Below are positions 1 to 64,000 of a DNA stretch of 64,000 bases, in pieces. Positions within the stretch are counted from its first letter, which is position 1. Every line of letters starts with the position of its first letter. The DNA lies in the NCBI RefSeq assembly GCF_022394535.1, contig NZ_CP089414.1, forward strand, positions 4,898,001-4,962,000, written 5' to 3'. Made by a program: the position numbers and the translations under genes. This DNA is from Dyella terrae. Lineage in GTDB: Bacteria; Pseudomonadota; Gammaproteobacteria; Xanthomonadales; Rhodanobacteraceae. Under the pieces are notes generated by a model. The model worked only from the letters and a program-made list of their open reading frames with translations, did not search any database and was not told the DNA's origin.

Positions 1-1407
1 TTGCAGCGTGAGATCCAGCGGGCGGGGCGGAATGAGCTTGGCGATGCGGTCCACCGCGTTGTAGCCCATGCCGAGCACGCGACCGGAGTCTCGCAGCACA
101 GCCTTCGCCGCCATCGAGCCGTAGGTGATGATCTGGCTGACGTGGTCGCGGCCGTATTTGCGTGCGACGTAATCGATCACCTCATCGCGGCGATCCATGC
201 AGAAGTCGATGTCGAAGTCGGGCATCGACACGCGTTCGGGATTCAAGAATCGCTCGAACAGCAGATCGAACTGGATCGGATCGAGATCCGTGATCTTCAG
301 CACCCAGGCGACCAGCGAACCTGCACCCGAACCACGGCCCGGGCCCACGGGAATGCCGTTCTGCTTACCCCAGTTGATGAAGTCCGCCACGATCAGGAAG
401 TAGCCGGGGAAGCCCATCTTGATGATGACGTCCAGCTCGCGTTCCAGCCGCGCTTCGTATTCCTCGCGCGTACGGCCGGGCGCGACGCCAGCGAATTCCA
501 GTCGTTCCTTCAGGCCGTCGCGTGATATCTCGCGGATGTAACTGGCCAGGTCATGGCCTTCCGGCACCGGGAAATCCGGCAGGTAGTACGTACCGAAGTT
601 CAGTTCCAGCGTGCAGCGCTTGGCCAGCTCGATGGTGTTTTCCAGCGCCTCGGGAATATCGGCGAACAACGCCTCCATTTCTTCTGGCGACTTGAGGTAC
701 TGCTGGTCGCTGTAATCGCGTGGACGCTTGGGGTCGGCGAGTACGCGCCCCTGATTGATGCACACGCGCGCTTCGTGCGACTCAAAGCCGTCCTGCTTGA
801 GGAAGCGCACATCGTTGCTGGCAATCACCGGCAGGTCGAGCTGTGCGGCAACACCTAGCGCGGCGGCGTTCCAGTTTTCCTCGCCCTCGCGACCGGTGCG
901 GGTCAGTTCAAGGTAGAGGCGATCGGCCATCTGTGTCGCGAAAGCATGGACGCGTGCCACGGCAGTATCCACACCCTGGTTCACGGCGACACGCGCGACT
1001 TCGCTGTCGCGGCCGAGCACGGCGATTAGGCCGTGCGTCGCTTCCGGCGTGAGCCAGGTGGCATCGACCATGGCCCGGCCGCTGTGCTGGCCGTCGCGCC
1101 ATGCGCGCGACACCAACCGGGACAGATTGAGGTAGCCCGCATGGTTCTGGACAAGCAGGGTAAGACGCCAGGGACGCGGGTCATCCGGCGAACTGACCCA
1201 CACGTCGCTGCCGCCGATCGGTTTGATGCCGGCCGCGCTGCAGGCTTTGTAGAACTTCACCAGCGCGAACATGTTGCTGTCGTCGGTCAGCGCGACTGCC
1301 GGAATACCCAGGCGCACGCAAGCCTCGACCAGCCCCTTGATGCGGACAGTCGAGTCGACCAGCGAGTATTCGCTGTGAAGGTGGAGGTGAGCGAAGCGGA
1401 CGGACAT
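1..1407 (-). CDS. dnaE: DNA polymerase III alpha subunit DnaE, N-terminal part (runs off window)
   Basis: Catalytic subunit of the replicative polymerase. 469 codons are visible from ATG 1405-1407; the rest lies left of base 1. The protein opens with the PHP domain, whose histidine cluster HLHLHS sits at residues 7-12. The polymerase active-site motif PDFDIDF follows at 396-402, where D399 and D401 match the catalytic aspartates D401/D403 of E. coli DnaE. The reading frame is open to the window edge, ending in the expected sequence after the catalytic motif. In many gammaproteobacteria dnaE directly follows rnhB; here three genes lie between them. Identity is certain from the motifs; the C-terminal half cannot be assessed. 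Confidence 0.97.
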
Positions 1408-1499
1408 GGCGCACGCGCAGGATGGATCCACAGCCTAACGGCGCGGCCCGGACCGGGCAAGAATTGACATTGCCTCCGGCGTGACTTTTTCGCGCTGGA

Positions 1500-2051
1500 T
1501 CAGGAGGATGCCGGAGGGGGGACGGTAGCTGCCGTTGCTCCCGGCGCCGGCTGTGCGAGCAGATCGTCCACGTCCGACATGATGGTGTCGAGCATGTTTT
1601 CGTCATAACCCGTGTAGACGTGGGCGATACGCCCATCTCGCCCGATCATCACCATGAAGGGCAACGTCTTAATGTCGTAAGGCTTGCCGATGCGTCCGTC
1701 CGGCGGGTCATAGGTCAGGATGATGTCGAGGCTCTTCCAGCGGTTGCGGAGGTCTTTGAATGCCTCGTAGGTGTCGTCATGGTTCACGCCGATGACTTGC
1801 AGGTCGGCGGTGCCTTTGAGTTTCTGGAGTGCGGCGAGTACCGGCAGCTCCTTGCGGCAGTAGCCGCACCACGACGCCCAGAACGACACGACGACCACCT
1901 TGCCGCGCAGGCCGGACACACGCACGTCGTGTCCGTCGCGATCACGGCCGAGTTCGTCTGAAGGGATGGCGCCTACCTCAGGACGGGCGTGACCCAGGGT
2001 GGCCGTTATCAGGGCCAGTACGGCCAGCATGCTTCGAACAGAGCGTCTCAT
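1500..2051 (-). CDS. TlpA/ResA-like thioredoxin-family protein, exported
   Basis: A 183-residue thioredoxin-fold protein with an N-terminal hydrophobic segment (residues 8-21) ending in GHA, consistent with export to the periplasm. The redox motif WCGYC places the cysteines at C62 and C65. It resembles TlpA/ResA reductases rather than cytoplasmic thioredoxin, and a cis-proline follows in TLPF. The ATG at 2051 was chosen because GGAGAGG lies six bases upstream; the frame stays open further upstream, but that stretch has no coding character. Likely role: reducing periplasmic disulfides, for example in cytochrome maturation or oxidative stress. No cytochrome genes lie nearby, so the partner is unknown. 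It stands divergent to the permease on its upstream side. Confidence 0.85.
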   Translation of the reverse strand: MRRSVRSMLAVLALITATLGHARPEVGAIPSDELGRDRDGHDVRVSGLRGKVVVVSFWASWCGYCRKELPVLAALQKLKGTADLQVIGVNHDDTYEAFKDLRNRWKSLDIILTYDPPDGRIGKPYDIKTLPFMVMIGRDGRIAHVYTGYDENMLDTIMSDVDDLLAQPAPGATAATVPPPASS

Positions 2052-2208
2052 CGGTCCTCTCCTTGACCGGGCCAGCATAGCGAACGCGGCGTCCGTCCCG
2101 CCGGCCGAGGGCGGGCGGACGAGCGGTGGTTGCAGGGAGCGGCTGGGGCTGTCATGGTCCGGTGCTTTCACCCTGGACGGCAGCCCTGACGCTGCCCGGA
2201 AAACACCG

Positions 2209-3648
2209 ATGTCACTGATCCGCTCGCTGTTCACCGTCAAACCCATCGAGGCCTCGCTTGCCGCCAGCGACAACATGCGGCGCACGCTGGGCCTGAAGGA
2301 CCTGATCGTCCTGGGCGTGGGAGCGGTGATCGGCGCCGGTATTTTCGTCATTACCGGGCAGGCGGCTGCCGAACATGCCGGTCCGGCCCTGACCATTTCA
2401 TTCGTGCTGGCCGGCCTGGCTGCCGCGTTGGCGGCACTGAGCTATGCGGAGTTCGCCGCCATGCTGCCGGTCTCGGGCAGTGCCTATGTCTACGCCTACG
2501 CCACCTTTGGCGAATTGCTGGCGTGGTTCATCGGCTGGAACGTGGTGGCTGAGTACCTGCTGGCGGTGTCGTCGGTGGCCGTGGGTTGGTCCGGTTACGG
2601 AGTGGGCCTGCTGCACAGCATCGGCGTCGATGTACCGGCGGTGCTGGCGAATGCGCCGCTGGCGTTCAAGGATGGTCACTTCGTGGTCACCGGAGCCTGG
2701 ATGAACTTGCCGGCCCTGCTGGTGGTGGCGGCGATCACCACGTTGCTCTACGCCGGCACGCGTCAGTCGACGCTGTTCGCCAGCGTGGTCGTGGTGCTCA
2801 AGGTGCTGGTGGTGATTCTGTTTGTGGTGTTCGGCCTGCAGTACATCGACACCTCGTTGTGGCATCCGTACGTGCCGGCGAGCCAGGGAGGCGACCACTA
2901 TGGCTGGGCCGGTGTGTTCCGTGCTGCAACCAGCGTGTTCTACGCCTATATCGGTTTCGACGCGGTGGCAACGGCAGCGCAGGAAACGCGCAACCCCCAG
3001 CAGAACGTGCCGGCCGGCATCCTGATCTCGTTGGCCATCTGCACGGTGCTCTACATCGTGGTGGCGGCGGTGCTGACCGGACTTGTGCCGTATGCGCAAC
3101 TGGCCACGGCGGAGCCAGTAGCGACGGCGCTGGCCGCGCATCCAGCGCTGGCATGGCTGAAAGTGCTGACGCAGATAGGCGCAGTGGCGGGCCTGACCTC
3201 GGTGATCCTGGTGATGCACATGGGCTTGGCACGCATCCTCTACACGATGGCGGGTGACGGCCTGCTGCCGCGCATGTTCGGCGCTGTGCATGACCGCTTC
3301 CGTACGCCACATCGCACGACGGTGCTGGTTGGTGTCATCGGCGGCCTGCTGGCGGCGGTGTTCCCGCTGAGCCTGCTGGGTGACCTGCTGTCGATGGGCA
3401 CGCTGCTGGCGTTCGCCACGGTGTGCATCGGCGTGCTGGTGCTGCGCCGCACGCGCCCGGATCTGCCGCGCGGTTTCCGTGTGCCCGCCGCATCGGTGGT
3501 GTGCCCCTTGGGCGTCGTCGTCTGCCTGTTCCTGCTGGCGCAGATGAACAGGGGTAACTGGATGCTGCTGGCCGGCTGGACCACGGTCGGCATGCTCATC
3601 TACATCGGCTACGGCTATCGCAACAGCCGTTTGCGTGTGGGTGGCTGA
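2209..3648 (+). CDS. APC-family amino acid permease (CAT/YfnA type)
   Basis: A 479-residue integral membrane protein with about 12-13 hydrophobic segments. The family signature GVGAVIGAGIFVITG lies in the first membrane segment after a basic N-terminus beginning MSLIRSLF. It closely resembles cationic amino acid transporters of the CAT/YfnA branch of the APC superfamily, which import amino acids by proton symport. The frame is open well upstream, but this ATG begins the conserved N-terminus. It lies divergent to the TlpA-like gene (157 bases between starts) and interrupts the usual rnhB-dnaE neighbourhood in the opposite orientation. Substrate cannot be read from the sequence. Confidence 0.9.
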   Translation: MSLIRSLFTVKPIEASLAASDNMRRTLGLKDLIVLGVGAVIGAGIFVITGQAAAEHAGPALTISFVLAGLAAALAALSYAEFAAMLPVSGSAYVYAYATFGELLAWFIGWNVVAEYLLAVSSVAVGWSGYGVGLLHSIGVDVPAVLANAPLAFKDGHFVVTGAWMNLPALLVVAAITTLLYAGTRQSTLFASVVVVLKVLVVILFVVFGLQYIDTSLWHPYVPASQGGDHYGWAGVFRAATSVFYAYIGFDAVATAAQETRNPQQNVPAGILISLAICTVLYIVVAAVLTGLVPYAQLATAEPVATALAAHPALAWLKVLTQIGAVAGLTSVILVMHMGLARILYTMAGDGLLPRMFGAVHDRFRTPHRTTVLVGVIGGLLAAVFPLSLLGDLLSMGTLLAFATVCIGVLVLRRTRPDLPRGFRVPAASVVCPLGVVVCLFLLAQMNRGNWMLLAGWTTVGMLIYIGYGYRNSRLRVGG

Positions 3649-3661
3649 TCGCCAGCATCGC

Positions 3662-3687
3662 GGCGACGATGGCACGCCACCGTCGCC
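3662..3687. terminator. Hairpin between convergent genes, weak terminator candidate
   Basis: The arms ggcgacgatgg and ccaccgtcgcc pair over 11 bases with one A-C mismatch and a 4-base loop. It lies between the stop codons of the permease and the convergent small gene. No T-run follows on either strand, so it may be a transcript-end or processing structure rather than a strong intrinsic terminator. Confidence 0.35.
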
Positions 3688-3698
3688 AGCGCTGCGTC

Positions 3699-3908
3699 TT
3701 ACCAGATGTGGAAGCGCTCCGCGCTTTGCGGATGATCGATGTAGTGATCCAGCCCCTGTACCCGGAGCGGATGCCGGTCGTAGTCGACATGCCGGAGTTC
3801 GGCATTTGCGGTGTCTGCCATCTCGTCAGGGGTGAGCTGCGATAAAGGCATGACGTCCGGGTGGCTGTTGGGTGTGGACGGGTCGTTCGGGCGGCGGATG
3901 GTGCTCAT
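3699..3908 (-). CDS. Small hypothetical protein (69 aa)
   Basis: I do not recognise a family. The 69-residue product is polar, without membrane segments, with an acidic middle (SQLTPDEMADTANAEL) and a His/Tyr/Asp-rich C-terminal half ending FHIW. The ATG at 3908 has GGGAG about eight bases upstream, which I prefer over the earlier in-frame start at 3977. It is convergent with the permease and separated from rnhB by about 320 bases. The residue composition looks like a real cytoplasmic protein rather than an antisense artefact, but no motif supports a function. Confidence 0.6.
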   Translation of the reverse strand: MSTIRRPNDPSTPNSHPDVMPLSQLTPDEMADTANAELRHVDYDRHPLRVQGLDHYIDHPQSAERFHIW

Positions 3909-4232
3909 GACGGACTCCCGCGGTCGAATGCGCGCTTGGTTGGAGTCTTCAATCCCATGCGGTGGGGAGACGTGCATGGGGCCTTCGTCCCTGCCTGACG
4001 GAAGCGCACCGGACCCGGTGGCTTCGCTTTCCTATCCATTGGGATGCAGCGGCGGCCCGAAAGGTTGCACTAGCCAATGGCGCGGGGCCGAGCGCTGTTC
4101 CATGGATTCAAGCTTAGATTAGCGCTGTTGCACGCGGGTGACGCCGGCCATTAGGCATGCCTTTCGGCGTGCGTATTGGCCCTGCGATTGCTTCGCCGAT
4201 GCGACGCAGCGGCCGTGATCCGGACGTCTATC
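3909..4232. other. Intergenic region with no recognised feature
   Basis: About 324 bases between the small hypothetical gene and rnhB, both on minus. I see no RNA gene, repeat copy or convincing promoter hexamer pair. The A/T-richer patch near 4110-4125 is the only place where a minus-strand promoter for the small gene seems possible. Confidence 0.5.
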
Positions 4233-4871
4233 TCAGAACAGCACGCCCTGGTCCACCAGGATCTTCACCGGCGCAAAACTACGGCGATGGTGCGGGCAGG
4301 GACCCAGGCGCTTCAGGGCGGACAAGTGTGCCGGCGTGCCGTAGCCTTTGTGCTCGGCGAAACCGTAGCCGGGGTGTTCACGGTCAAGCTCCACCATCCA
4401 TCGGTCTCGCGTTACCTTGGCGAGAATCGACGCGGCGCTGATCGCTGGTTCCAGTGCGTCGCCGCCGATGATGGCGCGGCCCGCGCATGGCAGATCGCGA
4501 GGCAACGCATTGCCATCGATCCATGCCTCGTGCGCCGCCGGCGTCAGGCCCAACAGCGCGCGGCACATGCCAGTCATGGTGGCTTGGTAGATGTTGATCC
4601 GGTCGATCTCGTCGGACATCACCATCACGATACTGTGTGCTAGCGCGCGCTCGACGATCAGCGGATAGAGCGCCTCGCGCTTCTGCTCGGTGAGCTTCTT
4701 CGAATCGTTGAGCCCCTCGATAGGGCGTGCAGGATCGAGGATGACCGCGGCGACCGCGACAGGGCCGGCCAGCGGCCCGCGGCCCGCTTCGTCCACGCCG
4801 GCGATAAAGCGTGTTTCCAACACCGTGGCGGCCGCGTTCGCGGTGCGTCGATTGACCTTCGCCTCAGCCAT
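4233..4871 (-). CDS. rnhB: Ribonuclease HII
   Basis: Cleaves the RNA strand of RNA-DNA hybrids and nicks 5' of single ribonucleotides in DNA, starting ribonucleotide excision repair. The 212-residue product has the RNase HII signature [13 protein letters not shown], giving active-site D27 and E28. The remaining acidic residues are D119 (in WIDGN) and D138 (in IGGDAL), completing the DEDD set. Length is usual for the family, with a short basic N-terminal extension. Its start overlaps the end of lpxB by eight bases, so it is translated as the last gene of the lpx operon. Two to three genes that are not normally there separate it from dnaE. Confidence 0.97.
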
Positions 4872-6075
4872 GGTGCGCCTCGATCATTTCGGCGATGGCA
4901 TCGGCCGCGAGATCGCCTGCATGGCCTTCCAGATCACCCCGTAGCGCCAGATGCAATTGTTCGAAAGCGGCGACGATGGCACCGCGCCGCTCGCTGTCGT
5001 GGAATAGCGACAACGTTGCCTCGGCGAGCTTGTCGACCGTGAAGTCGTCCTGCATGAGTTCGGGAACCAACACGATGTCGTCGCCCATGCCGCTCGCCCG
5101 CGCCAGGATGTTCGGCAACGAATAGACGTCTGTCTTGAGCATGTTGAGCACCTTGGCGATGCGGTAGCTCACCGGAGACACGCGGTAGCCGACCACCATA
5201 GGGCGCTTGGCGAGCATGGCTTCGAGCGTCGCCGTGCCGGAGGCGAGCAATACCACGTCGGCCGCGAGCATGGCTTCGTGCGCGTGGCCATCGATGAGTT
5301 GCGGCGTGCTCTCATCTTCGCTGGTGCCGACGAGTTCTTTTAATGTCGCATGCACGCGCTCGTTGGCAGCAGGAACGATGATGCGAAGACCTGGCAACTG
5401 CGCGGCGACCTTGCGCGCTGCCTGGATGAAGGCCGTGCCCAGCTGTTTGATTTCGGAGCCACGACTGCCCGGCAGTACCGCAAGCACGGGTACGTTCTGT
5501 GGAATGCCAAGGAAATCGCGCGCACCGATGCGGTCGGACACCAGCGCGAAGCGGTCGGCCAGCGGATGACCAACGAAGCGCGCATCGATACCGTGCCGGG
5601 CATAGATGGCGGGCTCCATCGGGAACAGGCATAGCACGCGGTCAGCGCTGCGTCCGATCTTTTCCGCCCGCTTCTCGCGCCATGCCCAGACCGACGGGCT
5701 GACGTAGTGCACGGTACGGATGCCGGCTTCGCGCAGGCGCTTTTCGACACCCAGGTTGAAATCGGGTGCATCGATGCCAACCACCACGTCGGGCTTTGCC
5801 GCCGCGAGGCGCGCAAGTAACTCCTTGCGCAGTTTGAGCAGGCGGGGCAGGTGAGACACCACCTCGGCAAAGCCGAACAGCGACAGCTCCTTGATGTCGT
5901 ACCAGGAGTCGAAGCCCGCGGCCTGCATGCGCGCGCCGCCGATGCCGACGAAATGCGCCAACGGATAGCGGCGTTGCAGCGCCGCTATCAGGTCCGCGCC
6001 AAGCTGATCGCCCGAATCTTCGCCGGCGATGATGGCGATGGTCGGCGTTCTGACTGTCGCATCTGTTATGGACAT
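4864..6075 (-). CDS. lpxB: Lipid-A-disaccharide synthase
   Basis: A peripheral inner-membrane glycosyltransferase that condenses UDP-2,3-diacylglucosamine with lipid X to give the lipid A disaccharide. The 403-residue product opens with the typical [16 protein letters not shown] sequence at residues 13-28. Characteristic later blocks include [19 protein letters not shown] (about 142-151), VGHPLAD and LPGSRGSEI. It lies 64 bases downstream of lpxA; a perfect 13-bp hairpin covers the lpxA stop codon in that gap. It overlaps rnhB by eight bases, so the lpxA-lpxB-rnhB order is intact. Confidence 0.97.
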
Positions 6076-6116
6076 ATCGTTACGTCAGCCGTCAGAGCCA
6101 GAGCGCGTGCCTGATT

Positions 6117-6145
6117 CGTTGATATGTGCTGCGCACATATCAACG
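6117..6145. repeat. Perfect 13-bp hairpin spanning the lpxA stop codon
   Basis: cgttgatatgtgc at 6117-6129 is an exact reverse complement of 6133-6145, with a 3-base loop. On the transcribed (minus) strand the TGA stop of lpxA lies inside the first arm. There is no T-run afterwards, so it is unlikely to be a full terminator. It could stabilise or process the mRNA, or tune lpxB expression. Confidence 0.6.
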
Positions 6146-6913
6146 CGCCAGCGAGCGCTCGCTGCTGTCGATGAACTCGAGCATCGCGCGCACGTCTTCA
6201 CTGTCGTTGGCCTGCACGCTGAGCTGTTCGCGCGCGTCGGCCAGGGTCAGTCCTGCCATGTACAGCGTGCGATAGGCGCGCTTGATGGCCGAGATGCGCG
6301 CCGTGTCGAAACCGCGGCGCTTAAGGCCTTCGCTGTTGATGCCGCGCGGGCGGCCGCGCTGCTCGTTGGCCATTGTCACGAACGGCGGCACGTCGGAACC
6401 AAGCAGGCAACCCATGCCGATGAAGGCGTGCGCACCAATCTTGCAGAACTGATGGGCGCCGGAGAATCCCGCCATCACCACCCAGTCACCGATCTCCACA
6501 TGGCCGGCCAGCGCGGAGTAGTTGGAGAACACCGTGTTGTTGCCGATCTTGCAGTCGTGCGCGATGTGGACGTAGGCAAGAATCAGGTTGTCGTTGCCAA
6601 CCTGGGTCACGCCGCCGCCGTCGCCGGTGCCGCGATTGATGGTGACGTACTCGCGGATCAGGTTGCGGTCGCCAATCAGCAGTTCGGTGTGCTCACCGCT
6701 GAACTTCTTGTCCTGCGGATCGCCACCCAGCGAGGCGAACTGGCTGATGCGGTTGTCACGACCAATGCGCGTGGGGCCCTGGATCACCACATGCGGGCCG
6801 ATCACCGTACCTTCGCCGATATGCACGTCGGCGCCGATCACGGAGTACGCGCCGATGCTGACGCCGCTGGCGACGACCGCGGTAGGATCGATCTGCGCAG
6901 TGGGATGGATCAT
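6140..6913 (-). CDS. lpxA: UDP-N-acetylglucosamine acyltransferase
   Basis: First step of lipid A synthesis: transfers 3-hydroxyacyl from ACP to UDP-GlcNAc in the cytoplasm. The 257-residue product begins [12 protein letters not shown] and consists of left-handed beta-helix hexapeptide repeats ([20 protein letters not shown] and similar) up to about residue 190, then a helical C-terminus. The conserved block [12 protein letters not shown] contains the expected catalytic histidine region. The ATG at 6913 is chosen over one seven codons upstream because it forms a 4-base ATGA overlap with the fabZ stop and gives the family N-terminus. The chain-length preference of the acyl ruler cannot be judged by eye. 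Confidence 0.97.
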
Positions 6914-7383
6914 TTGTCGGACCTCGCGGCGCACATCAGTTCGCAGCTGGCCACGACCTTGCCGTCGACGATGGTGCGTGCCTCGAACAGGCCCATGCTG
7001 CGCAGCAGGCGCTTGAGCTCGACTTCCAGGCGCAGCTGATCACCCGGTACCACGGGGGCGTTAAAGCGCGCGTTGTCCACCTTGGCGAGGTAGAACAGCG
7101 GGCTACCCGTGGTGCCCTTCAGGCGGCTGGAGATCTGCGTCAGCAGGCCGGCTGCCTGTGCCATCGCTTCCACGATCAACACACCCGGCATCACCGGATG
7201 GCCGGGGAAGTGACCCTGGAAGAACGGCTCGTTCATCGTCACGTTCTTGATGGCCACGGCACTCTTGTCCGGCACCAGTTCGATCAGGCGGTCGACCAGC
7301 AGGAACGGATAGCGATGCGGCAGCAGCTGCTGGATCGTTTCCACGTTCACGGGCAGATGGAAGGGCACGGTCAGGTCACTCAT
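6910..7383 (-). CDS. fabZ: 3-hydroxyacyl-[ACP] dehydratase FabZ
   Basis: Dehydrates 3-hydroxyacyl-ACP in type II fatty acid elongation, competing with LpxA and LpxD for the same substrate. The 157-residue hot-dog protein has [13 protein letters not shown] near the start and the active-site block [20 protein letters not shown], with the catalytic His in GHFPGHP and Glu in VEAMAQ. The ATG at 7383 overlaps the end of lpxD by eight bases; earlier in-frame codons lie within lpxD and give no family sequence. It is coupled to lpxA by an ATGA overlap, so lpxD-fabZ-lpxA is one tightly packed unit. Confidence 0.97.
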
Positions 7384-8404
7384 TATTGCTGTCCTTCTCC
7401 AGCGCCGAGAGCCGGCGCACGTATTCATCGAGATGCTTGAATCGGGCTGCGTTGCGCCGCCATTGGCGACTTTCCTGCAGCGGTGCGCCCGAGGAGTATT
7501 CACCCGGCTCGCGGATGGAATGCGTGACCAGGCTCTTGGCGGTAATGTTAACGCGGTCCGCCAGCTCCAGATGGCCGAGCACGCCGGCGTTGCCGCCGAT
7601 CATGCAATAACGGCCGATCTTGGCGCTGCCAGCCACGGCGGAGCAGCCTGCCATGGCCGTGTGGGCGCCGATATACACGTTGTGGGCGATCTGGATCTGG
7701 TTGTCGAGGCGGACATCTTCCTCGAGGACGGTGTCGTCCAGCGCGCCGCGGTCGATGGTGGTGTTGGCGCCGATTTCACAATCGTCGCCGATGCGCACGC
7801 CGCCCAATTGCGGCAACTTGATCCAGTGGTCGCGATCGAAGGCGAGGCCAAAGCCATCCGAGCCGATCACGGCGCCCGGATGCACCAGCACGCGCTTACC
7901 CAGCGTCACGCGGATGACCAGGGTCACGCGCGCCACCAGGCGGCACTGCGCGCCAATCGTGCATTCGGGGCCGATGATGCAGTGCGGGCCGAGAATGGCG
8001 CCATCCTCGATGACGGCACCGTCCTCGATCACGCAGCCGGGGCCAATGCTGGCGGTCGGCGCCACTTGGGCGCCCGGTGCCACCACCGCCGTGGGGTGGA
8101 TGCCCTGCGGCGAAGCGGAATGGCGCTCGAACAAGGCGGCGATTTTGGCGTAGGCCACATAAGGGTCGTGGGCCACCAGGGCGGCCACCGGGCTGTCCGC
8201 GACGTTTTCCTCACGCATGACCACTACGCCAGCGCTGGTAGCCGTCAGCTGCGATGCGTATTTGCTGTTGGAAAGGAAGCTCAGCTGGCTCGGGCTGGCG
8301 CCGGCCAGCGTGCCCACGCCATCGATGACGCGGGAGCCGTCGCCATGGCTGACGAGACCGAAGCGCTCGGCCAGCTCGGATACGGTGGTTTGAAAAACGC
8401 TCAT
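7376..8404 (-). CDS. lpxD: UDP-3-O-(3-hydroxyacyl)glucosamine N-acyltransferase
   Basis: Third step of lipid A synthesis: N-acylates UDP-3-O-acylglucosamine using 3-hydroxyacyl-ACP. The 342-residue product has the N-terminal uridine-binding domain (residues 1 to about 100, with LSFLSNSKYA near 46-55), a long hexapeptide beta-helix (about 100-300) containing SDGFGLAFD and the conserved NTTIDRGAL block, and a helical tail. The ATG at 8404 has GGGAGC about six bases upstream and is preferred over one five codons earlier. It directly follows bamA; the skp/ompH gene found here in E. coli is absent. Confidence 0.97.
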   Translation of the reverse strand: MSVFQTTVSELAERFGLVSHGDGSRVIDGVGTLAGASPSQLSFLSNSKYASQLTATSAGVVVMREENVADSPVAALVAHDPYVAYAKIAALFERHSASPQGIHPTAVVAPGAQVAPTASIGPGCVIEDGAVIEDGAILGPHCIIGPECTIGAQCRLVARVTLVIRVTLGKRVLVHPGAVIGSDGFGLAFDRDHWIKLPQLGGVRIGDDCEIGANTTIDRGALDDTVLEEDVRLDNQIQIAHNVYIGAHTAMAGCSAVAGSAKIGRYCMIGGNAGVLGHLELADRVNITAKSLVTHSIREPGEYSSGAPLQESRQWRRNAARFKHLDEYVRRLSALEKDSNNE

Positions 8405-8495
8405 GTCAGCTCCCTGCAATCAGACCATTGTAGGTCGCCTCGGCGGAGGCATCAAAAGATGGCCCTAAGAGTGGCCCCCAGGGATGGTTGCCACC

Positions 8496-8527
8496 ATAAA
8501 AGAAGGCGCGGCATGGCCGCGCCTTCT
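8496..8527 (-). terminator. Rho-independent terminator after bamA
   Basis: On the minus strand, agaaggcgcggc pairs perfectly with gccgcgccttct (12 bp, 3-base loop) and is followed by a short T-run (complement of ataaaa). It lies 30 bases past the bamA stop and so separates bamA transcription from lpxD, at least in part. Confidence 0.8.
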
Positions 8528-8556
8528 GCTGTGTTACCCCTTGGGTGGTCAGCTCG

Positions 8557-11028
8557 TCAGAACTGGCTGCCGAAGGTGAACTGGATGCGCTCTTCGTAGT
8601 GACCATCGTCCGCCTGGGTGCGCAGCGGCACGGCGAAGTTGATGATCAGCGGGCCGATGGGCGCCTGCCAATGCAACGACAGACCCGTGGAGACGCGCAG
8701 CGTCTTGGCGGTGAAGCTCTGGTAGTCGGTATAGGCGTTGCCGACGTCCACAAACCACGACACGCGAGCGGTGTTGATGTCCTTGAGGAACGGCAGCGGC
8801 AGATACAGCTCAGCCGTACCTAGCACCTTGAACGCGCCACCCAGCGGCTGTGCATAGCTGTACACGCTGCCTGGGCAGGTGCCGTCGGACAGCGGGGTGA
8901 TCGGTACCTGTTTGCCCGCAGCATTGGTCGTGGTGCCCACGCAGACGCGAGGACCCAGGGTGTTGTCCTGGAAACCGCGCACGTCGCGCACGCCGCCGGA
9001 GTAGAAGTTCTCCCAGAACGGGAAGGTGATCTTCTGGCCCGCCTGGTAGATGCCGTCGTCGCTGCTGTTGTCGAAGGTCTGGCCGTAGGTCTTGCCGTAG
9101 CCGACCTGACCGTCCACGTACAGCACGAAGCCCTTGCCGATCGGCCAGTAGTGATTCGCCTCGCCCATGATCTTGTAGTACTGCACGGTCGAACCGGGCA
9201 GGGCGATATCGGTAGACAGCGAGATCAGGCCGCCGCGAGTGGGCGCCCAGTAACCGTTACGCGTGTCGTGGTTCCAGCCCAGCGTGGCATCCCAGGTATG
9301 GATGGTCTGGTGGCCCAGCGCGTTCTGGTAGTCGATCAGAATCTGCGGCGAGTAGTTGGCCGTCTGCGTGACCGTGTTGCCGTTCGAGTCGGTGGTCAGG
9401 TACTGGTAGCTGAGGTTGATCTTGTTGCTGCTGAGGCCCAGGCCCGCGCGGATATTGTCCGTTTCGGAAATCGGGAAGCTCAGGAAGCTGGAGAACGACT
9501 TCATCGAACTTTCGTAGTTCACGAAGTCGCTGTTGGTATCGCCGTAGTTGCTCTTGGTGTAACCGGCGTTATAGCCGATACCCACGCCGCTATCGGTGAG
9601 ATACGGGTTGAAATAGCTCGCGTTGATGCTGGTGGAGTAGTCGCTGCGCGATGCGCCCACGGTGAAGCTGTCACCGGTGCCCATGAAGTTGTTCTGCGAC
9701 ACCGACGCGGACAGGATGATGCCCGAGTACTGCGAATAGCCCACACCGAACATCAGGCTGCCGGCGGACTGCTCTTCCACCTTCGCGGTCAGGTCGACCT
9801 GGTCTTCGGTGCCCGGCACCAGCGCCTTGTCGATGTTGACCGTCTTGAAGTAGCCCAGGCGCTGCAGGCGGATCTTGGAGCGGTCGATGGCCGGCTGCGA
9901 GAACCAGCTGCCTTCCAGCTGGCGCATTTCGCGGCGCATCACGTCGTCTTCCGTGCGGGTGTTGCCCTGGAAGATCACACGGCGCACATACACGCGCTTG
10001 CCCGGCTCGATGTAGAGCGTCAGGTCGACGGTGCGCTTGTCCTTGTCCAGCTTCGGCACTGGCGTCACCTTGGCGAACGCATAGCCGATGCTCGCCAGGA
10101 TGTTCTTGATCGAGTTGGTGCTCGCCTCAATCGCCTTGCGGTTGAAGGTGTCGCCCTTGTGCACGTACACCAGCTGATGCAGCGAGTCCTCGGGGAGGAC
10201 CAGCTCGCCGAGCAGGTGAACGTCGGAAATGGTGTAGATATCGCCTTCCTTGACGCTGGCGGCGATGTACATCGAGCGCTTGTCCGGGGCGATCGTCACC
10301 TGCGTGGAGTCGACGCCAAAGTCGGCGTAGCCGCGGTCCATGTAATAGGACTGCAGCTTCTCCAGGTCGCCGGAGAGCTTTTCACGCGAGTACTGATCGT
10401 CCTTCGAATACCAGGACAGCCAGCCAGGAGTGTTCGATTCAAAACCCGAGCGAATCTCCTTGTCGGTGAACGCCTTGTTGCCGACGATGTTGATTTCCTT
10501 GATCTTGGCGACCTTGCCTTCGCGGATCTCGATATCGACGGCGACGCGGTTGCGATCAAGCTGGGTCACGTGCGGGTCGACCGACACGTTGTACTTGCCG
10601 CGGTTGTAGTACTGGCGTACCAGTTCCTGCTGCACGCGGTCCAGCGACAGGCGGTCGAAGGTCTCGCCTTCGGACAGGCCGATCTCCTTCAGACCCTTGC
10701 GGAGATCTTCTTCTTTGATGTCCTTATTGCCGCGCAGGCTCAGCTTGGCGATGGACGGGCGCTCGACCACCTTGATGACCATGATGTCACCTTCGCGGTC
10801 GATCTCCACGTCACTGAAGAACTTGGTTTGGTACAACGCGCGAATGGCACGCTGAGCAGCGTCGTTGGTCAGGCGGTCGCCACGATTCACCGGCAGGTAG
10901 TTGAGTACCGTACCGGCTGAAATGCGGCTGAGGCCATCGATACGGATATCGGAAACGACAAACGGCTCGAACGCGAGGACATTGGCGGATAGTGAGGCAA
11001 GCAGGATCAGGGCGGCGATACGCTTCAT
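8557..11028 (-). CDS. bamA: Outer membrane protein assembly factor BamA
   Basis: Central subunit of the BAM complex that folds and inserts beta-barrel proteins into the outer membrane. The 823-residue product has a cleavable signal peptide (MKRIAALILLASLSANVLA), then about five POTRA domains to roughly residue 430 starting at FVVSDIRIDGL, and a C-terminal 16-strand barrel. The protein ends in FTFGSQF with a terminal Phe, the usual BAM-recognised end. The barrel loop around VRGFQDNTLGPRV carries the conserved VRGF motif of lid loop 6. It follows rseP with 218 bases between, and a terminator follows the stop codon. Confidence 0.98.
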   Translation of the reverse strand: MKRIAALILLASLSANVLAFEPFVVSDIRIDGLSRISAGTVLNYLPVNRGDRLTNDAAQRAIRALYQTKFFSDVEIDREGDIMVIKVVERPSIAKLSLRGNKDIKEEDLRKGLKEIGLSEGETFDRLSLDRVQQELVRQYYNRGKYNVSVDPHVTQLDRNRVAVDIEIREGKVAKIKEINIVGNKAFTDKEIRSGFESNTPGWLSWYSKDDQYSREKLSGDLEKLQSYYMDRGYADFGVDSTQVTIAPDKRSMYIAASVKEGDIYTISDVHLLGELVLPEDSLHQLVYVHKGDTFNRKAIEASTNSIKNILASIGYAFAKVTPVPKLDKDKRTVDLTLYIEPGKRVYVRRVIFQGNTRTEDDVMRREMRQLEGSWFSQPAIDRSKIRLQRLGYFKTVNIDKALVPGTEDQVDLTAKVEEQSAGSLMFGVGYSQYSGIILSASVSQNNFMGTGDSFTVGASRSDYSTSINASYFNPYLTDSGVGIGYNAGYTKSNYGDTNSDFVNYESSMKSFSSFLSFPISETDNIRAGLGLSSNKINLSYQYLTTDSNGNTVTQTANYSPQILIDYQNALGHQTIHTWDATLGWNHDTRNGYWAPTRGGLISLSTDIALPGSTVQYYKIMGEANHYWPIGKGFVLYVDGQVGYGKTYGQTFDNSSDDGIYQAGQKITFPFWENFYSGGVRDVRGFQDNTLGPRVCVGTTTNAAGKQVPITPLSDGTCPGSVYSYAQPLGGAFKVLGTAELYLPLPFLKDINTARVSWFVDVGNAYTDYQSFTAKTLRVSTGLSLHWQAPIGPLIINFAVPLRTQADDGHYEERIQFTFGSQF

Positions 11029-11246
11029 CGTCGATTCCGTTGGTTTGTTCCGATGAGGCGGCCTAGACCGCCCCGATCAATACGTGAAGCCAGGACAAGC
11101 CCAGCCTTGAAAGGGTGCTTGCATCGTCCCCAGATGCGCAGGGTGAACCATCGCCACGTTTCTGCCGCAAGCGCATCGAGTGCGCACGCTGCAGATACGC
11201 CTGTCCCTCGGACATCGCGCGCGACTTTCGTCAAAGCCGGCACGCG

Positions 11247-12593
11247 TCACGCAGGCAGGAAGCGGTGGATGTCGTTGTAGAAAGCCAATCCCATCAACGT
11301 AAACAGCATGACTAGGCCGACATACTGACCGGCCATCATGGTGCGTTCGCTGACGGGGCTGCCCTTGACCAACTCAATAAGGTAATACAGCAGCCAACCG
11401 CCGTCCAAGACGGGGATCGGCATCAGGTTGAGAATCGCAAGACTCAACGAGACCATCGCAAGGAAACTGAAGAACCAACCGACGCCCATGCTGGCCGAGG
11501 CATTGGCCACTTGGGCGATGCCGATCACGCCGGAAAGGTTCTTGGTCGAAGCCTGCCCGGTCAGCATCTTGCCGATCATGTTGAAGGTGGAGGCGGCGCT
11601 ATTCCAAGTCGTTTCCAGCGAGGCGCTCATGGCCTTGAGCGGCCCGTAGCGCAGGATGGCCTGTTCGCGCTCGGCAAACTTCACGCCGATCACCCAATTA
11701 CTCGGCTGGCCTTCCAGGGACTCCATACGGGCCGTGACGGACAGGGGGATGGTCTTGCCAGCACGTTCCACCGTGATGGCCAGCGTGGGCGACTTGGCGG
11801 CTTCCTGCGGCACCAGTCGCTGGAATTCTTCGAAGCTGCCGATGGCAACGCCATTGAGGCTGACGATGCGGTCGCCATCCTGCACGCCGCCCTGCGAAGC
11901 AGGTTTGCCCGGCAGGACGTCGTCGATGACGGCTGGCGAGGGCGCGAGCTTCAAGCCGAGCTTGTCCAGGTACTGGCCGATGTCCTGCCCGGCGGGCAGC
12001 TGGTTGAGGGGTAGCACAAGATTGCGCGTACCGCCGTCCGTGCCGCGCACCTGCATGGGCAGCGGATCGCGGCCGAGCAGGGCGTTGGCCACCGCGTCCA
12101 TGGAGTCGCTCCACGTTTCCACGGCGTGGCCATTCACGCTGAGGATGCGGTCACCGGTACGCACGCCGGCTTCGGCGGCCATGGTCTGCGGAACGGCAGA
12201 AATGACAGGCGCGACGTCCGGCTTGCCCACCAGAAACATCAGCCAGAAAGCGAAGAGGGTAAAGACCAGGTTGAAGCCGGGGCCCGCCGCCACGATGGCG
12301 ATGCGCTGCCAGACCGGCTTGCCGGTGAATTCTTGGCCGGCTAGCGCGGGATCGATCTCACCTTCGCGGGCGTCGAGCATCTTCACGTAGCCGCCGAGCG
12401 GGATCATGGCGACCTGGTACTCGGTGCCATCCTTGCCGATGCGCTTCCAGATGGCTTTACCGAAGCCCACAGAGAAGCGCAGCACCTTGACGCCGCAGCG
12501 CCGTGCTACCCAGTAGTGTCCGAATTCGTGAAAAGTCACCAGCACGCCGAGCGTGACGAGTAACCAAAACACTGAGCCAAATACACTATTCAT
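11247..12593 (-). CDS. rseP: Site-2 metalloprotease RseP
   Basis: Intramembrane zinc protease that cleaves anti-sigma factors and remnant signal peptides. The 448-residue product carries HEFGH in the first membrane segment (H22, E23, H26) and the third zinc ligand in NLMPIPVLDGG (D397). Two PDZ-like domains lie between, recognisable at SVNGHAVETWSD and SLNGVAIGSFEEF. The ATG at 12593 begins the conserved N-terminus; the frame is open further upstream across the end of dxr without family sequence. It sits 22 bases after dxr and before bamA, the standard gammaproteobacterial order, linking it to envelope stress control. Confidence 0.97.
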   Translation of the reverse strand: MNSVFGSVFWLLVTLGVLVTFHEFGHYWVARRCGVKVLRFSVGFGKAIWKRIGKDGTEYQVAMIPLGGYVKMLDAREGEIDPALAGQEFTGKPVWQRIAIVAAGPGFNLVFTLFAFWLMFLVGKPDVAPVISAVPQTMAAEAGVRTGDRILSVNGHAVETWSDSMDAVANALLGRDPLPMQVRGTDGGTRNLVLPLNQLPAGQDIGQYLDKLGLKLAPSPAVIDDVLPGKPASQGGVQDGDRIVSLNGVAIGSFEEFQRLVPQEAAKSPTLAITVERAGKTIPLSVTARMESLEGQPSNWVIGVKFAEREQAILRYGPLKAMSASLETTWNSAASTFNMIGKMLTGQASTKNLSGVIGIAQVANASASMGVGWFFSFLAMVSLSLAILNLMPIPVLDGGWLLYYLIELVKGSPVSERTMMAGQYVGLVMLFTLMGLAFYNDIHRFLPA

Positions 12594-12615
12594 CGGTGAG
12601 AGCTTATCAGGCTTG

Positions 12616-13803
12616 TCAGCAGGCGTTGCGAAGGATGCGGCGGGCGGCCTCGCGGGCCGTCCGGTCGCGTTCATTCAGGGTCTGGACATCGACCACAGGT
12701 TGCGGCGGCAGTTCCGTAAGTACGCTCTCGACGAGATCGGCAATGCCGAGGAAGGGCAGGCTGCCAGCCAGAAATGCCTCTACGGCGACTTCGTTGGCGG
12801 CGTTAAGGATGGCGGTGGCGTCACCACCGGCTCGCAGCGCCTGGAAGGCCAGCGCGAGGCAGCGGAATGTATCCAGGTCCGGCTGCTGAAAGGAAAGTGG
12901 TGCGTTGGCAGCCAGGTCCAGCGGAGCCACGCCCGCTTCGATGCGTGTGGGCCACGCGAGCGCATGGGCGATGGCCGTGCGCATGTCCGGGTTGCCCAGC
13001 TGGGCCAGGACCGATCCGTCGACGTATTCGACCAGCGAATGCACGAGGCTTTGCGGGTGCACCAGCACGTCGATGAGGTCGGGCGCTGCGCCGAACAGGT
13101 GGTGCGCCTCAATGACCTCCAGGCCCTTGTTCATCAGCGTGGCCGAGTCCACCGAAATCTTGCGCCCCATCACCCAGTTCGGGTGCTTGCATGCCTGTTC
13201 GGGTGTGACGCCGGCCAGTTCCGCGCGGGTGCGGCCGCGGAACGGCCCGCCGGAGGCGGTCAGGATAAGGCGGCGTACGCCGCTGGCTGCGAGTGGCGAG
13301 CGGCCACCAGGTAGGCACTGGAAGATGGCGTTGTGTTCCGAATCCACCGGAATCAGCTCGCCGCCACCTACTGCCAACGCGTCGAGTAGCAACGTGCCAG
13401 CCATCACGATGGATTCTTTGTTGGCAAGCAGCAGGCGCTTGCCGGTGCGTGCGGCGGCCAGGGTGGAATCCAGCCCGGCGGCGCCTACGATGGCGGCCAC
13501 CACCGTGTCGCACAGCGTGCCGGATACTGCCTGCGTGACAGCATCGTGCCCGCTGGCGATATCGCAGCGTACGCCCGCTGCGACGAGGCGACGAGACAGC
13601 TCGCTTTCCAGTGCCGGATCGGCGATGACGGCGAGGTCAGGCTGGAAGCGGATGCACAAGTCGGCCAGTGCCGCCACGTTGCTGTGCGCCGTGAGTACGG
13701 TGGCGCGGAAGCGATCGGGGTGGCGGGCGATGACGTCGAGCGTGCTGCCACCGATCGAGCCGGTGGCGCCTAGCACCGCAACCTTGCGCGGCGGCTGGCT
13801 CAT
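12616..13803 (-). CDS. dxr: 1-deoxy-D-xylulose-5-phosphate reductoisomerase
   Basis: Second enzyme of the MEP isoprenoid pathway: converts DXP to MEP with NADPH. The 395-residue product has the nucleotide-binding loop [13 protein letters not shown] at about 12-24, the catalytic and metal-binding blocks [12 protein letters not shown] and [14 protein letters not shown], and the substrate-loop region [10 protein letters not shown]. It overlaps cdsA by four bases. Together with the neighbouring uppS it supplies and uses isoprenoid precursors for the undecaprenyl carrier. Length and motifs are complete. Confidence 0.97.
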
Positions 13804-14618
13804 AGACCGAGCAGCAGCATGCCGGCGGCAAAGACGGGCATAGCTGCAAAGACGCTGTCGAGGCGATCAAGCAGGCCGCCATGGCCGGGGAAGAGGTTGC
13901 CGGAATCCTTCACGGCGGCGTGTCGCTTCATCAGGCTTTCGAGCAGGTCGCCCACGACGGAAGCAATCACGGCAAACACCGACAGCACCAGCAGGCCGAC
14001 CAGTTTGCCGCCGGAAACGCCGAGCATCATGCCGCCCGCGCCGGCAACGATGGCGCCGGCGACAAAAGCACCGTACACGCCGGCCCAGGTCTTGCCGGGG
14101 CTGATGGTGGGCGCCAGCTTGCGGCGACCGAACTGGCGGCCACTGAAATACGCGCCAATATCGGCCGCCCACACGATGAAGAGGGCCAGCAGGGTCCACC
14201 AGTTGCCCTGCGCGGCCGAACTGTGGATCGTCACTACAGCGACCCATGCCGGAACGATCACAAGGAAGCCCGCGCCCAGCTTCATCAGGTGATTTTCGCG
14301 CGTAGGTGCCGCGCCGAACGCGAAGTGACGCAGCCACTGGCAGACCACGAGCCACCAGCCGACGCCGACGCCAATCAGAATGGGCCATGCGATGCCGCCC
14401 TGCGCCAGCCAGCAAAGCGCGAACGCCGCGGCCGTAAGGACTAGAAGTACGACGCGTGGAAGGGTTTGCTTGAGGCCAGAGAGGCGGGTCCACTCCCACA
14501 TGGCGGCCAGGAACGCGATGGCGATGATCACTGCGAAGACGCTTGTTGGCGCCAGCAGGATCAGTAGGATCACCAGCGGAGCAAGCAGCAGTGCGGTCAG
14601 GGTGCGCTGGAGCAGCAT
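13800..14618 (-). CDS. cdsA: Phosphatidate cytidylyltransferase
   Basis: Integral inner-membrane enzyme making CDP-diacylglycerol from phosphatidic acid and CTP, the branch point to all phospholipids. The 272-residue product has about eight hydrophobic segments. The C-terminal family signature, [19 protein letters not shown], is intact and contains the conserved acidic metal-binding residues. It sits between uppS (31 bases upstream) and dxr (4-base overlap), the standard arrangement. Nothing unusual is visible. Confidence 0.97.
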
Positions 14619-14649
14619 GGGTGTCCTTGTGCAGACATGGAGCGAGCCA

Positions 14650-15417
14650 TCAGGCCTTCTTGGCGACTTGTTCGCCGGTCTTGCCGAAACGGCGTTCGCG
14701 GCGTGCGTAATCTTCGATGGCGCTCTTCAGGCAAGCCTCGTCGAAATCAGGCCACAGGGTATCGGTAAAGTGCAGTTCCGCGTAAGCAAGCTGCCACAAA
14801 AGGAAGTTGCTGACGCGGCACTCGCCGCCGGTCCGGATGAAAAGATCCAGTGGTGGCAAGTCGGCCAGGCACATCCAACGACCAAGCAGTTGCTCGTCGA
14901 TCTCATCGGCACGCAATTCGCCGCGCGCCACCGCTTCTGCAGCCTTGCGTGCCGCCTGCACGATGTCCCAGCGCCCGCCGTAGCTCACGGCGATGTTGAG
15001 GTGCAGTGCATCGTTGCCAGCGGTGCGCGCCATGGCGGCCATCATGCGCTGACGCAGGCCGGGCTCGAAGCTGGCCAAGTCACCGACGAAGCGCAGGCGC
15101 ACGCCGTTGCCATGCAGCTCGTCCACTTCCTTGTCCAGAGCGCGAACGAATAGCTCCATCAGCGCACCGACTTCTTGTTCCGGGCGCAGCCAGTTCTCGC
15201 TCGAGAACGCGAAGAGAGTGAGTACCTTGACGTCCTGGCGCAGGCAGCCCTCGACCACGTTGCGTACGGCCTTGCGTCCGGCGTTATGGCCGAACGTGCG
15301 CGGTCGGTGGCGAAGCTTTGCCCAGCGACCGTTGCCATCCATCACGATGGCGACGTGGCGCGGTACCCGCGCGAGGTCGGCGCTGGTCATGGGAGGCTGA
15401 GGCCCGATGGCGCTCAA
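14650..15417 (-). CDS. uppS: (2E,6E)-farnesyl-diphosphate-specific undecaprenyl-PP synthase
   Basis: cis-Prenyltransferase adding eight isoprene units to farnesyl diphosphate to give C55-PP, the lipid carrier for peptidoglycan and O-antigen. The 255-residue product has the signature HVAIVMDGNGRWA with catalytic D27, then TLFAFSSENWLRP and the C-terminal block DLFIRTGGECRVSNFLLWQ. The usual residue after GGE is variable; the Arg and Ser that bind the diphosphate are kept. Its start overlaps the frr stop by four bases, and cdsA follows after 31 bases. Confidence 0.97.
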   Translation of the reverse strand: MSAIGPQPPMTSADLARVPRHVAIVMDGNGRWAKLRHRPRTFGHNAGRKAVRNVVEGCLRQDVKVLTLFAFSSENWLRPEQEVGALMELFVRALDKEVDELHGNGVRLRFVGDLASFEPGLRQRMMAAMARTAGNDALHLNIAVSYGGRWDIVQAARKAAEAVARGELRADEIDEQLLGRWMCLADLPPLDLFIRTGGECRVSNFLLWQLAYAELHFTDTLWPDFDEACLKSAIEDYARRERRFGKTGEQVAKKA

Positions 15418-15971
15418 AGCGCCATCAGCTCCTCTTCCTTGTTCTTCACCACGCCGTCTACGTCCTTGACGAAACGGTCGGTGAGCTTCTGGATCTCGTC
15501 CTCGGCGCGGCGCTCATCATCCTCGGTGATCGCCTTGTCCTTGAGCAGATCCTTGACCTGCTGCATGGCGTCGCGACGCACGTTGCGGATGGCGATCTTG
15601 GCTTCTTCGCCTTCATGCGCTACGTGCTTGGCCAGCTCGCGGCGACGCTCTTCGGTGAGCGGCGGCATGTTCAGGCGGATGGTGGTGCCGGCGGTGTTCG
15701 GCGTGATGCCGATGTCCGACGCCATGATGGCTTTCTCGATCGGGGCGACGAGAGTCTTCTCGAACGGGGTAATGATGATAGAGCGCGAATCACCCAGCGC
15801 GACGTTGGCCACCTGATTCAGCGGCATGTCCGAGCCGTAGTACGGCACTTTGATGCCATCGACCAGCGCGGTGCTGGCGCGACCTGTGCGCAAGCGCGTC
15901 AAGGTGTGCCTGAGCGAGTCGATGCTCTTGCCCATGCGGGTCTGGGCATCGTTCTTGATGTCGTTAAGCAT
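15414..15971 (-). CDS. frr: Ribosome recycling factor
   Basis: Splits post-termination ribosomes together with EF-G. Starting at ATG 15971 the protein has 185 residues, the same length as E. coli RRF; GAGGGG lies eight bases upstream. An in-frame GTG three codons earlier is less likely. The family sequences LRTGRAS, PLNQVANV and LPPLTEERR-like NMPPLTEERR are present, and the C-terminal helix is complete. It is followed by a 4-base overlap with uppS, and preceded by pyrH after about 160 bases that include a hairpin. Confidence 0.97.
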   Translation of the reverse strand: MLNDIKNDAQTRMGKSIDSLRHTLTRLRTGRASTALVDGIKVPYYGSDMPLNQVANVALGDSRSIIITPFEKTLVAPIEKAIMASDIGITPNTAGTTIRLNMPPLTEERRRELAKHVAHEGEEAKIAIRNVRRDAMQQVKDLLKDKAITEDDERRAEDEIQKLTDRFVKDVDGVVKNKEEELMAL

Positions 15972-16095
15972 GGGAAACACCCCTCAAACCGTGCAAGCCG
16001 CCGAGTATAGCAGGGGGCTATGGGGCGTTGGGGTGGCGTGAAGCGGGCCTTGCGATGGGTATCGCCCGTGCGTGCGCTAGAACGGTGGCGCACGT

Positions 16096-16125
16096 ATCGG
16101 CCCCCTCCCTGGAGAGAGGGCCGAT
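16096..16125 (-). terminator. GC-rich hairpin just after pyrH
   Basis: On minus, ATCGGCCCTCTC pairs imperfectly with GAGGGGGCCGAT around a short loop, directly after the pyrH stop. There is no T-run, so this is a candidate attenuator or mRNA end structure between pyrH and frr rather than a proven terminator. Confidence 0.4.
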
Positions 16126-16129
16126 CGGA

Positions 16130-16852
16130 TTACTGGTCGCTGACGATGGTGCCGATGTGCTCACCATGCATGATGCGCATGAGGTTGCCAGCAACGGTCA
16201 TGTCATAAATGCGCAGCGGCATGCCGTGGTCGCGGCATAGGGCGATGGCAGCAGTGTCCATCACGGCGAGCTTCCGCTCGATCACTTCGTCATAGGTGAG
16301 CGTGTCATAACGTGTGGCATCAGCATGTCGTGCAGGATCGGCTGTGTAGACGCCATCCACCTTGGTGGCCTTCAGCAGCAGGTCTGCGCCCACTTCCACA
16401 GCGCGCAGAGCGGCAGCGGAGTCCGTGGTGAAGAACGGATTGCCGGTACCGGCGGCAAACAGCACGATGCGGCCCTTCTCGATGTGGCGCACGGCGCGGC
16501 GGCGGATGAAGTCTTCCGAGACGTCGTGGATCTGGATCGCGCTCATCACGCGGGCATAGCCCCCGCGACGCTCGATGGCGTCCTGCATGGCCAGCGCGTT
16601 CATCACGGTGGCCAGCATGCCCATGTGGTCGCCGGTGACGCGGTCCATACCGGCAGCAGCCAGGCCTGCGCCACGGAAAATGTTACCGCCGCCGATGACG
16701 ACGCCGATCTGGATGCCGGCTTTTTGTACTTCGATGATTTCGTCGGCCAATCGGCCGATGACCTTGGGATCGATGCCGTAATCGGCTTCGCCCATCAAGG
16801 CTTCACCGGAGAGTTTGAGCAGGATGCGACGGTACTTAATAGGTTCGCTCAT
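16130..16852 (-). CDS. pyrH: UMP kinase
   Basis: Phosphorylates UMP to UDP in pyrimidine nucleotide synthesis; a bacterial amino-acid-kinase-fold enzyme that works as a hexamer. The 240-residue product starts [19 protein letters not shown] and has the conserved [11 protein letters not shown] block and [17 protein letters not shown]. The ATG at 16852 is chosen because it gives the standard N-terminus and length; the longer frame upstream adds only non-conserved residues. It follows tsf with a strong terminator between, so it probably has its own promoter in the region around 16860-17030. Confidence 0.97.
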
Positions 16853-17029
16853 GGGGTCTCCGGATTGTGTGGGGCAAAACGCGCGCATTGTAACGGCAGT
16901 GACGCGAGCGGGTAAGAGTTTCGTGCCGCTGGCGGAGGCGAAAACCCTGTTTCATCGCGGGGTTGGCGAAGGAGGCAGCAGTGGGATGGCCGGCTTGGGG
17001 TAGGGCGGCGCGGCTGCGGAGGGCTTTCA

Positions 17030-17063
17030 TAAAAAAAGAAGCCGCGGTTGTCCGCGGCTTCTT
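17030..17063 (-). terminator. Rho-independent terminator after tsf
   Basis: On minus, agaagccgcgg and ccgcggcttct form a perfect 11-bp stem with a 4-base loop, followed by seven T residues. It lies about 25 bases past the tsf stop and ends the rpsB-tsf transcript. Confidence 0.9.
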
Positions 17064-17087
17064 CGAGACTACAGGTGGTGCGAGGCC

Positions 17088-17966
17088 TTAGCCCTGCATC
17101 GCCTTGGCCACTTCGGCCAGATAGTCTTCCTGCACCTTCTCGATGCCTTCGCCTACGGCCAAGCGGATCACCGCTACAACGTCAGCGCCTTCCTTCTTCA
17201 GGACGTCACCCACGGTGGTGTTGGTGTCGAGCACGTACGGCTGGCCGACCAAGGTCACTTCCGAGACGATCTTGTTGATCTTGCCGGAGATGATCTTTTC
17301 CAGGATGTCGGCCGGCTTGGCCTTGTCCTTCTCGGTCATCTGGCTCAGCGCGATTTCCTTTTCCTTCGCGATGAACTCGGCCGGGACGTGTTCCGGCTTG
17401 ATGTGCGGCGGGTTCATGGCCGCCACGTGCATGGCGATGCCCTTGGCCAGCTCTTCCGAGCCGCCCTTGAGCGCCACGATCACACCGATCTTGCCGCCGT
17501 GCGAGTAGGTGGCCAAGGGGTCATCGTTCGCGACGTGGGCAATGCGGCGCACTTCGATCTTCTCGCCGATGGTCGCGGTCTGCGCCTTGGCGGCGGCCTC
17601 GACGTTGTCGGCGCCCGGGAAGGCGGCAGCCTTGGCGGCGTCGATGTCGGTAGCGCCCGAAGCCAGCACGGCCTCAGCGATTTCGTTGGTGAACTGGATG
17701 AAGTTCGGCGCCTTGGCGACGAAGTCCGTCTCGCTGTTCACTTCGACCAGCACGGCCTTGCCGTTGGCCTGGGCCGTGGCAATACGACCTTCAGCGGCGA
17801 CGCGGTCGGCCTTCTTGTCGGCCTTGGCCAGGCCGGTCTTGCGCAGGTATTCCACAGCGGCGTCAATGTCGCCGTTGTTTTCGACCAGCGCCTTTTTGCA
17901 ATCCATCATGCCGGCGCCGGAGCGCTCGCGCAGTTCGCTAACCAGTTTTGCGGAAATGGCGGTCAT
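17088..17966 (-). CDS. tsf: Elongation factor Ts
   Basis: Nucleotide exchange factor for EF-Tu. The 292-residue product has the N-terminal module with the signature [16 protein letters not shown] at about 12-27, the EF-Tu-contacting TDFVAK sequence in [13 protein letters not shown] at about 78-90, and a complete core and C-terminal module. It follows rpsB after 58 bases containing a strong hairpin, and is followed by an intrinsic terminator, so rpsB-tsf is a two-gene operon as in most bacteria. Confidence 0.97.
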
Positions 17967-17991
17967 CTGGGTTCCTCAAAAGCTTTGATGC

Positions 17992-18015
17992 GCCCCGACC
18001 CTTGCGGGTCGGGGC
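17992..18015 (-). other. rpsB-tsf intercistronic hairpin with GCAA tetraloop
   Basis: gccccgaccc and gggtcggggc form a perfect 10-bp stem; read on the transcribed strand the loop is GCAA, a stable GNRA tetraloop. A weak T-rich stretch (AAGCTTTT) follows a few bases later. It may act as a partial terminator or RNase barrier setting the S2 to EF-Ts ratio. Confidence 0.65.
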
Positions 18016-18024
18016 AGGGAAGGC

Positions 18025-18918
<894 letters not shown>

Positions 18919-19191
18919 GGGTAAAACTCCGATTGTTGGGCCGCCCTGGTTCAAAGGGGGATTGGCCCGGGGGTTGGGACCTCCACGCATCCCCGGCTTC
19001 GACCCCGTCAGCCCAATTCATGGAAGGCTGGTCAGGGCACCCCGAAGGCGGTGTCGACGCGTGTGTGGCGTTTTAGGTGTCCAATCAAGGACTTGTAGGG
19101 GTTGTACCGCAAGACGGTTACAATCTCCCTCCGCTTTGCAAAGACAGCCGAGGCCGTAGAAACGGATATCTCGGGTCAGCAAAACTTCGAA
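18919..19191 (-). promoter_or_regulatory. Long 5' leader of rpsB, probable autoregulatory region
   Basis: Between the promoter at 19192-19221 and the rpsB ATG lie about 265-275 bases with no convincing gene. In E. coli and relatives the rpsB leader carries an RNA element through which S2 represses its own operon; a leader of this length is compatible with such control. I cannot fold it reliably by hand. The same region must hold the divergent map promoter: TACAAT at 19119-19124 on plus is a possible -10, but I find no well-spaced -35. Confidence 0.5.
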
Positions 19192-19221
19192 ATTATAGCC
19201 GGCGTGCCGGCGGTGCGGCAA
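19192..19221 (-). promoter_or_regulatory. Strong sigma-70 promoter for rpsB-tsf
   Basis: Read on minus: -35 TTGCCG (19216-19221), 18-base spacer, perfect -10 TATAAT (19192-19197). The surroundings are GC-rich, so the perfect -10 stands out. Transcription would start near 19185, giving the long rpsB leader. Expected strength fits a ribosomal protein operon. Confidence 0.75.
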
Positions 19222-19264
19222 GTCGCTGGATTTTCAGCCGGTTAGTCGCCATGTGAGTGGAACT

Positions 19265-20029
19265 ATGGCAGTCACCCTTAAAACTCCCCAAGACATCCAG
19301 GCCATGCGTGAGGCCGGCAAGCTGGCGGCCGAAGTGCTCGCCATGCTCAAGGAGCACGTAAAACCGGGCGTGACCACGGAAGACCTCGACCGGCTGGCCT
19401 ACGAGCACATTGTGAACGTGCAGAAGGCGATTCCGGCGAATGTGGGCTACAACGGCTTCCCCAAGACGTTGTGCACCTCGGTCAATCACGTGATTTGCCA
19501 CGGTATCCCCACCCCGGGCAAGGTGCTGAAGGACGGCGACATCATCAATCTCGACGTGACCGTCATCAAGGATGGCTGGCACGGCGACACCAGTCGCATG
19601 TACTTCGTGGGTACGCCCTCAGTACTGGCCAAGCGGCTGGTGGACACCACGTATGAAGCCATGATGCACGGCATTCAGGCGGTACGTCCGGGTGCGACGC
19701 TGGGCGACATCGGCGCGGCCATCCAGAAGCACGCGGAAGCCGCCGGTTTCTCGGTGGTGCGTGAGTACTGTGGCCACGGTATCGGCAAGGTCTATCACGA
19801 CGAGCCGCAGGTGCTGCATTACGGTCGGTCGGGTACCGGGTTGGAACTCAAGAAAGGCATGACCTTCACGGTCGAGCCGATGGTTAATGCGGGCAAGCCG
19901 CAGACCAAGCAACTGCCGGACGGTTGGACGGTAGTGACCAAGGATCATTCGCTGTCGGCGCAATGGGAGCACACCATTGCAGTGACGGACGACGGGTTCG
20001 AAATCCTGACGTCCTGGCCGGACCAGTAA
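19265..20029 (+). CDS. map: Methionine aminopeptidase type I
   Basis: Removes the N-terminal Met from nascent proteins. The 254-residue product has the pita-bread metal site: the two Asp in INLDVTVIKDGWHGDTSRM, His in GHGIGKVYHDEPQ, and Glu in FTVEPMV and in QWEHTIAVT. The ATG at 19265 is preceded by GAGTGGA, a modest ribosome-binding site; a GTG four codons earlier is possible. It is divergent to rpsB, the arrangement seen across gammaproteobacteria. Confidence 0.96.
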   Translation: MAVTLKTPQDIQAMREAGKLAAEVLAMLKEHVKPGVTTEDLDRLAYEHIVNVQKAIPANVGYNGFPKTLCTSVNHVICHGIPTPGKVLKDGDIINLDVTVIKDGWHGDTSRMYFVGTPSVLAKRLVDTTYEAMMHGIQAVRPGATLGDIGAAIQKHAEAAGFSVVREYCGHGIGKVYHDEPQVLHYGRSGTGLELKKGMTFTVEPMVNAGKPQTKQLPDGWTVVTKDHSLSAQWEHTIAVTDDGFEILTSWPDQ

Positions 20030-20131
20030 AACGCAAAAAGCTTCGCCTTCACGTCATCTGGACACCCCGAATCGCAAGTGCATGCGACGATCGCAGCTCG
20101 GGGTGAGATAACTGAGATGGAGGAAGGGGAA

Positions 20132-20491
20132 GTGCGCAAACTATTCAGCGTTTTCGCAGTCGGGGCGTTTCTGATGGCCAGTCTGGCCATAGTGCCAACG
20201 TCGGCACGGGCCCAGACCAGCGGCGTGTCGCTGCTTTGCGGCGGTAGTGATATTTGCGAGGTGAGCGTGGCAAACACCACGTCGCCTCAGCCGCTCCACT
20301 ACGCATGGTCTTTCAACAGCAACGGACTGAATGTCATCTATCCGGCCAACTGTACGGACAAGGACACCTGCATGTTCTATTGCCCGAGCAAGCAGGGTCG
20401 TATCCAGGCCAGCGTGACGGTCACGGACGCTAACTACCAGTTCATCGGTTCGGCCTCGTCCATGGCCATGTGTACGGCACAGCCGCTCTAA
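20132..20491 (+). CDS. Small exported cysteine-rich protein, unknown function
   Basis: I do not recognise the family. Starting at GTG 20132 (purine-rich GGAAGGGGA directly upstream) the 119-residue product has a basic start, a hydrophobic stretch and a cleavage site after SARA, so it is probably secreted to the periplasm. The mature part of about 90 residues contains six cysteines (LLC, DIC, ANC, DTC, FYC, AMC), enough for three disulfides, and alternating hydrophobic residues suggesting a beta-sandwich. An ATG at 20117 is an alternative start. It lies between map and glnD with a hairpin after the stop. Confidence 0.75.
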   Translation: MRKLFSVFAVGAFLMASLAIVPTSARAQTSGVSLLCGGSDICEVSVANTTSPQPLHYAWSFNSNGLNVIYPANCTDKDTCMFYCPSKQGRIQASVTVTDANYQFIGSASSMAMCTAQPL

Positions 20492-20502
20492 ACGCAGTGC
20501 CC

Positions 20503-20533
20503 GAAGGCCCACCGTCAAACGGTGGGCCTTCCC
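20503..20533 (+). terminator. Hairpin after the cysteine-rich protein gene
   Basis: aaggcccaccgt (20504-20515) pairs with acggtgggcctt (20519-20530), a perfect 12-bp stem with a 3-base loop, 12 bases past the stop codon. The following T-run is short (ttccct), so termination may be partial before glnD. Confidence 0.6.
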
Positions 20534-20615
20534 TGGTGGATGCATCCGCCTTTTCCCGTACCGCGCTTGCTATCGTTGACGCCTGCTTTCTTTCAGCTTC
20601 GATGGCATCGCGCAC

Positions 20616-23276
20616 GTGACCGATTCCCTTCTGCCGATCCGCCTTCCGCCGCTACCGCGGCTGCCGGTGGCCGTGCCTCGCTCTGGCGTGTCGACCGAGG
20701 CGAGACGGGCGTTGCGCCAGTTGTTGGGTGACGTGGATCGCGCGCTCGCCACCTCGTTTCGCGACGGGGCCGATGCCACCGCATTGGCCCGCCGACGTGG
20801 CGATTCGGTGCAGCGCATCGTGGTGCATGTGTGGACGGCCTGCCTGGGCGAAGTCACCGATGCTGCGTTGTTTGCCGTTGGGGGATTCGGACGTGGGCTG
20901 CTGTTTCCCCATTCGGACGTTGATCTGCTTGCGCTGGTCGGCCCGTCGGAGCCAGCTCGCCTGCGTGCGCTCGAGCAATGCTTTGCCACACTGTGGGACA
21001 TCGGACTGAAGGTCGGTCACGCCGTACGTGACCTTCCGCAATGTCGAGCGTTGGCGAAGCAGGACGCCAGCGTGTTCACCAGCTTGCTCGATGCGCGACG
21101 GCTAGTGGGTGATCCGGTGATGGAGGCCGGGCTGAAGGCCATTGTCGACGATCCGTCGATGTGGCCGCCAGCGGAGTATCTGGCAGTGCGCCTGGCTGAG
21201 CGGGACGCACGCCACGCGCGTTACAACGACACGGCATACAACCTCGAGCCCAATCTCAAGGATGGTCCTGGCGGTTTGCGCACGCTCGATGCGTTGCGTT
21301 GGCTGGGGCGCCGCCTTGCGCATGCGGACGACTTTGACGACATGGTTGTAGAAGGCCTGCTCGATCCGGCCGAGAAGGATTCGCTCGAACAATCCGAAGC
21401 CACACTTCGTCGCTATCGGTATGCGCTTCATCTGGAAGCGGGGCGTGCGGAAGAGCGTCTGCTGTTCGACTACCAGCGAGCGCTCGCCGCGCGACTGGGC
21501 TTCCAGGACGAGCACGAGAAAAACCTCGGCGTGGAGCAATTCATGCAGGGCTATTATCGCGCCGCCAGCCAGGTCGAGCGATTGGGCGTGCAGATTGCCG
21601 AGCGATTCGAGGAAATGTTGGAGCCACCGGCGACGCCGCAGCCGGTAGGCGAGGATTTCGTACGCTGTGGCAAGCGCTTGGCGCTGCGCGATTCCGATCT
21701 CTTCATGCGTCGGCCGGCCACGCTGGTCGAAGCGTTCATTGCGCGGCTCGGCGAGCGAGGCATCACCGGCTTTACAGCAGATACCATGCGACGCATGCAC
21801 CAAGCGTCGGCGGTGTTGGAACGTACGTTGGGTGATGATCCGGACGTACTGGCAGCCTTCCTGCGTTTGCTGCGACTGGGCGCACCGGCGGTGGAGGCGA
21901 TGTGGCGCATGAATCGCCACGGTCTGCTCGCCGCGATCCTGCCTGCGTTCGGCAAGGTATTCGGCCGCATGCAGTACGACCTGTTCCATGTCTACACGGT
22001 CGACGAACATACGCTGCGCGTATTGCGCAACGTCGCGCGCTTTGCGGACGCAGAAGCCGCGAACGACTTTCCCATTGCCTGCAAGATCTGGCCGACGCTG
22101 CCGAAGCCGGAATTGCTCTTGCTGGCGGCGCTGTTCCACGACATTGCCAAGGGGCGTGGCGGCGATCATTCCGTGCTCGGCGAGGAGGACGCACTCGCGT
22201 TCGGCCGCCGGCTTGGGTTATCGGAAGAAGATATTCAACTGGTCGCCTGGCTGGTCCGCTGGCACTTGCTGATGAGCACGACGGCGCAGCGGCAGGACAT
22301 TACCGATCCCGATGTGGTGCATCGCTTCGCTGACACGGTGGGCACGACGGAGCGGTTGGATTATCTGTATCTGCTGACCATTGCCGACATCATCGGCACG
22401 AGTCCCAAACTATGGAACGGCTGGAAGGACAGGCTGCTCGCCGACCTCTACACGTCCACCCGTTATGCGTTGCGCAGCGAGGACGAACTGCCTTCCGATG
22501 CGGATGCGCGGGTGCGTAGCTGCTGCGATCAGGCGCTGGCGTTGCTGCAGGAGGAAGGGTTCGGCGCCGATATCTGTCAGCGCGTTTGGCGTGGATTTCC
22601 CGAGTCGAGTTTCTTGCGCCACCGGCCGGAACAGATCGCCTGGCAAACGGCGGCCATCGTGCGCGCCAAGGGCGAGACGCCGCTGATCGAAGTTCATCCG
22701 AAGTCGGTGCGCGGTACCACCGAATTGTTTGTCTACGTGCCTGATCGCGACGGTTTGTTCGCCGCTGTGACGGCCATGTTGGACCGCCTGCATTTCTCCG
22801 TCATGGAAGCGCGCGTCCTCAGTTCACCGACGGGCATGGCGCTGGATACCTTCCTGCTGCTGGAATCGGATACACAGCAGCCCGCCACGCCCGAGCGTGC
22901 GGACGAGTTGAAACAACGCCTGCATCGTGCGTTGTCGCAGCCGGGTCATGTGCACCAGCCATCGCGTCGGAGCATGTCGCGCCATCTCAAGCATTTCCAG
23001 GCCACGCCGAAGATTTCCTTCAGTACGGTCCAGGGCCGCACGCGCTTGGCACTGGTGTGTAGCGATCGTCCTGGCCTGCTCGCTGCCGTAGCGCAGGGCA
23101 TGACGGATGCCGGTGTTCGCGTGCACGATGCACGCATCGCGACCTTCGGCGAGCGCGTGGAGGATTTCTTCCTCATCACCGACCGCCACGATGCACCCCT
23201 CAGCGTCGAATTGCAGGATCGCCTGTTGCACGCATTGCTCGAGCGGCTGGGGCCGGCAAAGGAAAGGCGGGCCTGA
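20616..23276 (+). CDS. glnD: Bifunctional PII uridylyltransferase / uridylyl-removing enzyme
   Basis: Senses glutamine and modifies the PII protein to set nitrogen metabolism. The 886-residue product starts at GTG and has the nucleotidyltransferase motif [17 protein letters not shown] (about 88-104), the [10 protein letters not shown] block (about 213-222), the HD uridylyl-removing domain with [15 protein letters not shown] (about 505-519), and two C-terminal ACT domains (about 705-785 and 805-880) that bind glutamine. All expected parts are present and the length is normal. The neighbours dapD and dapE agree with the usual Lysobacterales order. Confidence 0.97.
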
Positions 23277-23365
23277 CTCGCGATAGACGGCTTTTCTTGT
23301 CAGAATCACGTGTCCCCGCGGCCTTCGCATGGCCGCTTCTTCCGATATTCATAGCTGTGAGCGCC

Positions 23366-24193
23366 ATGCAAACCATCGAAACTCTTATCAACGATGCCTT
23401 TGACCGTCGCAATGACCTGACCCAGGCTGAGATCGACACGCATTTGCGTCCGGCCGTGGAGCAGGTGATCGACCTGCTGGAATCCGGCGAGCGCCGCGTC
23501 GCCGAACCCGACGGCAAGGGCGGTTGGACGGTGAACCAGTGGATCAAGAAGGCGGTGCTGCTTTACTTCCGCCTCAACGGCAACCGCGTGGTGGATGGCG
23601 GCCCGGCGCTGGCCTTCGACAAGGTGCCGCTGCGTTTTGCACATGGCAACGATGTGGAGCTGGAAGGTTTGGGTGCGCGCGTGGTGCCAGGCGCGCTGGT
23701 GCGCCGTGGCGCCCACATCGCGAAAGATGCGGTGCTGATGCCAAGCTACGTCAACATTGGTGCTTATGTTGGCGCGGGCACCATGGTCGACACTTGGGCC
23801 ACCGTGGGCTCGTGCGCGCAGATTGGCGCAGGCGTGCATCTTTCCGGTGGCGTGGGCATTGGTGGTGTGCTGGAGCCGCTGCAGGCCAACCCGACCATCA
23901 TCGAAGACAACTGCTTCATCGGCGCGCGCTCGGAAGTGGTTGAGGGCGTGATTGTGGAGAAGGGCAGCGTGATCGGCATGGGTGTGTTCCTCGGCCAGTC
24001 CACGCGCATCTACAACCGCGCCACCGGCGAGATCAGCTACGGCCGCGTGCCTGCGGGCAGTGTGGTGGTAGCGGGCAGCCTGCCGGCGAAGGATGGCTCG
24101 CACAGCTTGTATGCCGCCATCATCGTCAAGCAGGTGGACGAAAAGACGCGCAGCAAGACCGGCATCAACGAGCTGCTGCGGAGCGCTGAATGA
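23366..24193 (+). CDS. dapD: 2,3,4,5-tetrahydropyridine-2,6-dicarboxylate N-succinyltransferase
   Basis: Succinylase branch of lysine and meso-diaminopimelate synthesis: transfers succinyl from succinyl-CoA to tetrahydrodipicolinate. The 275-residue product has an N-terminal helical domain, then a left-handed beta-helix of hexapeptide repeats ([36 protein letters not shown]) and a C-terminal beta extension. The ATG at 23366 gives the standard start [12 protein letters not shown] and length; the 23 codons before it are not family-like. It is followed by a 4-base overlap with the ArsC-like gene. The partner dapE lies about 1.9 kb downstream. Confidence 0.97.
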
Positions 24194-24546
24194 GCGTGAC
24201 CCTGTACGGCCTCACCACCTGTGACACCTGCCGCAAGGCGCGTAAATGGCTCGATCGCTTCGAGGTGGCTTATACCTTCGTTGACTACCGGGCGAATCCT
24301 GTGCCGGCAACCACGCTCAAGGCGTGGGCGCAGCAGTTGGGTGGCTGGGAAAAGCTGGTGAATAAGTCGTCCACCACGTGGCGCAACCTGCTTCCGCAGC
24401 GCAAGGACCCAGGCAGCGATCCGGAGTGGACCTTGCTGCTCAAGGAGTATCCCGCGCTCGTGCGCCGTCCGGTAGTCGTTCAAGACGATGGCTCGGTCAG
24501 CGTGGGCTTCACGGACAACGGCTTCAAGAAGCTGTTTGGCCAGTGA
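24190..24546 (+). CDS. ArsC/Spx-like thioredoxin-fold protein (YffB family)
   Basis: A 118-residue ArsC-family protein with CDTC at residues 11-14 and RKARKWL after it. The YffB group is thought to be a glutathione-dependent thiol reductase; true arsenate reductase activity is unproven. The conserved RRPVV sequence near residue 92 is the family's third block. It overlaps dapD by four bases (ATGA) and precedes the iron-transporter gene by one base. In many gammaproteobacteria this gene sits directly beside dapE; here the iron-transporter gene is between them. Confidence 0.88.
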
Positions 24547-24547
24547 C

Positions 24548-25615
24548 ATGACGAAACCGCGCTCGGCACGGCACTACCGCACCAACCTGCGTATCGAGCG
24601 CGACAATGCTGTGCTTTACGACAACCTCGCCGAGCTCGCCTCGGACGAGCCGTTGCGTCGTGCTTATCGTCGTATTGCCGACGGCGAGCGTGCGAATGCA
24701 ACGTTCTGGGAAGAGCGCCTGAAGCAGATGGGGGAGGCGGTGCCTGCTGCCCGCGTGGGTCGGCGCGTGCATGTGCTGACCTGGTTCGCGCGTCGCTTTG
24801 GCACCGAGTTCGTGATGCCAACCGTCGTGCGCCTGGAACATGCGGATCATTTGCCGACACCGGTGGATCGCAGCAGTCATCGGGATCATTTCCAGGAACC
24901 CGCTGCGCCTGTCACGCGAAGCGGCCGCCATCGCACGCAGAGCGGCAATACGTTGCGTGCCGCTGTTCTTGGCGCCAACGACGGCCTGGTCTCCAACGCC
25001 AGCCTGGTGATGGGCATGGCCGGTGCCGCATCGGGCGACCACGCCATCCTGCTGGCGGGTTTCGCTGGTCTGGTGGCGGGTGCGTGCTCCATGGCGCTGG
25101 GTGAGTGGCTGTCGGTCAACAGCTCGCGCGAGTTCTATCAGGCGCAGATTGCGGCACGTGCGGAACGGCTGGCGGTGTCACCGGAAGATGGTGCCCTGAG
25201 TCTTGCGGGTATCTACCGCGACAAGGGTTTGGAGCCGAAGACGGCGGATGCACTGGCGGAGCAGATCTCCGAGCGGCCGCGTACGGCGCTCGACACACTG
25301 GTTCGCGAGGATCTGGGCATTGACCCGGAAGAGCTTGGCGGATCGGCCTGGGGTGCCGCGATCTCTTCGTTCTGCCTGTTTGCGTTGGGTGCACTGTTTC
25401 CTGTCGCGCCGTATCTCTTTCTCAAGGGTGGTGCCGCGTTCACCGGCAGCATCGTGTCGGCGGTTGTGGGATTGGTGTTGATCGGCATGGGCACCGCCTT
25501 GTTCACAGGGCGCAGCATGGTGTTCTCGATCGCACGCCAGTTGGCCATTACCGTGGCTGCCGCCAGCGTCACTTATGTCGTGGGACATGTGCTGGGCGTC
25601 GCGCTGGCGGCTTGA
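24548..25615 (+). CDS. MbfA-like membrane ferritin: ferritin-like domain fused to VIT1/CCC1 transporter
   Basis: A 355-residue protein in two parts. Residues about 10-75 form a helical ferritin/rubrerythrin-like module (IERDNAVLYDNLAELA and DGERANATFWEERLKQ, with spaced Glu residues); residues about 130-355 are the VIT1/CCC1 domain, opening with LRAAVLGANDGLVSNASLVMG. Proteins with this layout, such as MbfA of rhizobia and agrobacteria, export iron from the cytoplasm. The ferritin-like part here looks short, so its metal sites may need a second subunit. The ATG at 24548 lies two bases after the ArsC-like stop. No Irr or Fur box was recognised upstream. Confidence 0.85.
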   Translation: MTKPRSARHYRTNLRIERDNAVLYDNLAELASDEPLRRAYRRIADGERANATFWEERLKQMGEAVPAARVGRRVHVLTWFARRFGTEFVMPTVVRLEHADHLPTPVDRSSHRDHFQEPAAPVTRSGRHRTQSGNTLRAAVLGANDGLVSNASLVMGMAGAASGDHAILLAGFAGLVAGACSMALGEWLSVNSSREFYQAQIAARAERLAVSPEDGALSLAGIYRDKGLEPKTADALAEQISERPRTALDTLVREDLGIDPEELGGSAWGAAISSFCLFALGALFPVAPYLFLKGGAAFTGSIVSAVVGLVLIGMGTALFTGRSMVFSIARQLAITVAAASVTYVVGHVLGVALAA

Positions 25616-25640
25616 TCGCTGGCTGTTTGCCGATGGGTCC

Positions 25641-25671
25641 AAAAAAAGCCCGCCGGAAGGCGGGTTTTTTT
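25641..25671. terminator. Bidirectional rho-independent terminator
   Basis: An A7 run, then cccgcc-ggaa-ggcggg, then a T7 run. It works in either direction and ends the dapD-ArsC-iron transporter transcript, 25 bases past its last stop codon. Confidence 0.92.
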
Positions 25672-25979
25672 CGCTCAACGCAAACGTCTGACAGGCTTTT
25701 TCATCGTTGCCGTTGGGATTCGCGTTCGGTGTCTTCGTCTTCGGCAACGGAAAATCCTTGGATTTCCAATTTTGCTGGAACAACAGCCCACCCTGATGGC
25801 TTGCCTGATTCGCATCGTGCTGCGGTGACTCCGATGTCGAAGCATGCGAGCCGGCGCCAATGTCCTGCCTCATGCTGTTCACGAGGCCGGCCAGGCTGTC
25901 GGACACAGCCGTTCTCCTTGATGAAAGCTATGTGTTCGTATGTATACGATGGCTTACCAACGAATGCTGCGCCGCTCAA

Positions 25980-25990
25980 GGGGGGGGGGG
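25980..25990 (+). repeat. Homopolymeric G tract (11 G)
   Basis: Eleven consecutive G residues about 77 bases before the dapE start codon. Tracts of this length are prone to slippage during replication; here it lies in non-coding DNA, where it could alter promoter spacing or leader structure. It is also a common site of sequencing error. Confidence 0.85.
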
Positions 25991-26067
25991 CCAGTGTCTT
26001 CCGGCCAAGGCCCCCCGGGGGCAGCCTTGCTATTCTCCATAGACCTCACTGATCTCCCGCAGGCCCT

Positions 26068-27201
26068 ATGTCGGACGTTCTCGATCTCGCTTCTGAATTG
26101 ATTCGCCGCCGTTCGGTGACGCCCGACGATGCCGGTTGCCAGGCACTGATCGGCGAGCGCCTGAAAGCGGTGGGCTTTCGGGTGGAGCATTTGCGTTTCG
26201 GGGAGGTCGACAACCTGTGGGCGACCCACGGCAGTGGCGGTCCGTTGCTCGTGTTCCTGGGGCACACCGACGTGGTGCCGTCTGGGCCGGTCGAGAACTG
26301 GAAGAGTGACCCGTTCGAGCCGACGATCCGCGATGGCTATCTGTATGGCCGCGGCGCGGCCGACATGAAGGGCGGCGTGGCGGCGATGGTGGTGGCGCTG
26401 GAGGCCTTCGTGAAGGCGCATCCCGATCACCGCGGGCGAGTCGGTCTGCTGCTGACCAGCGACGAGGAAGGGCCGGACAATCTCGATGGCGTGCGTCGCG
26501 TGGCCGAGCACTTTCGCGCCACCGGCGAGCGCATCGACTGGTGTGTGGTGGGCGAGCCTTCGTCGAAGGAGAAACTGGGTGACCTGATCCGCGTCGGGCG
26601 ACGCGGTTCGTTGTCGGGCACGTTGCTGGTGCGGGGTATCCAGGGGCATGTGGCGTATCCCGAGAAAGCGCGCAATCCGATCCACGCGTTCGCGCCCGCG
26701 TTGGCTGAGTTGGCAGCGGAGCGCTGGGACGAGGGCAACCAGGATTTCCCGCCGACGTCTTTGCAGGTGTCCAACCTCAACGCAGGCACCGGTGCCAACA
26801 ATGTGATTCCCGGCACGCTGACGGCGCTGATCAATTTTCGCTACAGCACAGCGAGCCGCGCGGAAGACCTGCGCAAGCGCGCCGAGACCATCCTCGACAA
26901 GCATGGCGTGGATTGGCAGATCGAGTGGACGCTATCGGGCGAACCGTTCCTCACGCCACCCGGTGGCGCGGTGCGTAACGCGGTCGTGTCGGTGTGCAAA
27001 GAGCTTTGCGGCATCTCGCCGGAAGAGAGCACTGGTGGTGGTACCTCCGACGGTCGCTTCATTGCACCGCTGGGTGCGGAAGTCGTGGAGCTGGGGCCGG
27101 TGAATGCCACCATTCACAAGGTGGACGAATGCGTGTCGGTGGCTGATCTGGAAAAGCTGCCGGCGCTGTATGAGGCTGTCTGCAGGCGTCTGCTCGATTA
27201 G
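26068..27201 (+). CDS. dapE: Succinyl-diaminopimelate desuccinylase
   Basis: Zinc M20-family hydrolase releasing LL-diaminopimelate from its N-succinyl form, in the same pathway as dapD. The 377-residue product has metal-site residues in GHTDVVPSG (H66, D68 region) and [11 protein letters not shown] (D99), the general-base glutamates in TSDEEGPD (E133/E134), and the C-terminal [11 protein letters not shown] and INATIHK-like [10 protein letters not shown] blocks. The N-terminal and dimerisation domains are complete. It is followed 103 bases later by the S9 peptidase gene. Confidence 0.97.
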
Positions 27202-27304
27202 CGAACGGCGATGCGCATGCATCGTCGCTCTGGTTCGTGTTTGTTCGAGGTCATTGCTTCACCGGCAAGTAACTTTCCCTCACGCACGTGTAAAGGAGAT
27301 ATGC

Positions 27305-29341
27305 ATGCGCAAGCTATTGCTCGTGGCGGCCATCGCGGCCGCTTGTGTGGCCATCCCCTCGTGGGCTGATGTCCCTGCTGCATCGACGAATGCTCCACTG
27401 ATCGAACGTACCGCGTTGTTCGGCAACCCCAGCCGAGTGGCGGGGCGGCTGAGTCCCGATGGACAGTGGCTCGCGTGGATCGCGCCACGCGATGGTGTGC
27501 TGAATGTGTGGGTGGCGCCTGTGGATCATCTGGATCAGGCGCGTGCGTTGACCGACGACAAGGCACGCCCCGTTCGCCAGTATTTCTGGGCGCCAGACTC
27601 CTCCTCCATCCTCTACGTCAACGACAAGGGCGGCGACGAAAACTTCCTGCTCTACAAGGTGGGCGTGAAGGATGGCAAGGCGCAGTTGCTAACGCCTTTC
27701 CAGAAAACGCGCGTGGAGGTTGTCGGCACTAGCACGCACATCAAGGACCGCATCCTGATTGGTGTGAACAATCGTGATCCGCGCTGGCACGACGTGTACA
27801 GCGTCGATCTGAAGGACGGCAAGCTCACCAAGGTGTTCGAGAACACCGGCGACTATGCTGCTTTCACCGCCGACGATTCGCTCACGCTAAGGTTGGCCTC
27901 GAAGGCGCGTCCCGATGGCGGCACCGACTTCTATCGATTTGAGCAGGGCAAGGTGGAAGCCAAGCCATTCGCCAGCGTGGGGTTGGATGATTCGCTCACC
28001 ACCGCTCCGCTGAGCTTCACCGCCGACGGCAAGACGCTGTACTGGATCGACTCGCGCGATCGCGACACGGCGGCATTGGTTGCGCAAGACGTAGCGAGTG
28101 GCAAGACCACCGTGCTTGCGGAGAACCCCAAGGCCGATATCGACGACGTACTGACCGATCCGAAGACAGGCAAAGCGCAAGCCTATGCCTCGCAGTACCT
28201 GAAAACGGAATGGACGGCCATCGATCCGGCGGTGAAGGGTGACCTCGATTTCATCAAGTCGGAGCTCAAGGGCAATATCGGCATTAGCTCGCGCACCGAT
28301 GCGGACGATGAGTGGACGGTGACCATCGACCCGGTGACGGCGCCGGCCACCACCTATCTCTATGACCGCAAGGCGAAGAAGCTCGACAAGCTGTTCGTGA
28401 ATCGCCCGGAGCTAGAGAAGGTGACGCTGTCGCCCATGTATCCGGAAGAGATCCGCACGCGTGACGGCCTCACCGAGGTGTCGTACCTGACGCTGCCCGC
28501 TGGCAGCGACAAGGCGCATGCCGGTCGTCCGGACAAGCCACTGCCCTTGGTGCTGTTTGTGCACGGTGGTCCCTGGGCGCGTGACACCTACGGTTACAAC
28601 AGCTACCACCAGTGGTTGGCTAATCGCGGCTACGCGGTGTTGTCGGTGAACTATCGCGGCTCGACCGGCTTCGGCAAGAAGTACATCACTGCCGGCAACC
28701 TGGAGTGGGCCGGCAAGATGCATGACGACCTGATCGATGCCGTGCAGTGGGCGGTGAAAAACCACATCACCGAGCCGGACAAGGTAGCGATCATGGGTGG
28801 CTCATATGGCGGCTACGCCACGCTGGTCGGCCTGACCTATACACCCGATACCTTCGCCTGCGGCGTCGATATCGTGGGCCCGTCGAACCTCAATACGCTG
28901 CTCAAGACTGTTCCGCCGTACTGGGAAGCGCTCAAGGTGCAGTTCTACAACCGCATGGGCGATCCCTCCACGGCCGACGGCCAGAAACTGCTGCATGATC
29001 GCTCGCCGTTGTTCAAGGCCGACGACATCAAGCGCCCGTTGCTGATCGGACAGGGCGCCAACGATCCCCGTGTGAACCAAGCGGAGTCGGATCAGATCGT
29101 GAAGGCCATGGACGCAAAGAAGATCCCCGTGACCTACGTGCTGTTCCCTGATGAAGGCCATGGCTTTGCGCGTCCGGAGAACAGCATTGCCTTTAACGCC
29201 GTAGCCGAGCAGTTCCTGGGCAAGTGCCTGGCGGGCCGGGTCGAGCCGATCGGCAACGCGCTGAAAGCATCGACGGCAACGGTCCCGCACGGCAAGGAGT
29301 TCGTGCCGGGATTGTCCGAGGCTATTCAGTCGACCAAGTGA
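27305..29341 (+). CDS. S9-family prolyl oligopeptidase-like peptidase, exported
   Basis: A 678-residue serine peptidase with a signal peptide (MRKLLLVAAIAAACVAIPSWA). An N-terminal beta-propeller with LSPDGQWLAWI-type repeats reaches to about residue 400, followed by an alpha/beta-hydrolase domain. The catalytic triad is S500 (GGSYGGYA), D587 (GANDPRV) and H619 (DEGHGF). Such enzymes act on short peptides, probably as periplasmic dipeptidyl- or acylaminoacyl-peptidases. The ATG at 27305 has AGGAG seven bases upstream. A strong bidirectional terminator follows. Substrate specificity is not readable from sequence. Confidence 0.92.
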   Translation: MRKLLLVAAIAAACVAIPSWADVPAASTNAPLIERTALFGNPSRVAGRLSPDGQWLAWIAPRDGVLNVWVAPVDHLDQARALTDDKARPVRQYFWAPDSSSILYVNDKGGDENFLLYKVGVKDGKAQLLTPFQKTRVEVVGTSTHIKDRILIGVNNRDPRWHDVYSVDLKDGKLTKVFENTGDYAAFTADDSLTLRLASKARPDGGTDFYRFEQGKVEAKPFASVGLDDSLTTAPLSFTADGKTLYWIDSRDRDTAALVAQDVASGKTTVLAENPKADIDDVLTDPKTGKAQAYASQYLKTEWTAIDPAVKGDLDFIKSELKGNIGISSRTDADDEWTVTIDPVTAPATTYLYDRKAKKLDKLFVNRPELEKVTLSPMYPEEIRTRDGLTEVSYLTLPAGSDKAHAGRPDKPLPLVLFVHGGPWARDTYGYNSYHQWLANRGYAVLSVNYRGSTGFGKKYITAGNLEWAGKMHDDLIDAVQWAVKNHITEPDKVAIMGGSYGGYATLVGLTYTPDTFACGVDIVGPSNLNTLLKTVPPYWEALKVQFYNRMGDPSTADGQKLLHDRSPLFKADDIKRPLLIGQGANDPRVNQAESDQIVKAMDAKKIPVTYVLFPDEGHGFARPENSIAFNAVAEQFLGKCLAGRVEPIGNALKASTATVPHGKEFVPGLSEAIQSTK

Positions 29342-29360
29342 CGCGGGTCTTGGTGCGGTA

Positions 29361-29394
29361 AAGAAAAGAGCCGCCCTTGGGCGGCTCTTTTCTT
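29361..29394. terminator. Bidirectional terminator between S9 peptidase and penicillin acylase-like genes
   Basis: aagaaaagagccgccc is an exact reverse complement of gggcggctcttttctt, giving a 16-bp stem with A- and T-rich outer parts on both sides. It lies between two convergent stop codons, 19 and 4 bases away, and serves both genes. Confidence 0.93.
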
Positions 29395-29397
29395 CGC

Positions 29398-31818
29398 TTA
29401 TCCCTTGGCGGGAAGTAGTGTCAACGTGTGTTGGTCCGGCCCCGGCAGCAGCGGCGTCGGTCGTCCGTTTACCCAGTCTTCTTCGCCCGCGCCGTGGTAC
29501 GGCGACAGCGGGTTGTCGCTCTGGCCACCGGGCATGTGCAGGATGCTCTGTGCATCGTGACCGGGCATGGCGTCCAGGCGTTCGGAGGCGCCGAAGCCGG
29601 GCGAGACCACGCGGGGCATGTTGTGATCGCCTGCCACGGGCTCGTCGGGCATGTCGAGGAAGCGGCCGATGAAGCCGGGCAGGGCACGCGACAATGGATG
29701 GCGGATGTCCGTGCGGTTGTGTTCACCCCACGTGTGGGCGGCGAGGCCGCCCGGCTGCTTTCCAAGTTCATCCGCTACATCGTGCGCGGCTGCGTTGAGC
29801 AACGCATTCCAGTTGTCGTATTTCGGATCCAGCAGATTCATGGGGCGATCGCGCACCATCGTCCACACCGCGGCTTCGGCATCGACCAAGCCTGGCCAGG
29901 CGAAATCATCGTGCTTGGCTTTCACTTCAGCAACGAAGGGAGCAAGCGCTTTCTCTTTCACCTTGTCGCGGAAGGCGCGTACCAATCGATAGTCCACGCT
30001 GTCGATCGATGCGCGGCCAATCCATGTCGCTGTGAGCTGGCGCAGTTGTTCCAGGTCTGGATCGTGCGTGCCCGCCAACGTGTCCTGCAGCAGGCGCTGC
30101 CAGCGCGTGAGCAGCACGGCGCGGTTGTCGAGCTGCACATCGAGCATGTTGCCAGGGGTGAAACTGTTGCGGGCGCGTAGATCGTCGCGAATCTGCTGTG
30201 CTCGCGCGCCCAGGTCGTGGCCGCCGTTGCCGAGCAGCTCCAGCTCCGCGCCATCGATGGTGCGGTTGTTGGCAGTCCACAGGCGGCCGTCGGCGGGATC
30301 TTCGATGCGTGGGTATTGCGATGCCTCGGCGCACCCCGTCCAGCCAGTGTCAGCAGCGGACCAGTCGGCCGGCAGCTGCGGGTCAAAGCCTTTTCGCAGT
30401 GGAATGCAGGTGCCGGTGACAGTCCAGCCGATATGGCCGGCACTATCGCCGGCGAGCAGATTTTGCGGTGGCATACCCATGCCGGGTGCTAGATCGAGCG
30501 CGGCGTGCGCGCTGTCGGCATGCTCCAGCTGCATCATGCCAAGGTTGTAACCACGCGGTCGGTCGCCGATCCAGGCCAGCGCCAGCGGCGTGCCGTCCAG
30601 GTCCTTGCCCATGATCGGGCCCCAGCGTGTGCCTTCCACTTTCAGGGTGTGGCTGGGAGCGTCCTTAATGCGGATGACTTCGTCGTGCGTCTCGATGGTG
30701 GCCCAACCTTCGGGCACCTTGTAGCGGGAGGTGTCATTCGGGTCGCGCTGCACGCGCACCCAGTCGGCCCAGTCGCCGTAGCTGTTGGTGAAGCCCCAGG
30801 CAACCTGGCCGTTCGAGCCGACCACCAGCGCAGGCGTGCCGGGCAGCGACACGCCGTTGGCGTCGCGTTGGCCGCCGGGTGCGGTGGTATCGGGATAGCG
30901 CAGGCGCACGCGGAACCAGATGTTGGGCACGCGCAGGCTCAGGTGCATGTCGTTCGAGACGATGGCAGCGCCGGTTTCGGTCAGGCTACCGGCAACGGCA
31001 AAGTTGTTGCTGCCCGGTCGCGCCGCATCCAGCGCGGGAAGCAGGGCAGCAGTCACCGCGCTGCTATCACCGCTGGTAGTGGGAGCTGCCTTCCGCAGGT
31101 CGAACACATCGGCGCCTGGGATCACCGGTGGATGCGAGAGATCGCCCTGCAGCGGCGCCTCCCAGTCCGGGTCGGGCGAGAGCAGGAAGTCCGCGACCGG
31201 CGCAGGCAGTACGTTGCGCAACTGGGCCATGTGCAATTCGCGCTCGTCGCGGCCGTCGCCATTGAGGTCCAGGTACATCGCTGCGATGACGAGGAAACTG
31301 TCCTCGGGGCGCCACGCCTGCGGCTTGGTGCTGAGCAACAGGTATTCCCATGGCTTCACATGCAGGTGCGCGAGACCGGCGTTCACGCCCGCGGCGTACA
31401 GGTCCAGCGTGTGCTTCTGGTCCGGGGGCAAGGCTGCATAGGCAGCTTCCGCCACGCTGCGCAGGCGATGACGGCGATGGTTGAGGTCGGTATCCAACGC
31501 CTTCGCACCCACGAGTTCGGACAGTTCGCCCGCCGGTAGGCGGCGCATCAGGTCCATCGCGAAGAAACGCTCCTGCCCATGCACGTAGCCCATGGCGTAA
31601 GTGACGTCGTCGCGGCTCTTGCCCTGGAAGGTGGTCGTGCCCAGTGCGTCGCGGGTGACCGCGACCGCATCGCCAAGGCCAGGGAGCTTCACATCGCCAT
31701 CGAGCTGCGCGCGGCTGCCCGCCAGCAAGAACCACCCGGTGGCGATCGTGCCCAGCACCAGGATCAGCAAAGTCCCAAGAAAGTAACGAAGCCAGCGGAA
31801 ACGTCGGGGTCGGGTCAT
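29398..31818 (-). CDS. Penicillin acylase-family N-terminal nucleophile amidase
   Basis: An 806-residue member of the S45 family, which includes penicillin G acylase and acyl-homoserine-lactone acylases. One N-terminal membrane segment (about residues 12-33) acts as signal or anchor. The alpha-chain part has YAMGYVHGQERFFAMDLMRR (about 74-93). The autocatalytic cut should fall before S270 in RPGSNNFAVAG, making S270 the catalytic N-terminus of the beta chain; the Asn pair after it is conserved. Substrate could be beta-lactams, acyl-homoserine lactones or other N-acyl amides. Convergent with the S9 gene; the NAGPA-domain gene follows on its upstream side. Confidence 0.92.
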   Translation of the reverse strand: MTRPRRFRWLRYFLGTLLILVLGTIATGWFLLAGSRAQLDGDVKLPGLGDAVAVTRDALGTTTFQGKSRDDVTYAMGYVHGQERFFAMDLMRRLPAGELSELVGAKALDTDLNHRRHRLRSVAEAAYAALPPDQKHTLDLYAAGVNAGLAHLHVKPWEYLLLSTKPQAWRPEDSFLVIAAMYLDLNGDGRDERELHMAQLRNVLPAPVADFLLSPDPDWEAPLQGDLSHPPVIPGADVFDLRKAAPTTSGDSSAVTAALLPALDAARPGSNNFAVAGSLTETGAAIVSNDMHLSLRVPNIWFRVRLRYPDTTAPGGQRDANGVSLPGTPALVVGSNGQVAWGFTNSYGDWADWVRVQRDPNDTSRYKVPEGWATIETHDEVIRIKDAPSHTLKVEGTRWGPIMGKDLDGTPLALAWIGDRPRGYNLGMMQLEHADSAHAALDLAPGMGMPPQNLLAGDSAGHIGWTVTGTCIPLRKGFDPQLPADWSAADTGWTGCAEASQYPRIEDPADGRLWTANNRTIDGAELELLGNGGHDLGARAQQIRDDLRARNSFTPGNMLDVQLDNRAVLLTRWQRLLQDTLAGTHDPDLEQLRQLTATWIGRASIDSVDYRLVRAFRDKVKEKALAPFVAEVKAKHDDFAWPGLVDAEAAVWTMVRDRPMNLLDPKYDNWNALLNAAAHDVADELGKQPGGLAAHTWGEHNRTDIRHPLSRALPGFIGRFLDMPDEPVAGDHNMPRVVSPGFGASERLDAMPGHDAQSILHMPGGQSDNPLSPYHGAGEEDWVNGRPTPLLPGPDQHTLTLLPAKG

Positions 31819-31870
31819 GGCGCGAGTGGCTTGGTCCGGAAGAAGGAGGAAAGACCGCCGACGTGCGCGG

Positions 31871-32686
31871 TCATGGCGTGGATTGCGAAAACACCGCGAA
31901 GATCCCGGCGTAGGGCTTCACCATGAACGTGGGCGCGCCGGCGTAGCCTTCACCCTCCACATAGAACTGCGAAATGGTGCCATCCAGGTACAACGCGTCG
32001 CGGCAGCCGATTTCTTCCTTGAACAGTCGCGCGAAGGTGTGGAAATTCACCGGCGCCTCGCTCACGGCGAACACGACGTGGTGTGGGGTTTTCGCACACA
32101 CGCCGCTGCGCCACTTGAGGCTGTTGGAGTCGTCGATGAACTGATCGTTGAGCTTGCCATCGATTACCAGCATGGGGCCGGACTGGCTGGCCCATTGGGC
32201 CGTTTTCCCCGCCGCCTTGAACGCGGCGCTGGTCTGCACGGCGGCGTGGCCGTCGGGATAGATGGCAAATACGCCGTTGGGTAGCAGCGAAAAATTGCCC
32301 GAAGCGGGATTGCCGTGGGCAAGGTTGAGTGGCACCGAGGTCTTGCCGTTCTCCACGTACAGGCCCAGTGGCGCGAACTGGCGGTCGTAGATGCCTGCAT
32401 TGGCGGCGAACAGCATGCGGCGGTTATGCGACATACCCCATTGGCGCAACGCATTGATGGTGCCGAAAGGCTCGCCGCTTTCCGGGTCCTTCCAATGCAG
32501 GCTGAGCGTTTCACGCTTCAGGTCGATGCTGACTAAGCGGAAGTTCTGGCCCTCGAAAATCTCTTCCTTGCTGGTTACCGGTTGCGCCTGGTGGTCACAG
32601 CCCGCTGCCAGCACAACGGCACAGGGCAGCAACCAGCGCAGCGAACGGCGCAGACAGGGCAAGAGGTGGCCTGAGACGATGGACAT
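31871..32686 (-). CDS. Phosphodiester glycosidase (NAGPA-domain) lipoprotein
   Basis: A 271-residue protein with an N-terminal hydrophobic segment ending in LAAGC, a lipobox, so it is probably a lipoprotein. The rest matches the NAGPA / DUF2233 family, with the blocks FAANAGIYD, QSGPMLVIDGKLND, VVFAVSE and RDALYLDGTISQFY. Family members cleave phosphodiester-linked sugars or act in exopolysaccharide metabolism; the substrate here is unknown. The ATG at 32686 was chosen because it begins the signal sequence; a longer frame exists. It lies just upstream of the penicillin acylase-like gene on the same strand, possibly as one transcript. Confidence 0.85.
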   Translation of the reverse strand: MSIVSGHLLPCLRRSLRWLLPCAVVLAAGCDHQAQPVTSKEEIFEGQNFRLVSIDLKRETLSLHWKDPESGEPFGTINALRQWGMSHNRRMLFAANAGIYDRQFAPLGLYVENGKTSVPLNLAHGNPASGNFSLLPNGVFAIYPDGHAAVQTSAAFKAAGKTAQWASQSGPMLVIDGKLNDQFIDDSNSLKWRSGVCAKTPHHVVFAVSEAPVNFHTFARLFKEEIGCRDALYLDGTISQFYVEGEGYAGAPTFMVKPYAGIFAVFSQSTP

Positions 32687-32799
32687 GCCACGATGGTCGC
32701 CGCCCAGACCGGGCGGATGCAAGTCCGGCGAGACGCATGATTGAAGAAAGGAAGCCAGCTAGCATGTCTGGCCATCCCCATAGAGCTAGGGAGCGGCGC

Positions 32800-33165
32800 A
32801 TGCGTGATCTGGATACGGTGGAGATCAAGGCCTTCGTCCCAGCGCGGGACTACGCGCTCAGCCAGGCGTTCTACCGCGACTTGGGCTTCGAGGAGGGCTG
32901 GTCCGATAGCAACCTCACCTACTTCCGGCGCGGCCACACCAGCTTCCTGCTGCAGAACTTCTACGAGGAGGCGTTGGCGGGAAACTTCATGATGCACTTG
33001 CTCGTGGCGAACGTGGATGCATGGTGGGCGCACGTACAGGACTGCGCCGTCATTGACCGCTATGGCGTGCGGTTTGTGCAGCCGCAGGATCAGCCTTGGC
33101 GCATGCGCGACTTCGTGCTGACCGATCCTAGCGGGGTACTGTGGCGGATCGCGCAGAACCTCTGA
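32800..33165 (+). CDS. Glyoxalase/bleomycin-resistance (VOC) family protein
   Basis: A single VOC module of 121 residues, starting RDLDTVEIKAFVPARDYALSQ and with the paired beta-alpha-beta halves typical of the fold (FYRDLGFEEGW; then VNVDAWWAHV-like ANVDAWWAHVQ; and FVLTDPSGVLWRI at the end). Members bind a metal and act as glyoxalases, dioxygenases or antibiotic-binding proteins, usually as dimers. The metal ligands are not obvious in this copy. The ATG at 32800 has GGGAG about six bases upstream and is preferred over in-frame starts at 32737 and 32764. Confidence 0.82.
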   Translation: MRDLDTVEIKAFVPARDYALSQAFYRDLGFEEGWSDSNLTYFRRGHTSFLLQNFYEEALAGNFMMHLLVANVDAWWAHVQDCAVIDRYGVRFVQPQDQPWRMRDFVLTDPSGVLWRIAQNL

Positions 33166-33211
33166 CACCCTGCCTGACTATACTGGCCGCTTTCCCCACC
33201 GTAGCGTATCG

Positions 33212-33700
33212 ATGCCATACACACCCATCGTCGCGACTCTCGGCTATGTGTTGTCGCCGGATCGTCGGCAAGTCCTCATGATCCACCGCAACTCGCGGCC
33301 CGATGACATGCATCTGGGCAAGTACAACGGGCTGGGTGGCAAGATGGAGCCCGAGGAAGACATTGCCGCCTGCATGCGCCGCGAGATTCTCGAGGAGGCT
33401 GGCATCATTTGCGAGTCGATGTCGCTGCGCGGCACGCTCAACTGGCCTGGTTTCGGCAAGCAAGGCGAAGACTGGCTGGGTTTCATCTTCGTGATCGACC
33501 GCTACAGCGGCACGCCCCTCACTTCCAACCCGGAGGGCACACTGGAGTGGGTGCCCGTCGACCGGTTGATGGAGCTGCCGATGTGGGAGGGCGACCGCCA
33601 CTTTTTGCCGCTGGTGTTCGACGGTGACCCGCGGCCGTTCCATGGGGTGATGCCGTACAAAGACGGTCGCATGCAGTCCTGGGCGTTTTCGCGGCTGTGA
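33212..33700 (+). CDS. Nudix hydrolase, 8-oxo-dGTP diphosphatase (MutT/MTH1-like)
   Basis: A 162-residue Nudix protein with a complete box from GGKMEPEEDIAACMRREI into LEEAGI (about residues 42-65). The following GFGKQGEDWLGFIFVIDRYSG and the late VPVDRLMELPMWEGDR sequence are typical of the branch that removes oxidised purine nucleotides. It overlaps the second Nudix gene by four bases (GTGA). It is not the usual mutT that lies near secA. Function is by family resemblance. Confidence 0.88.
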   Translation: MPYTPIVATLGYVLSPDRRQVLMIHRNSRPDDMHLGKYNGLGGKMEPEEDIAACMRREILEEAGIICESMSLRGTLNWPGFGKQGEDWLGFIFVIDRYSGTPLTSNPEGTLEWVPVDRLMELPMWEGDRHFLPLVFDGDPRPFHGVMPYKDGRMQSWAFSRL

Positions 33701-34101
33701 GCGGACAGATCATCCGCATCGTTGCTGCGGTGATCCGCGATGAACAGGGCAGGGTGTTGATGGTGCGTAAGCGTGGCGCGGCCGTATGGCAGCAGCCGGG
33801 TGGCAAGCGCGACGCGGATGATCACGATGACTTGCACACGTTGGCGCGTGAGCTGCACGAGGAACTGGGGTGCGTCATGCGGCGTGAGGGTGCGCGATGG
33901 TTGGGGCGGTTCAGCGCACCGGCGGCTAATGAGCTTGGGCATGTCGTTGAGGCCGAGGTTTACGAGGTCGCAGCGGACGGGCTTTTCGTTGCTCGGGCGG
34001 AGATTGAGGCGGTGTGCTGGGTCGACCCGGTGACGCCGGGTGATTTGTTGATTGCCCAGTTGAGTCGGGAGTCGATTTTGCCGTTGGTGGCGGGGGCGTA
34101 G
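33697..34101 (+). CDS. Nudix-fold hydrolase with non-standard Nudix box
   Basis: A 134-residue protein starting at GTG 33697 inside the stop codon of the first Nudix gene. It has the Nudix fold sequence IIRIVAAVIRDEQGRVLMVRK and QQPGGKR, but the box reads GGKRDADDHDDLHTLARELHEELGC: the first Glu is replaced by Asp and there is one extra residue before REL. The EExG metal-binding part is kept. It may be an active hydrolase with a changed substrate, or a weak one. Translational coupling suggests both Nudix proteins are made together. Confidence 0.82.
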   Translation: MSGQIIRIVAAVIRDEQGRVLMVRKRGAAVWQQPGGKRDADDHDDLHTLARELHEELGCVMRREGARWLGRFSAPAANELGHVVEAEVYEVAADGLFVARAEIEAVCWVDPVTPGDLLIAQLSRESILPLVAGA

Positions 34102-34140
34102 GGTTGGGGTGAGGGGTCAATCTGACCTCGCGGCTTCATA

Positions 34141-35045
34141 AGAGCCGTCATCCCTGCGAAGGCAGGGATCCAGTGACGTTGCTTTCGGTTGTCGCGAGAC
34201 GGCGACCTGGCTCGCCTGCGGCGGGCGTTTCGCCCTCCTACCGGAGGCCGAGTCACTTTTCTTTGCATGCCCACGCACGCGCAGGAGCGCGTGCGAACGG
34301 CGAAGCCGGCCCGAAGGGCGGAGGGCAGGATGCCCGGAGTAAAGAAAGTAACCCGAAGAAAGGGCACCCCCACTTGGCGCTGGCCGGTGAAGCCGGCCAG
34401 TTCGTGAGGGGTGGCCGGGCTTTTCGATGGGGCTCCTGCCCCGGCGAAAAGGGATCGGCATCCCTGCCGATCCCCCCTGCGGGCCTTCTCGTCCACCCCT
34501 CACCGCCGCACAGGGGGCCCGACGGTCAAAGGCGAAGGCGGACGGCTCGTGCAGCTGCGCTGCACATCGCGGCAGGTCGCGTTGCTCCTGCTTTAGTGCA
34601 GAAAGGCAAGGCAGACGGACACCGCAGTTACGTGGCGAGCTCTCCACAGGGGTAGGGAAGCGTAGCGCTCTCTTTCCCTAGCCTCAGCGATCGGGAAGCG
34701 TAGCGAAGCCTGCTTTAAGTCCTCTCCGCGACGGCACGTTGCGAAGCGCATTGAAGTACCCGCTGTGTAGAGGCGGAGGTTGCCAAGCAACGAACTGCCT
34801 CAACCGTTCGGGCTTATCCCATCGACATGCTGCGAGCGTTGGCCTATCAGGCCATTTCTTTGGGTTACTTTTCTTTGGACCAACAAAGAAAAGTGACCCG
34901 CCCTCCGGCAGGAGGTCGAAACGCCCGCTGCGTAAGCGGCCAGATTGCGGGAACGTACGAGGCGACAACCGAACCCACGGCTACTGGATCCCTGCCTACG
35001 CAGGGATGACGGTTTCATCGAAACGCTGAGGCGAGCACCCACCCC
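34141..35045. repeat. Compound intergenic repeat, copy A (about 0.9 kb with inverted ends)
   Basis: A non-coding element filling the gap between the second Nudix gene and the ketosynthase gene. Its two ends are imperfect inverted repeats of about 130-145 bases: left 34141-34265 and right 34882-35025 share the palindrome gtcatccctgcg..aggcagggatcca, then cggttgtcgc, then gcgggcgtttcg, cctcc..ccggagg and cacttttctttg. Between them lie many GC-rich hairpins, for example around 34417-34480 and 34862-34900. The same sequence returns in opposite orientation from about 63335. All apparent ORFs inside are low-complexity and run in every frame, so I call none of them genes. Confidence 0.85.
34862..34900. 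repeat. Strong hairpin inside repeat copy A
   Basis: gggttacttttctttg and caaagaaaagtgaccc pair over 16 bases with one mismatch around a 7-base centre. It has poly-purine/pyrimidine arms like a bidirectional terminator and may isolate the flanking genes from each other's transcription. Confidence 0.7.
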
Positions 35046-35085
35046 TCACCCAAACCCTCTCCCCGGAGGTGAGAGGGAGCAAACC

Positions 35086-36300
35086 TCACCCCATGCGCCT
35101 AACTGCGACCACCGCATTCAACCCGCCAAAAGCAAACGAGTTACTGATCGCCACATCCACCTTCCGCTCCCGCGCCACATTCGGCACATAGTCGAGGTCG
35201 CAGGCTGGATCGGGTTCGAGGTAATTGATCGTGGGCGGCACGATACCGTCATGAATCGCGCCAATGGCCGCCACCAGTTCCAGTGCACCACCAGCGCCGA
35301 GCGCGTGGCCGTGCATCGCCTTGGTGGAGGACACCAGCAGCTCCCGCGCGTGTGCGCCGAACACGCGATGGATGGCACGCGTCTCGGTGCTGTCGTTGGC
35401 TACGGTGCCGGTGCCGTGGGCGTTGATGTAGTCCACGTCTTCCGGTGACAGGGCGCCATCGCGCAGGGCCATGTTCATCGCGGCGGCTGCGCCGACGTCG
35501 GATGGCGCGGCGATATCACCTGCGTCCGAACTCATGCCGGTGCCGACCAGTTCGCAGATGATTTCCGCACCGCGCTTCTGCGCCGATTCGAGTGTTTCGA
35601 TGACGTACATGGCTGCACCTTCGCCCAGCACCAAGCCGCGACGGCCCTTGCTGAAGGGGCGGCAGGTGTCGGGTGCGAGCACACGCATGGCTTCCCATGC
35701 GCGCAGCGTACCTAGCGTGATGCAGGCTTCGGTACCGCCGACCACCGCGGCATCGACCATGCCGGAGCGGATCATCATCGCGGCTTGTGCGAATGCGTGA
35801 TTGGAGGACGCACAGGCACTCGCCACCACGAAGGCAGGGCCGGTGATGCCGTAAACCATGCTCACCTGGCTGGCCGGTGCGTTCATCATCATGCGCACGA
35901 TGCCAAGCGGGTGGAATCGGCCCTGATGTTCACCGTAAAGACGCTCGTAGAGATCGTCGCGTGTCGTTTCGCCACCAACGCCCGTGCCGATGACCACCGC
36001 TGTGCGCGTTCCGGCCTCGCCCTGAAAGCTGATTCCCGATTGGCGAATGGCCTCGTTGGCCGCGATCAGGGCGTACTCGCTGAACGGGTCCAATAGCGTG
36101 CGGCGTGCTTCATCGAAGAAGTTGGCGGGATCGTAATCCGCGACTTCCGCCGCGATGCCGCCGTTACGCAGCTGTCCGGGCTGGATGTGGTGGATCGGGC
36201 CGATGCCGGCCCGGCCTTCGGTCATCGCTTTCCATACGGAAGGCGCGTCGTGGCCGAGCGCGCAGATCGCGCCCATGCCGGTGATCACGATGCGGCGCAT
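35086..36300 (-). CDS. Beta-ketoacyl-ACP synthase II-type enzyme (accessory)
   Basis: A 404-residue thiolase-fold ketosynthase with the complete C-H-H triad: C163 in ASACASSNHA, H295 in NAHGTGT and H332 in KAMHGHALGAGG. The sequence starts RRIVITGMGAICALGHD. It condenses malonyl-ACP with an acyl primer. It is paired only with a dedicated ACP three bases upstream, not with fabD, fabG or acpP as the housekeeping fabF would be. This and the other genes nearby indicate a specialised acyl chain rather than bulk fatty acid synthesis. The gatekeeper region differs somewhat from FabF, but chain-length preference is unknown. Confidence 0.9.
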   Translation of the reverse strand: MRRIVITGMGAICALGHDAPSVWKAMTEGRAGIGPIHHIQPGQLRNGGIAAEVADYDPANFFDEARRTLLDPFSEYALIAANEAIRQSGISFQGEAGTRTAVVIGTGVGGETTRDDLYERLYGEHQGRFHPLGIVRMMMNAPASQVSMVYGITGPAFVVASACASSNHAFAQAAMMIRSGMVDAAVVGGTEACITLGTLRAWEAMRVLAPDTCRPFSKGRRGLVLGEGAAMYVIETLESAQKRGAEIICELVGTGMSSDAGDIAAPSDVGAAAAMNMALRDGALSPEDVDYINAHGTGTVANDSTETRAIHRVFGAHARELLVSSTKAMHGHALGAGGALELVAAIGAIHDGIVPPTINYLEPDPACDLDYVPNVARERKVDVAISNSFAFGGLNAVVAVRRMG

Positions 36301-36303
36301 GAG

Positions 36304-36555
36304 TTATTCGCTGGCCTTCTGGGCAACCTGACGCTCGATGGCTTCGACGAGCTGGCCGACGGTACCGTTATCGAAGTCGGTGTCTTCGTTGGGCAGGTTG
36401 ATGTTGAAGTGCTCTTCGATGTCGAAGATCACTTCGATGGCGTCCAGGGAAGCGATGCCCAGATCCTTCAGGGTGGACTCCGGCTTGATCGTGTCGAGCT
36501 CGATCTTGGCCTGCTTGGCGATGATGTCGAAGGTTTCCTGCTGAACATTGCTCAT
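36304..36555 (-). CDS. Dedicated acyl carrier protein
   Basis: An 83-residue acidic ACP. The phosphopantetheine Ser is S36 in GIASLDAIEV; the residue before it is Ala rather than the near-universal Asp of DSL. The helix II EVIFDIEEHFN and the acidic DTDFDNGTVGQL region are typical of ACPs. The ATG at 36555 gives the usual start; seven earlier in-frame codons are non-conserved. It stands first in a two-gene minus operon with the ketosynthase (three bases between) and divergent to the FemAB-like gene, sharing a 234-base promoter region with a small palindrome. Confidence 0.9.
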   Translation of the reverse strand: MSNVQQETFDIIAKQAKIELDTIKPESTLKDLGIASLDAIEVIFDIEEHFNINLPNEDTDFDNGTVGQLVEAIERQVAQKASE

Positions 36556-36612
36556 GTTTGCTTTCCTGATTCCCATAGCGCCGGGTCACGTGGCATCCCC
36601 CCCGGATACCAT

Positions 36613-36641
36613 TACCCAAGCCTGACGAACCGTCAGGACAA
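36613..36641 (-). promoter_or_regulatory. Candidate promoter and operator for the ACP-ketosynthase operon
   Basis: On minus, TTGTCC (36636-36641) could be a -35 with a poor -10 about 17-19 bases on (TGGGTA/GGTAAT). Between them lies cctgacg-aac-cgtcagg (36621-36637), a 7-bp inverted repeat, a plausible repressor site. The promoter hexamers are weak matches, so this is tentative. Confidence 0.4.
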
Positions 36642-36789
36642 AGTCCAGAACGCTACCTCACAAAGCAGCACGTTCCATGCTCCCCCTGGTGCCTTTCACC
36701 AGTCTTTTCGGTGGCAAAAGCCTCGCTGACCGTGCTTGGGTGGGGTGGGGCGTCGTATCCTATGGCCTTGTGACTCGTGGGACTGTCGC

Positions 36790-37848
36790 GTGCGGTACCT
36801 CAATCAGCTCGAGCCGGACGCACTGGTGGCCCGGTTCGACGAACATCCACCTATCGATTTCAGTGTCATGCGGGTCGCGGATACGCCGGCCTTCGTCGCG
36901 CCGTTTGATCTCTTGACTACCGCCGACGATGACGTACGGAAAAAGCTGACGGGGGCTCCAGGCTATCGCTGGTGGGGTCGCTTGTTGCGCTGGCGTACGG
37001 CGTTTGTGGGGACTACGGTGTCCGAGTACGCGCTGTTTCCCCGCGATGCGCAGCCTGACGTATTGGCCAAAGCCTTGCGCGAGCAACTGGGCCGCCGCCA
37101 GCGGCTGATGATCGTGAAAGACGTTCCGCAGGCATCCCCTCTGTTTGACCGTGCCACCAACGATTGGTGCGCACAGTTCATGGAGGCCTGTGATTCGAAC
37201 GGTTTTGTGCTGCTCGAAGGACAGGCACTGGCCTATGTCCCGATCGATTTTCAGAGCGAAGACGAATACCTCGCGCGCCTGTCGTCCGGCCGGCGCAAGG
37301 ACATTCGCCGCAAGTTGCGCAAGCGTGACGACGTGGCAGTGGAAGCCATCCGTTGTGGCGACGCTGTATTCGATGACGATGCCGTCATTGATGCCTACTA
37401 CGCGCTTTATGAGAACGTCTTCGCACAAAGCGAGATCCACTTCGACAAACTCAGTCGCGACTTTTTCGCCGCCGTGCTGCGCGACGTGTCGAACGGCGGC
37501 GTGGTGTTCGTGTATCGCCACGAGGGCGTGATGATCGGCTGGAACCTCTGCTTTGTGGTGGAAGGCAAGTTGATCGATAAATACGTGGGCTTTGCCTATC
37601 CGCAGGCACGCGAGCAAAACCTCTACTTCACCAGCTGGTTCCACAACCTGGCATTCGCGCGTGAACAAGGGCTGACGCATTACGTGGCGGGCTGGACCGA
37701 TCCGCAGATCAAGTCGTATCTGGGCGCACAATTCACCCTGACGCGGCACGCGATCTATCTGCGCAATCCGCTGTTGCGAGCAGCCGCGCGCAAGTTGGGC
37801 AAATTCTTCGAGAGCGACAGCCAATGGGCAGCGAATGAACAGGCGTGA
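36790..37848 (+). CDS. FemAB/GNAT-like acyltransferase-fold protein
   Basis: A 352-residue protein resembling the BioF2/FemAB-like group of GNAT-fold transferases (peptidogalycan recognition type). Features include LMIVKDVPQASPLFD, the basic stretch LSSGRRKDIRRKLRKRDD (about 175-192), YYALYENVFAQSEIHFDKLSRDFF and the late block GGVVFVYRHEGVMIGWNLCFVV, typical of the second GNAT domain. Such proteins transfer acyl or aminoacyl groups. The start is uncertain: GTG 36790 is given, with non-ATG starts possible earlier (36736). It overlaps the arginase-like gene by 14 bases, so the two are probably translated together. Confidence 0.75.
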   Translation: MRYLNQLEPDALVARFDEHPPIDFSVMRVADTPAFVAPFDLLTTADDDVRKKLTGAPGYRWWGRLLRWRTAFVGTTVSEYALFPRDAQPDVLAKALREQLGRRQRLMIVKDVPQASPLFDRATNDWCAQFMEACDSNGFVLLEGQALAYVPIDFQSEDEYLARLSSGRRKDIRRKLRKRDDVAVEAIRCGDAVFDDDAVIDAYYALYENVFAQSEIHFDKLSRDFFAAVLRDVSNGGVVFVYRHEGVMIGWNLCFVVEGKLIDKYVGFAYPQAREQNLYFTSWFHNLAFAREQGLTHYVAGWTDPQIKSYLGAQFTLTRHAIYLRNPLLRAAARKLGKFFESDSQWAANEQA

Positions 37849-38710
37849 ACCGCTGATTCTGGATTTCGACGGCTCGGTCGGCCCGATCCCGGGTGCGACG
37901 GAGATCGCGTTGTCCGACTGGCAAGAGGCCATCCGCTTCGGCTGCACGGTGCGCACGTTCAATCGTCTGCGTGACTACCTCGATCGGACGCTGCCGGAAA
38001 ACTACGGCACGGTGTTGATGGGGTCGGGTGATTACCACCACCTGACATGGCCGTTGGTGCAGCGTCAGCGTGCTCGTGGCCCATTCCAATTGGTGGTGTT
38101 CGACAACCATCCCGACAACATGCGTTTTCCGTGGGGCATCCACTGTGGATCGTGGGTTCGCCGCGTGGCCATGTTGCCGTTCGTGACCCACGTGCACGTG
38201 GTGGGCATCACTTCGGGCGACATCAGCGCTAAGCACGCGTGGGAGAACTACCTGCGTCCACTTCAAGCGGGCAAGCTCACCTACTGGTGCATGGATGTGG
38301 ACGTGGATTGGGCGGCGAAGCTGGGGCTGAGTGATGCTTTCCGTCGTTTCGACGATCCTGACGCGCTCACCTGCGCGTTTGTGCAGCAATTGAAACAAGC
38401 GCCGCAGCCGACGTACCTATCTATCGACAAGGATGCTTTCAGCGTCGATACCGCGCGCACCAATTGGGATCAAGGGCGCCTGGAAGAGTCGCATGCCATG
38501 GCCATCATCGATGCTCTGCGAGGCCGCATTGTGGCGAGTGACATCAACGGCGAGGTGTCGGCGTACCGGTACCGCGCTTGGTGGAAGCGTCTGCTGAGTG
38601 GCATGGACGGGCAGGAGCCTGTGCCACAGAGCGAACTGGATGCATGGCAGGCGCAGCAGCGATCATTCAACACGCGCCTGCTGGCGGCCATTGCCGAAAG
38701 CAGCGTGTAA
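37835..38710 (+). CDS. Arginase-fold (ureohydrolase-like) protein
   Basis: A 291-residue protein with the pattern of the binuclear manganese centre of arginases: SGDYHH (H68 or H69), FDNHPDN (D90, H92, D94) and LSIDKDAF (D198, D200), matching GDH, DAHxD and SxDxD of the family. It is otherwise distant from arginase, agmatinase and formiminoglutamase, with its own blocks GIHCGSW and YWCMDVDVDW. It is probably a hydrolase of an amidino or amide bond, or a deacetylase-like enzyme. It overlaps the FemAB-like gene by 14 bases. Function in the cluster is unknown. Confidence 0.82.
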   Translation: MNRREPLILDFDGSVGPIPGATEIALSDWQEAIRFGCTVRTFNRLRDYLDRTLPENYGTVLMGSGDYHHLTWPLVQRQRARGPFQLVVFDNHPDNMRFPWGIHCGSWVRRVAMLPFVTHVHVVGITSGDISAKHAWENYLRPLQAGKLTYWCMDVDVDWAAKLGLSDAFRRFDDPDALTCAFVQQLKQAPQPTYLSIDKDAFSVDTARTNWDQGRLEESHAMAIIDALRGRIVASDINGEVSAYRYRAWWKRLLSGMDGQEPVPQSELDAWQAQQRSFNTRLLAAIAESSV

Positions 38711-38817
38711 CCGAGGGCGTTGACCATCGTCCCTGCCGGTAGTCGCGTGGTTGCCGGCCAGGACAGGTGATTTGCAGGCGTGTCGAGAGCCGGCTTGTTC
38801 CGGCGTTATCCGAAGCG

Positions 38818-39642
38818 ATGCCACCCATGACCGAACACTTTCCCGCCAGTCGCCGTGCACTCGTGTATCTCGCCATGGCCTTCGGCATTACCTGGGTGGC
38901 ATGGGGCATCCTGGTCGTGCTCGCCCAGCGGCAGTTCACGAGCTATGGCGCATGGCCCTACATGACGTTGTACGTGTTGGGTGGATTGGGGCCGACCATC
39001 GCCGCCTACCTGGCCGTGTGGCGCACGCCGGAACAGGCGCCGGTGCGTGAGTTCAATCAGCGCCTGTTGCGCTGGCGCGTGCGTCCCGTGTGGTATCTGC
39101 TGGCGCTGGGCCTGCCCCTTGCATTGGGCTTCATCGCCATCGGCGTCGCGGTGGCGCTGAAGCCTGCGCTGGGAGCCTCGGTCGATATCAAGTCGTGGTA
39201 TCTGTTTCCGCAGTACCTGCTGATGACCATCATTGGTGGTGGACTCGAAGAATTCGGCTGGCGTGGTGTCACGCAAGAGGAATGGGGGCGAGTCATCGGC
39301 CCTACGCGTGCAGCGCTGCTGATTGGACCGATTTGGGCGCTATGGCATCTGCCATTGTTCTTCCTGCCCGGTGTGGTTCAGTACCACGCGAGCTTCGAGC
39401 TGTTCCTGGTGGGCATCATGGGTAATGCGCTGCTGTTGGGCTGGCTCTACAGCCGCACGCGCAGCATTCTGCTGTGCGTGCTCATGCACGCGGCAATCAA
39501 TGCGGTGCTGATGATGGGCATAAACGTGCCGACGGGCATGGGTATGGGCCTGGTGGGGCCGTGCCTGAGCCTTTGCGTTGGCGCCCTGTTGTTCCTGTCG
39601 ATGGGACGGCGATCGGAGCAGCAAGAGACCGCCGCGCGCTGA
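38818..39642 (+). CDS. CPBP-family intramembrane protease (Abi/CAAX type)
   Basis: A 274-residue membrane protein with about eight hydrophobic segments. The family's catalytic motifs are present: EEFGWRG (the EExxxR motif), then WHLPLFF and HAAINAV with the metal-binding His residues. Bacterial CPBP proteins process peptides or, as MroQ/Abi types, act in maturation of secreted peptides; many have unknown substrates. The start ATG 38818 is followed by a second Met at 38827. It is on the same strand as the FemAB-like and arginase-like genes, about 107 bases further on, and may belong to the same transcript. Confidence 0.85.
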   Translation: MPPMTEHFPASRRALVYLAMAFGITWVAWGILVVLAQRQFTSYGAWPYMTLYVLGGLGPTIAAYLAVWRTPEQAPVREFNQRLLRWRVRPVWYLLALGLPLALGFIAIGVAVALKPALGASVDIKSWYLFPQYLLMTIIGGGLEEFGWRGVTQEEWGRVIGPTRAALLIGPIWALWHLPLFFLPGVVQYHASFELFLVGIMGNALLLGWLYSRTRSILLCVLMHAAINAVLMMGINVPTGMGMGLVGPCLSLCVGALLFLSMGRRSEQQETAAR

Positions 39643-39651
39643 GCGTGGTCG

Positions 39652-40902
39652 TCAGGTTGCTGCGGCGCGCTCCAGCGTCGTGCAGATCGACTCGAACGTC
39701 GTCTCATCCAGCCACGGGCTGTTGGTGATAGTGAGGGACCGCGCAGCGAAGCTGCGCGCATTCGGCAGTGGCGTATCGGCGACGATCTCGCGCAGATAGC
39801 CGTAGTCGGGCAGGGCATGGATAAACAGGCGGCTGACGCCGAGTCCGGCTGTCCACAGCGTTTCCAGCGCGGCATCGCGCCTTGCCTCGTCCCGCAGCGT
39901 AAGCAGCAGGAATGGCCACACACCCTGCAGGCCGGGCCTGTCGTCGAACACGGTGATGCCGGGAATCCGGCGCAGGCGTTCCACGCGGCGTAGCGCCTGC
40001 GCCCGTGTTGCGTCGAGGAAGGCTGGCAAACGCGGCAACGCACGTGCGCCGACGGCCTGTCGCCATCCACTCACCGTATGCAGCGGAATATCCGGGCCGA
40101 AATCATCGCCGACGGCAGCGACAGGATCGTTCTCTGCCAGCGCCTTACGCAGTGGGCGTCCATAGGCGAGCGACAGCAGCGATGGGCGATAGGCCAGCGT
40201 GTAGCCGATCAGCTCCAGCGCGCGTTGCCAGTCCATCTTCGCATCAGAGTGGATAGTGGCGTCATGGCTGGCGGCGAACGCATCGCGCAACACCGGGTCG
40301 CGCGTCAGCAGCAGGCCGCCCTCGAACAGCGTGAGGCCTTTGCCCACGGCGAGACTGAAGAAACCGGCGTCCCCGAGCAGGCCGACGGTGTGTTCGCCGT
40401 GCTTAGCACCAAGCGCCTGGGCGGCGTCTTCCAGTACGTAGGCGCCCATGCGATGTGCAACGTCGAGCGCTGCGTTTACGTCGGCCACCCGGCCCGCGAG
40501 ATGCGTCGGTACGATGGCCAGCGTGCGTGGCCCTGCCAGGGTGCAGAGCTGGACGAAGTCCATGTCGAAATGATCGGTAGCGAGATCGCACAAGCGAAGC
40601 TTGAGTCCCGCGCGATGGATGGCAAGTGCCACCAGCGGACAGGTCCACGCGGGAACGATCACTTCGTCGCGTTGCGGTCGCAGGCGATGCATCGCGCGCA
40701 ACGCCACCACCATGGCGGCGGTGCCGGAGCATTCGAGTTGCAGATGATCCACACCGAGCCAGTCGGCGACACGTTCGGCGAACGGCGCGCGGCCGGGCCA
40801 GAGGTCGGTCAGGCGCAGCGGCAGTCCGGCAGTGGGCGGCAGCTCGCGCACGTCATTTCCCGGCAGCGACGCCCAGCGCACCCTTGGCTTCGGTCGGTGC
40901 AT
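39652..40902 (-). CDS. DegT/DnrJ/EryC1/StrS-family PLP aminotransferase
   Basis: A 416-residue fold-type I aminotransferase of the sugar-aminotransferase family. The PLP lysine is K188 in LAVGKGLTLFEGG, and the cofactor-binding Asp is D159 in EDAAQALGA; the ECSGTAAMVVALRA phosphate-binding block lies near 57-70. Members transaminate nucleotide-linked keto-sugars, but some act on other ketones. The start is uncertain: the ATG used overlaps the upstream membrane-protein gene by 50 bases, while a GTG at 40851 would begin two bases past that stop with GGGA upstream. It is the last gene of a four-gene minus operon. Confidence 0.88.
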   Translation of the reverse strand: MHRPKPRVRWASLPGNDVRELPPTAGLPLRLTDLWPGRAPFAERVADWLGVDHLQLECSGTAAMVVALRAMHRLRPQRDEVIVPAWTCPLVALAIHRAGLKLRLCDLATDHFDMDFVQLCTLAGPRTLAIVPTHLAGRVADVNAALDVAHRMGAYVLEDAAQALGAKHGEHTVGLLGDAGFFSLAVGKGLTLFEGGLLLTRDPVLRDAFAASHDATIHSDAKMDWQRALELIGYTLAYRPSLLSLAYGRPLRKALAENDPVAAVGDDFGPDIPLHTVSGWRQAVGARALPRLPAFLDATRAQALRRVERLRRIPGITVFDDRPGLQGVWPFLLLTLRDEARRDAALETLWTAGLGVSRLFIHALPDYGYLREIVADTPLPNARSFAARSLTITNSPWLDETTFESICTTLERAAAT

Positions 40903-41296
40903 CGCCTTCCGGATGCGCACCGCTCTCCGCGAAGGCCAGGCAGATGATGCCCGCCACGATGGTGGCCGCCCCGAGTACACGCGGCAAGGTCAGCGGCTCA
41001 TGGAACAGCCACACGGAGAACAGCATTACGCTCACCACTTCCAGATGGGTCACGGCGAATGCGGGACCGATCGGCGCGTGCTTGAGCAGCGTCATCCAAG
41101 TGAAGAAGTTGCCGACGTAGCCGATCACCGCGACGTAGATCCACGGATGGCCGAACACGCGCACGATCCACGCCCAGTTTGCTTCGGGCGGAAAGGCATG
41201 GTCGCCGGCGTACTTAAAGCTGAGCTGCACGAGCGTGTCGAACAGCACCAGGATGGTGAAGCCGATGGCGTAGAAACGGACAAGACTCTTCGTCAT
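40853..41296 (-). CDS. Small EamA/SMR-like membrane protein, second of a pair
   Basis: A 147-residue protein with four membrane segments and the motif LVQLSFKYAG near residue 25, typical of EamA/SMR half-size transporters such as ArnE/ArnF and EmrE. The C-terminal tail (AHPEGDAPTEAKGALGVAAGK) is soluble and polar. It starts one base after the stop codon of the related 121-residue gene. Two adjacent half-size proteins of this type usually form a heterodimer that flips or exports a lipid-linked or amphipathic substrate. It may work on the product of the neighbouring enzymes. Confidence 0.85.
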   Translation of the reverse strand: MTKSLVRFYAIGFTILVLFDTLVQLSFKYAGDHAFPPEANWAWIVRVFGHPWIYVAVIGYVGNFFTWMTLLKHAPIGPAFAVTHLEVVSVMLFSVWLFHEPLTLPRVLGAATIVAGIICLAFAESGAHPEGDAPTEAKGALGVAAGK

Positions 41297-41297
41297 T

Positions 41298-41663
41298 TCA
41301 GCCGCCCCCCGCCACGCCGACAATGCATACACCCGCTGTCACCAACAGGATGCCGGTCACGCGCAACGGCGTCAGCTTCTCTTTGAACAGGATGCGTCCT
41401 GCGATCATGACCACCACGATGTTGATCGAGCCCAGCAGCACGCCTTCCGACAGATCGACCAGCGACAGGAAGGCGATCCACACCAGGAACTCGGCGACGT
41501 ACGAGAACACGCCGATCCAGATCCACGGCCGTGCGGCCATGTACTTCCAGCGGGCGAGACCGTCACCGGCACGCGGATCGCCGGCCGCTGCCTTGAAAGA
41601 CAGCTGGCCGACGGTGTCGAGCGTGACGTTGAGCAGCCACAACGCAATCACCAAAGGACTCAT
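41298..41663 (-). CDS. Small EamA/SMR-like membrane protein, first of a pair
   Basis: A 121-residue protein with four membrane segments and the motif TVGQLSFKAAAG near residue 16, clearly related to the next gene downstream and to ArnE/ArnF-type half transporters. It has LSEGVLLGSINIVVVMIAGRILFKEKLTPLRV, a typical EamA C-terminal half. It lies nine bases after the hydrolase stop and one base before the second small membrane gene, so the two are co-translated in a fixed ratio. I expect a heterodimer. Confidence 0.86.
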   Translation of the reverse strand: MSPLVIALWLLNVTLDTVGQLSFKAAAGDPRAGDGLARWKYMAARPWIWIGVFSYVAEFLVWIAFLSLVDLSEGVLLGSINIVVVMIAGRILFKEKLTPLRVTGILLVTAGVCIVGVAGGG

Positions 41664-41672
41664 GGCGAGTCC

Positions 41673-42512
41673 TCAGGCCGCAGCGCGGGCGGCGGGTTCG
41701 TAGGTGGCGGCAATCTGGCGGAAGAATTCCGCCGAACGATCAGTCAGTAGGCGACGTTCCCGATCCACCGTGATCATGTGGTAGCTGTCCTTCAGCCACA
41801 GTGTTTCCACCGGGCCAGACACCGATCGCTGCACGAGGTAAGCGTTCTCGATGCTGGCGATATCGTCCTCGGTCGCATGGGCGATCAGGCAGGGCGCGGT
41901 CACCTTGGGCAGCTCGCGCTTCACCACGGCGGCCATGTTGTACATCTCAGCCAGCGACGGCCACGGGTTGCCGGGCAGGCCGGCTGCGGCGCTGTCGCCG
42001 CTCAGCATGGCGCCGCTGATCTGCGCGCGCAGGCGCTCGTCGCGGATGCCGTACGGTTCCTCCTCGTGCACCATGCGGTGCTTGCCGATGCCGAGCTTGT
42101 GCAGCATCGGCAGCAGGAACGAGAACTTGCCGAACCACGGAATCGCCCAGCCGTCATAGCGGAAGGTGGCGCCATACACGCCCACGCCCTTCACCCATTC
42201 CGGGCGCTCGGCGGCGAGCTTGAGCGCCAGCACGGCACCCATGGACAGGCCGGCCACGAACAGGTGGTCCACCTCGTGGCGGTACTTCTCCGCCGCGGCT
42301 TCCACGCTGGCGTACCAGTCTTCCCAGCCTGTTTTCAGCAGATCGTCGACGTCGCCGCAGTGACCCGCGAGCTGCATGCCGTAGACCGAATAGCCGGCAC
42401 GGTTAAGCCCCTTGCCGAGGAGACGCATCTCCGTCGGGGTGCCCGTCAGGCCGTGAATGAGCAGCACGCCGCTGCGACCGCCTTCGTAGCGGAACTCAAC
42501 ATTCTGAATCAC
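41673..42512 (-). CDS. Alpha/beta hydrolase, carboxylesterase/thioesterase type
   Basis: A 279-residue alpha/beta-hydrolase resembling monoacylglycerol lipase and Est30-type carboxylesterases. The triad is S90 in the nucleophile elbow GLSMGA, D216/D217 in ATEDDIAS and H245 in SYHMITVD; the oxyanion region is LLIHGLTGTP. It starts at GTG 42512 with GGAG upstream. It opens the minus-strand operon hydrolase-EamA-EamA-aminotransferase with gaps of nine, one and about zero bases. In an ACP-based pathway it could release the acyl product as a thioesterase or remove a protecting ester; this is inference. Confidence 0.9.
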   Translation of the reverse strand: MIQNVEFRYEGGRSGVLLIHGLTGTPTEMRLLGKGLNRAGYSVYGMQLAGHCGDVDDLLKTGWEDWYASVEAAAEKYRHEVDHLFVAGLSMGAVLALKLAAERPEWVKGVGVYGATFRYDGWAIPWFGKFSFLLPMLHKLGIGKHRMVHEEEPYGIRDERLRAQISGAMLSGDSAAAGLPGNPWPSLAEMYNMAAVVKRELPKVTAPCLIAHATEDDIASIENAYLVQRSVSGPVETLWLKDSYHMITVDRERRLLTDRSAEFFRQIAATYEPAARAAA

Positions 42513-42805
42513 AGGAGAGCTCCGGTGCCGCAGGCGATGGGGATGGGGCGGCGCGATGCGCGCAGGGAAAAGGGACCGTAAACCATGAAGCTAGTCTGAG
42601 GGTCCACCCTTTCCAAGAACTTTCGGCTTTCCGGACCGGGGGTTAGGAGGCGTCTGATAGGCGCCGTATCACCATGGGTTCAGGCGCGGCCGTTGCCTGC
42701 ACCACTTCGTCGAAAATGGTCATGTTCGCAGCACGATGGCCGACAGTTACGGACAGATGGTGACCGGAAGCGAACAGATGGCGTTGAGTCACCACATCAC
42801 GGAGC

Positions 42806-43315
42806 TCAGCGGCCAAAGTGCCCCTGGCTGCCGCTGACCGAAATGCTCATGCCGCCGCTTGGATGCTCGCAGCTGCCAAAAGCCTGGCTGACCGTGACGC
42901 CTGCCCCGCCGTAGCTGCCGCTCATATGGTTACCGGCCACGACGCCGGTGGTCACGGCACCATGAACCTGCGGCTGGTTGTAGGTGGCGTCGTCGCAGGG
43001 GACGGTGCCCGGGGCAGGGCCGGCGGCGGCCTGGGTGTCGCCCAGCGCGCCGCTGGTGTCGCCGTAGTAGGTGCCCGGCGGGTCCTTGGTGTAGGCGCCG
43101 GTCTGGGCATTGGCCTGTGCGGTGGCATTAGCGTTACCAGACACCGCCTTGCTGGCGTCGGTGGGCGCCGCGGTATTGGAGGCGGCCGCGCTAGCGCTGG
43201 AGGCGGGCAGATTGGCCGGCAGCTTGAGGTTGAGCGGCGTCTCGCTGTTCTGGGCCCAAGCCGTTGCGGCGAGCAGGCTCGCGGCAACGAAAGCGGTGGT
43301 GCGGACGATCTTCAT
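42806..43315 (-). CDS. Exported Ala/Ser/Thr-rich hypothetical protein
   Basis: I do not recognise a family. The 169-residue product has a signal peptide (MKIVRTTAFVAASLLAATAWA, cut before QNSE). The mature part starts with a low-complexity region rich in Ala, Ser, Thr and Asn (about residues 35-75), then KDPPGTYYGDTSG, a Gly/Ala-rich stretch and a Gly/Ser-rich C-terminus ending SGSQGHFGR. It contains only two cysteines. It probably is a periplasmic or surface protein of unknown role. It is separated from parC by a REP-like palindrome. Confidence 0.75.
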   Translation of the reverse strand: MKIVRTTAFVAASLLAATAWAQNSETPLNLKLPANLPASSASAAASNTAAPTDASKAVSGNANATAQANAQTGAYTKDPPGTYYGDTSGALGDTQAAAGPAPGTVPCDDATYNQPQVHGAVTTGVVAGNHMSGSYGGAGVTVSQAFGSCEHPSGGMSISVSGSQGHFGR

Positions 43316-43411
43316 GGGGAAAAACTCCGGGAGCTTAGGGCCTATAACGCATCACCGTCGCCGATGTGCACACATTGTCGTTGGATTCCCGAGCAAGCGG
43401 TGAAGTTCCCG

Positions 43412-43451
43412 CATCCGTGTAGGAGTGCACCTGTGCGCTCCTACACGGATG
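43412..43451. repeat. REP-like palindrome after parC
   Basis: catccgtgtaggag is an exact reverse complement of ctcctacacggatg around a 12-base centre that can extend the stem further (tgcac / gtgcg). Sequences of the gtaggag...ctcctac type are common intergenic palindromes in Pseudomonas and Lysobacterales genomes. It lies directly past the parC stop codon and could also end its mRNA. Confidence 0.75.
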
Positions 43452-43459
43452 AAGCGGCG

Positions 43460-45697
43460 TCAGCCGGTCGTCTCGATGCGCTCCACGCGGCGCAGGCCCT
43501 GCGGCAGCAGACCGCCGCGGGTGGCGCGGCTGCCGCCGTACTCGACCAAGTTCGACCATTTCAGTGTGAGATTGCGCTGGCCGGCGTAGAGCGTGACTTC
43601 GCCCTTGCCCTCGGCGACTACCGCAACGCCGACAACCCTTACGCCTGCGGTGAGTTTGGCCTTGGGCACGTCGATCAGCTTGTTGCCCTTGCCCTTGTCC
43701 AGCTCCGGCAGTTCGGCCACCGAGAACATCAGCAAATGGCCTTCGGTAGTGACCACCACAATGCGATCGCGCGCGGGGTCAGCGCTGACCTGCGGCGTCA
43801 GTACCTTGGCACCGTCACCCAGCGTGATGATTTGCTTGCCGGCCTTGTTGCGGCCAGTGAGTGCCTCGAAGCGGGTTACGAAGCCGTAGCCGTGGTCGGT
43901 GGCCAGGATCAGGCGCGTATCGTTGTCACCGGCGGTGAGTGCGTCGAAGCTGGCGCCCGACGGCGGGCTGAAGCGGCCGGTAAGCGGGTCGCCGTTGCCG
44001 CGCGCGGAGGGCAGGGTGTGCGCAGGCGTTGAGTAGCTGCGGCCGGTGGAGTCGATCACGGCAATCTGCTGCGTGGTGCGCGCCTTTACCGTGGCGAGCA
44101 GGCTGTCGCCTTCGCGGTAGTTCAGTCCATCGGCGTCCACGTCGTGGCCCTTGGCGGCGCGGATCCAGCCCTTCTGGCTCAGCACCACGGTGACCGGTTC
44201 GCTGGCGACCAGTGCGCTTTCGTCCAGTGCCTGCGCGGCGACGCGCTGCACCAGCGGTGAGCGGCGGTCGTCGCCGAACTTGGCGGCGTCGGCGCGCAGC
44301 TCTTCCTTGATCAAACCCTTGAGCTTGGCTGGTGACTTGAGCAGCACGTTGATGCGCGCGCGCTCTTCTTCCAACTGGTCGCGTTCGCCATTGATCTTCA
44401 TTTCCTCAAGGCGTGCCAGCTGGCGCAGCTTGGTCTCGAGGATGTAGTCGGTCTGCTCTTCGCTCAGGCCGAAGCGTGCCATCAGCACGCCCTTGGGCTC
44501 GTCCTCGGTACGGACGATGCGGATCACTTCGTCCAGGTTGAGGTAGGCAATGCGCAAGCCTTCCAACAGGTGCAGGCGACGCTCGACCTTGGCCAGGCGA
44601 TGCTCAAGGCGGCGCGTGACGGTGGTGGTACGGAAGCTGAGCCACTCGGTGAGGATGCGCTTGAGATCCTTCACCTGCGGGCGGCCATCCAGGCCGATCA
44701 TGTTGAGGTTGATGCGGAAGCTCTTCTCCATATCCGTCGTGGCAAAGAGGTGCTGCATGACCTCGGCCGCATCGATACGGTTGGAGCGTGGCACCACGAC
44801 AAGGCGGATCGGGTTTTCGTGATCGGACTCGTCGCGCAGGTCTTCCACCATCGGCAGCTTCTTCGCGCGCATCTGCGCGGCGATCTGCTCGAGGATCTTG
44901 GACGGGCTCACCTGGTGCGGTAGCGCCGTGATGACGATGTTGCCTTCGTCCACGTGATACACGGCGCGCGCGCGCACCGAGCCCGTGCCGTTCTGGTACA
45001 TCGCCAGAAGGTCGTTGCGCGGCGTGATGATTTCCGCCTCGGTCGGATAATCCGGGCCCTGGATGTGCTCACACAGGTCCACGATGGTGGCGTCCGGATC
45101 ATCCAGCAGGCGGATGCACGCACTTACCACTTCGCGCAGGTTGTGCGGCGGGATATCGGTGGCCATGCCCACAGCGATACCCATCGAGCCGTTGAGCAGC
45201 ACGTGCGGTATGCGCGCCGGCAGCCAGCTGGGTTCTTCCAGCGTTCCGTCGAAGTTGGCTACCCAATCCACCGTGCCGTGGCCTAGTTCACCCAGCAGCG
45301 CTTCGGCGATGGGGCTCAGGCGCGACTCGGTGTAGCGCATCGCGGCGAAGCTTTTCGGGTCATCCGGCGAGCCGAAGTTGCCCTGGCCATCCACCAGCGG
45401 GTAGCGGTACGAGAACGGCTGGGCCATCAGCACCATCGCCTCGTAGCACGAGGTGTCGCCGTGCGGATGGAACTTGCCGATGACGTCGCCGATGGTGCGC
45501 GCGGACTTCTTGGGCTTGGCCGAGGCAGCCAGGCCAAGCTCGCTCATGGCATAGACGATGCGACGCTGCACCGGCTTCAGGCCATCGCCCACGAAGGGCA
45601 GGGCGCGATCCAGCACCACGTACATCGAGTAGTCGAGGTAAGCCCGCTCAGCGTACTCCTTGAGCGGGATCTGTTCGAAATTGGCTTGCAAATTCAT
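43460..45697 (-). CDS. parC: DNA topoisomerase IV subunit A
   Basis: Cleaves and rejoins DNA to separate replicated chromosomes, with ParE. The 745-residue product carries the active-site tyrosine Y122 in [10 protein letters not shown], and the quinolone region around [16 protein letters not shown], where the position equal to E. coli S80 is Thr (T82) and the position of E84 is Glu (E86). The C-terminal beta-pinwheel domain (about residues 500-745) is present, with repeats such as [11 protein letters not shown] and [10 protein letters not shown]. Length is normal. parE is not in the window. Confidence 0.97.
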
Positions 45698-45864
45698 TGG
45701 GTTGCATCGTTGGCGTGCGCGCGGGCGGCGCGCTTAACCGGACGATGTTGCCAGAAAGGGGGACCGGGGGGCGAGGGGCAGGGGCCAATCCCCGGTGGCA
45801 GCGCCCTTGGGCGCGACCGGGTATCACGATGGTGCAAGAAGCCGGAAGCCGCCGGGGCTCGCGG

Positions 45865-46740
45865 TTATTCCTGAATGCGGGAGGTCTTGATGCCCAGCTT
45901 GCGCAACTGCTCCTGCAGGCTGTCGGGCCCCGCGAGATGGCCCGCACCCACGGCGACGAAGCTCACGCCGGGCTGCTGCATGCGTTCGGCAATGGTTTTC
46001 GCCCAGGCCTGATTACGCTCGACGATCAGGCGCTGGTAGAGCAGCGGGCTGTCCTTGCGCAGATCTTCGTCTTCAATGTGGGCGATGGCAGCGGTATTGC
46101 CACTGCGCCAGGCGTCGATCAGTTCGCGCAGCTTCGCTGGGCCGTCGGCCACTTCCTTGAAGGACTGACGCAGGAAATCCAGCTGCATGGACTCGGGCAG
46201 GTCGGCCAGCATGACGATCTGCTGTTCGGCCGTTTCCAGTCCGTCGACCGGCTTGCCGGCCTGTTGCATGCGGGCCTTGAGCAGCTTGTCCACGCCCTGG
46301 TTCGGATCCAGGCCCGCCTGCATCAGCGGCGCCATGGTCAGCGTGAGGGCCGCCAGCCAGGGACGCATGGGTTGGAGCGACGCTACGCCGCCGGGAAGCT
46401 TGGCGGTTTCCGCCGCCTGTTCCAGCTGCGTGCGCTCCTTCTCGTCGAGCTTGCTGGACAACGGTTGGCTGAGATCCAAGCCGTGCTGCATGACCAACGT
46501 CTGCATGGAGGCCGCGTCGTCGTCGACGATTTCGATGCTCAGGCGCTGACTTTCGTCCAGCGCCTTGTCCAGCGCGGCTGATTTCCAGTTCGTGTCCGCG
46601 GGGAGCAAGTGCACCGTGCCGAACAGGTAGACCGTGGCGTGGTCGTTCTTGGCCACCCACAGGCCGGGCAGAGCCGCCGCTGCCGTGACGAGCAGGAAGT
46701 TCAGAGCCAGCGCGGCGGCCAATCGTCGAAACAGTTTCAA
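45865..46740 (-). CDS. TraB/GumN-family exported protein
   Basis: A 291-residue protein of the TraB/PrgY/GumN family. It starts at TTG 46740, with CGGGA about seven bases upstream, and has an N-terminal hydrophobic export segment ending in AAALPGLW. Conserved blocks are LFGTVHLLPAD (about 44-54) and, at the end, FVAVGAGHLAGPDSLQEQLRKLG, giving two G-x-x-H sites that suggest a metal-dependent hydrolase. The family name comes from gumN of the xanthan cluster, but no other gum gene is in this window. The upstream gene is cfa on the same strand. Confidence 0.88.
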   Translation of the reverse strand: MKLFRRLAAALALNFLLVTAAAALPGLWVAKNDHATVYLFGTVHLLPADTNWKSAALDKALDESQRLSIEIVDDDAASMQTLVMQHGLDLSQPLSSKLDEKERTQLEQAAETAKLPGGVASLQPMRPWLAALTLTMAPLMQAGLDPNQGVDKLLKARMQQAGKPVDGLETAEQQIVMLADLPESMQLDFLRQSFKEVADGPAKLRELIDAWRSGNTAAIAHIEDEDLRKDSPLLYQRLIVERNQAWAKTIAERMQQPGVSFVAVGAGHLAGPDSLQEQLRKLGIKTSRIQE

Positions 46741-46844
46741 TGCAAATCCCGGAGCAAAGGCGGACAACGTGTTATGGCGGGCATGGGCCTTCAGCCTGCA
46801 GATAAGGGCACTATCGTGCGCTGCGTGGCCTGCTGCAAGCGAAA

Positions 46845-47963
46845 TCAGCGGGGAACGCGATAGCCGCCGGGAACGCCGTGGGGGCTTAGCGTCAGCTGCC
46901 AGAGCTGGTCGCGTCGGCTGCGGAACACCGCAGCGGATACGGCGAGGTAGAAACGCCACATGCGGCGGAAGCGGTCGTCGTAATGCGCCGAAAGCTGCGT
47001 CCAAGCCGCGTCGAAATTGGCGCGCCATGCGGTGAGCGTCAGGTCGTAATCGGCGCCGAAGTTGTGCCAGTCCTCCACCACGAACAGGTTCTGCAGCGCC
47101 TCGGTGACCTGGCTGGCCGCTGGGATCATCGAGTTGGGGAAGATGTACTTCTCGATCCACGGATCGGGGCGGCCGGGTGTGCCGTTGCTGCCGATGCAGT
47201 GGAGTACCAACAGGCCATCGTCGCGCAGGCAGCGGCGCGCCACCTCGAAAAAGGAACGGTAGTTGAGCGCGCCCACGTGCTCGAACATGCCGATGGAGAA
47301 GACAGCGTCGAACGGTTCGTTGAGTTCGCGGTAGTCCTGCAGGCGAATCTCCACCGGCAGGTCGCCGCATAGCTCACGCGCATAGGCGGCCTGTTCCTGC
47401 GAGACGGTGATGCCTACGCCCTGCACGCCATAACGTTCCGCCGCAAATTTCAACGCCATGCCCCAGCCGCAACCGATGTCCAGCACGCGCTGTCCGGGCT
47501 GCAGGCGCAGCTTGCGGCAAATCAGGTCGAGCTTGGCTTCCTGGGCGTCGTCGAGGTTGTTTGCCTCTGCCCAGTAGCCGCAGGAATACATCAGCCATTT
47601 GCCCAGCATGGCCTCGAACAGGTCGTTACCCAGATCGTAATGCGCGCGACCGATCTCGAAAGCGTGATCTCCGCGCTGCATGTTGATGAAGCGCGCCTTC
47701 AGGTGCGCCAGCATCGTGTCGAGCGTCTTCAGCTCAGTGTCCAGTTGCGCACCGAGGATGCGCGTGAACATGCCCGGCAGATCCTCGCTGTCCCACCAAC
47801 CGTCCATGTAGCTTTCGCCCAGGCCGAGCGAGCCGTGCGCGAATACGCGCGCGTAGAGACGTTCGTCGTGCACGTGCATGTCGGTGGGGCGTGCCCCGTC
47901 GAGGCGAATGCCGGCATGTTGGAGCAGGCTGGCAGCCCGTGCCTTCAGTGAATCCTGGCTCAT
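46845..47963 (-). CDS. cfa: Cyclopropane-fatty-acyl-phospholipid synthase
   Basis: Adds a methylene bridge from S-adenosylmethionine to unsaturated acyl chains of phospholipids, mainly in stationary phase or under acid stress. The 372-residue product has HYDLGNDLFEAMLG (about 108-121), the active-site cysteine in YSCGYW, the SAM-binding VLDIGCGWGMALKFAAERYG block, and the conserved IGMFEHVG and EKYIFPNSMIP sequences. The N-terminal domain is complete. It lies 51 bases after the DUF190 gene on the same strand, so the fluoride-responsive transcript may reach it. Confidence 0.96.
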   Translation of the reverse strand: MSQDSLKARAASLLQHAGIRLDGARPTDMHVHDERLYARVFAHGSLGLGESYMDGWWDSEDLPGMFTRILGAQLDTELKTLDTMLAHLKARFINMQRGDHAFEIGRAHYDLGNDLFEAMLGKWLMYSCGYWAEANNLDDAQEAKLDLICRKLRLQPGQRVLDIGCGWGMALKFAAERYGVQGVGITVSQEQAAYARELCGDLPVEIRLQDYRELNEPFDAVFSIGMFEHVGALNYRSFFEVARRCLRDDGLLVLHCIGSNGTPGRPDPWIEKYIFPNSMIPAASQVTEALQNLFVVEDWHNFGADYDLTLTAWRANFDAAWTQLSAHYDDRFRRMWRFYLAVSAAVFRSRRDQLWQLTLSPHGVPGGYRVPR

Positions 47964-48014
47964 GCGTTCCTCGTTTGACGTGGTGACGATGCGAACAGGA
48001 GCGGCATGGCGGCT

Positions 48015-48359
48015 TCAGCTGGCGCCTGGTGCCTTGCTCAACAAGCCGAAGCTTGCGGAAGCGATTGCATACACCGCGTCGACACGGCTGTCGCGCACCG
48101 TTTGCAGCAACGCCTGGGCCTGCGCCTCGCTCAGCAGAAACTCCACTTTCACGGCCAGATCATCCGCGAGCTCAAAGAACTGTTCCTCGCGCAGCACGCC
48201 GTGCCGACCGAATCCACAGATGGCGCGGAACGCCGAGCCGCCGCCAATGCCCTGTTTGCGCGCGTGTTCAAGCAGCCACTCGTAAACCAGCTTGCCGTCG
48301 TGGCATGCCCGCGCATGGGTGTAGAAGCTGAGTAGTACGCCTTGGTGAAGGTTTTCCAT
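48015..48359 (-). CDS. DUF190-family PII-like protein paired with CrcB
   Basis: A 114-residue protein of the DUF190 family, which has a PII-like ferredoxin fold. Typical sequences are KLVYEWLLEHARKQGIGGGSAFRAICGFGRHG (about 23-54) and a beta-strand pair after it. DUF190 genes are commonly found beside crcB and are thought to be regulators or sensors of fluoride export, though the biochemical role is unproven. It lies nine bases after crcB in the same minus operon and is presumably under the same fluoride riboswitch. Confidence 0.9.
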   Translation of the reverse strand: MENLHQGVLLSFYTHARACHDGKLVYEWLLEHARKQGIGGGSAFRAICGFGRHGVLREEQFFELADDLAVKVEFLLSEAQAQALLQTVRDSRVDAVYAIASASFGLLSKAPGAS

Positions 48360-48368
48360 AAAGCACCT

Positions 48369-48752
48369 CTAGCGCAGCACGGTGCGGGTGAGGGCGATGC
48401 CGGAGATGGTCATCGCGATGGAGCCGACCAGATGGAGGGCCATGTGGCCGCCGAACCAAAGATACTGCTGACGTAGTAACAGCGTGGTTGATTCCGCCGA
48501 GAACGTGGAAAAGGTGGTGAGGCCGCCCAGAAAGCCCGTGGCGGCAAACAGTCGAAGCTCGGGCGGCAGGGATTGGAAGTGGTCAAATACACCCAGTACC
48601 ACGCCCATCAGCAGGCCGCCGACCAGGTTGGCGGCCAGGGTGCCCAGCGGCACGGTAGGAAAGATGGGGTTGAGCAGCACGCCGAGCATCCAGCGTAACC
48701 AGCACCCCAGTACGCCCCCCACGCCGACGGCGAGAAATCCGGTAAAGCCCAC
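48369..48752 (-). CDS. crcB: Fluoride ion exporter CrcB/Fluc
   Basis: A dual-topology fluoride channel that lowers toxic cytoplasmic fluoride. The 127-residue product has four membrane segments and the family sequences GGVLGCWLRWMLG, GTLAANLVGGLLMG (about 37-50) and GFLGGLTTFSTFSAE (about 73-87), which hold the pore Phe, Asn and Ser/Thr residues. The start is GTG 48752 with GAGGAGA about eight bases upstream. A fluoride riboswitch lies about 85 bases further upstream on the same strand, so expression should rise with fluoride. Confidence 0.95.
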   Translation of the reverse strand: MGFTGFLAVGVGGVLGCWLRWMLGVLLNPIFPTVPLGTLAANLVGGLLMGVVLGVFDHFQSLPPELRLFAATGFLGGLTTFSTFSAESTTLLLRQQYLWFGGHMALHLVGSIAMTISGIALTRTVLR

Positions 48753-48807
48753 GTTGTCGTCTCCTCACTGAAGAACTTCGCTGGAAGGACTTCCTGGAAA
48801 CAGGCAC

Positions 48808-48843
48808 ATGCCTGCGCCCCGGAAAGTCCGGCGGTGCAGGCAT
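48808..48843 (-). promoter_or_regulatory. Probable expression-platform hairpin of the fluoride riboswitch
   Basis: On minus, ATGCCTGC (48836-48843) can pair with GCAGGCAT (48808-48815), enclosing a small CCGGA-CTT-TCCGG hairpin. The first arm includes the bases used by the riboswitch pseudoknot, so this structure and the ligand-bound fold exclude each other. That is the expected design of an OFF-state structure. Confidence 0.6.
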
Positions 48844-48901
48844 CATCAACCCTAAGGGAAGGGTGGTTCGCCCCGGCTGGGGCCGGAGGCATGCCATCTC
48901 C
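48836..48901 (-). ncRNA. Fluoride riboswitch (crcB motif)
   Basis: Read on minus the sequence begins GGAGATGGCATGCCTCC (stem GGAG/CTCC), continues with a GGCCCC-GGGGC hairpin, then AACC, the hairpin ACCC/GGGT, and TGATGATGCCTGC. The bases GGCAT near the start pair with ATGCC at the end, the conserved pseudoknot of crcB-motif RNAs that enclose Mg-F. The gene below it is crcB, the exporter this riboswitch class controls. Confidence 0.92.
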
Positions 48902-48912
48902 GTGTGGCAATC

Positions 48913-48941
48913 ATCGTAGCGGATGATCCCTCGAACGTCAT
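48913..48941 (-). promoter_or_regulatory. Promoter for the riboswitch-crcB transcript
   Basis: On minus: -35 ATGACG (48936-48941), 17-base spacer, -10 TACGAT (48913-48918), each matching four of six consensus bases. Transcription would begin about five to seven bases before the riboswitch, where it is expected. Confidence 0.55.
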
Positions 48942-49001
48942 GGCTCGGGAGCAGGGACGCCACCGCTATACTCGGTGCTCCTCGCCCGCCGTGCCAAGCT
49001 C

Positions 49002-50270
49002 ATGACATCTTCCCCGCGCCCCGTCCGGCGCAGCCTGCCGTGGTTGCTGGCGGGCCTGTCGATGATCGGTCCGTTCTCGATCGACGCCGTGTTCCCGGCA
49101 TTCCCGCTGATCGGCGAGCGTTTCGGCGTGGACAGCTCCGGGCTGCAGCAACTGATCAGCGTGTACCTGATCACCTACGCCGTGATGAGCCTGTTCCATG
49201 GTGCCATCTCCGATGCGATTGGCCGCAAGCCGGTGATCGTGGCCGGCATGCTGGTCTATGCGCTGGCGTCCGCGGGCGCGGCGATGTCGACTTCCTACAG
49301 CATGCTGCTGACGTGTCGCTGCCTGCAGGGTGTCTGTGCCGGCGCCGGTCTGGTTGTTGGGCGCGCCATCGTGCGCGACAGCCTGGAAGGGGCGGCGGCG
49401 CAGCAGATGATGTCGCGCGTGATGATGATCTTCAGCGTCGCGCCGGTGATCGCCCCGATCGTCGGTGCACAGCTGCTCTTTCTCAATGGCTGGCACGGCA
49501 TCTTCTGGGTGCTGATGGGGTTCACCCTGATGATCGCGGTGGCCCTGGTGCTGTTCCTGGAAGAAACGCACCCGCCGGCGGCGCGCACACCGTTCAACGC
49601 AACCACTCTGGTCCGCGGCTACGTGAGCTTCGGCAAGGATCGCCCGTTCTGGCCGTTGCTGTTGTCGTGCACGGTGAACTTCGCAGGGCTGTTCCTGTAC
49701 ATCGCCTCCGCGCCGCACATCATTCGCGACCTCCTACATCTGTCCGCGCAGGGATTCCCGTGGCTGTTCCTGCCCACCGTGGCGGGCCTGATGATTGGCG
49801 CGTGGATGTCGGGACGCATGGCCAATCGCCGCAGCGTCAGGTACACGGTGAACCTGGGTTACGGCGCCATGTTGGCGGCGTGCGGGCTGCACGTACTGAT
49901 GGCGCTCATCACGTCCGAGCCGGTGTTGCCATGGTCCATGCTGCCGCTGGTGCTGCATGGCATCGGCGTGCAGCTGGCGTTCCCCACGCTCACCCTGTTG
50001 CTGCTCGACCGGTTTCCACAGCGCCGCGGCGGCGCGTCGTCGGTGCAGGCATTCTGCAGCCTGTTGCTGTGCGCGATCGTGGCCGGCGTGCTGTCGCCGC
50101 TATTGTCCGGACACATGGCCTATCTGGCGCTTGGCGCAAGCGTGCTGACGTTGGTCGGCTGGTTCGCGTGGCGCTGGTATCTGCGACTGGCTGAACGACC
50201 GCGCGTGCCGCATACCGCAGCGGCCGAGGTCGAGGTGGAATTGCAGACGGAAATTACCGAGCCGCGCTGA
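49002..50270 (+). CDS. Bcr/CflA-family multidrug MFS exporter
   Basis: A 422-residue transporter with 12 membrane segments. The family start DAVFPAFPLIGERFGVDSSGLQQLISVYL and the MFS loop motif DAIGRKPVIVAG (about 70-81) are clear; RAIVRDSLEGAAAQQMMSRVM fits the Bcr/CflA branch. These proteins export drugs such as bicyclomycin and chloramphenicol, or small metabolites. The ATG at 49002 begins the conserved part, nine codons into a longer frame. It is divergent to the riboswitch-crcB unit. A perfect 15-bp terminator follows. Confidence 0.93.
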   Translation: MTSSPRPVRRSLPWLLAGLSMIGPFSIDAVFPAFPLIGERFGVDSSGLQQLISVYLITYAVMSLFHGAISDAIGRKPVIVAGMLVYALASAGAAMSTSYSMLLTCRCLQGVCAGAGLVVGRAIVRDSLEGAAAQQMMSRVMMIFSVAPVIAPIVGAQLLFLNGWHGIFWVLMGFTLMIAVALVLFLEETHPPAARTPFNATTLVRGYVSFGKDRPFWPLLLSCTVNFAGLFLYIASAPHIIRDLLHLSAQGFPWLFLPTVAGLMIGAWMSGRMANRRSVRYTVNLGYGAMLAACGLHVLMALITSEPVLPWSMLPLVLHGIGVQLAFPTLTLLLLDRFPQRRGGASSVQAFCSLLLCAIVAGVLSPLLSGHMAYLALGASVLTLVGWFAWRWYLRLAERPRVPHTAAAEVEVELQTEITEPR

Positions 50271-50291
50271 CGTGTGGCGCTAGGCCCTGAG

Positions 50292-50330
50292 GCGATGCGC
50301 GGAGTCAGGCGACTCCGCGCATCGCTTAAT
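50292..50330. terminator. Bidirectional hairpin terminator
   Basis: gcgatgcgcggagtc (50292-50306) pairs exactly with gactccgcgcatcgc (50311-50325) around a 4-base loop, followed by ttaat on plus. It lies between the convergent stops of the Bcr-type exporter and the trypsin-like protease genes and probably ends both transcripts. Confidence 0.8.
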
Positions 50331-52354
50331 CAGTGCTCGTTGACCTGCAGCTTCTCCAGCAGCAGGTTGAGCTTGCCCTTCATGGCCTCTTCGGGGCGTG
50401 GTCCATCCACGCCGTAGAACGCCGTATAGAGCACTTCCGGCTTGATGTCGGCACTGGCTTGGGTGCCGCCCACGGCGCCGATGTAGGTCATGTCGTTCTC
50501 GCTGTACGGCACGCCATCGTCAGGGTGGCTGCGATTGACGATCTTGCCCCAGTGGTTGCGGAAGCTGTCGTCCAGATCGTCCGAGGGGGCGACGTGGCGG
50601 CCGACGGTCACGCGCTCGGCGTTCTCCACGTTGGATCTCACTTCGACCTTCGAGACGTCCCAGATCGTCTTGCCGCGGTCCTGGAAGTAGGACATGCCAA
50701 GCACGAGCTGGCTGTCCGCATCGATCTTCTGCAGTGATGGCGTATAGGCGAAACCGATGCGCTTGGACTGGTACTTGAAGTCGTCGCCGTAGTTGAAGCG
50801 AATGGCGATGTCCGACAGTACGCTGGGCAACAGGTCGGTGTTGGCCAGAAACTCTTTCCACTGCGCCAGCGTGCCGCTGTAGGACAGATAGACGAAGTTG
50901 GCGAGTTGCGTCAGGTCCGCCATGTCTTCGTGCTCGGTGCGGTTGTTGGTGATGCGGACCACGGCCGCATAACCGTCCGGCACCGGCAGCAGGAAAGCTA
51001 TCAGCAGGCCATTGTTGTACGCCATCGGCCATTCACGGATCTGCCAGCGACGCTGGTAGGCATCGGTGTAGTCGCGCTCCAGCGACGGCTTGCCGAGCGA
51101 GGTGATCTTCACTTGCTCTGCGCCCACGCGGCGCTGCAAGGGGGCGGCCTTCAGCGCCAGATCCATGAACAGCTTCGAGTCAGCGTAGAGCTGCTTGCTG
51201 GTGACATCGTCAGGCTTACGCAGGTGGAACATCATCTGTTGACCCACCACAGCCCGGCTCAGGTAGCCGTTGCGCGGCAGCACCGCCTTGCTTTCATTGG
51301 CTGTCGCAATCGTCCAGTCGCCGTTGCTGTTGCGGTGAAGCAGGGTGGGGAAGGCATTGAGATTGGAGTTGCTGTGCAGCAGGCGGCTCGATCCGGCGCC
51401 ATGGGGGAACAGAGTGGCGGCATTCTCGGTCAGCAGGTCGTGCAGCTTCTGGTCAACGTCGGCGTTGTGCAGCTTCTGGTAGGTGGCGCTGAAGTCTGCA
51501 AACGACTTGGGCAGCGGGAACTGCGCCTTGAACGCGCCGGTGTGCTTCTCCTCGATCACATCCAACTGATAGCTCTCGCGCGTGTCGATCTCGCCGAGAT
51601 TGGCTGGGGCCTTCAGTACCAGGTCGATAGGCAGCGCATAGTTGAGGTTCTCGTCGGGCGACTTCATCACCACTACGCCGACAACCTTGCCATCCTTGTC
51701 CAACAGGGGGCCGCCGCTATTGCCGGGCGAGGCCGCCGCGGAGAAACGCAGCCATTTCCAGCGACCATCCTGCTCTTCCGGCGTCTGCGAGGTGTAAAGG
51801 CCGTCGCGGATCACGATACCGGTGCCCAGCGCGTTGCCAACCGCGTAAACCACTTCGTTCATTTCGGGCTGGGTGTTTACCGCGAGCGGGGCGACCTTGG
51901 GTGGATCTTTCAGCGTGAACTCGACGAAATCCTCGTGCAGCGAGTAGCGCGTGATCTTGTCGATGGCGTAGACGTGGCCGCTGGCATCGCGCAGGGCCGG
52001 TTCGCCCATCAGGCTGTCGATGCCTATCGCGATGACGTGGCCGGCGGTGACGTAACGGTTCTCGCCAATGGCGAATGCGGTACCGACGGAGTAGTACTTG
52101 TCCGTGCGCTCCTGGTACGGCAACTGGTCGAGCGGCAGCGGCTTTTCGTAGGTAAGGGGGTCCTTACCGGGTTTGGGGATGACCACCTCGAAGGTCGCGG
52201 CCTGCACCTGCGGCAGCACGGCTGGGTCCATCGTTGCGGCATGCAGCGGCGACAGGGTCGCCAGTGCCAGTCCGGTCAGCCATCCAACACGTCGCCACGC
52301 GCGCTGGTGCTTCGAAGTAAGCGCTTGCCGAGCGTTGGTTGCCGGCTTATCCAT
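50330..52354 (-). CDS. Exported trypsin-like serine protease with large C-terminal region
   Basis: A 674-residue exported protein. After an N-terminal hydrophobic segment (about 23-40) comes a trypsin-fold protease domain with the triad H106 (VTAGHV), D142 (HEDFVEF) and S213 (SPGNSGGPLLD). The rest, about residues 250-674, matches no domain I can name and lacks PDZ signatures; it has mixed alpha/beta character with many charged residues. It resembles DegP-like proteases only in the catalytic part. The ATG at 52354 starts the signal region and has GAGG upstream. Likely acts in the periplasm or outside the cell. Confidence 0.85.
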   Translation of the reverse strand: MDKPATNARQALTSKHQRAWRRVGWLTGLALATLSPLHAATMDPAVLPQVQAATFEVVIPKPGKDPLTYEKPLPLDQLPYQERTDKYYSVGTAFAIGENRYVTAGHVIAIGIDSLMGEPALRDASGHVYAIDKITRYSLHEDFVEFTLKDPPKVAPLAVNTQPEMNEVVYAVGNALGTGIVIRDGLYTSQTPEEQDGRWKWLRFSAAASPGNSGGPLLDKDGKVVGVVVMKSPDENLNYALPIDLVLKAPANLGEIDTRESYQLDVIEEKHTGAFKAQFPLPKSFADFSATYQKLHNADVDQKLHDLLTENAATLFPHGAGSSRLLHSNSNLNAFPTLLHRNSNGDWTIATANESKAVLPRNGYLSRAVVGQQMMFHLRKPDDVTSKQLYADSKLFMDLALKAAPLQRRVGAEQVKITSLGKPSLERDYTDAYQRRWQIREWPMAYNNGLLIAFLLPVPDGYAAVVRITNNRTEHEDMADLTQLANFVYLSYSGTLAQWKEFLANTDLLPSVLSDIAIRFNYGDDFKYQSKRIGFAYTPSLQKIDADSQLVLGMSYFQDRGKTIWDVSKVEVRSNVENAERVTVGRHVAPSDDLDDSFRNHWGKIVNRSHPDDGVPYSENDMTYIGAVGGTQASADIKPEVLYTAFYGVDGPRPEEAMKGKLNLLLEKLQVNEH

Positions 52355-52554
52355 GTGCTGCCTCGTTGTGTTGTCGGCGCGCTGGGTGGCGCCATCCCCT
52401 GGGCATGAAAGCCCTGTCCCGCCCATGAGTTTATCCAACGGACCGGGCGTTGGAATGGTGTACGTCGCAAGTTGTGCCGATGACACGTCAGTAGCTTGAG
52501 TACCAGTACACCCGAACAGGTTTAAGCTGCGAGCCGCTTCCGTGGAGCCGTCCG

Positions 52555-53433
52555 ATGTCACGCCCGCCCGCTGCCAGTACCGTGCATCTGCCACAGGGAT
52601 CATGGGATTCCGTGCTGGACGCCCTGTGCGCGCTGTTTCCCCGAATCGAACGCGCCACCTGGGTGGATCGTTTCGCCCGTGGGCGCGTGCTCGACGAGGC
52701 AGGCCAGACGATGCGCGCCGACGTGCCCTACCGCGCGGGGCTATGCGTGCATTACTTCCGCGAGGTGCCGCAGGAGGCGCCGATCCCGTTCCACGAAACC
52801 TTGCTGCACGTCGATGCCCATCTGGTGGTGGTGGACAAGCCGCATTTTCTGCCGGTGACGCCGGCGGGTGGCTTTGTGGAAGAAACGGTGCTGGCGCGAC
52901 TGACCCGCACGCTGGGCAACACCGACCTCGTGCCGTTGCATCGCATCGACCGGCATACTGCAGGACTGGTGATGTTTTCGGCCAATCCGGCTAGCCGTGC
53001 CGCCTATCAGTCGTTGTTCCGCCATCGGCACATCGAGAAAGACTACGAAGCATGGGCATCGCCGCTGCCGGCGCTGTCCTTTCCGTTGGTGCGTCGTTCG
53101 CGCATCGAAGCGGGCGAGCCGTTCTTCCGCATGCACGAGGTGCCAGGCGAGCCCAATAGCGAAACGCGCGTCGCGGTGTCGGAGCGTCGCGGCGAGCACT
53201 GGCGTTACGCACTGCAACCAGTCACCGGGAAAAAGCATCAACTGCGGGTACATATGGCAGCGCTGGGCGCGCCGATTCTGCACGACCCGTTTTACCCGGA
53301 TCTGCCGGAACCCCAGCCGGACGATCACGCGCGCCCCCTGCAGTTGCTGGCCCGGCGGCTGTCCTTCCTCGATCCGCTCAGCGGCGCGCCAAGAGAATTC
53401 GTCAGCGAACTGGAGCTGCTGCCCATCGCATGA
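52555..53433 (+). CDS. RluA-family RNA pseudouridine synthase
   Basis: A 292-residue pseudouridine synthase of the RluA family, converting uridine to pseudouridine in rRNA or tRNA. The catalytic Asp is D132 in the motif LHRIDRHTAGLVMF; VVDKPHFLPVTP (about 92-103) and the later TGKKHQLRVHMAALGAPILHDPFYP are the other conserved blocks. An N-terminal region of about 75 residues could be S4-like but is degenerate. Which uridine is modified cannot be told from sequence. It heads a plus-strand group of RNA-modification genes with the broken rsmC and rsuA. Confidence 0.92.
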   Translation: MSRPPAASTVHLPQGSWDSVLDALCALFPRIERATWVDRFARGRVLDEAGQTMRADVPYRAGLCVHYFREVPQEAPIPFHETLLHVDAHLVVVDKPHFLPVTPAGGFVEETVLARLTRTLGNTDLVPLHRIDRHTAGLVMFSANPASRAAYQSLFRHRHIEKDYEAWASPLPALSFPLVRRSRIEAGEPFFRMHEVPGEPNSETRVAVSERRGEHWRYALQPVTGKKHQLRVHMAALGAPILHDPFYPDLPEPQPDDHARPLQLLARRLSFLDPLSGAPREFVSELELLPIA

Positions 53434-53499
53434 CCGCGCATGGGGCAGGGCGGTCGCGGTTGGTAACATAGGCGACCCAACCAAGGATCGACCTGCCCG

Positions 53500-54568
53500 A
53501 TGCCTGCTTTGTTTTCTCCTGCTGCCCACGACGTGGCGCTGGAGGCCCTCTTCGTGCCATTTGATACCGGCGAGTTGCTGCGCCCGGCCGACGGACGCGT
53601 GTTGTTTCTGCGCGCACGCGACGGTTTCCGGTTGCGTGAGATGGCGGGAAGGGGCTGGGTGTGCGAGCAGAGTTTCAAGCCATTCGCCGACGCTCTGGTG
53701 CGCAGCGGTCTGAATGTGTCGCCGCCGGGTAGCGAGGAATGCTTCCCGATGGTGTTGGTGCTGCCGCCGCGCCAGCGCGACGAAGCCCGCGCGCTGTTCG
53801 CGCAGGCCTTGCGCAGGGTATCGGCTGGGGGCGTGGTGCTCGCTGCCGTACCCAATGCCGAGGGCGCCAAATCCGCCGAGGGCGATCTCAGCGAGCCTGG
53901 CGGGGCCGCTGCAGCACTTGTCCAAGCACAAATGCCGTGTGTTCTGGACGCAACCTGTCGGCGCGCAGGTGGATGCCGGCTTGCGGGACGCCTGGGCGTT
54001 GCTCGATGCACCACGCCTCAACGATGCGGGCCACATCAGCCGTCCGGGTCTGTTCGCCTGGGATCGGGTCGACACTGCGTCGGCCTTGCTGGCGGCGCAA
54101 TTGCCCCGCGATCTCGCAGGCGACGTGGCTGACCTTGGCGCAGGTTATGGCTATCTGTCGACACAGGTGGTCACGCATTGCCCGGCCGTATCGTCCATCG
54201 ACCTTTATGAAGCCGAGGCGCGGGCGCTGGAGCCGGCCCGGCAGAATCTCGTGCGTGCGCAGGATGCCAGTGGCCGGGCCGTGGCGTTCTCGGTGCACTG
54301 GCACGACGTCACGCAGGGCCTGCCGCGCCGCTACGACGCCATTGTGAGCAATCCGCCTTTCCATCAGGGGCGTGCCGACCTTCCCGAGCTCGGTCGCGCT
54401 TTCATCGATACCGCCGCCAACGCCTTGTTGCCGCACGGCAGATTCTGGCTGGTGGCCAATCGCCATCTTCCCTATGAGGCCACGCTGGCCTCACGTTTCA
54501 ACGAGGTACGTACAGTGGTGACGCAGGACGGTTTCAAAGTAATCGAGGCTCGTGGAGTGCGCGTATGA
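53500..54568 (+). pseudogene. rsmC: 16S rRNA G1207 methyltransferase RsmC, broken by a single-base frameshift
   Basis: The first frame starts MPALFSPAAHDVALEAL at 53500 and reads through to EGDLSE; the matching C-terminal part continues one base later in another frame from LAGPLQHLSKHKCRVFWTQPVG. The join is at 53893-53898 (gagcct), where one extra C at about 53896 would explain the shift; removing it gives a protein of 355 residues, the family length. The C-terminal half has the SAM site VADLGAGYGYLS and the catalytic NPPF motif (VSNPPFHQG). Either a real mutation or a sequencing error. The stop overlaps rsuA by four bases. Confidence 0.88.
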
Positions 54569-55278
54569 AGCTGGTCAAGCTGATCGCCAACCTCGGCTAT
54601 GGCAGCCGGAAAGACGTTGCGCTGATGTTCCGCGAAGGACGCATCACCGATCCGGATGGCGAGGTGCTTTACGCCGACGATAAGGTGGCGCACGAGCACA
54701 TCCGCGTCGACGACGAACCGCTGGATCCGCCGACGGGCCTGATTCTGATGATGCACAAGCCGTTGGGCGCGACGTGCTCGCGCAAGGACATCGGGCGCGT
54801 CGTCTACGATCTGCTGCCGCCACGTTACCGCATGCGCGACCCCTCGCTTTCCACCGTGGGACGCCTCGATCGCGATACCTCGGGGGTGCTGCTCTTTACC
54901 GACGACGGCGCACTCTTGCACCGGATCATTTCGCCGAAGGCGCGCGTCGCCAAGGTGTACGAAGCCACGCTGGCAAGCGACCTACAGGGCGATGAAGGCA
55001 CACTCTTCGCGAGCGGCACGATGATGCTGGAGTCGGAGAAAGAGCCACTGGAACCTGCGGTGCTGCAGGTACTGGAGCCTCGTCGCGTACGCCTCACGCT
55101 CACGGAAGGGCGTTACCATCAGGTGCGTCGCATGTTCGCCGCCGTGGGCAATCACGTGGAAACGCTGACGCGTATATCCGTGGGTGCGCTGACGCTGGGT
55201 GATCTGCCGCCAGGCGAGTGGCGCGCCCTTGAAGAGCGGGATATCGCGCGCATCTTTGAACCACCGGCGGACGCTTGA
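54565..55278 (+). CDS. rsuA: 16S rRNA pseudouridine synthase RsuA
   Basis: Converts U516 of 16S rRNA to pseudouridine. The 237-residue product has an N-terminal S4-type RNA-binding domain (MKLVKLIANLGYGSRKDV, with the conserved basic residues) and the catalytic domain with D102 in GRLDRDTSGVLLF; MMHKPLGATCS and EGRYHQVRRMFAAVGNHV are the other family blocks. Its ATGA start lies in the end of rsmC, so both are coupled even though rsmC is frame-shifted here. RsuA and RluB/RluE/RluF are close; the length and S4 domain favour RsuA. Confidence 0.9.
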   Translation: MKLVKLIANLGYGSRKDVALMFREGRITDPDGEVLYADDKVAHEHIRVDDEPLDPPTGLILMMHKPLGATCSRKDIGRVVYDLLPPRYRMRDPSLSTVGRLDRDTSGVLLFTDDGALLHRIISPKARVAKVYEATLASDLQGDEGTLFASGTMMLESEKEPLEPAVLQVLEPRRVRLTLTEGRYHQVRRMFAAVGNHVETLTRISVGALTLGDLPPGEWRALEERDIARIFEPPADA

Positions 55279-55304
55279 TGCGCACGCGCGCGTCAGGCGT
55301 TCTT

Positions 55305-55505
55305 TCAGCCGAACGGATTCTGCCGGCGACGCGCGATTTCGTCCTCGCGTCGGGAATGTGCGCCAGGTTGCCAGGAAATCAGCTGAAAGCTGCCTTGCCC
55401 TTGGCGTTGGTTATTGCGGACGTCCTGGCTGTCCTTGAGGTTCAGCATCCCTGCCACCAGCTGCATTCCGCGCCCGAGGGCGGAACGTGCGAGAAGCATG
55501 TGCAT
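55305..55505 (-). CDS. Small hypothetical protein (66 aa) with own promoter
   Basis: I do not recognise a family. The 66-residue product begins MHMLLARSALGRGMQLVAGMLNL, an amphipathic or weakly hydrophobic N-terminal helix, followed by a polar basic tail rich in Arg, Gln and Asn ending QNPFG. It could associate with the membrane. GGGAG lies about eight bases before the ATG at 55505; a second Met follows two codons later. A well-formed promoter with a 12-bp palindrome next to its -35 box lies 45-80 bases upstream, which supports a real gene. Confidence 0.55.
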   Translation of the reverse strand: MHMLLARSALGRGMQLVAGMLNLKDSQDVRNNQRQGQGSFQLISWQPGAHSRREDEIARRRQNPFG

Positions 55506-55546
55506 GTTCAGACTCCCGGCCGCCCCTGTGCTGCCGTTTCGACCTC

Positions 55547-55575
55547 ATATAACCAGCTTCACGTGTGATACACAA
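55547..55575 (-). promoter_or_regulatory. Promoter of the 66-aa small gene
   Basis: On minus: -35 TTGTGT (55570-55575), exact 17-base spacer, -10 TTATAT (55547-55552). The region is A/T-rich compared with the genome. It points at the small gene starting at 55505. Confidence 0.65.
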
Positions 55576-55576
55576 A

Positions 55577-55588
55577 TGCCAATTGGCA
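55577..55588. promoter_or_regulatory. 12-bp perfect palindrome TGCCAATTGGCA beside the promoter
   Basis: A perfect palindrome two bases upstream of the -35 box of the small-gene promoter and about 140 bases before selO. Its position fits an activator site for the small gene. The regulator is not known to me. Confidence 0.5.
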
Positions 55589-55729
55589 CTGAACATCGGC
55601 GTAAGTTCTTAGCAAGGCTGTCACAATTTCCACAAAGGTGAACCGCGCAATGTTCTGCGTTTTCTCGGCGAGATCTCCGCTGTTTGTGGCCCGTCCATTC
55701 ATGGGTGGCCTCCCTGGCCGCGTGTTGTC

Positions 55730-57289
55730 ATGACTCGTCTGACGTTCGACAACGCTTTCGTCCGCGAACTGCCGGCCGATGCCGGGCAGGGTTCGCACCC
55801 GCGCCAAGTGCTGGGTGCCCTTTATTCAAGGGTCGAGCCCACACCGGTGGCGGCACCGCAGGTGGTGGCCTGGTCGGCCGAGATGGCGCAGGCCTTGGGT
55901 CTCGATCCAGCAGAGATGGCGAGCCCAGGATTGGCCCAAGTGCTGGGCGGCAATGCGCTGCTCGAGGGCATGGAGCCGTTCGCGGCCAACTATGGCGGTC
56001 ACCAGTTTGGCGTCTGGGCGGATCAGTTGGGTGACGGGCGGGCGATCTCGCTGGGCGAAGTGCTTACGCATGCCGGCGAGCGTTGGGAGCTGCAACTGAA
56101 GGGTGCCGGCCGTACGCCGTACTCGCGTGGCGCCGATGGACGCGCGGTGCTGAGGTCGTCCGTTCGCGAGTTCCTGTGTAGCGAAGCGATGCATCACCTC
56201 GGCGTACCGACGACGCGCGCGCTCGGCCTGGTGGTGACGGGTGACACCGTAGTGCGCGACATGTTTTACGACGGGCATCCGCAGCAAGAGCCGGGTGCCA
56301 TCGTGTGTCGCGTCGCTCCCTCGTTTATTCGCTTCGGTAATTTCGAATTGCCGTCGGCGCGCGGAGATATCGCGCTGCTGAAACGCTTGGTCGACTTCAC
56401 CATCGCTCGCGATTTCCCCCACCTGCAAGGGGCGGGTGAACCGCTGTACGCACAATGGTTCGCCGAGGTGTGCGAGCGCACGGCGCGCATGGTGGCGCAT
56501 TGGATGCGCGTAGGTTTCGTGCATGGCGTGATGAACACCGACAACATGTCCATCCTCGGGCTCACCATCGACTACGGCCCGTATGGCTGGATCGACAATC
56601 TCGATCCGGAATGGACGCCCAATACCACCGATGCAGGACGTCGACGCTATCGTTTCGGTCAACAGCCGAACGTGGCGTGGTGGAACCTCAGTCGTCTTGC
56701 TATGGCGCTGGCGCCTCTGTTCAGCGGCACAGAACCTTTGCAGGCAGGCCTCGATCGTTACGCCGCCGCTTACGCGGAGGCCGATCGCGCCAACATTGCT
56801 GGCAAGCTGGGCCTGTCGGTGTGCAAGGACGAGGACGTGGAGCGCATGGGAGAGCTGTACGCACTGCTCACGGAGGCCGACGTGGATATGACGCTGTTCT
56901 TCCGCGCTCTGGCTGATGTCGACCCAGCCCAGCCCTCGCTGGCGCCGCTACAGGAATCGTTCTACGACGATGCCAAGCGACAGCAACACGAGCCCGCCCT
57001 CCAGGCATGGCTCGACAACTACGCATTGCGCGTACGTGAGGACGAACTTTCCGGCGAAGAGCATCGCGCGCGCATGCGTGCGGCCAATCCGCGCTACGTT
57101 CTACGCAACTATCTCGCACAGGAAGCCATCGATCGCGCGTCGGAAGGCGATTACAGCGGCATCCAGGAATTACTCGACGTTATGCGCCGTCCTTACGACG
57201 ATCAGCCGGGCCGCGAGCGATTCGCACGGAAGCGTCCGGAATGGGCCATACACAAGGCGGGTTGCTCGATGCTTTCCTGCAGTTCGTAA
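55730..57289 (+). CDS. selO: Protein adenylyltransferase SelO
   Basis: Pseudokinase that transfers AMP to Ser/Thr/Tyr of target proteins and is linked to redox stress. The 519-residue product has the typical blocks [22 protein letters not shown] (about 83-104), [24 protein letters not shown] and [19 protein letters not shown] with the metal-binding Asn and Asp. It ends [10 protein letters not shown]: the Cys near the end corresponds to the redox-active site where eukaryotic SelO carries selenocysteine. Convergent with trxC, with only three bases between the stop codons. Confidence 0.95.
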
Positions 57290-57292
57290 GCC

Positions 57293-57730
57293 TTAGCGCA
57301 GCGCGTTGGCGAGGAACTGGCGTAGCTGCATACCGTTGAGCGCGCCGGCTTGACGTGCCACTTCGCGACCGTTGCGCATCACCAGCAAGGTCGGGATGCT
57401 GCGGATGCCGAAGCGCTGGGCCAACGCCGGTTGTGCTTCCGTGTCCACCTTGGCCAGCCGCAGTTGTGGCTCCAGACTCGCTGCCGCTTCGGCGAAGACT
57501 GGTGCGAAGCCGATGCACGGGCCACACCAGGGCGCCCAGAAATCGATCACCACGGGCAGGTCGCCGCGTGCTGCCACTGCGTCAAAGTTGTTCGCCGTGA
57601 GCGTTGCGGGCTTGCCCTCGAACAACTTCAGCTTGCAACGCCCACAAACGGGCTGTTCGCCCAGGCGGCTCTCCGGCACGCGATTGAGGGCCGAGCAGTG
57701 CGGGCAGGGAATGGACAGCGTGGTGGACAT
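57293..57730 (-). CDS. trxC: Thioredoxin 2
   Basis: A 145-residue thioredoxin with the N-terminal zinc finger of the TrxC group (CPHC at 9-12 and CGRC at 29-32), then a standard thioredoxin fold with the active site WCGPC (C69, C72) and cis-proline in SIPTLLV. TrxC-type thioredoxins respond to oxidative stress in E. coli. The ATG at 57730 is chosen because it begins the zinc finger; the frame is open upstream across the neighbouring gene's start region without family sequence. Convergent with selO, itself a redox-linked enzyme. Confidence 0.95.
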   Translation of the reverse strand: MSTTLSIPCPHCSALNRVPESRLGEQPVCGRCKLKLFEGKPATLTANNFDAVAARGDLPVVIDFWAPWCGPCIGFAPVFAEAAASLEPQLRLAKVDTEAQPALAQRFGIRSIPTLLVMRNGREVARQAGALNGMQLRQFLANALR

Positions 57731-57803
57731 AGCGGGCCTCGTTGGCCAAAACTCATTACAGCGCCAGATGGCGTTCCCTGCATCAGGAAACAAGGGAGGC
57801 GAC

Positions 57804-58271
57804 GTGCGCGAGCGAGGGCCAGGTTCCCATGCAGGCCGCTGGGCCGGCCTGGCGGCTGGCGTGATTTGGACCTTGCCCAACAGCCTGCTTGGGCTGGTGG
57901 CGGGGCTCGCCTGCGTGCCCTGGGGCGCCAGGCCCGAGTGGCGCAGCCGCGACTATGCGTTGGCTTTCCGCCGCATGCCGTCCTGGGGCGCTGGAGGCGC
58001 ACTGACGTTGGGCAACGTGATTCTCTACTCCTGCGATACGCTCGACACGCCGTGCTTCACTTACGCCCATCGCGCAGGCCTTCGCCAGGAGCCGCGCATT
58101 TCACTGGCAGCCCACGAGCGAGCGCACGTATTCCAGTACATGGTGCTGGGGCCGTTGTTTCTTCCGTTCTACGCAGCATGTGGCGGTATCAGCGCACGCA
58201 ATCGTTTCGAGCGCGCTGCGGATCGTTACGCCCAACGCGAAGGTGGCTGGTGGCCGTGGCCCATGGCGTGA
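57804..58271 (+). CDS. Small membrane-associated HExxH protein
   Basis: A 155-residue protein starting at GTG 57804 (GGGAGG five bases upstream; an ATG at 57768 is possible). It has one hydrophobic segment near the start (GLAAGVIWTLPNSLLGLVAGL) and a second near residue 115. Between them is HERAHVFQY, an HExxH zinc motif (H104, E105, H108), followed at about 135-141 by FERAADRYA, where a Glu or Asp could be the third ligand as in gluzincins. This may be a small zinc peptidase or an inactive relative. It sits convergent with the glycosyltransferase gene. Confidence 0.75.
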   Translation: MRERGPGSHAGRWAGLAAGVIWTLPNSLLGLVAGLACVPWGARPEWRSRDYALAFRRMPSWGAGGALTLGNVILYSCDTLDTPCFTYAHRAGLRQEPRISLAAHERAHVFQYMVLGPLFLPFYAACGGISARNRFERAADRYAQREGGWWPWPMA

Positions 58272-58284
58272 GCCGTGGTGCTCG

Positions 58285-59685
58285 TCAAACGCGATGGCGC
58301 GCGTGTCGTGGAATGAGGCACGAGAGATAGCCCGCGATGCTCACGGGCTTGAGCAGCAGTCCGTAGATCAATGCATAACCGAGCAACCCCAATGGATTTC
58401 TGCGCACGTTGAGCCCAAGCGTGTGGAACATGCGCGATTGCACGGCGTAGATAACGAGGTTGCCAAGCAGGGCCATGGGTACCGCGAACACCAATACGGG
58501 ACCGGCCAACCAATAGATGCCAGTGCATGCGAGAACCGTGGCGGGTATGAGCGCTACGGTGTAGATCAGGTCGGTATAGAGCAATAGCAGGTTCCACCAG
58601 ATAAAGAAGGTGCTCAGCTTGCGCCGGAATAACAACGAGCCGTGGGTCTTAAGCGCTTCGACAACGCCGCGCGACCACCTCCGGCGTTGTTCGAAAAATG
58701 ATGCAAGCGACGCGGGCACGCGGACGAAGGCGATCGCGTTCTCCGCGTAGCCCACGCGATGATGGTCGCGCAGGATGGCCCAGGTCAGCACGATGTCTTC
58801 GCCCGCGCATTCGGGCCATCCGCCGACGACGCGCAGGATGTCGGTGCGATACAGCGAAAACGTTGCGGGCGCGACCAGCGTGCCCTGGCAAAGGCTCTGC
58901 ACCCGCCGGGTGGCCGAGATGCCTTGGAAATAGTCCCACTCTTGCATGCGCGTCATGGGGTTTTGCCGCGAATTGCCTACCAATACCGCACCGGCGACCG
59001 CCGCAGTATTCGGGGGATCGCTCAAGTAGCGCGTCACGAGTTGCCGAAGCGCTTGCGGATGCAGGTGGGCATCGGCATCCAGCGTTACGGTGATGGGATG
59101 CGCGGCTAGCCTCAGGCCTGCATTGAGCGCCCTCGATTTGCCGCCAGCGCATGCGAGGTCGAGCACTTCCAGCCATGGGTAGCGCGCGCTGCGCAAATGG
59201 TCGAGCGTGGCATCGGTGGATCCATCGTTGATCACCATCACTTCCACAGGCGCGGGATAGCGCTGCGCTGCAATGCTGGCCAGCGTGTCGAGGATGGTGT
59301 CCTGCGCATTGTGGGCAGCGATCAGGATACTCACCGCGGGAAAATCACCGTCGGCGAAGTGAGAACGCACGGGGCGCCGGTCGAGCAGCAGGCCAGTCGC
59401 CAGGAACACACTCATGAAAGCCGGAAGTACTGCGATGCCAAGGATGAGCAACTGAGCCAGTAGCCGCGTTCCCGTGGATTCCAAACCGGCAGTCCAATGG
59501 GACGACAGAACATACGCAAACGTGGCCCATCCGAACGAGAGGGCGAACGCCAGCATGAACTTGAAGACCACCGGCACGTAGCGCGGGCGATGCATCGAGA
59601 TGTCGTTGGCGGCAGCAAGCGGCAGGCGGACCGTTATCGGAAACGGCCGTCGTTTTGCTGACCAGTCTTGTGCGTTGACACTCAT
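58285..59685 (-). CDS. Membrane glycosyltransferase family 2 (PgaC/N-glycosyltransferase type)
   Basis: A 466-residue processive-type glycosyltransferase. Two membrane segments precede the catalytic domain (PAVSILIAAHNAQDTILDTL), with the DXD-like DADAHLHP, the catalytic GEDIVLTW and the processivity motif QRRRWSRG; three or four membrane segments follow. This layout is that of PgaC/IcaA, hyaluronan and cellulose synthases, so it probably polymerises and exports a beta-linked sugar polymer. No pgaA/B/D-like partners are next to it. The ATG overlaps the stop of a 43-codon ORF by four bases. Confidence 0.88.
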   Translation of the reverse strand: MSVNAQDWSAKRRPFPITVRLPLAAANDISMHRPRYVPVVFKFMLAFALSFGWATFAYVLSSHWTAGLESTGTRLLAQLLILGIAVLPAFMSVFLATGLLLDRRPVRSHFADGDFPAVSILIAAHNAQDTILDTLASIAAQRYPAPVEVMVINDGSTDATLDHLRSARYPWLEVLDLACAGGKSRALNAGLRLAAHPITVTLDADAHLHPQALRQLVTRYLSDPPNTAAVAGAVLVGNSRQNPMTRMQEWDYFQGISATRRVQSLCQGTLVAPATFSLYRTDILRVVGGWPECAGEDIVLTWAILRDHHRVGYAENAIAFVRVPASLASFFEQRRRWSRGVVEALKTHGSLLFRRKLSTFFIWWNLLLLYTDLIYTVALIPATVLACTGIYWLAGPVLVFAVPMALLGNLVIYAVQSRMFHTLGLNVRRNPLGLLGYALIYGLLLKPVSIAGYLSCLIPRHARHRV

Positions 59686-59813
59686 GCGCGAGCCTGCTGC
59701 TGCAATGGCCTGTCGCGTGCCTGCGACGGATGATGCGCCCGCCCGCGGCTGCGGGAAAGCGCTTCATACGCCTGGCGCGCGCACGCCGGGTTGGCCCTGT
59801 GGCTTCTTGCCAT
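59682..59813 (-). CDS. Possible 43-aa basic protein coupled to the glycosyltransferase
   Basis: An open frame of 43 codons starting at ATG 59813 with GAGAGG seven bases upstream, a good ribosome-binding site, and ending in the ATGA overlap with the glycosyltransferase. The product is Arg/Ala/Gln-rich with no membrane segment and no recognised motif. It may be a true small protein or a leader ORF that sets translation of the enzyme. It is not long enough to judge by composition alone. Confidence 0.5.
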   Translation of the reverse strand: MARSHRANPACARQAYEALSRSRGRAHHPSQARDRPLQQQARA

Positions 59814-59940
59814 AACTCGGCCTCTCGTTAGTTTGAGGGCAAGAGTTGTGCCAGTGGGGTGGCGCGGCAATATCGCGACAATCTCCGGGAAAAGCGGTCA
59901 ATTCACCCGTGATGGCCCATGGTCGAGCTGGGGCGGCAGA

Positions 59941-59966
59941 CGCGCGTCGACACAAATCGACGCGCG
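59941..59966 (-). terminator. Hairpin after the SH3-domain gene
   Basis: cgcgcgtcga pairs exactly with tcgacgcgcg around a 6-base loop, 35 bases past the SH3 gene stop and upstream of the 43-codon ORF. No T-run follows, so it is a transcript-end or attenuator candidate. Confidence 0.45.
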
Positions 59967-60000
59967 ACGGCGCATGCGTACGTTAGGAGTGCACGCAAGT

Positions 60001-60780
60001 TCAGGCGCCCTGATTGCCGCCTTGGTTGCCCGGTGCCGGGCGCGGCTGCGGTCGGGGTGCGGGGCGCTGGTTGCCTTGTCCCGGCGATGGCCGGTTGCCG
60101 CCCTGGTTCGGCGGCGGGCGATTGCCCCGGGGCGGACGATTGCCACCTTGGTTCGGCGGTGGGCGATTGCCTCCCGGCGGCCGGGGATTCTGTCCCGGGG
60201 GACGGGCTCCCGGATTCGGGCTCGGACGATTGTTCGAAGGCGGTCGGTGGCCTTGCGACGGCGGTGGGCGATTGCCCGACGGCGGGGGACGGTGTCCGCC
60301 GCCGGATGGCGGACGATAGCCAGGGCCGGGCGGCCGATAGCCGGGACGCCAGCCGGGCGGTCGCGGCGGCGGGCGCGGTGCATATGGACGGCCATACCAA
60401 TAATCGCGATTGCGATAGAACGGCCGGTTCACGTAGTACGAGCCCCAGTAAGCGGCGATCGAGAAGGTGACAATGGGAATGCCAATGCGTGCACCGTAGT
60501 CGGCCACATACACCGGCTGGTTCTGATAGGTGTACTGCACGTACGTGCCGGCCACCCAGCCGCGCATGCCCATGGTGATCACATCGCACCAGCCCCAGCC
60601 CGCGGTACAACCCTGGATCGCCACGCCGGCGCCGGCGGGCAGTTGCGCGATAGTGGGGTAGCTGATGTCCGGCCCGGCGTACAGGTCGACGTACGCGGTG
60701 ACCACGCCATTCGTTTGCGCGAAGGCCGCGGGACTCGCCAATCCGAACAGCACCAGCACGGTCCAGACGATCCGTTTCAT
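60001..60780 (-). CDS. Exported SH3-domain protein with proline/glycine-rich repeats
   Basis: A 259-residue protein with a signal peptide (MKRIVWTVLVLFGLASPAAFA), then a bacterial SH3-like domain (about residues 22-85: VTAYVDLYAGPDISYPTIAQL, with the later GMRGWVAGTYVQY), and a C-terminal half made almost only of Pro, Gly, Arg, Asn and Gln, with recurrent units such as GNRPPPNQGG. SH3-like domains of this sort bind cell-wall peptides; the repetitive tail is probably disordered and basic. GAGAGG lies six bases upstream of ATG 60780. The number of repeats may vary between strains. Confidence 0.8.
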   Translation of the reverse strand: MKRIVWTVLVLFGLASPAAFAQTNGVVTAYVDLYAGPDISYPTIAQLPAGAGVAIQGCTAGWGWCDVITMGMRGWVAGTYVQYTYQNQPVYVADYGARIGIPIVTFSIAAYWGSYYVNRPFYRNRDYWYGRPYAPRPPPRPPGWRPGYRPPGPGYRPPSGGGHRPPPSGNRPPPSQGHRPPSNNRPSPNPGARPPGQNPRPPGGNRPPPNQGGNRPPRGNRPPPNQGGNRPSPGQGNQRPAPRPQPRPAPGNQGGNQGA

Positions 60781-60847
60781 GGCTGCCTCTCCCGGGTATA
60801 CAGGTCGATGAGACTGCGCCAACCGCGAAGGGGGCGTCAACAGAAGA

Positions 60848-62161
60848 TCAAGTTGGTTGGTCAGGCGAAAGCGTCGGCTTGCGCGCAATGAGCCGCCAAC
60901 ACAGGTAGAACGGGCCGCCCGCCAGCAGCAGCACCGCACCCCACATCAGCGGCTCCGTGCCGGCACCGGCGAGCGCCCAGAGCGAGAAAGCCAGGGCGAA
61001 CGCGGCTACCAGTCGGCGGGTCCAGGCTGCGCGGCCACTTTCCAGGCGCCACCAGGCCAGCGTGGTGACCAGGTAGGGCAGCAGGTTGGTGGCGGTCGAC
61101 AGCAGGATCACGAAGGTGAACAGTGCCACCAGTGAGCGTGTGAAATTGGCCGCGATCAACAAACTGGTAAGTACGCTGCTGATGAGCAGGCCGATCCACG
61201 GCGTGCCGTGGCGGTCTACCCGTGCGAACAGCCGGGGAAACATGCCGTCCTGCGCTGCCGCCATCGTGGTCTGCGCTACTAACAGCACCCAACCATTGAG
61301 TGTGCCAAAGCACGACACGACGGCCACGGCCGCCACGCCGATGCCGGCCATGGTTCCCCATGCGTGCGTGGCCGCTGCTGCCATCGGCGCCGCGGAAGCG
61401 GCGAGCTGATCACGCGGAAGCATGCCAATCACCACCGTGCAGGCCAGCATGGTGGCAATGCCAGCGACGATGGTGCCGATCATGGTGGCGCGTGGCACGG
61501 TGCGCAGCGGATCCTTCACCACGCCGGTGGGCACGGTAGCTGTTTCCAGCCCCAGCAACGCCCATAGCGCCAGCGTGGCGGTGGATAGCGCCACACCGGG
61601 CAGCGACAGCCCGTCGGGGTTGAATGGGCGATACGAGCCCGCGTGCAACGTGCCCAGCCCGATCAGGCCAAACAGCAATAAAGGGACGAGCTTGAGCAGC
61701 GTCGTCACCATCGCGACGCGACCGGCTTCGCGCACGCCGGCCAGCGTAATGCCGGTACATATCCACAATGCGGCTAGCGCGCACAGCGCGCTGCGCAGCG
61801 GCGTCGATGTGGCGGCCGGCCACAGGGCGCCAAGGCTGCCCGCAAAAGCCACCGCCAGCGCGGCGTTCGCCGACCAAGTGCAAATCCAGTAGCTCCACGC
61901 CACCAGAAAACCGGTGGTGTCACCGAAGGCGCAACGTGCATAAGCGTAAGGGCCGCCATGATTGGGAATACCTTGCGCCAACCACGCGAATATCTGCGCC
62001 AGTGCGAGCGCGCCGCACAGTGTTATCGCCCAGCCGAGCAGACTTGCCGCGCCAAACGGCGCCATGGCTGCGGGCAGTACGAAGATGCCCGAGCCGATGA
62101 TGTTGCCGATCACCAGCGCGACCAGTGTCCACTGGCCGATCACACGCGTGGTGCCGCTCAT
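60848..62161 (-). CDS. APC-superfamily amino acid/polyamine transporter
   Basis: A 437-residue transporter with 12 membrane segments. The APC signature VALVIGNIIGSGIFVLP lies in the first membrane segment and the conserved GGPYAYARCAFG in the third. It looks closest to the arginine-agmatine/YjeH branch of amino acid exchangers and exporters. Its start overlaps the end of the Rieske oxygenase by four bases (ATGA), so the two are made together; the transporter may import the oxygenase's substrate or export its product. It is the second APC permease in the window and is not close to the one at 2209. Confidence 0.9.
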   Translation of the reverse strand: MSGTTRVIGQWTLVALVIGNIIGSGIFVLPAAMAPFGAASLLGWAITLCGALALAQIFAWLAQGIPNHGGPYAYARCAFGDTTGFLVAWSYWICTWSANAALAVAFAGSLGALWPAATSTPLRSALCALAALWICTGITLAGVREAGRVAMVTTLLKLVPLLLFGLIGLGTLHAGSYRPFNPDGLSLPGVALSTATLALWALLGLETATVPTGVVKDPLRTVPRATMIGTIVAGIATMLACTVVIGMLPRDQLAASAAPMAAAATHAWGTMAGIGVAAVAVVSCFGTLNGWVLLVAQTTMAAAQDGMFPRLFARVDRHGTPWIGLLISSVLTSLLIAANFTRSLVALFTFVILLSTATNLLPYLVTTLAWWRLESGRAAWTRRLVAAFALAFSLWALAGAGTEPLMWGAVLLLAGGPFYLCWRLIARKPTLSPDQPT

Positions 62162-63246
62162 GCGTCGGCCTTCGTTTCGCGATAGGCGCGACGCACCATC
62201 TCGTGAAAGTGGTGCACTGCATTTTCCCGCAGCGGATTCAGGCGGCCGGCCTCGTACGAGCCCGATGCCAATCCGCGCTGTACGTCCGCGCAGATGGTGA
62301 CGTCTTCGTCCTGCACTTCGTCGCTGAACTCGACGTCGCGTGCGCGCCGCGCCTGTGCTTCCGGACTGTCGTCGGGTGGGTAATAGAAATCGAACTCTAC
62401 CCGGCAGCGATCTACGCCCAGTGGCAGCACGCGGTTGGTCTGCAAGCGCGCGGGCAAGATATTGAGCATCGTGTTGGGATGGATGAAGTAGTACAGCGCC
62501 TCACCGCTGCCATACAGGTCCCCCGAACTTTCCAGCGGGCTGTACTGGAACGAATACCACTGCGCCGTTTCGGTGATGTAGCTGCGGTAATCGAGCAGGC
62601 TATTGAGGCCAGGGTGAATGTGCGGGACGTGGTAACCCTCCAGATAGTTGTCCACGTACACCTTCCAGTTGCAGGCCACGTCGTAGCTCGCTCGATGATG
62701 GAACTGATAGTTCTCCAGCGAGCGTTCCGGGCCCAACCGTTCATCGATGCCGGCCACCAGCTCCCGAAAAGGCGGCGCCTCACCGATCGCCACAAACACC
62801 AACCCCTGCCATACCTGTACGCGCACCTCAGGCAGACGGATATCCGACGGATTGAAATCCTGCGCGCGGCCCATCTCGGGCGCACCGCGCAGCACGCCGT
62901 CGAGGCCGTACGTCCAACCGTGGTAGCGACAGCGCAGAGCCTTCGCGCCACGGCCATCGCAACCGGCGATAGGGCCCGCGCGGTGGCGGCATACGTTGTG
63001 GAAGGCTCGGATGATGTTGTCCTCACCGCGCACGATGATCAGCGGCAAGCCGGCGATCTCCGTGACCACGTGATCGCCTGACTCAAGTATTTGCGACTGG
63101 TGGCAAACCAACTGCCAGCTGCGCGCGAAGATGGCGCGTGCGTCCAGGTGAGGCATGCGTGGATCGGTATAGAAGCGGGCGGGCAGTGTCAGCGCGTAGT
63201 CGAGCGGCTGGGGCGCAAGAACGGAGTCGTCGAGCAGGTCACGCAT
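62158..63246 (-). CDS. Rieske non-heme iron oxygenase, alpha subunit
   Basis: A 362-residue oxygenase. The Rieske [2Fe-2S] ligands are C86 and H88 (CRHRAG) and C106 and H109 (CRYHGW). The mononuclear iron site has D199 in the bridging position of DNYLEGYHVPHIHPGL with H206 and H211, and a further Asp later. It resembles the choline/betaine/carnitine monooxygenase group. No ferredoxin or reductase gene lies beside it in the window. The ATG at 63246 is preferred to the GTG two codons earlier. It is translationally coupled to the APC transporter. Confidence 0.9.
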   Translation of the reverse strand: MRDLLDDSVLAPQPLDYALTLPARFYTDPRMPHLDARAIFARSWQLVCHQSQILESGDHVVTEIAGLPLIIVRGEDNIIRAFHNVCRHRAGPIAGCDGRGAKALRCRYHGWTYGLDGVLRGAPEMGRAQDFNPSDIRLPEVRVQVWQGLVFVAIGEAPPFRELVAGIDERLGPERSLENYQFHHRASYDVACNWKVYVDNYLEGYHVPHIHPGLNSLLDYRSYITETAQWYSFQYSPLESSGDLYGSGEALYYFIHPNTMLNILPARLQTNRVLPLGVDRCRVEFDFYYPPDDSPEAQARRARDVEFSDEVQDEDVTICADVQRGLASGSYEAGRLNPLRENAVHHFHEMVRRAYRETKADA

Positions 63247-63334
63247 GGACACATCACCGGCAGCTATTTGTCCTACTATTTAAACCTATGGGGGCGGCAA
63301 GGGAAGGGGGGGGATGCGGCCGGCGCCTCAAATG
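63247..63334. other. Short region upstream of the Rieske gene
   Basis: An A/T-rich patch (ctactatttaaacctatg, 63273-63290) lies about 30 bases before the Rieske start codon and probably holds its promoter; TTTAAA-like hexamers occur, but I cannot pick one pair. A run of eight G lies next to the start of repeat copy B. Confidence 0.4.
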
Positions 63335-64000
63335 TGGGGTGGTTGCTCGCCTCATCGTTTCGATGAAACCGTCATCCCTGCGTAGGCAGGGATCCAGTAG
63401 CCGTGGGTATGGTTGTCGCTTCATGCGCTGCCGCGATCTGGCCGCTTACGCAGCGGGCGTTTCGACCTCCTGCCGGAGGCCGGGTTACTTTTCTTTGTTG
63501 GTCCAAAAGATCCCACGGGGACTAGCTTCGCGTCGAAAGTAACCCAAAGAAAATGGCCGATAAGGCCAACGCCCGCAGCATTACCTTGGGATAAGCCCGA
63601 ACGCTCGAGGAACGTTGCTGCTTGGCAACCTTCGCCGCTACACAGCAGGTACTTCAGAGCGCTTCGCAACGCGCCGTCGCGGAGAGGACTTAAAGCAGGC
63701 TTCGCTACGCTTCCCGACCGGTGTGGAGAACTCGCCACACAACGGCACTCCATTTCTTCCCTGAACTTTCCTAACCTTGTGCACCAAGGCAGGAGCAACG
63801 CGACTTGCCGCGATGCGATGTGCAGCGAAGCTGCACGAGCCGTCGGCTCGGTGCTTTTGACCTTCGGGCCCCCTGTGCGGCGGTGAGGGGTGGACGAGAA
63901 GGCCCGCAGGGGGGATCGGCAAGGATGCCGATCCCTTTTCGCCGGGGCAGGAGCCCCGTCGAAAAGCCCGGCCGCCCCTCACGAACTGGCCGGCGCAGCC
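63335..64000. repeat. Compound intergenic repeat, copy B (inverted, runs off window)
   Basis: The same element as at 34141-35045 but reversed. The sequence from gctcgcctca...cgtttcgatgaaaccgtcatccctgcg at the left matches the reverse complement of 34985-35045; later blocks match in order back to about 34380 by base 64000: the seven-part hairpin field, ggcagcgg..., gcgcttcgcaac..., and the gggatcggca..tgccgatccc hairpins. The missing part should include the other inverted end, about 230 bases beyond the window. Differences from copy A are scattered substitutions and short indels, for example an extra segment near 63510-63535. Confidence 0.85.

Follow-up and report, generated by a model that had tools for sequence, protein, structure and literature searches.

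Organization of the gene cluster

The DNA analysed, hereafter the window, is a 64,000-nt stretch of the Dyella terrae contig NZ_CP089414.1, in which a cluster of nine genes occupies positions 35086-42512. All the open reading frames of the initial annotation were found at their coordinates and fell in the families named there.

35086..36300, minus strand: KS, FabF-type ketosynthase, accessory (PF00109/PF02801)
36304..36555, minus strand: ACP, dedicated acyl carrier protein (PF00550)
36790..37848, plus strand: FEM, dupli-GNAT (FemAB/GNAT) transferase, GTG start (PF13480, partial PF04339)
37835..38710, plus strand: ARG, ureohydrolase-fold (arginase-fold) enzyme (PF00491)
38767..39642, plus strand: CPBP/Rce1-like membrane protein (PF02517)
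39652..~40902, minus strand: DegT, DegT/DnrJ/EryC1/StrS-type PLP aminotransferase (PF01041)
40853..~41296, minus strand: EamB, half-size DMT/EamA transporter, weakly ArnF-like (PF00892)
41298..41663, minus strand: EamA, half-size DMT/EamA transporter, presumed partner of EamB (PF00892)
41673..42512, minus strand: HYD, alpha/beta hydrolase of the monoacylglycerol-lipase/carboxylesterase type (PF12146)

The start of DegT is uncertain, its reading frame being open up to 40980. The spacings given earlier were also right: gaps of 3 bases between KS and ACP, 9 between HYD and EamA and 1 between EamA and EamB, and an overlap of 14 bases between FEM and ARG. Over 112 columns, EamA and EamB share 34% identity.

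Conservation in related loci

The best 80 of 547 confirmed ARG relatives were selected by the ureohydrolase alone, so that ARG is present in 80/80 loci by construction; as these loci come mostly from Rhodanobacteraceae, they are not independent samples. Genes were counted by HMM scan of six-frame ORFs of at least 60 residues, with bit cut-offs set by ourselves; the HMMs themselves derive from these or overlapping loci, which makes the counts partly dependent on them. KS, ACP, FEM, ARG, DegT, EamB, EamA and HYD were all present in 50 of these best 80 loci, and ARG lay directly downstream of FEM in every one (80/80). X. sacchari carries the three units in identical order and orientation. The eight genes are thus a set conserved beyond chance. 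These results bear out the proposal that the three units belong together, against which units usually lying far apart had been named as the contrary outcome.

The membrane protein CPBP had been counted in the set. It occurs in 10 of the same best 80 loci, all among the Dyella loci L007-L021; we therefore rejected it as a pathway member. It is a lineage-specific insert outside the conserved set and probably has no part in the pathway.

In 21 of the best 80 loci, HAD, AT3, KS, ACP, FEM, ARG, DegT, EamB, EamA, HYD, MFP, ABC, FtsX and OEP lie together within at most 21 kb, and in the Rhodanobacter-type loci the eight-gene set is accompanied by genes for a HAD phosphatase, the class III PLP enzyme AT3, a kinase/regulator pair and an exporter of the MacAB/TolC type. 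Kinase/regulator genes also flank the cluster in several lineages, and plasmid-borne copies exist. Locus L115 has AT3, EamB, EamA, HYD, HAD and pump genes, FEM, ARG and DegT being absent nearby. Fatty-acid desaturase and cyclopropane-synthase genes are part of the Rhizobium cluster and a cyclopropane synthase gene stands between ARG and DegT in Comamonas; their presence favours a lipid-like product.

Eighteen gene families were recurrent in at least three lineage groups, from crude gene calls that include spurious antisense ORFs in high-GC DNA; two of the 18 are without Pfam match or untyped. Family x443 appears to consist of antisense ORFs opposite the pump genes. In Pigmentiphaga-type loci, ABC/DUF1854 genes and two genes that we take, from their translations, to be cyanophycin-synthetase-like separate FEM-ARG from DegT. 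Neither kind was seen in the other groups examined, so both were treated as neighbours, and a cyanophycin link was set aside.

Ketosynthase, carrier protein and hydrolases

The window KS scored 438.7 bits against the fabF model TIGR03150, under the cut-off of 493.75, and passed the broader subfamily model NF005589 (417.1 vs 387 bits). A second KS of the same genome, at 5.33 Mb, reached 654.6 bits with TIGR03150 and adjoins another ACP gene (5328836-5329039), identified by PF00550 and by this neighbour. Because the other KS passes the fabF cut-off and the window KS fails it, the latter is not the housekeeping FabF, in agreement with the dedicated role first assigned to it. Aligned to the FabF structure 1j3n, it keeps the Cys-His-His triad of beta-ketoacyl synthases (C163/H295/H332, 68/68 aligned rows). 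Ser36 of ACP is kept in 69/69 rows, and in HYD, whose PDB relatives are the monoacylglycerol lipase 5xks and LipS 4fbm, S90 is found in 81/82 and H245 in 82/82 rows. On these alignments, the predicted catalytic residues of KS, ACP and HYD are intact.

A restriction of KS/ACP to Lysobacterales was considered and rejected, the runs ACP-KS-HAD-AT3-HYD (L116, of another class) and HYD-AT3-HAD-KS-ACP (L112) being found in two distant draft genomes. KS/ACP were not found near FEM-ARG in the Comamonas, Pigmentiphaga, Snodgrassella, genus-g6, Pseudomonas-like, Rhizobium and Agrobacterium loci examined; chain building is then either left to housekeeping KS/ACP or not a central step.

ARG belongs to the ureohydrolase (arginase/agmatinase) superfamily by its fold and its binuclear metal-ligand motifs. 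GSGD-HH, DNHPD and DKD are invariant in 26/26 aligned proteins, and their H, D-x-H-x-D and D-x-D elements are presumably the arginase metal ligands. The ARG model resembles agmatinase/guanidinopropionase (top Foldseek match 7lox_C, TM 0.57/0.58, rmsd 5.2, E 1.8e-8). It is not an agmatinase equivalog (TIGR01230, 19.4 bits vs a cut-off of 174.3).

The FEM transferase

FEM is a stand-alone protein of 352 residues. Its predicted structure (mean pLDDT 90.5) has two GNAT domains in one chain, and the best structural neighbours are aminoacyl-tRNA-dependent peptide synthases, MprF and FemX, at 11-17% sequence identity. In this model, the fold resembles most closely the aminoacyl-tRNA-dependent dupli-GNAT class (FemABX, MprF-C), which keeps the FemAB/GNAT assignment of the initial annotation and narrows it. 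Dupli-GNATs also include acetyl- and acyltransferases. FEM probably forms an amide or ester bond. PMC12945691 gives the catalytic lysine as Lys305 in FemX and Lys329 in DhpH-C. K308 of FEM, a candidate equivalent, is invariant in 27/27 FEM proteins.

A FEM profile searched against the PDB yielded no useful match (best E 0.2), and the single sequence one weak match, 9wqy (E 0.026). PF04339 (FemAB_like, DUF482) was matched with 45.7 bits (cut-off 27) over profile positions 146-341 of 369 only, and PF09924 (LPG_synthase_C) gave no match in FEM at E<=0.001, so that FEM is not an MprF, defined as a flippase fused to PF09924. Elsewhere, the genome encodes an ordinary MprF-type protein (PF09924, 336 bits) and a protein that matches PF04339 over its full length (466 bits) and shares 26% identity with FEM over 183 columns.

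A second locus in the same genome

The D. terrae genome carries a second locus (L106) of eight genes, RR, HK, AT3, HAD, OEP, FtsX, ABC and MFP, highlighted by tblastn (53-79% identity to the genes of locus L030) and in agreement with the HMM scan. MFP, ABC ATPase, FtsX-type permease and OEP are encoded together, as in a MacAB-TolC-type pump; in relatives, Pfam types the pump genes as HlyD_3 (MFP) and FtsX/MacB-like permease. AT3 and ARG are 2.85 Mb apart. Both are present, unlinked, in 20/20 Dyella genomes, and the same eight second-locus genes were found in 7/7 further genomes of the genus examined, of 19 others found.

In a survey of 398 Pseudomonadota genomes, including that of D. terrae, ARG was present in 16, AT3 in 25, FEM in 24 and DegT in 10. 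All 16 ARG genomes also have AT3 and FEM. The ten DegT genomes all fall among these 16, DegT being missing from the other six, and ARG was absent at the cut-off in 9/25 AT3 and 8/24 FEM genomes; six genomes with AT3 and FEM and without ARG carry the two on different contigs.

Judged by gene content across genomes, the cluster in the window makes up one half of a system, to which the HAD, AT3, tripartite exporter and two-component pair of the second locus should be added. The initial annotation thus saw only one half, its nine genes being in place and eight more lying at the second locus. The EamA pair is kept as the exporter proposed earlier, though not as the sole one: the TolC-type pump is probably also used.

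AT3 is strongly conserved, the D. terrae protein being 70-84% identical to ten homologues from Rhizobium to Xanthomonas. For the AT3 of Comamonas, Pigmentiphaga and Snodgrassella, the NCBIfam matches, like the PDB matches of the Comamonas protein, spread over racemases, GABA aminotransferases and ornithine aminotransferases. Among the 25 models listed for each, not one reached its cut-off, and racemases are among the nearest solved relatives. A class III enzyme can beta-transaminate a ketoacyl-ACP, as in mycosubtilin synthase. The PDB relatives of DegT are perosamine synthetase, ArnB and AHBA synthase, and its GKGL..EGG motif is invariant (17/17 aligned).

Proposed pathway and alternatives

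From the gene sets, their conservation and the folds, the system probably makes and exports a lipid-like molecule that bears an amine. With moderate confidence, we propose a two-locus pathway, one half of it being the cluster in the window, whose product is a cationic amino compound with an acyl part (an aminolipid or a small molecule of lipopeptide type) and is exported under two-component control. In an order of steps that we infer, KS and ACP would build or extend an acyl chain, and AT3 of the second locus and/or DegT would aminate a keto or aldehyde intermediate. HAD would take the phosphate off a precursor, and FEM would form an amide or ester bond, the likeliest partner being an amino acid supplied by aminoacyl-tRNA. 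By removing urea from a guanidino group (e.g. converting arginyl to ornithyl), ARG would expose a free amine, and HYD would cut an ester or thioester bond. The EamA/EamB pair would flip the product across the inner membrane, MFP-ABC-FtsX-OEP of the second locus would export it toward the outer membrane or the medium, and RR-HK would control expression.

A more specific form, which we advance tentatively and regard as doubtful, is an undescribed class of cationic lipids in Alpha-, Beta- and Gammaproteobacteria: an ACP-borne amino-acyl chain would receive arginyl from tRNA and the ureohydrolase would convert it in place to ornithyl, giving an ornithylated lipid without ornithyl-tRNA, flipped by the EamA heterodimer and exported by the TolC-type pump under its own sensor.

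The same enzymes could instead make a soluble lipo-amine or lipopeptide secreted by the TolC-type pump, an amphiphilic antibiotic or signal and not an envelope lipid. The sharing of a locus by the four pump genes and all ten biosynthetic genes in the above 21/80 loci (best 80 of 547), the natural-product enzymes among the best fold neighbours of FEM, the patchy distribution (ARG in 16/398 Pseudomonadota genomes) and the plasmid-borne copies speak for it. This possibility is nevertheless rather unlikely: presence in 20/20 genomes of the genus should be atypical for a niche antibiotic, the EamA pair and the lipid-modifying genes point to membranes, and kinase/regulator genes beside the cluster in several lineages recall envelope-stress systems.

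It is unlikely that FEM is a ceramide-synthase-type N-acyltransferase and the product a ceramide-like, doubly acylated aminolipid, with the class III PLP enzyme taking the place of serine palmitoyltransferase. FEM does match PF04339, to which bCerS presumably belongs, above the cut-off, but partially, and the genome has its separate full-length PF04339 protein. KS/ACP, desaturase and cyclopropane-synthase neighbours are also compatible with such a product. According to PMC11087976, bacterial ceramide synthesis uses bCerS, likewise a cytoplasmic acyltransferase, and its products reach the outer membrane. The scheme, however, leaves the ureohydrolase without a role.

An Arn-like route, with DegT as aminotransferase for a nucleotide sugar and the EamA pair as flippase of a lipid-linked amino sugar that would decorate lipid A or the envelope, is improbable: DegT resembles perosamine synthetase and ArnB, and EamA/EamB give weak ArnE/ArnF matches, but no glycosyltransferase or nucleotide-sugar enzyme was found among the typed families of the 18 recurrent ones, and DegT is missing from 6/16 ARG genomes. 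Finally, the three transcription units on two strands could be small operons adjacent by accident, which is hardly credible as the units are rearranged yet linked in many Rhodanobacteraceae and X. sacchari, five to six of the genes are linked in Comamonas testosteroni and Snodgrassella, and the genes co-occur across the 398 genomes.

Novelty and comparison with known systems

Literature searches aimed at the cluster gave no description of the system, as the initial annotation had supposed, and this conserved gene system is apparently undescribed: up to 16 genes form a coherent set for which no name or assigned product was found. A cationic envelope lipid would give Gram-negative bacteria a further means, next to MprF and Arn, of changing their surface charge; a secreted product would represent a new biosynthetic type. 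With its genes spread over two loci, a system of this kind escapes notice when one neighbourhood is read alone.

The Arn pathway (ArnB, ArnE/ArnF) shares a DegT aminotransferase and two half-size DMT transporters with the window cluster, whose genes nevertheless score far below the Arn equivalog cut-offs: DegT 75.8 bits with ArnB (631), and the two proteins of the EamA/EamB pair 25.0 and 22.2 with ArnE (92) and 33.8 and 24.9 with ArnF (99), in no stated order. No ArnA-, ArnC-, ArnD- or ArnT-like enzyme was found among the recurrent neighbours typed by family. The bacterial sphingolipid (ceramide) pathway shares an ACP, a GNAT-type transferase, a PLP enzyme and possibly outer-membrane transport; no serine palmitoyltransferase was found among the recurrent neighbours typed, the present system having class III and DegT-type PLP enzymes instead. 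The system differs from MprF/lysyl-phosphatidylglycerol synthase by the stand-alone FEM, the extra PLP enzymes, the ureohydrolase, KS/ACP and the pump. The streptothricin-type aminoacyl-tRNA-dependent peptide synthases Sba18/Sbb17 (16-17% identity to FEM) and FemX (11%) have different gene surroundings. With MacAB-TolC-type exporters, the system has in common the MFP (HlyD_3), ABC ATPase, FtsX/MacB-like permease and OEP, encoded in one locus with biosynthetic genes; here permease and ATPase are separate genes.

Conservation of the window cluster

The nine ORFs of the window, encoding a ketosynthase (KS), an acyl carrier protein (ACP), a dupli-GNAT transferase (FEM), a ureohydrolase-fold enzyme (ARG), an Rce1-like membrane protein (CPBP), a PLP aminotransferase (DegT), two half-size transporters (EamB, EamA) and an alpha/beta hydrolase (HYD), were found where the initial annotation had placed them. 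Their proposed families were borne out by family-model matches, the spacings of 3, 14, 9 and 1 bases were correct, and the observation of a nine-gene cluster is confirmed. The interpretation drawn from it, an acyl/amino biosynthesis cluster, was right in kind but covered half of the system and counted one gene, CPBP, that does not belong. A NAGPA phosphodiester glycosidase gene (PF09992; window 31871-32722, minus strand) lies near the cluster, outside the recurrent families.

GTDB species genomes were scanned for ARG relatives; at least 547 were confirmed and the best 80 were used. The closest named relatives among these 80 are from Dyella (best identity 96%). Six-frame ORFs of these 80 loci were scored with HMMs; the counts stem from loci related to one another, certain contigs stop within the gene set, and the presence of ARG in 80/80 results from how the loci were chosen. 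FEM was detected in 80/80 loci, DegT in 65, ACP, EamB and EamA each in 62, KS in 61 and HYD in 59. These eight genes, with ARG included, were complete in 50/80 loci and in 40/59 full-length loci. Two further families, a class III PLP enzyme (AT3) and a HAD phosphatase, were present in 48/80 and 45/80, and components of a MacAB/TolC-type pump in 34 (FtsX), 33 (MFP), 33 (OEP) and 32 (ABC). A histidine kinase (HK) was detected in 20, a response regulator (RR) in 17 and a CFA synthase in 2. CPBP was found in 10/80 and was restricted to the Dyella loci L007-L021. ACP-KS lies forward ahead of FEM in L024 and L025, and HYD ahead of FEM in L022 and L031; as the orientation of the three units varies between loci, linkage is maintained despite shuffling.

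Fuller sets in other lineages

In Rhodanobacter-type loci such as L030, sixteen genes follow one another over about 15 kb in the order HAD, AT3, KS, ACP, FEM, ARG, DegT, EamB, EamA, HYD, MFP, ABC, FtsX, OEP, HK, RR. The ten biosynthetic and four pump genes were all present in 21 of the best 80 loci. AT3 directly precedes FEM in Comamonas, Snodgrassella and Pigmentiphaga, and annotated plasmid records match the Rhodanobacter-type set in part.

Gene sets in other lineages (ARG identity to the window protein in brackets)
Xanthomonas sacchari plasmid (54%): HAD, AT3, KS, ACP, GNAT, arginase, DegT, EamA, EamA, hydrolase, HlyD, ABC
Bartonella plasmid, L107 (50%): AT3, GNAT, arginase-like only
Rhizobium acidisoli plasmid (30%): regulator, kinase, HAD, AT3, arginase, EamA, desaturase, hydrolase, GNAT, EamA, cyclopropane synthase
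Roseomonas plasmid (29%): DegT, EamA-type pair, a different class III enzyme (22% identity to AT3), HAD, arginase-like, hydrolase, GNAT, kinase, sigma-54-type regulator
Agrobacterium plasmid (27%): divergent regulator and kinase; HAD, AT3, arginase, EamA, hydrolase, GNAT, EamA, TolC, ABC genes

On the Bartonella plasmid two genes come after these three (L107:12443-14965), one of the DltB-like MBOAT type and the other for a protein of 373 aa for which an NCBIfam search gave no match. In Pigmentiphaga-type loci (L033:10833-18838 and the corresponding stretch of L037, L043, L047 and L049), extra genes sit between FEM-ARG and DegT-EamB-EamA; two large minus-strand genes resemble cyanophycin synthetases, and L033 also holds an ABC transporter and a DUF1854 gene.

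KS/ACP and DegT are not universal in the system. In the loci examined from Comamonas, Pigmentiphaga, Snodgrassella, genus-g6, Pseudomonas-like, Rhizobium and Agrobacterium genomes, FEM-ARG had no KS/ACP nearby, and partial sets occur in L115, L107, L027 and L032, the last two with FEM and ARG only. Loci L116 and L112, from two distantly related draft genomes in a different class, each hold one run, ACP-KS-HAD-AT3-HYD and HYD-AT3-HAD-KS-ACP respectively, so KS/ACP are an option that is older or more widespread within the pathway. Elsewhere in the window genome, a megasynthase region with multiple carrier domains (G000:C1:1095530-1107003) holds two open frames (2068 and 2220 aa) with ketosynthase and PP-binding matches.

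A second locus in the window genome

The window genome is a single contig of 5.36 Mb (G000:C1), on which the window occupies 4898001-4962000. Its AT3 gene belongs to a second locus, L106 (G000:C1:2083204-2094657; L106:5204-16657), whose genes were identified against those of L030 at 53-79% identity and by HMM matches.

Genes of the second locus (positions on G000:C1)
2083204-2083893, plus: RR
2083890-2085356, plus: HK
2087990-2089399, minus: AT3, 78% identical to Comamonas AT3
2089450-2090187, minus: HAD
from 2090478, plus: OEP
after OEP, to about 2094657, plus: FtsX, ABC, MFP

About 2.6 kb separates HK from AT3. AT3 and ARG lie 2.85 Mb apart along the contig, so the system here consists of two loci. 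Both genes were present in 20/20 genomes of the genus, on one contig in eight and on separate contigs in 12; of the eight, four (G398, G403, G405, G407) have them 153-156 kb apart, and for the other four (G000, G400, G402, G416) the distance is 2.0-2.85 Mb. Among the other 19 genomes, all eight second-locus genes were present at 7/7 AT3 loci fetched and the nine window genes at 3/3 ARG loci fetched. The retention of both unlinked halves argues for a joint function, yet such close species share most genes anyway.

Among 398 Pseudomonadota genomes, the window genome counted, ARG was detected in 16 (E<=1e-20), AT3 in 25 (E<=1e-120), FEM in 24 (E<=1e-15) and DegT in 10 (E<=1e-60). AT3 and FEM accompany ARG in 16/16, and all ten DegT genomes fall within these 16. 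At these cut-offs ARG was lacking from nine of the genomes with AT3 and from eight of those with FEM; in the six of these with both AT3 and FEM, the two lie on separate contigs and the FEM match is distant. In one genome from another family (L119:9064-12430, G147), a FEM-like gene, an EamA-like gene and a gene for a distant class III PLP enzyme are adjacent and may represent a remote form of the system.

Proposed working of the system

KS and ACP, with a desaturase and a cyclopropane synthase, would provide an acyl chain, the two PLP enzymes would carry out amination and FEM might form an amide or ester bond. ARG may take urea off a guanidino group, the EamA pair would flip the product, the pump would export it and the kinase/regulator genes would make expression inducible. 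We infer that arginyl transfer followed by deguanidination is the most economical scheme using ARG and FEM together. FEM is weakly related to DUF482, and its fold class takes in acyl- and acetyltransferases; these points count against the proposal, as do the partial sets and the uneven occurrence of KS/ACP and DegT. A full-length FemAB_like/DUF482 paralogue (466 bits) is encoded at G000:C1:976177-977277 (L133). The kinase/regulator families vary by lineage (L094 has a 2CSK_N kinase, L097 and L100 have an NtrC-type regulator, and that of L111 is sigma-54-type), hence control may have been separately acquired.

No description of the gene set was found in openly licensed (CC0, CC BY, CC BY-SA) PubMed Central papers. 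As the window genome also encodes an MprF-type protein of its own, the pathway would be an additional route.
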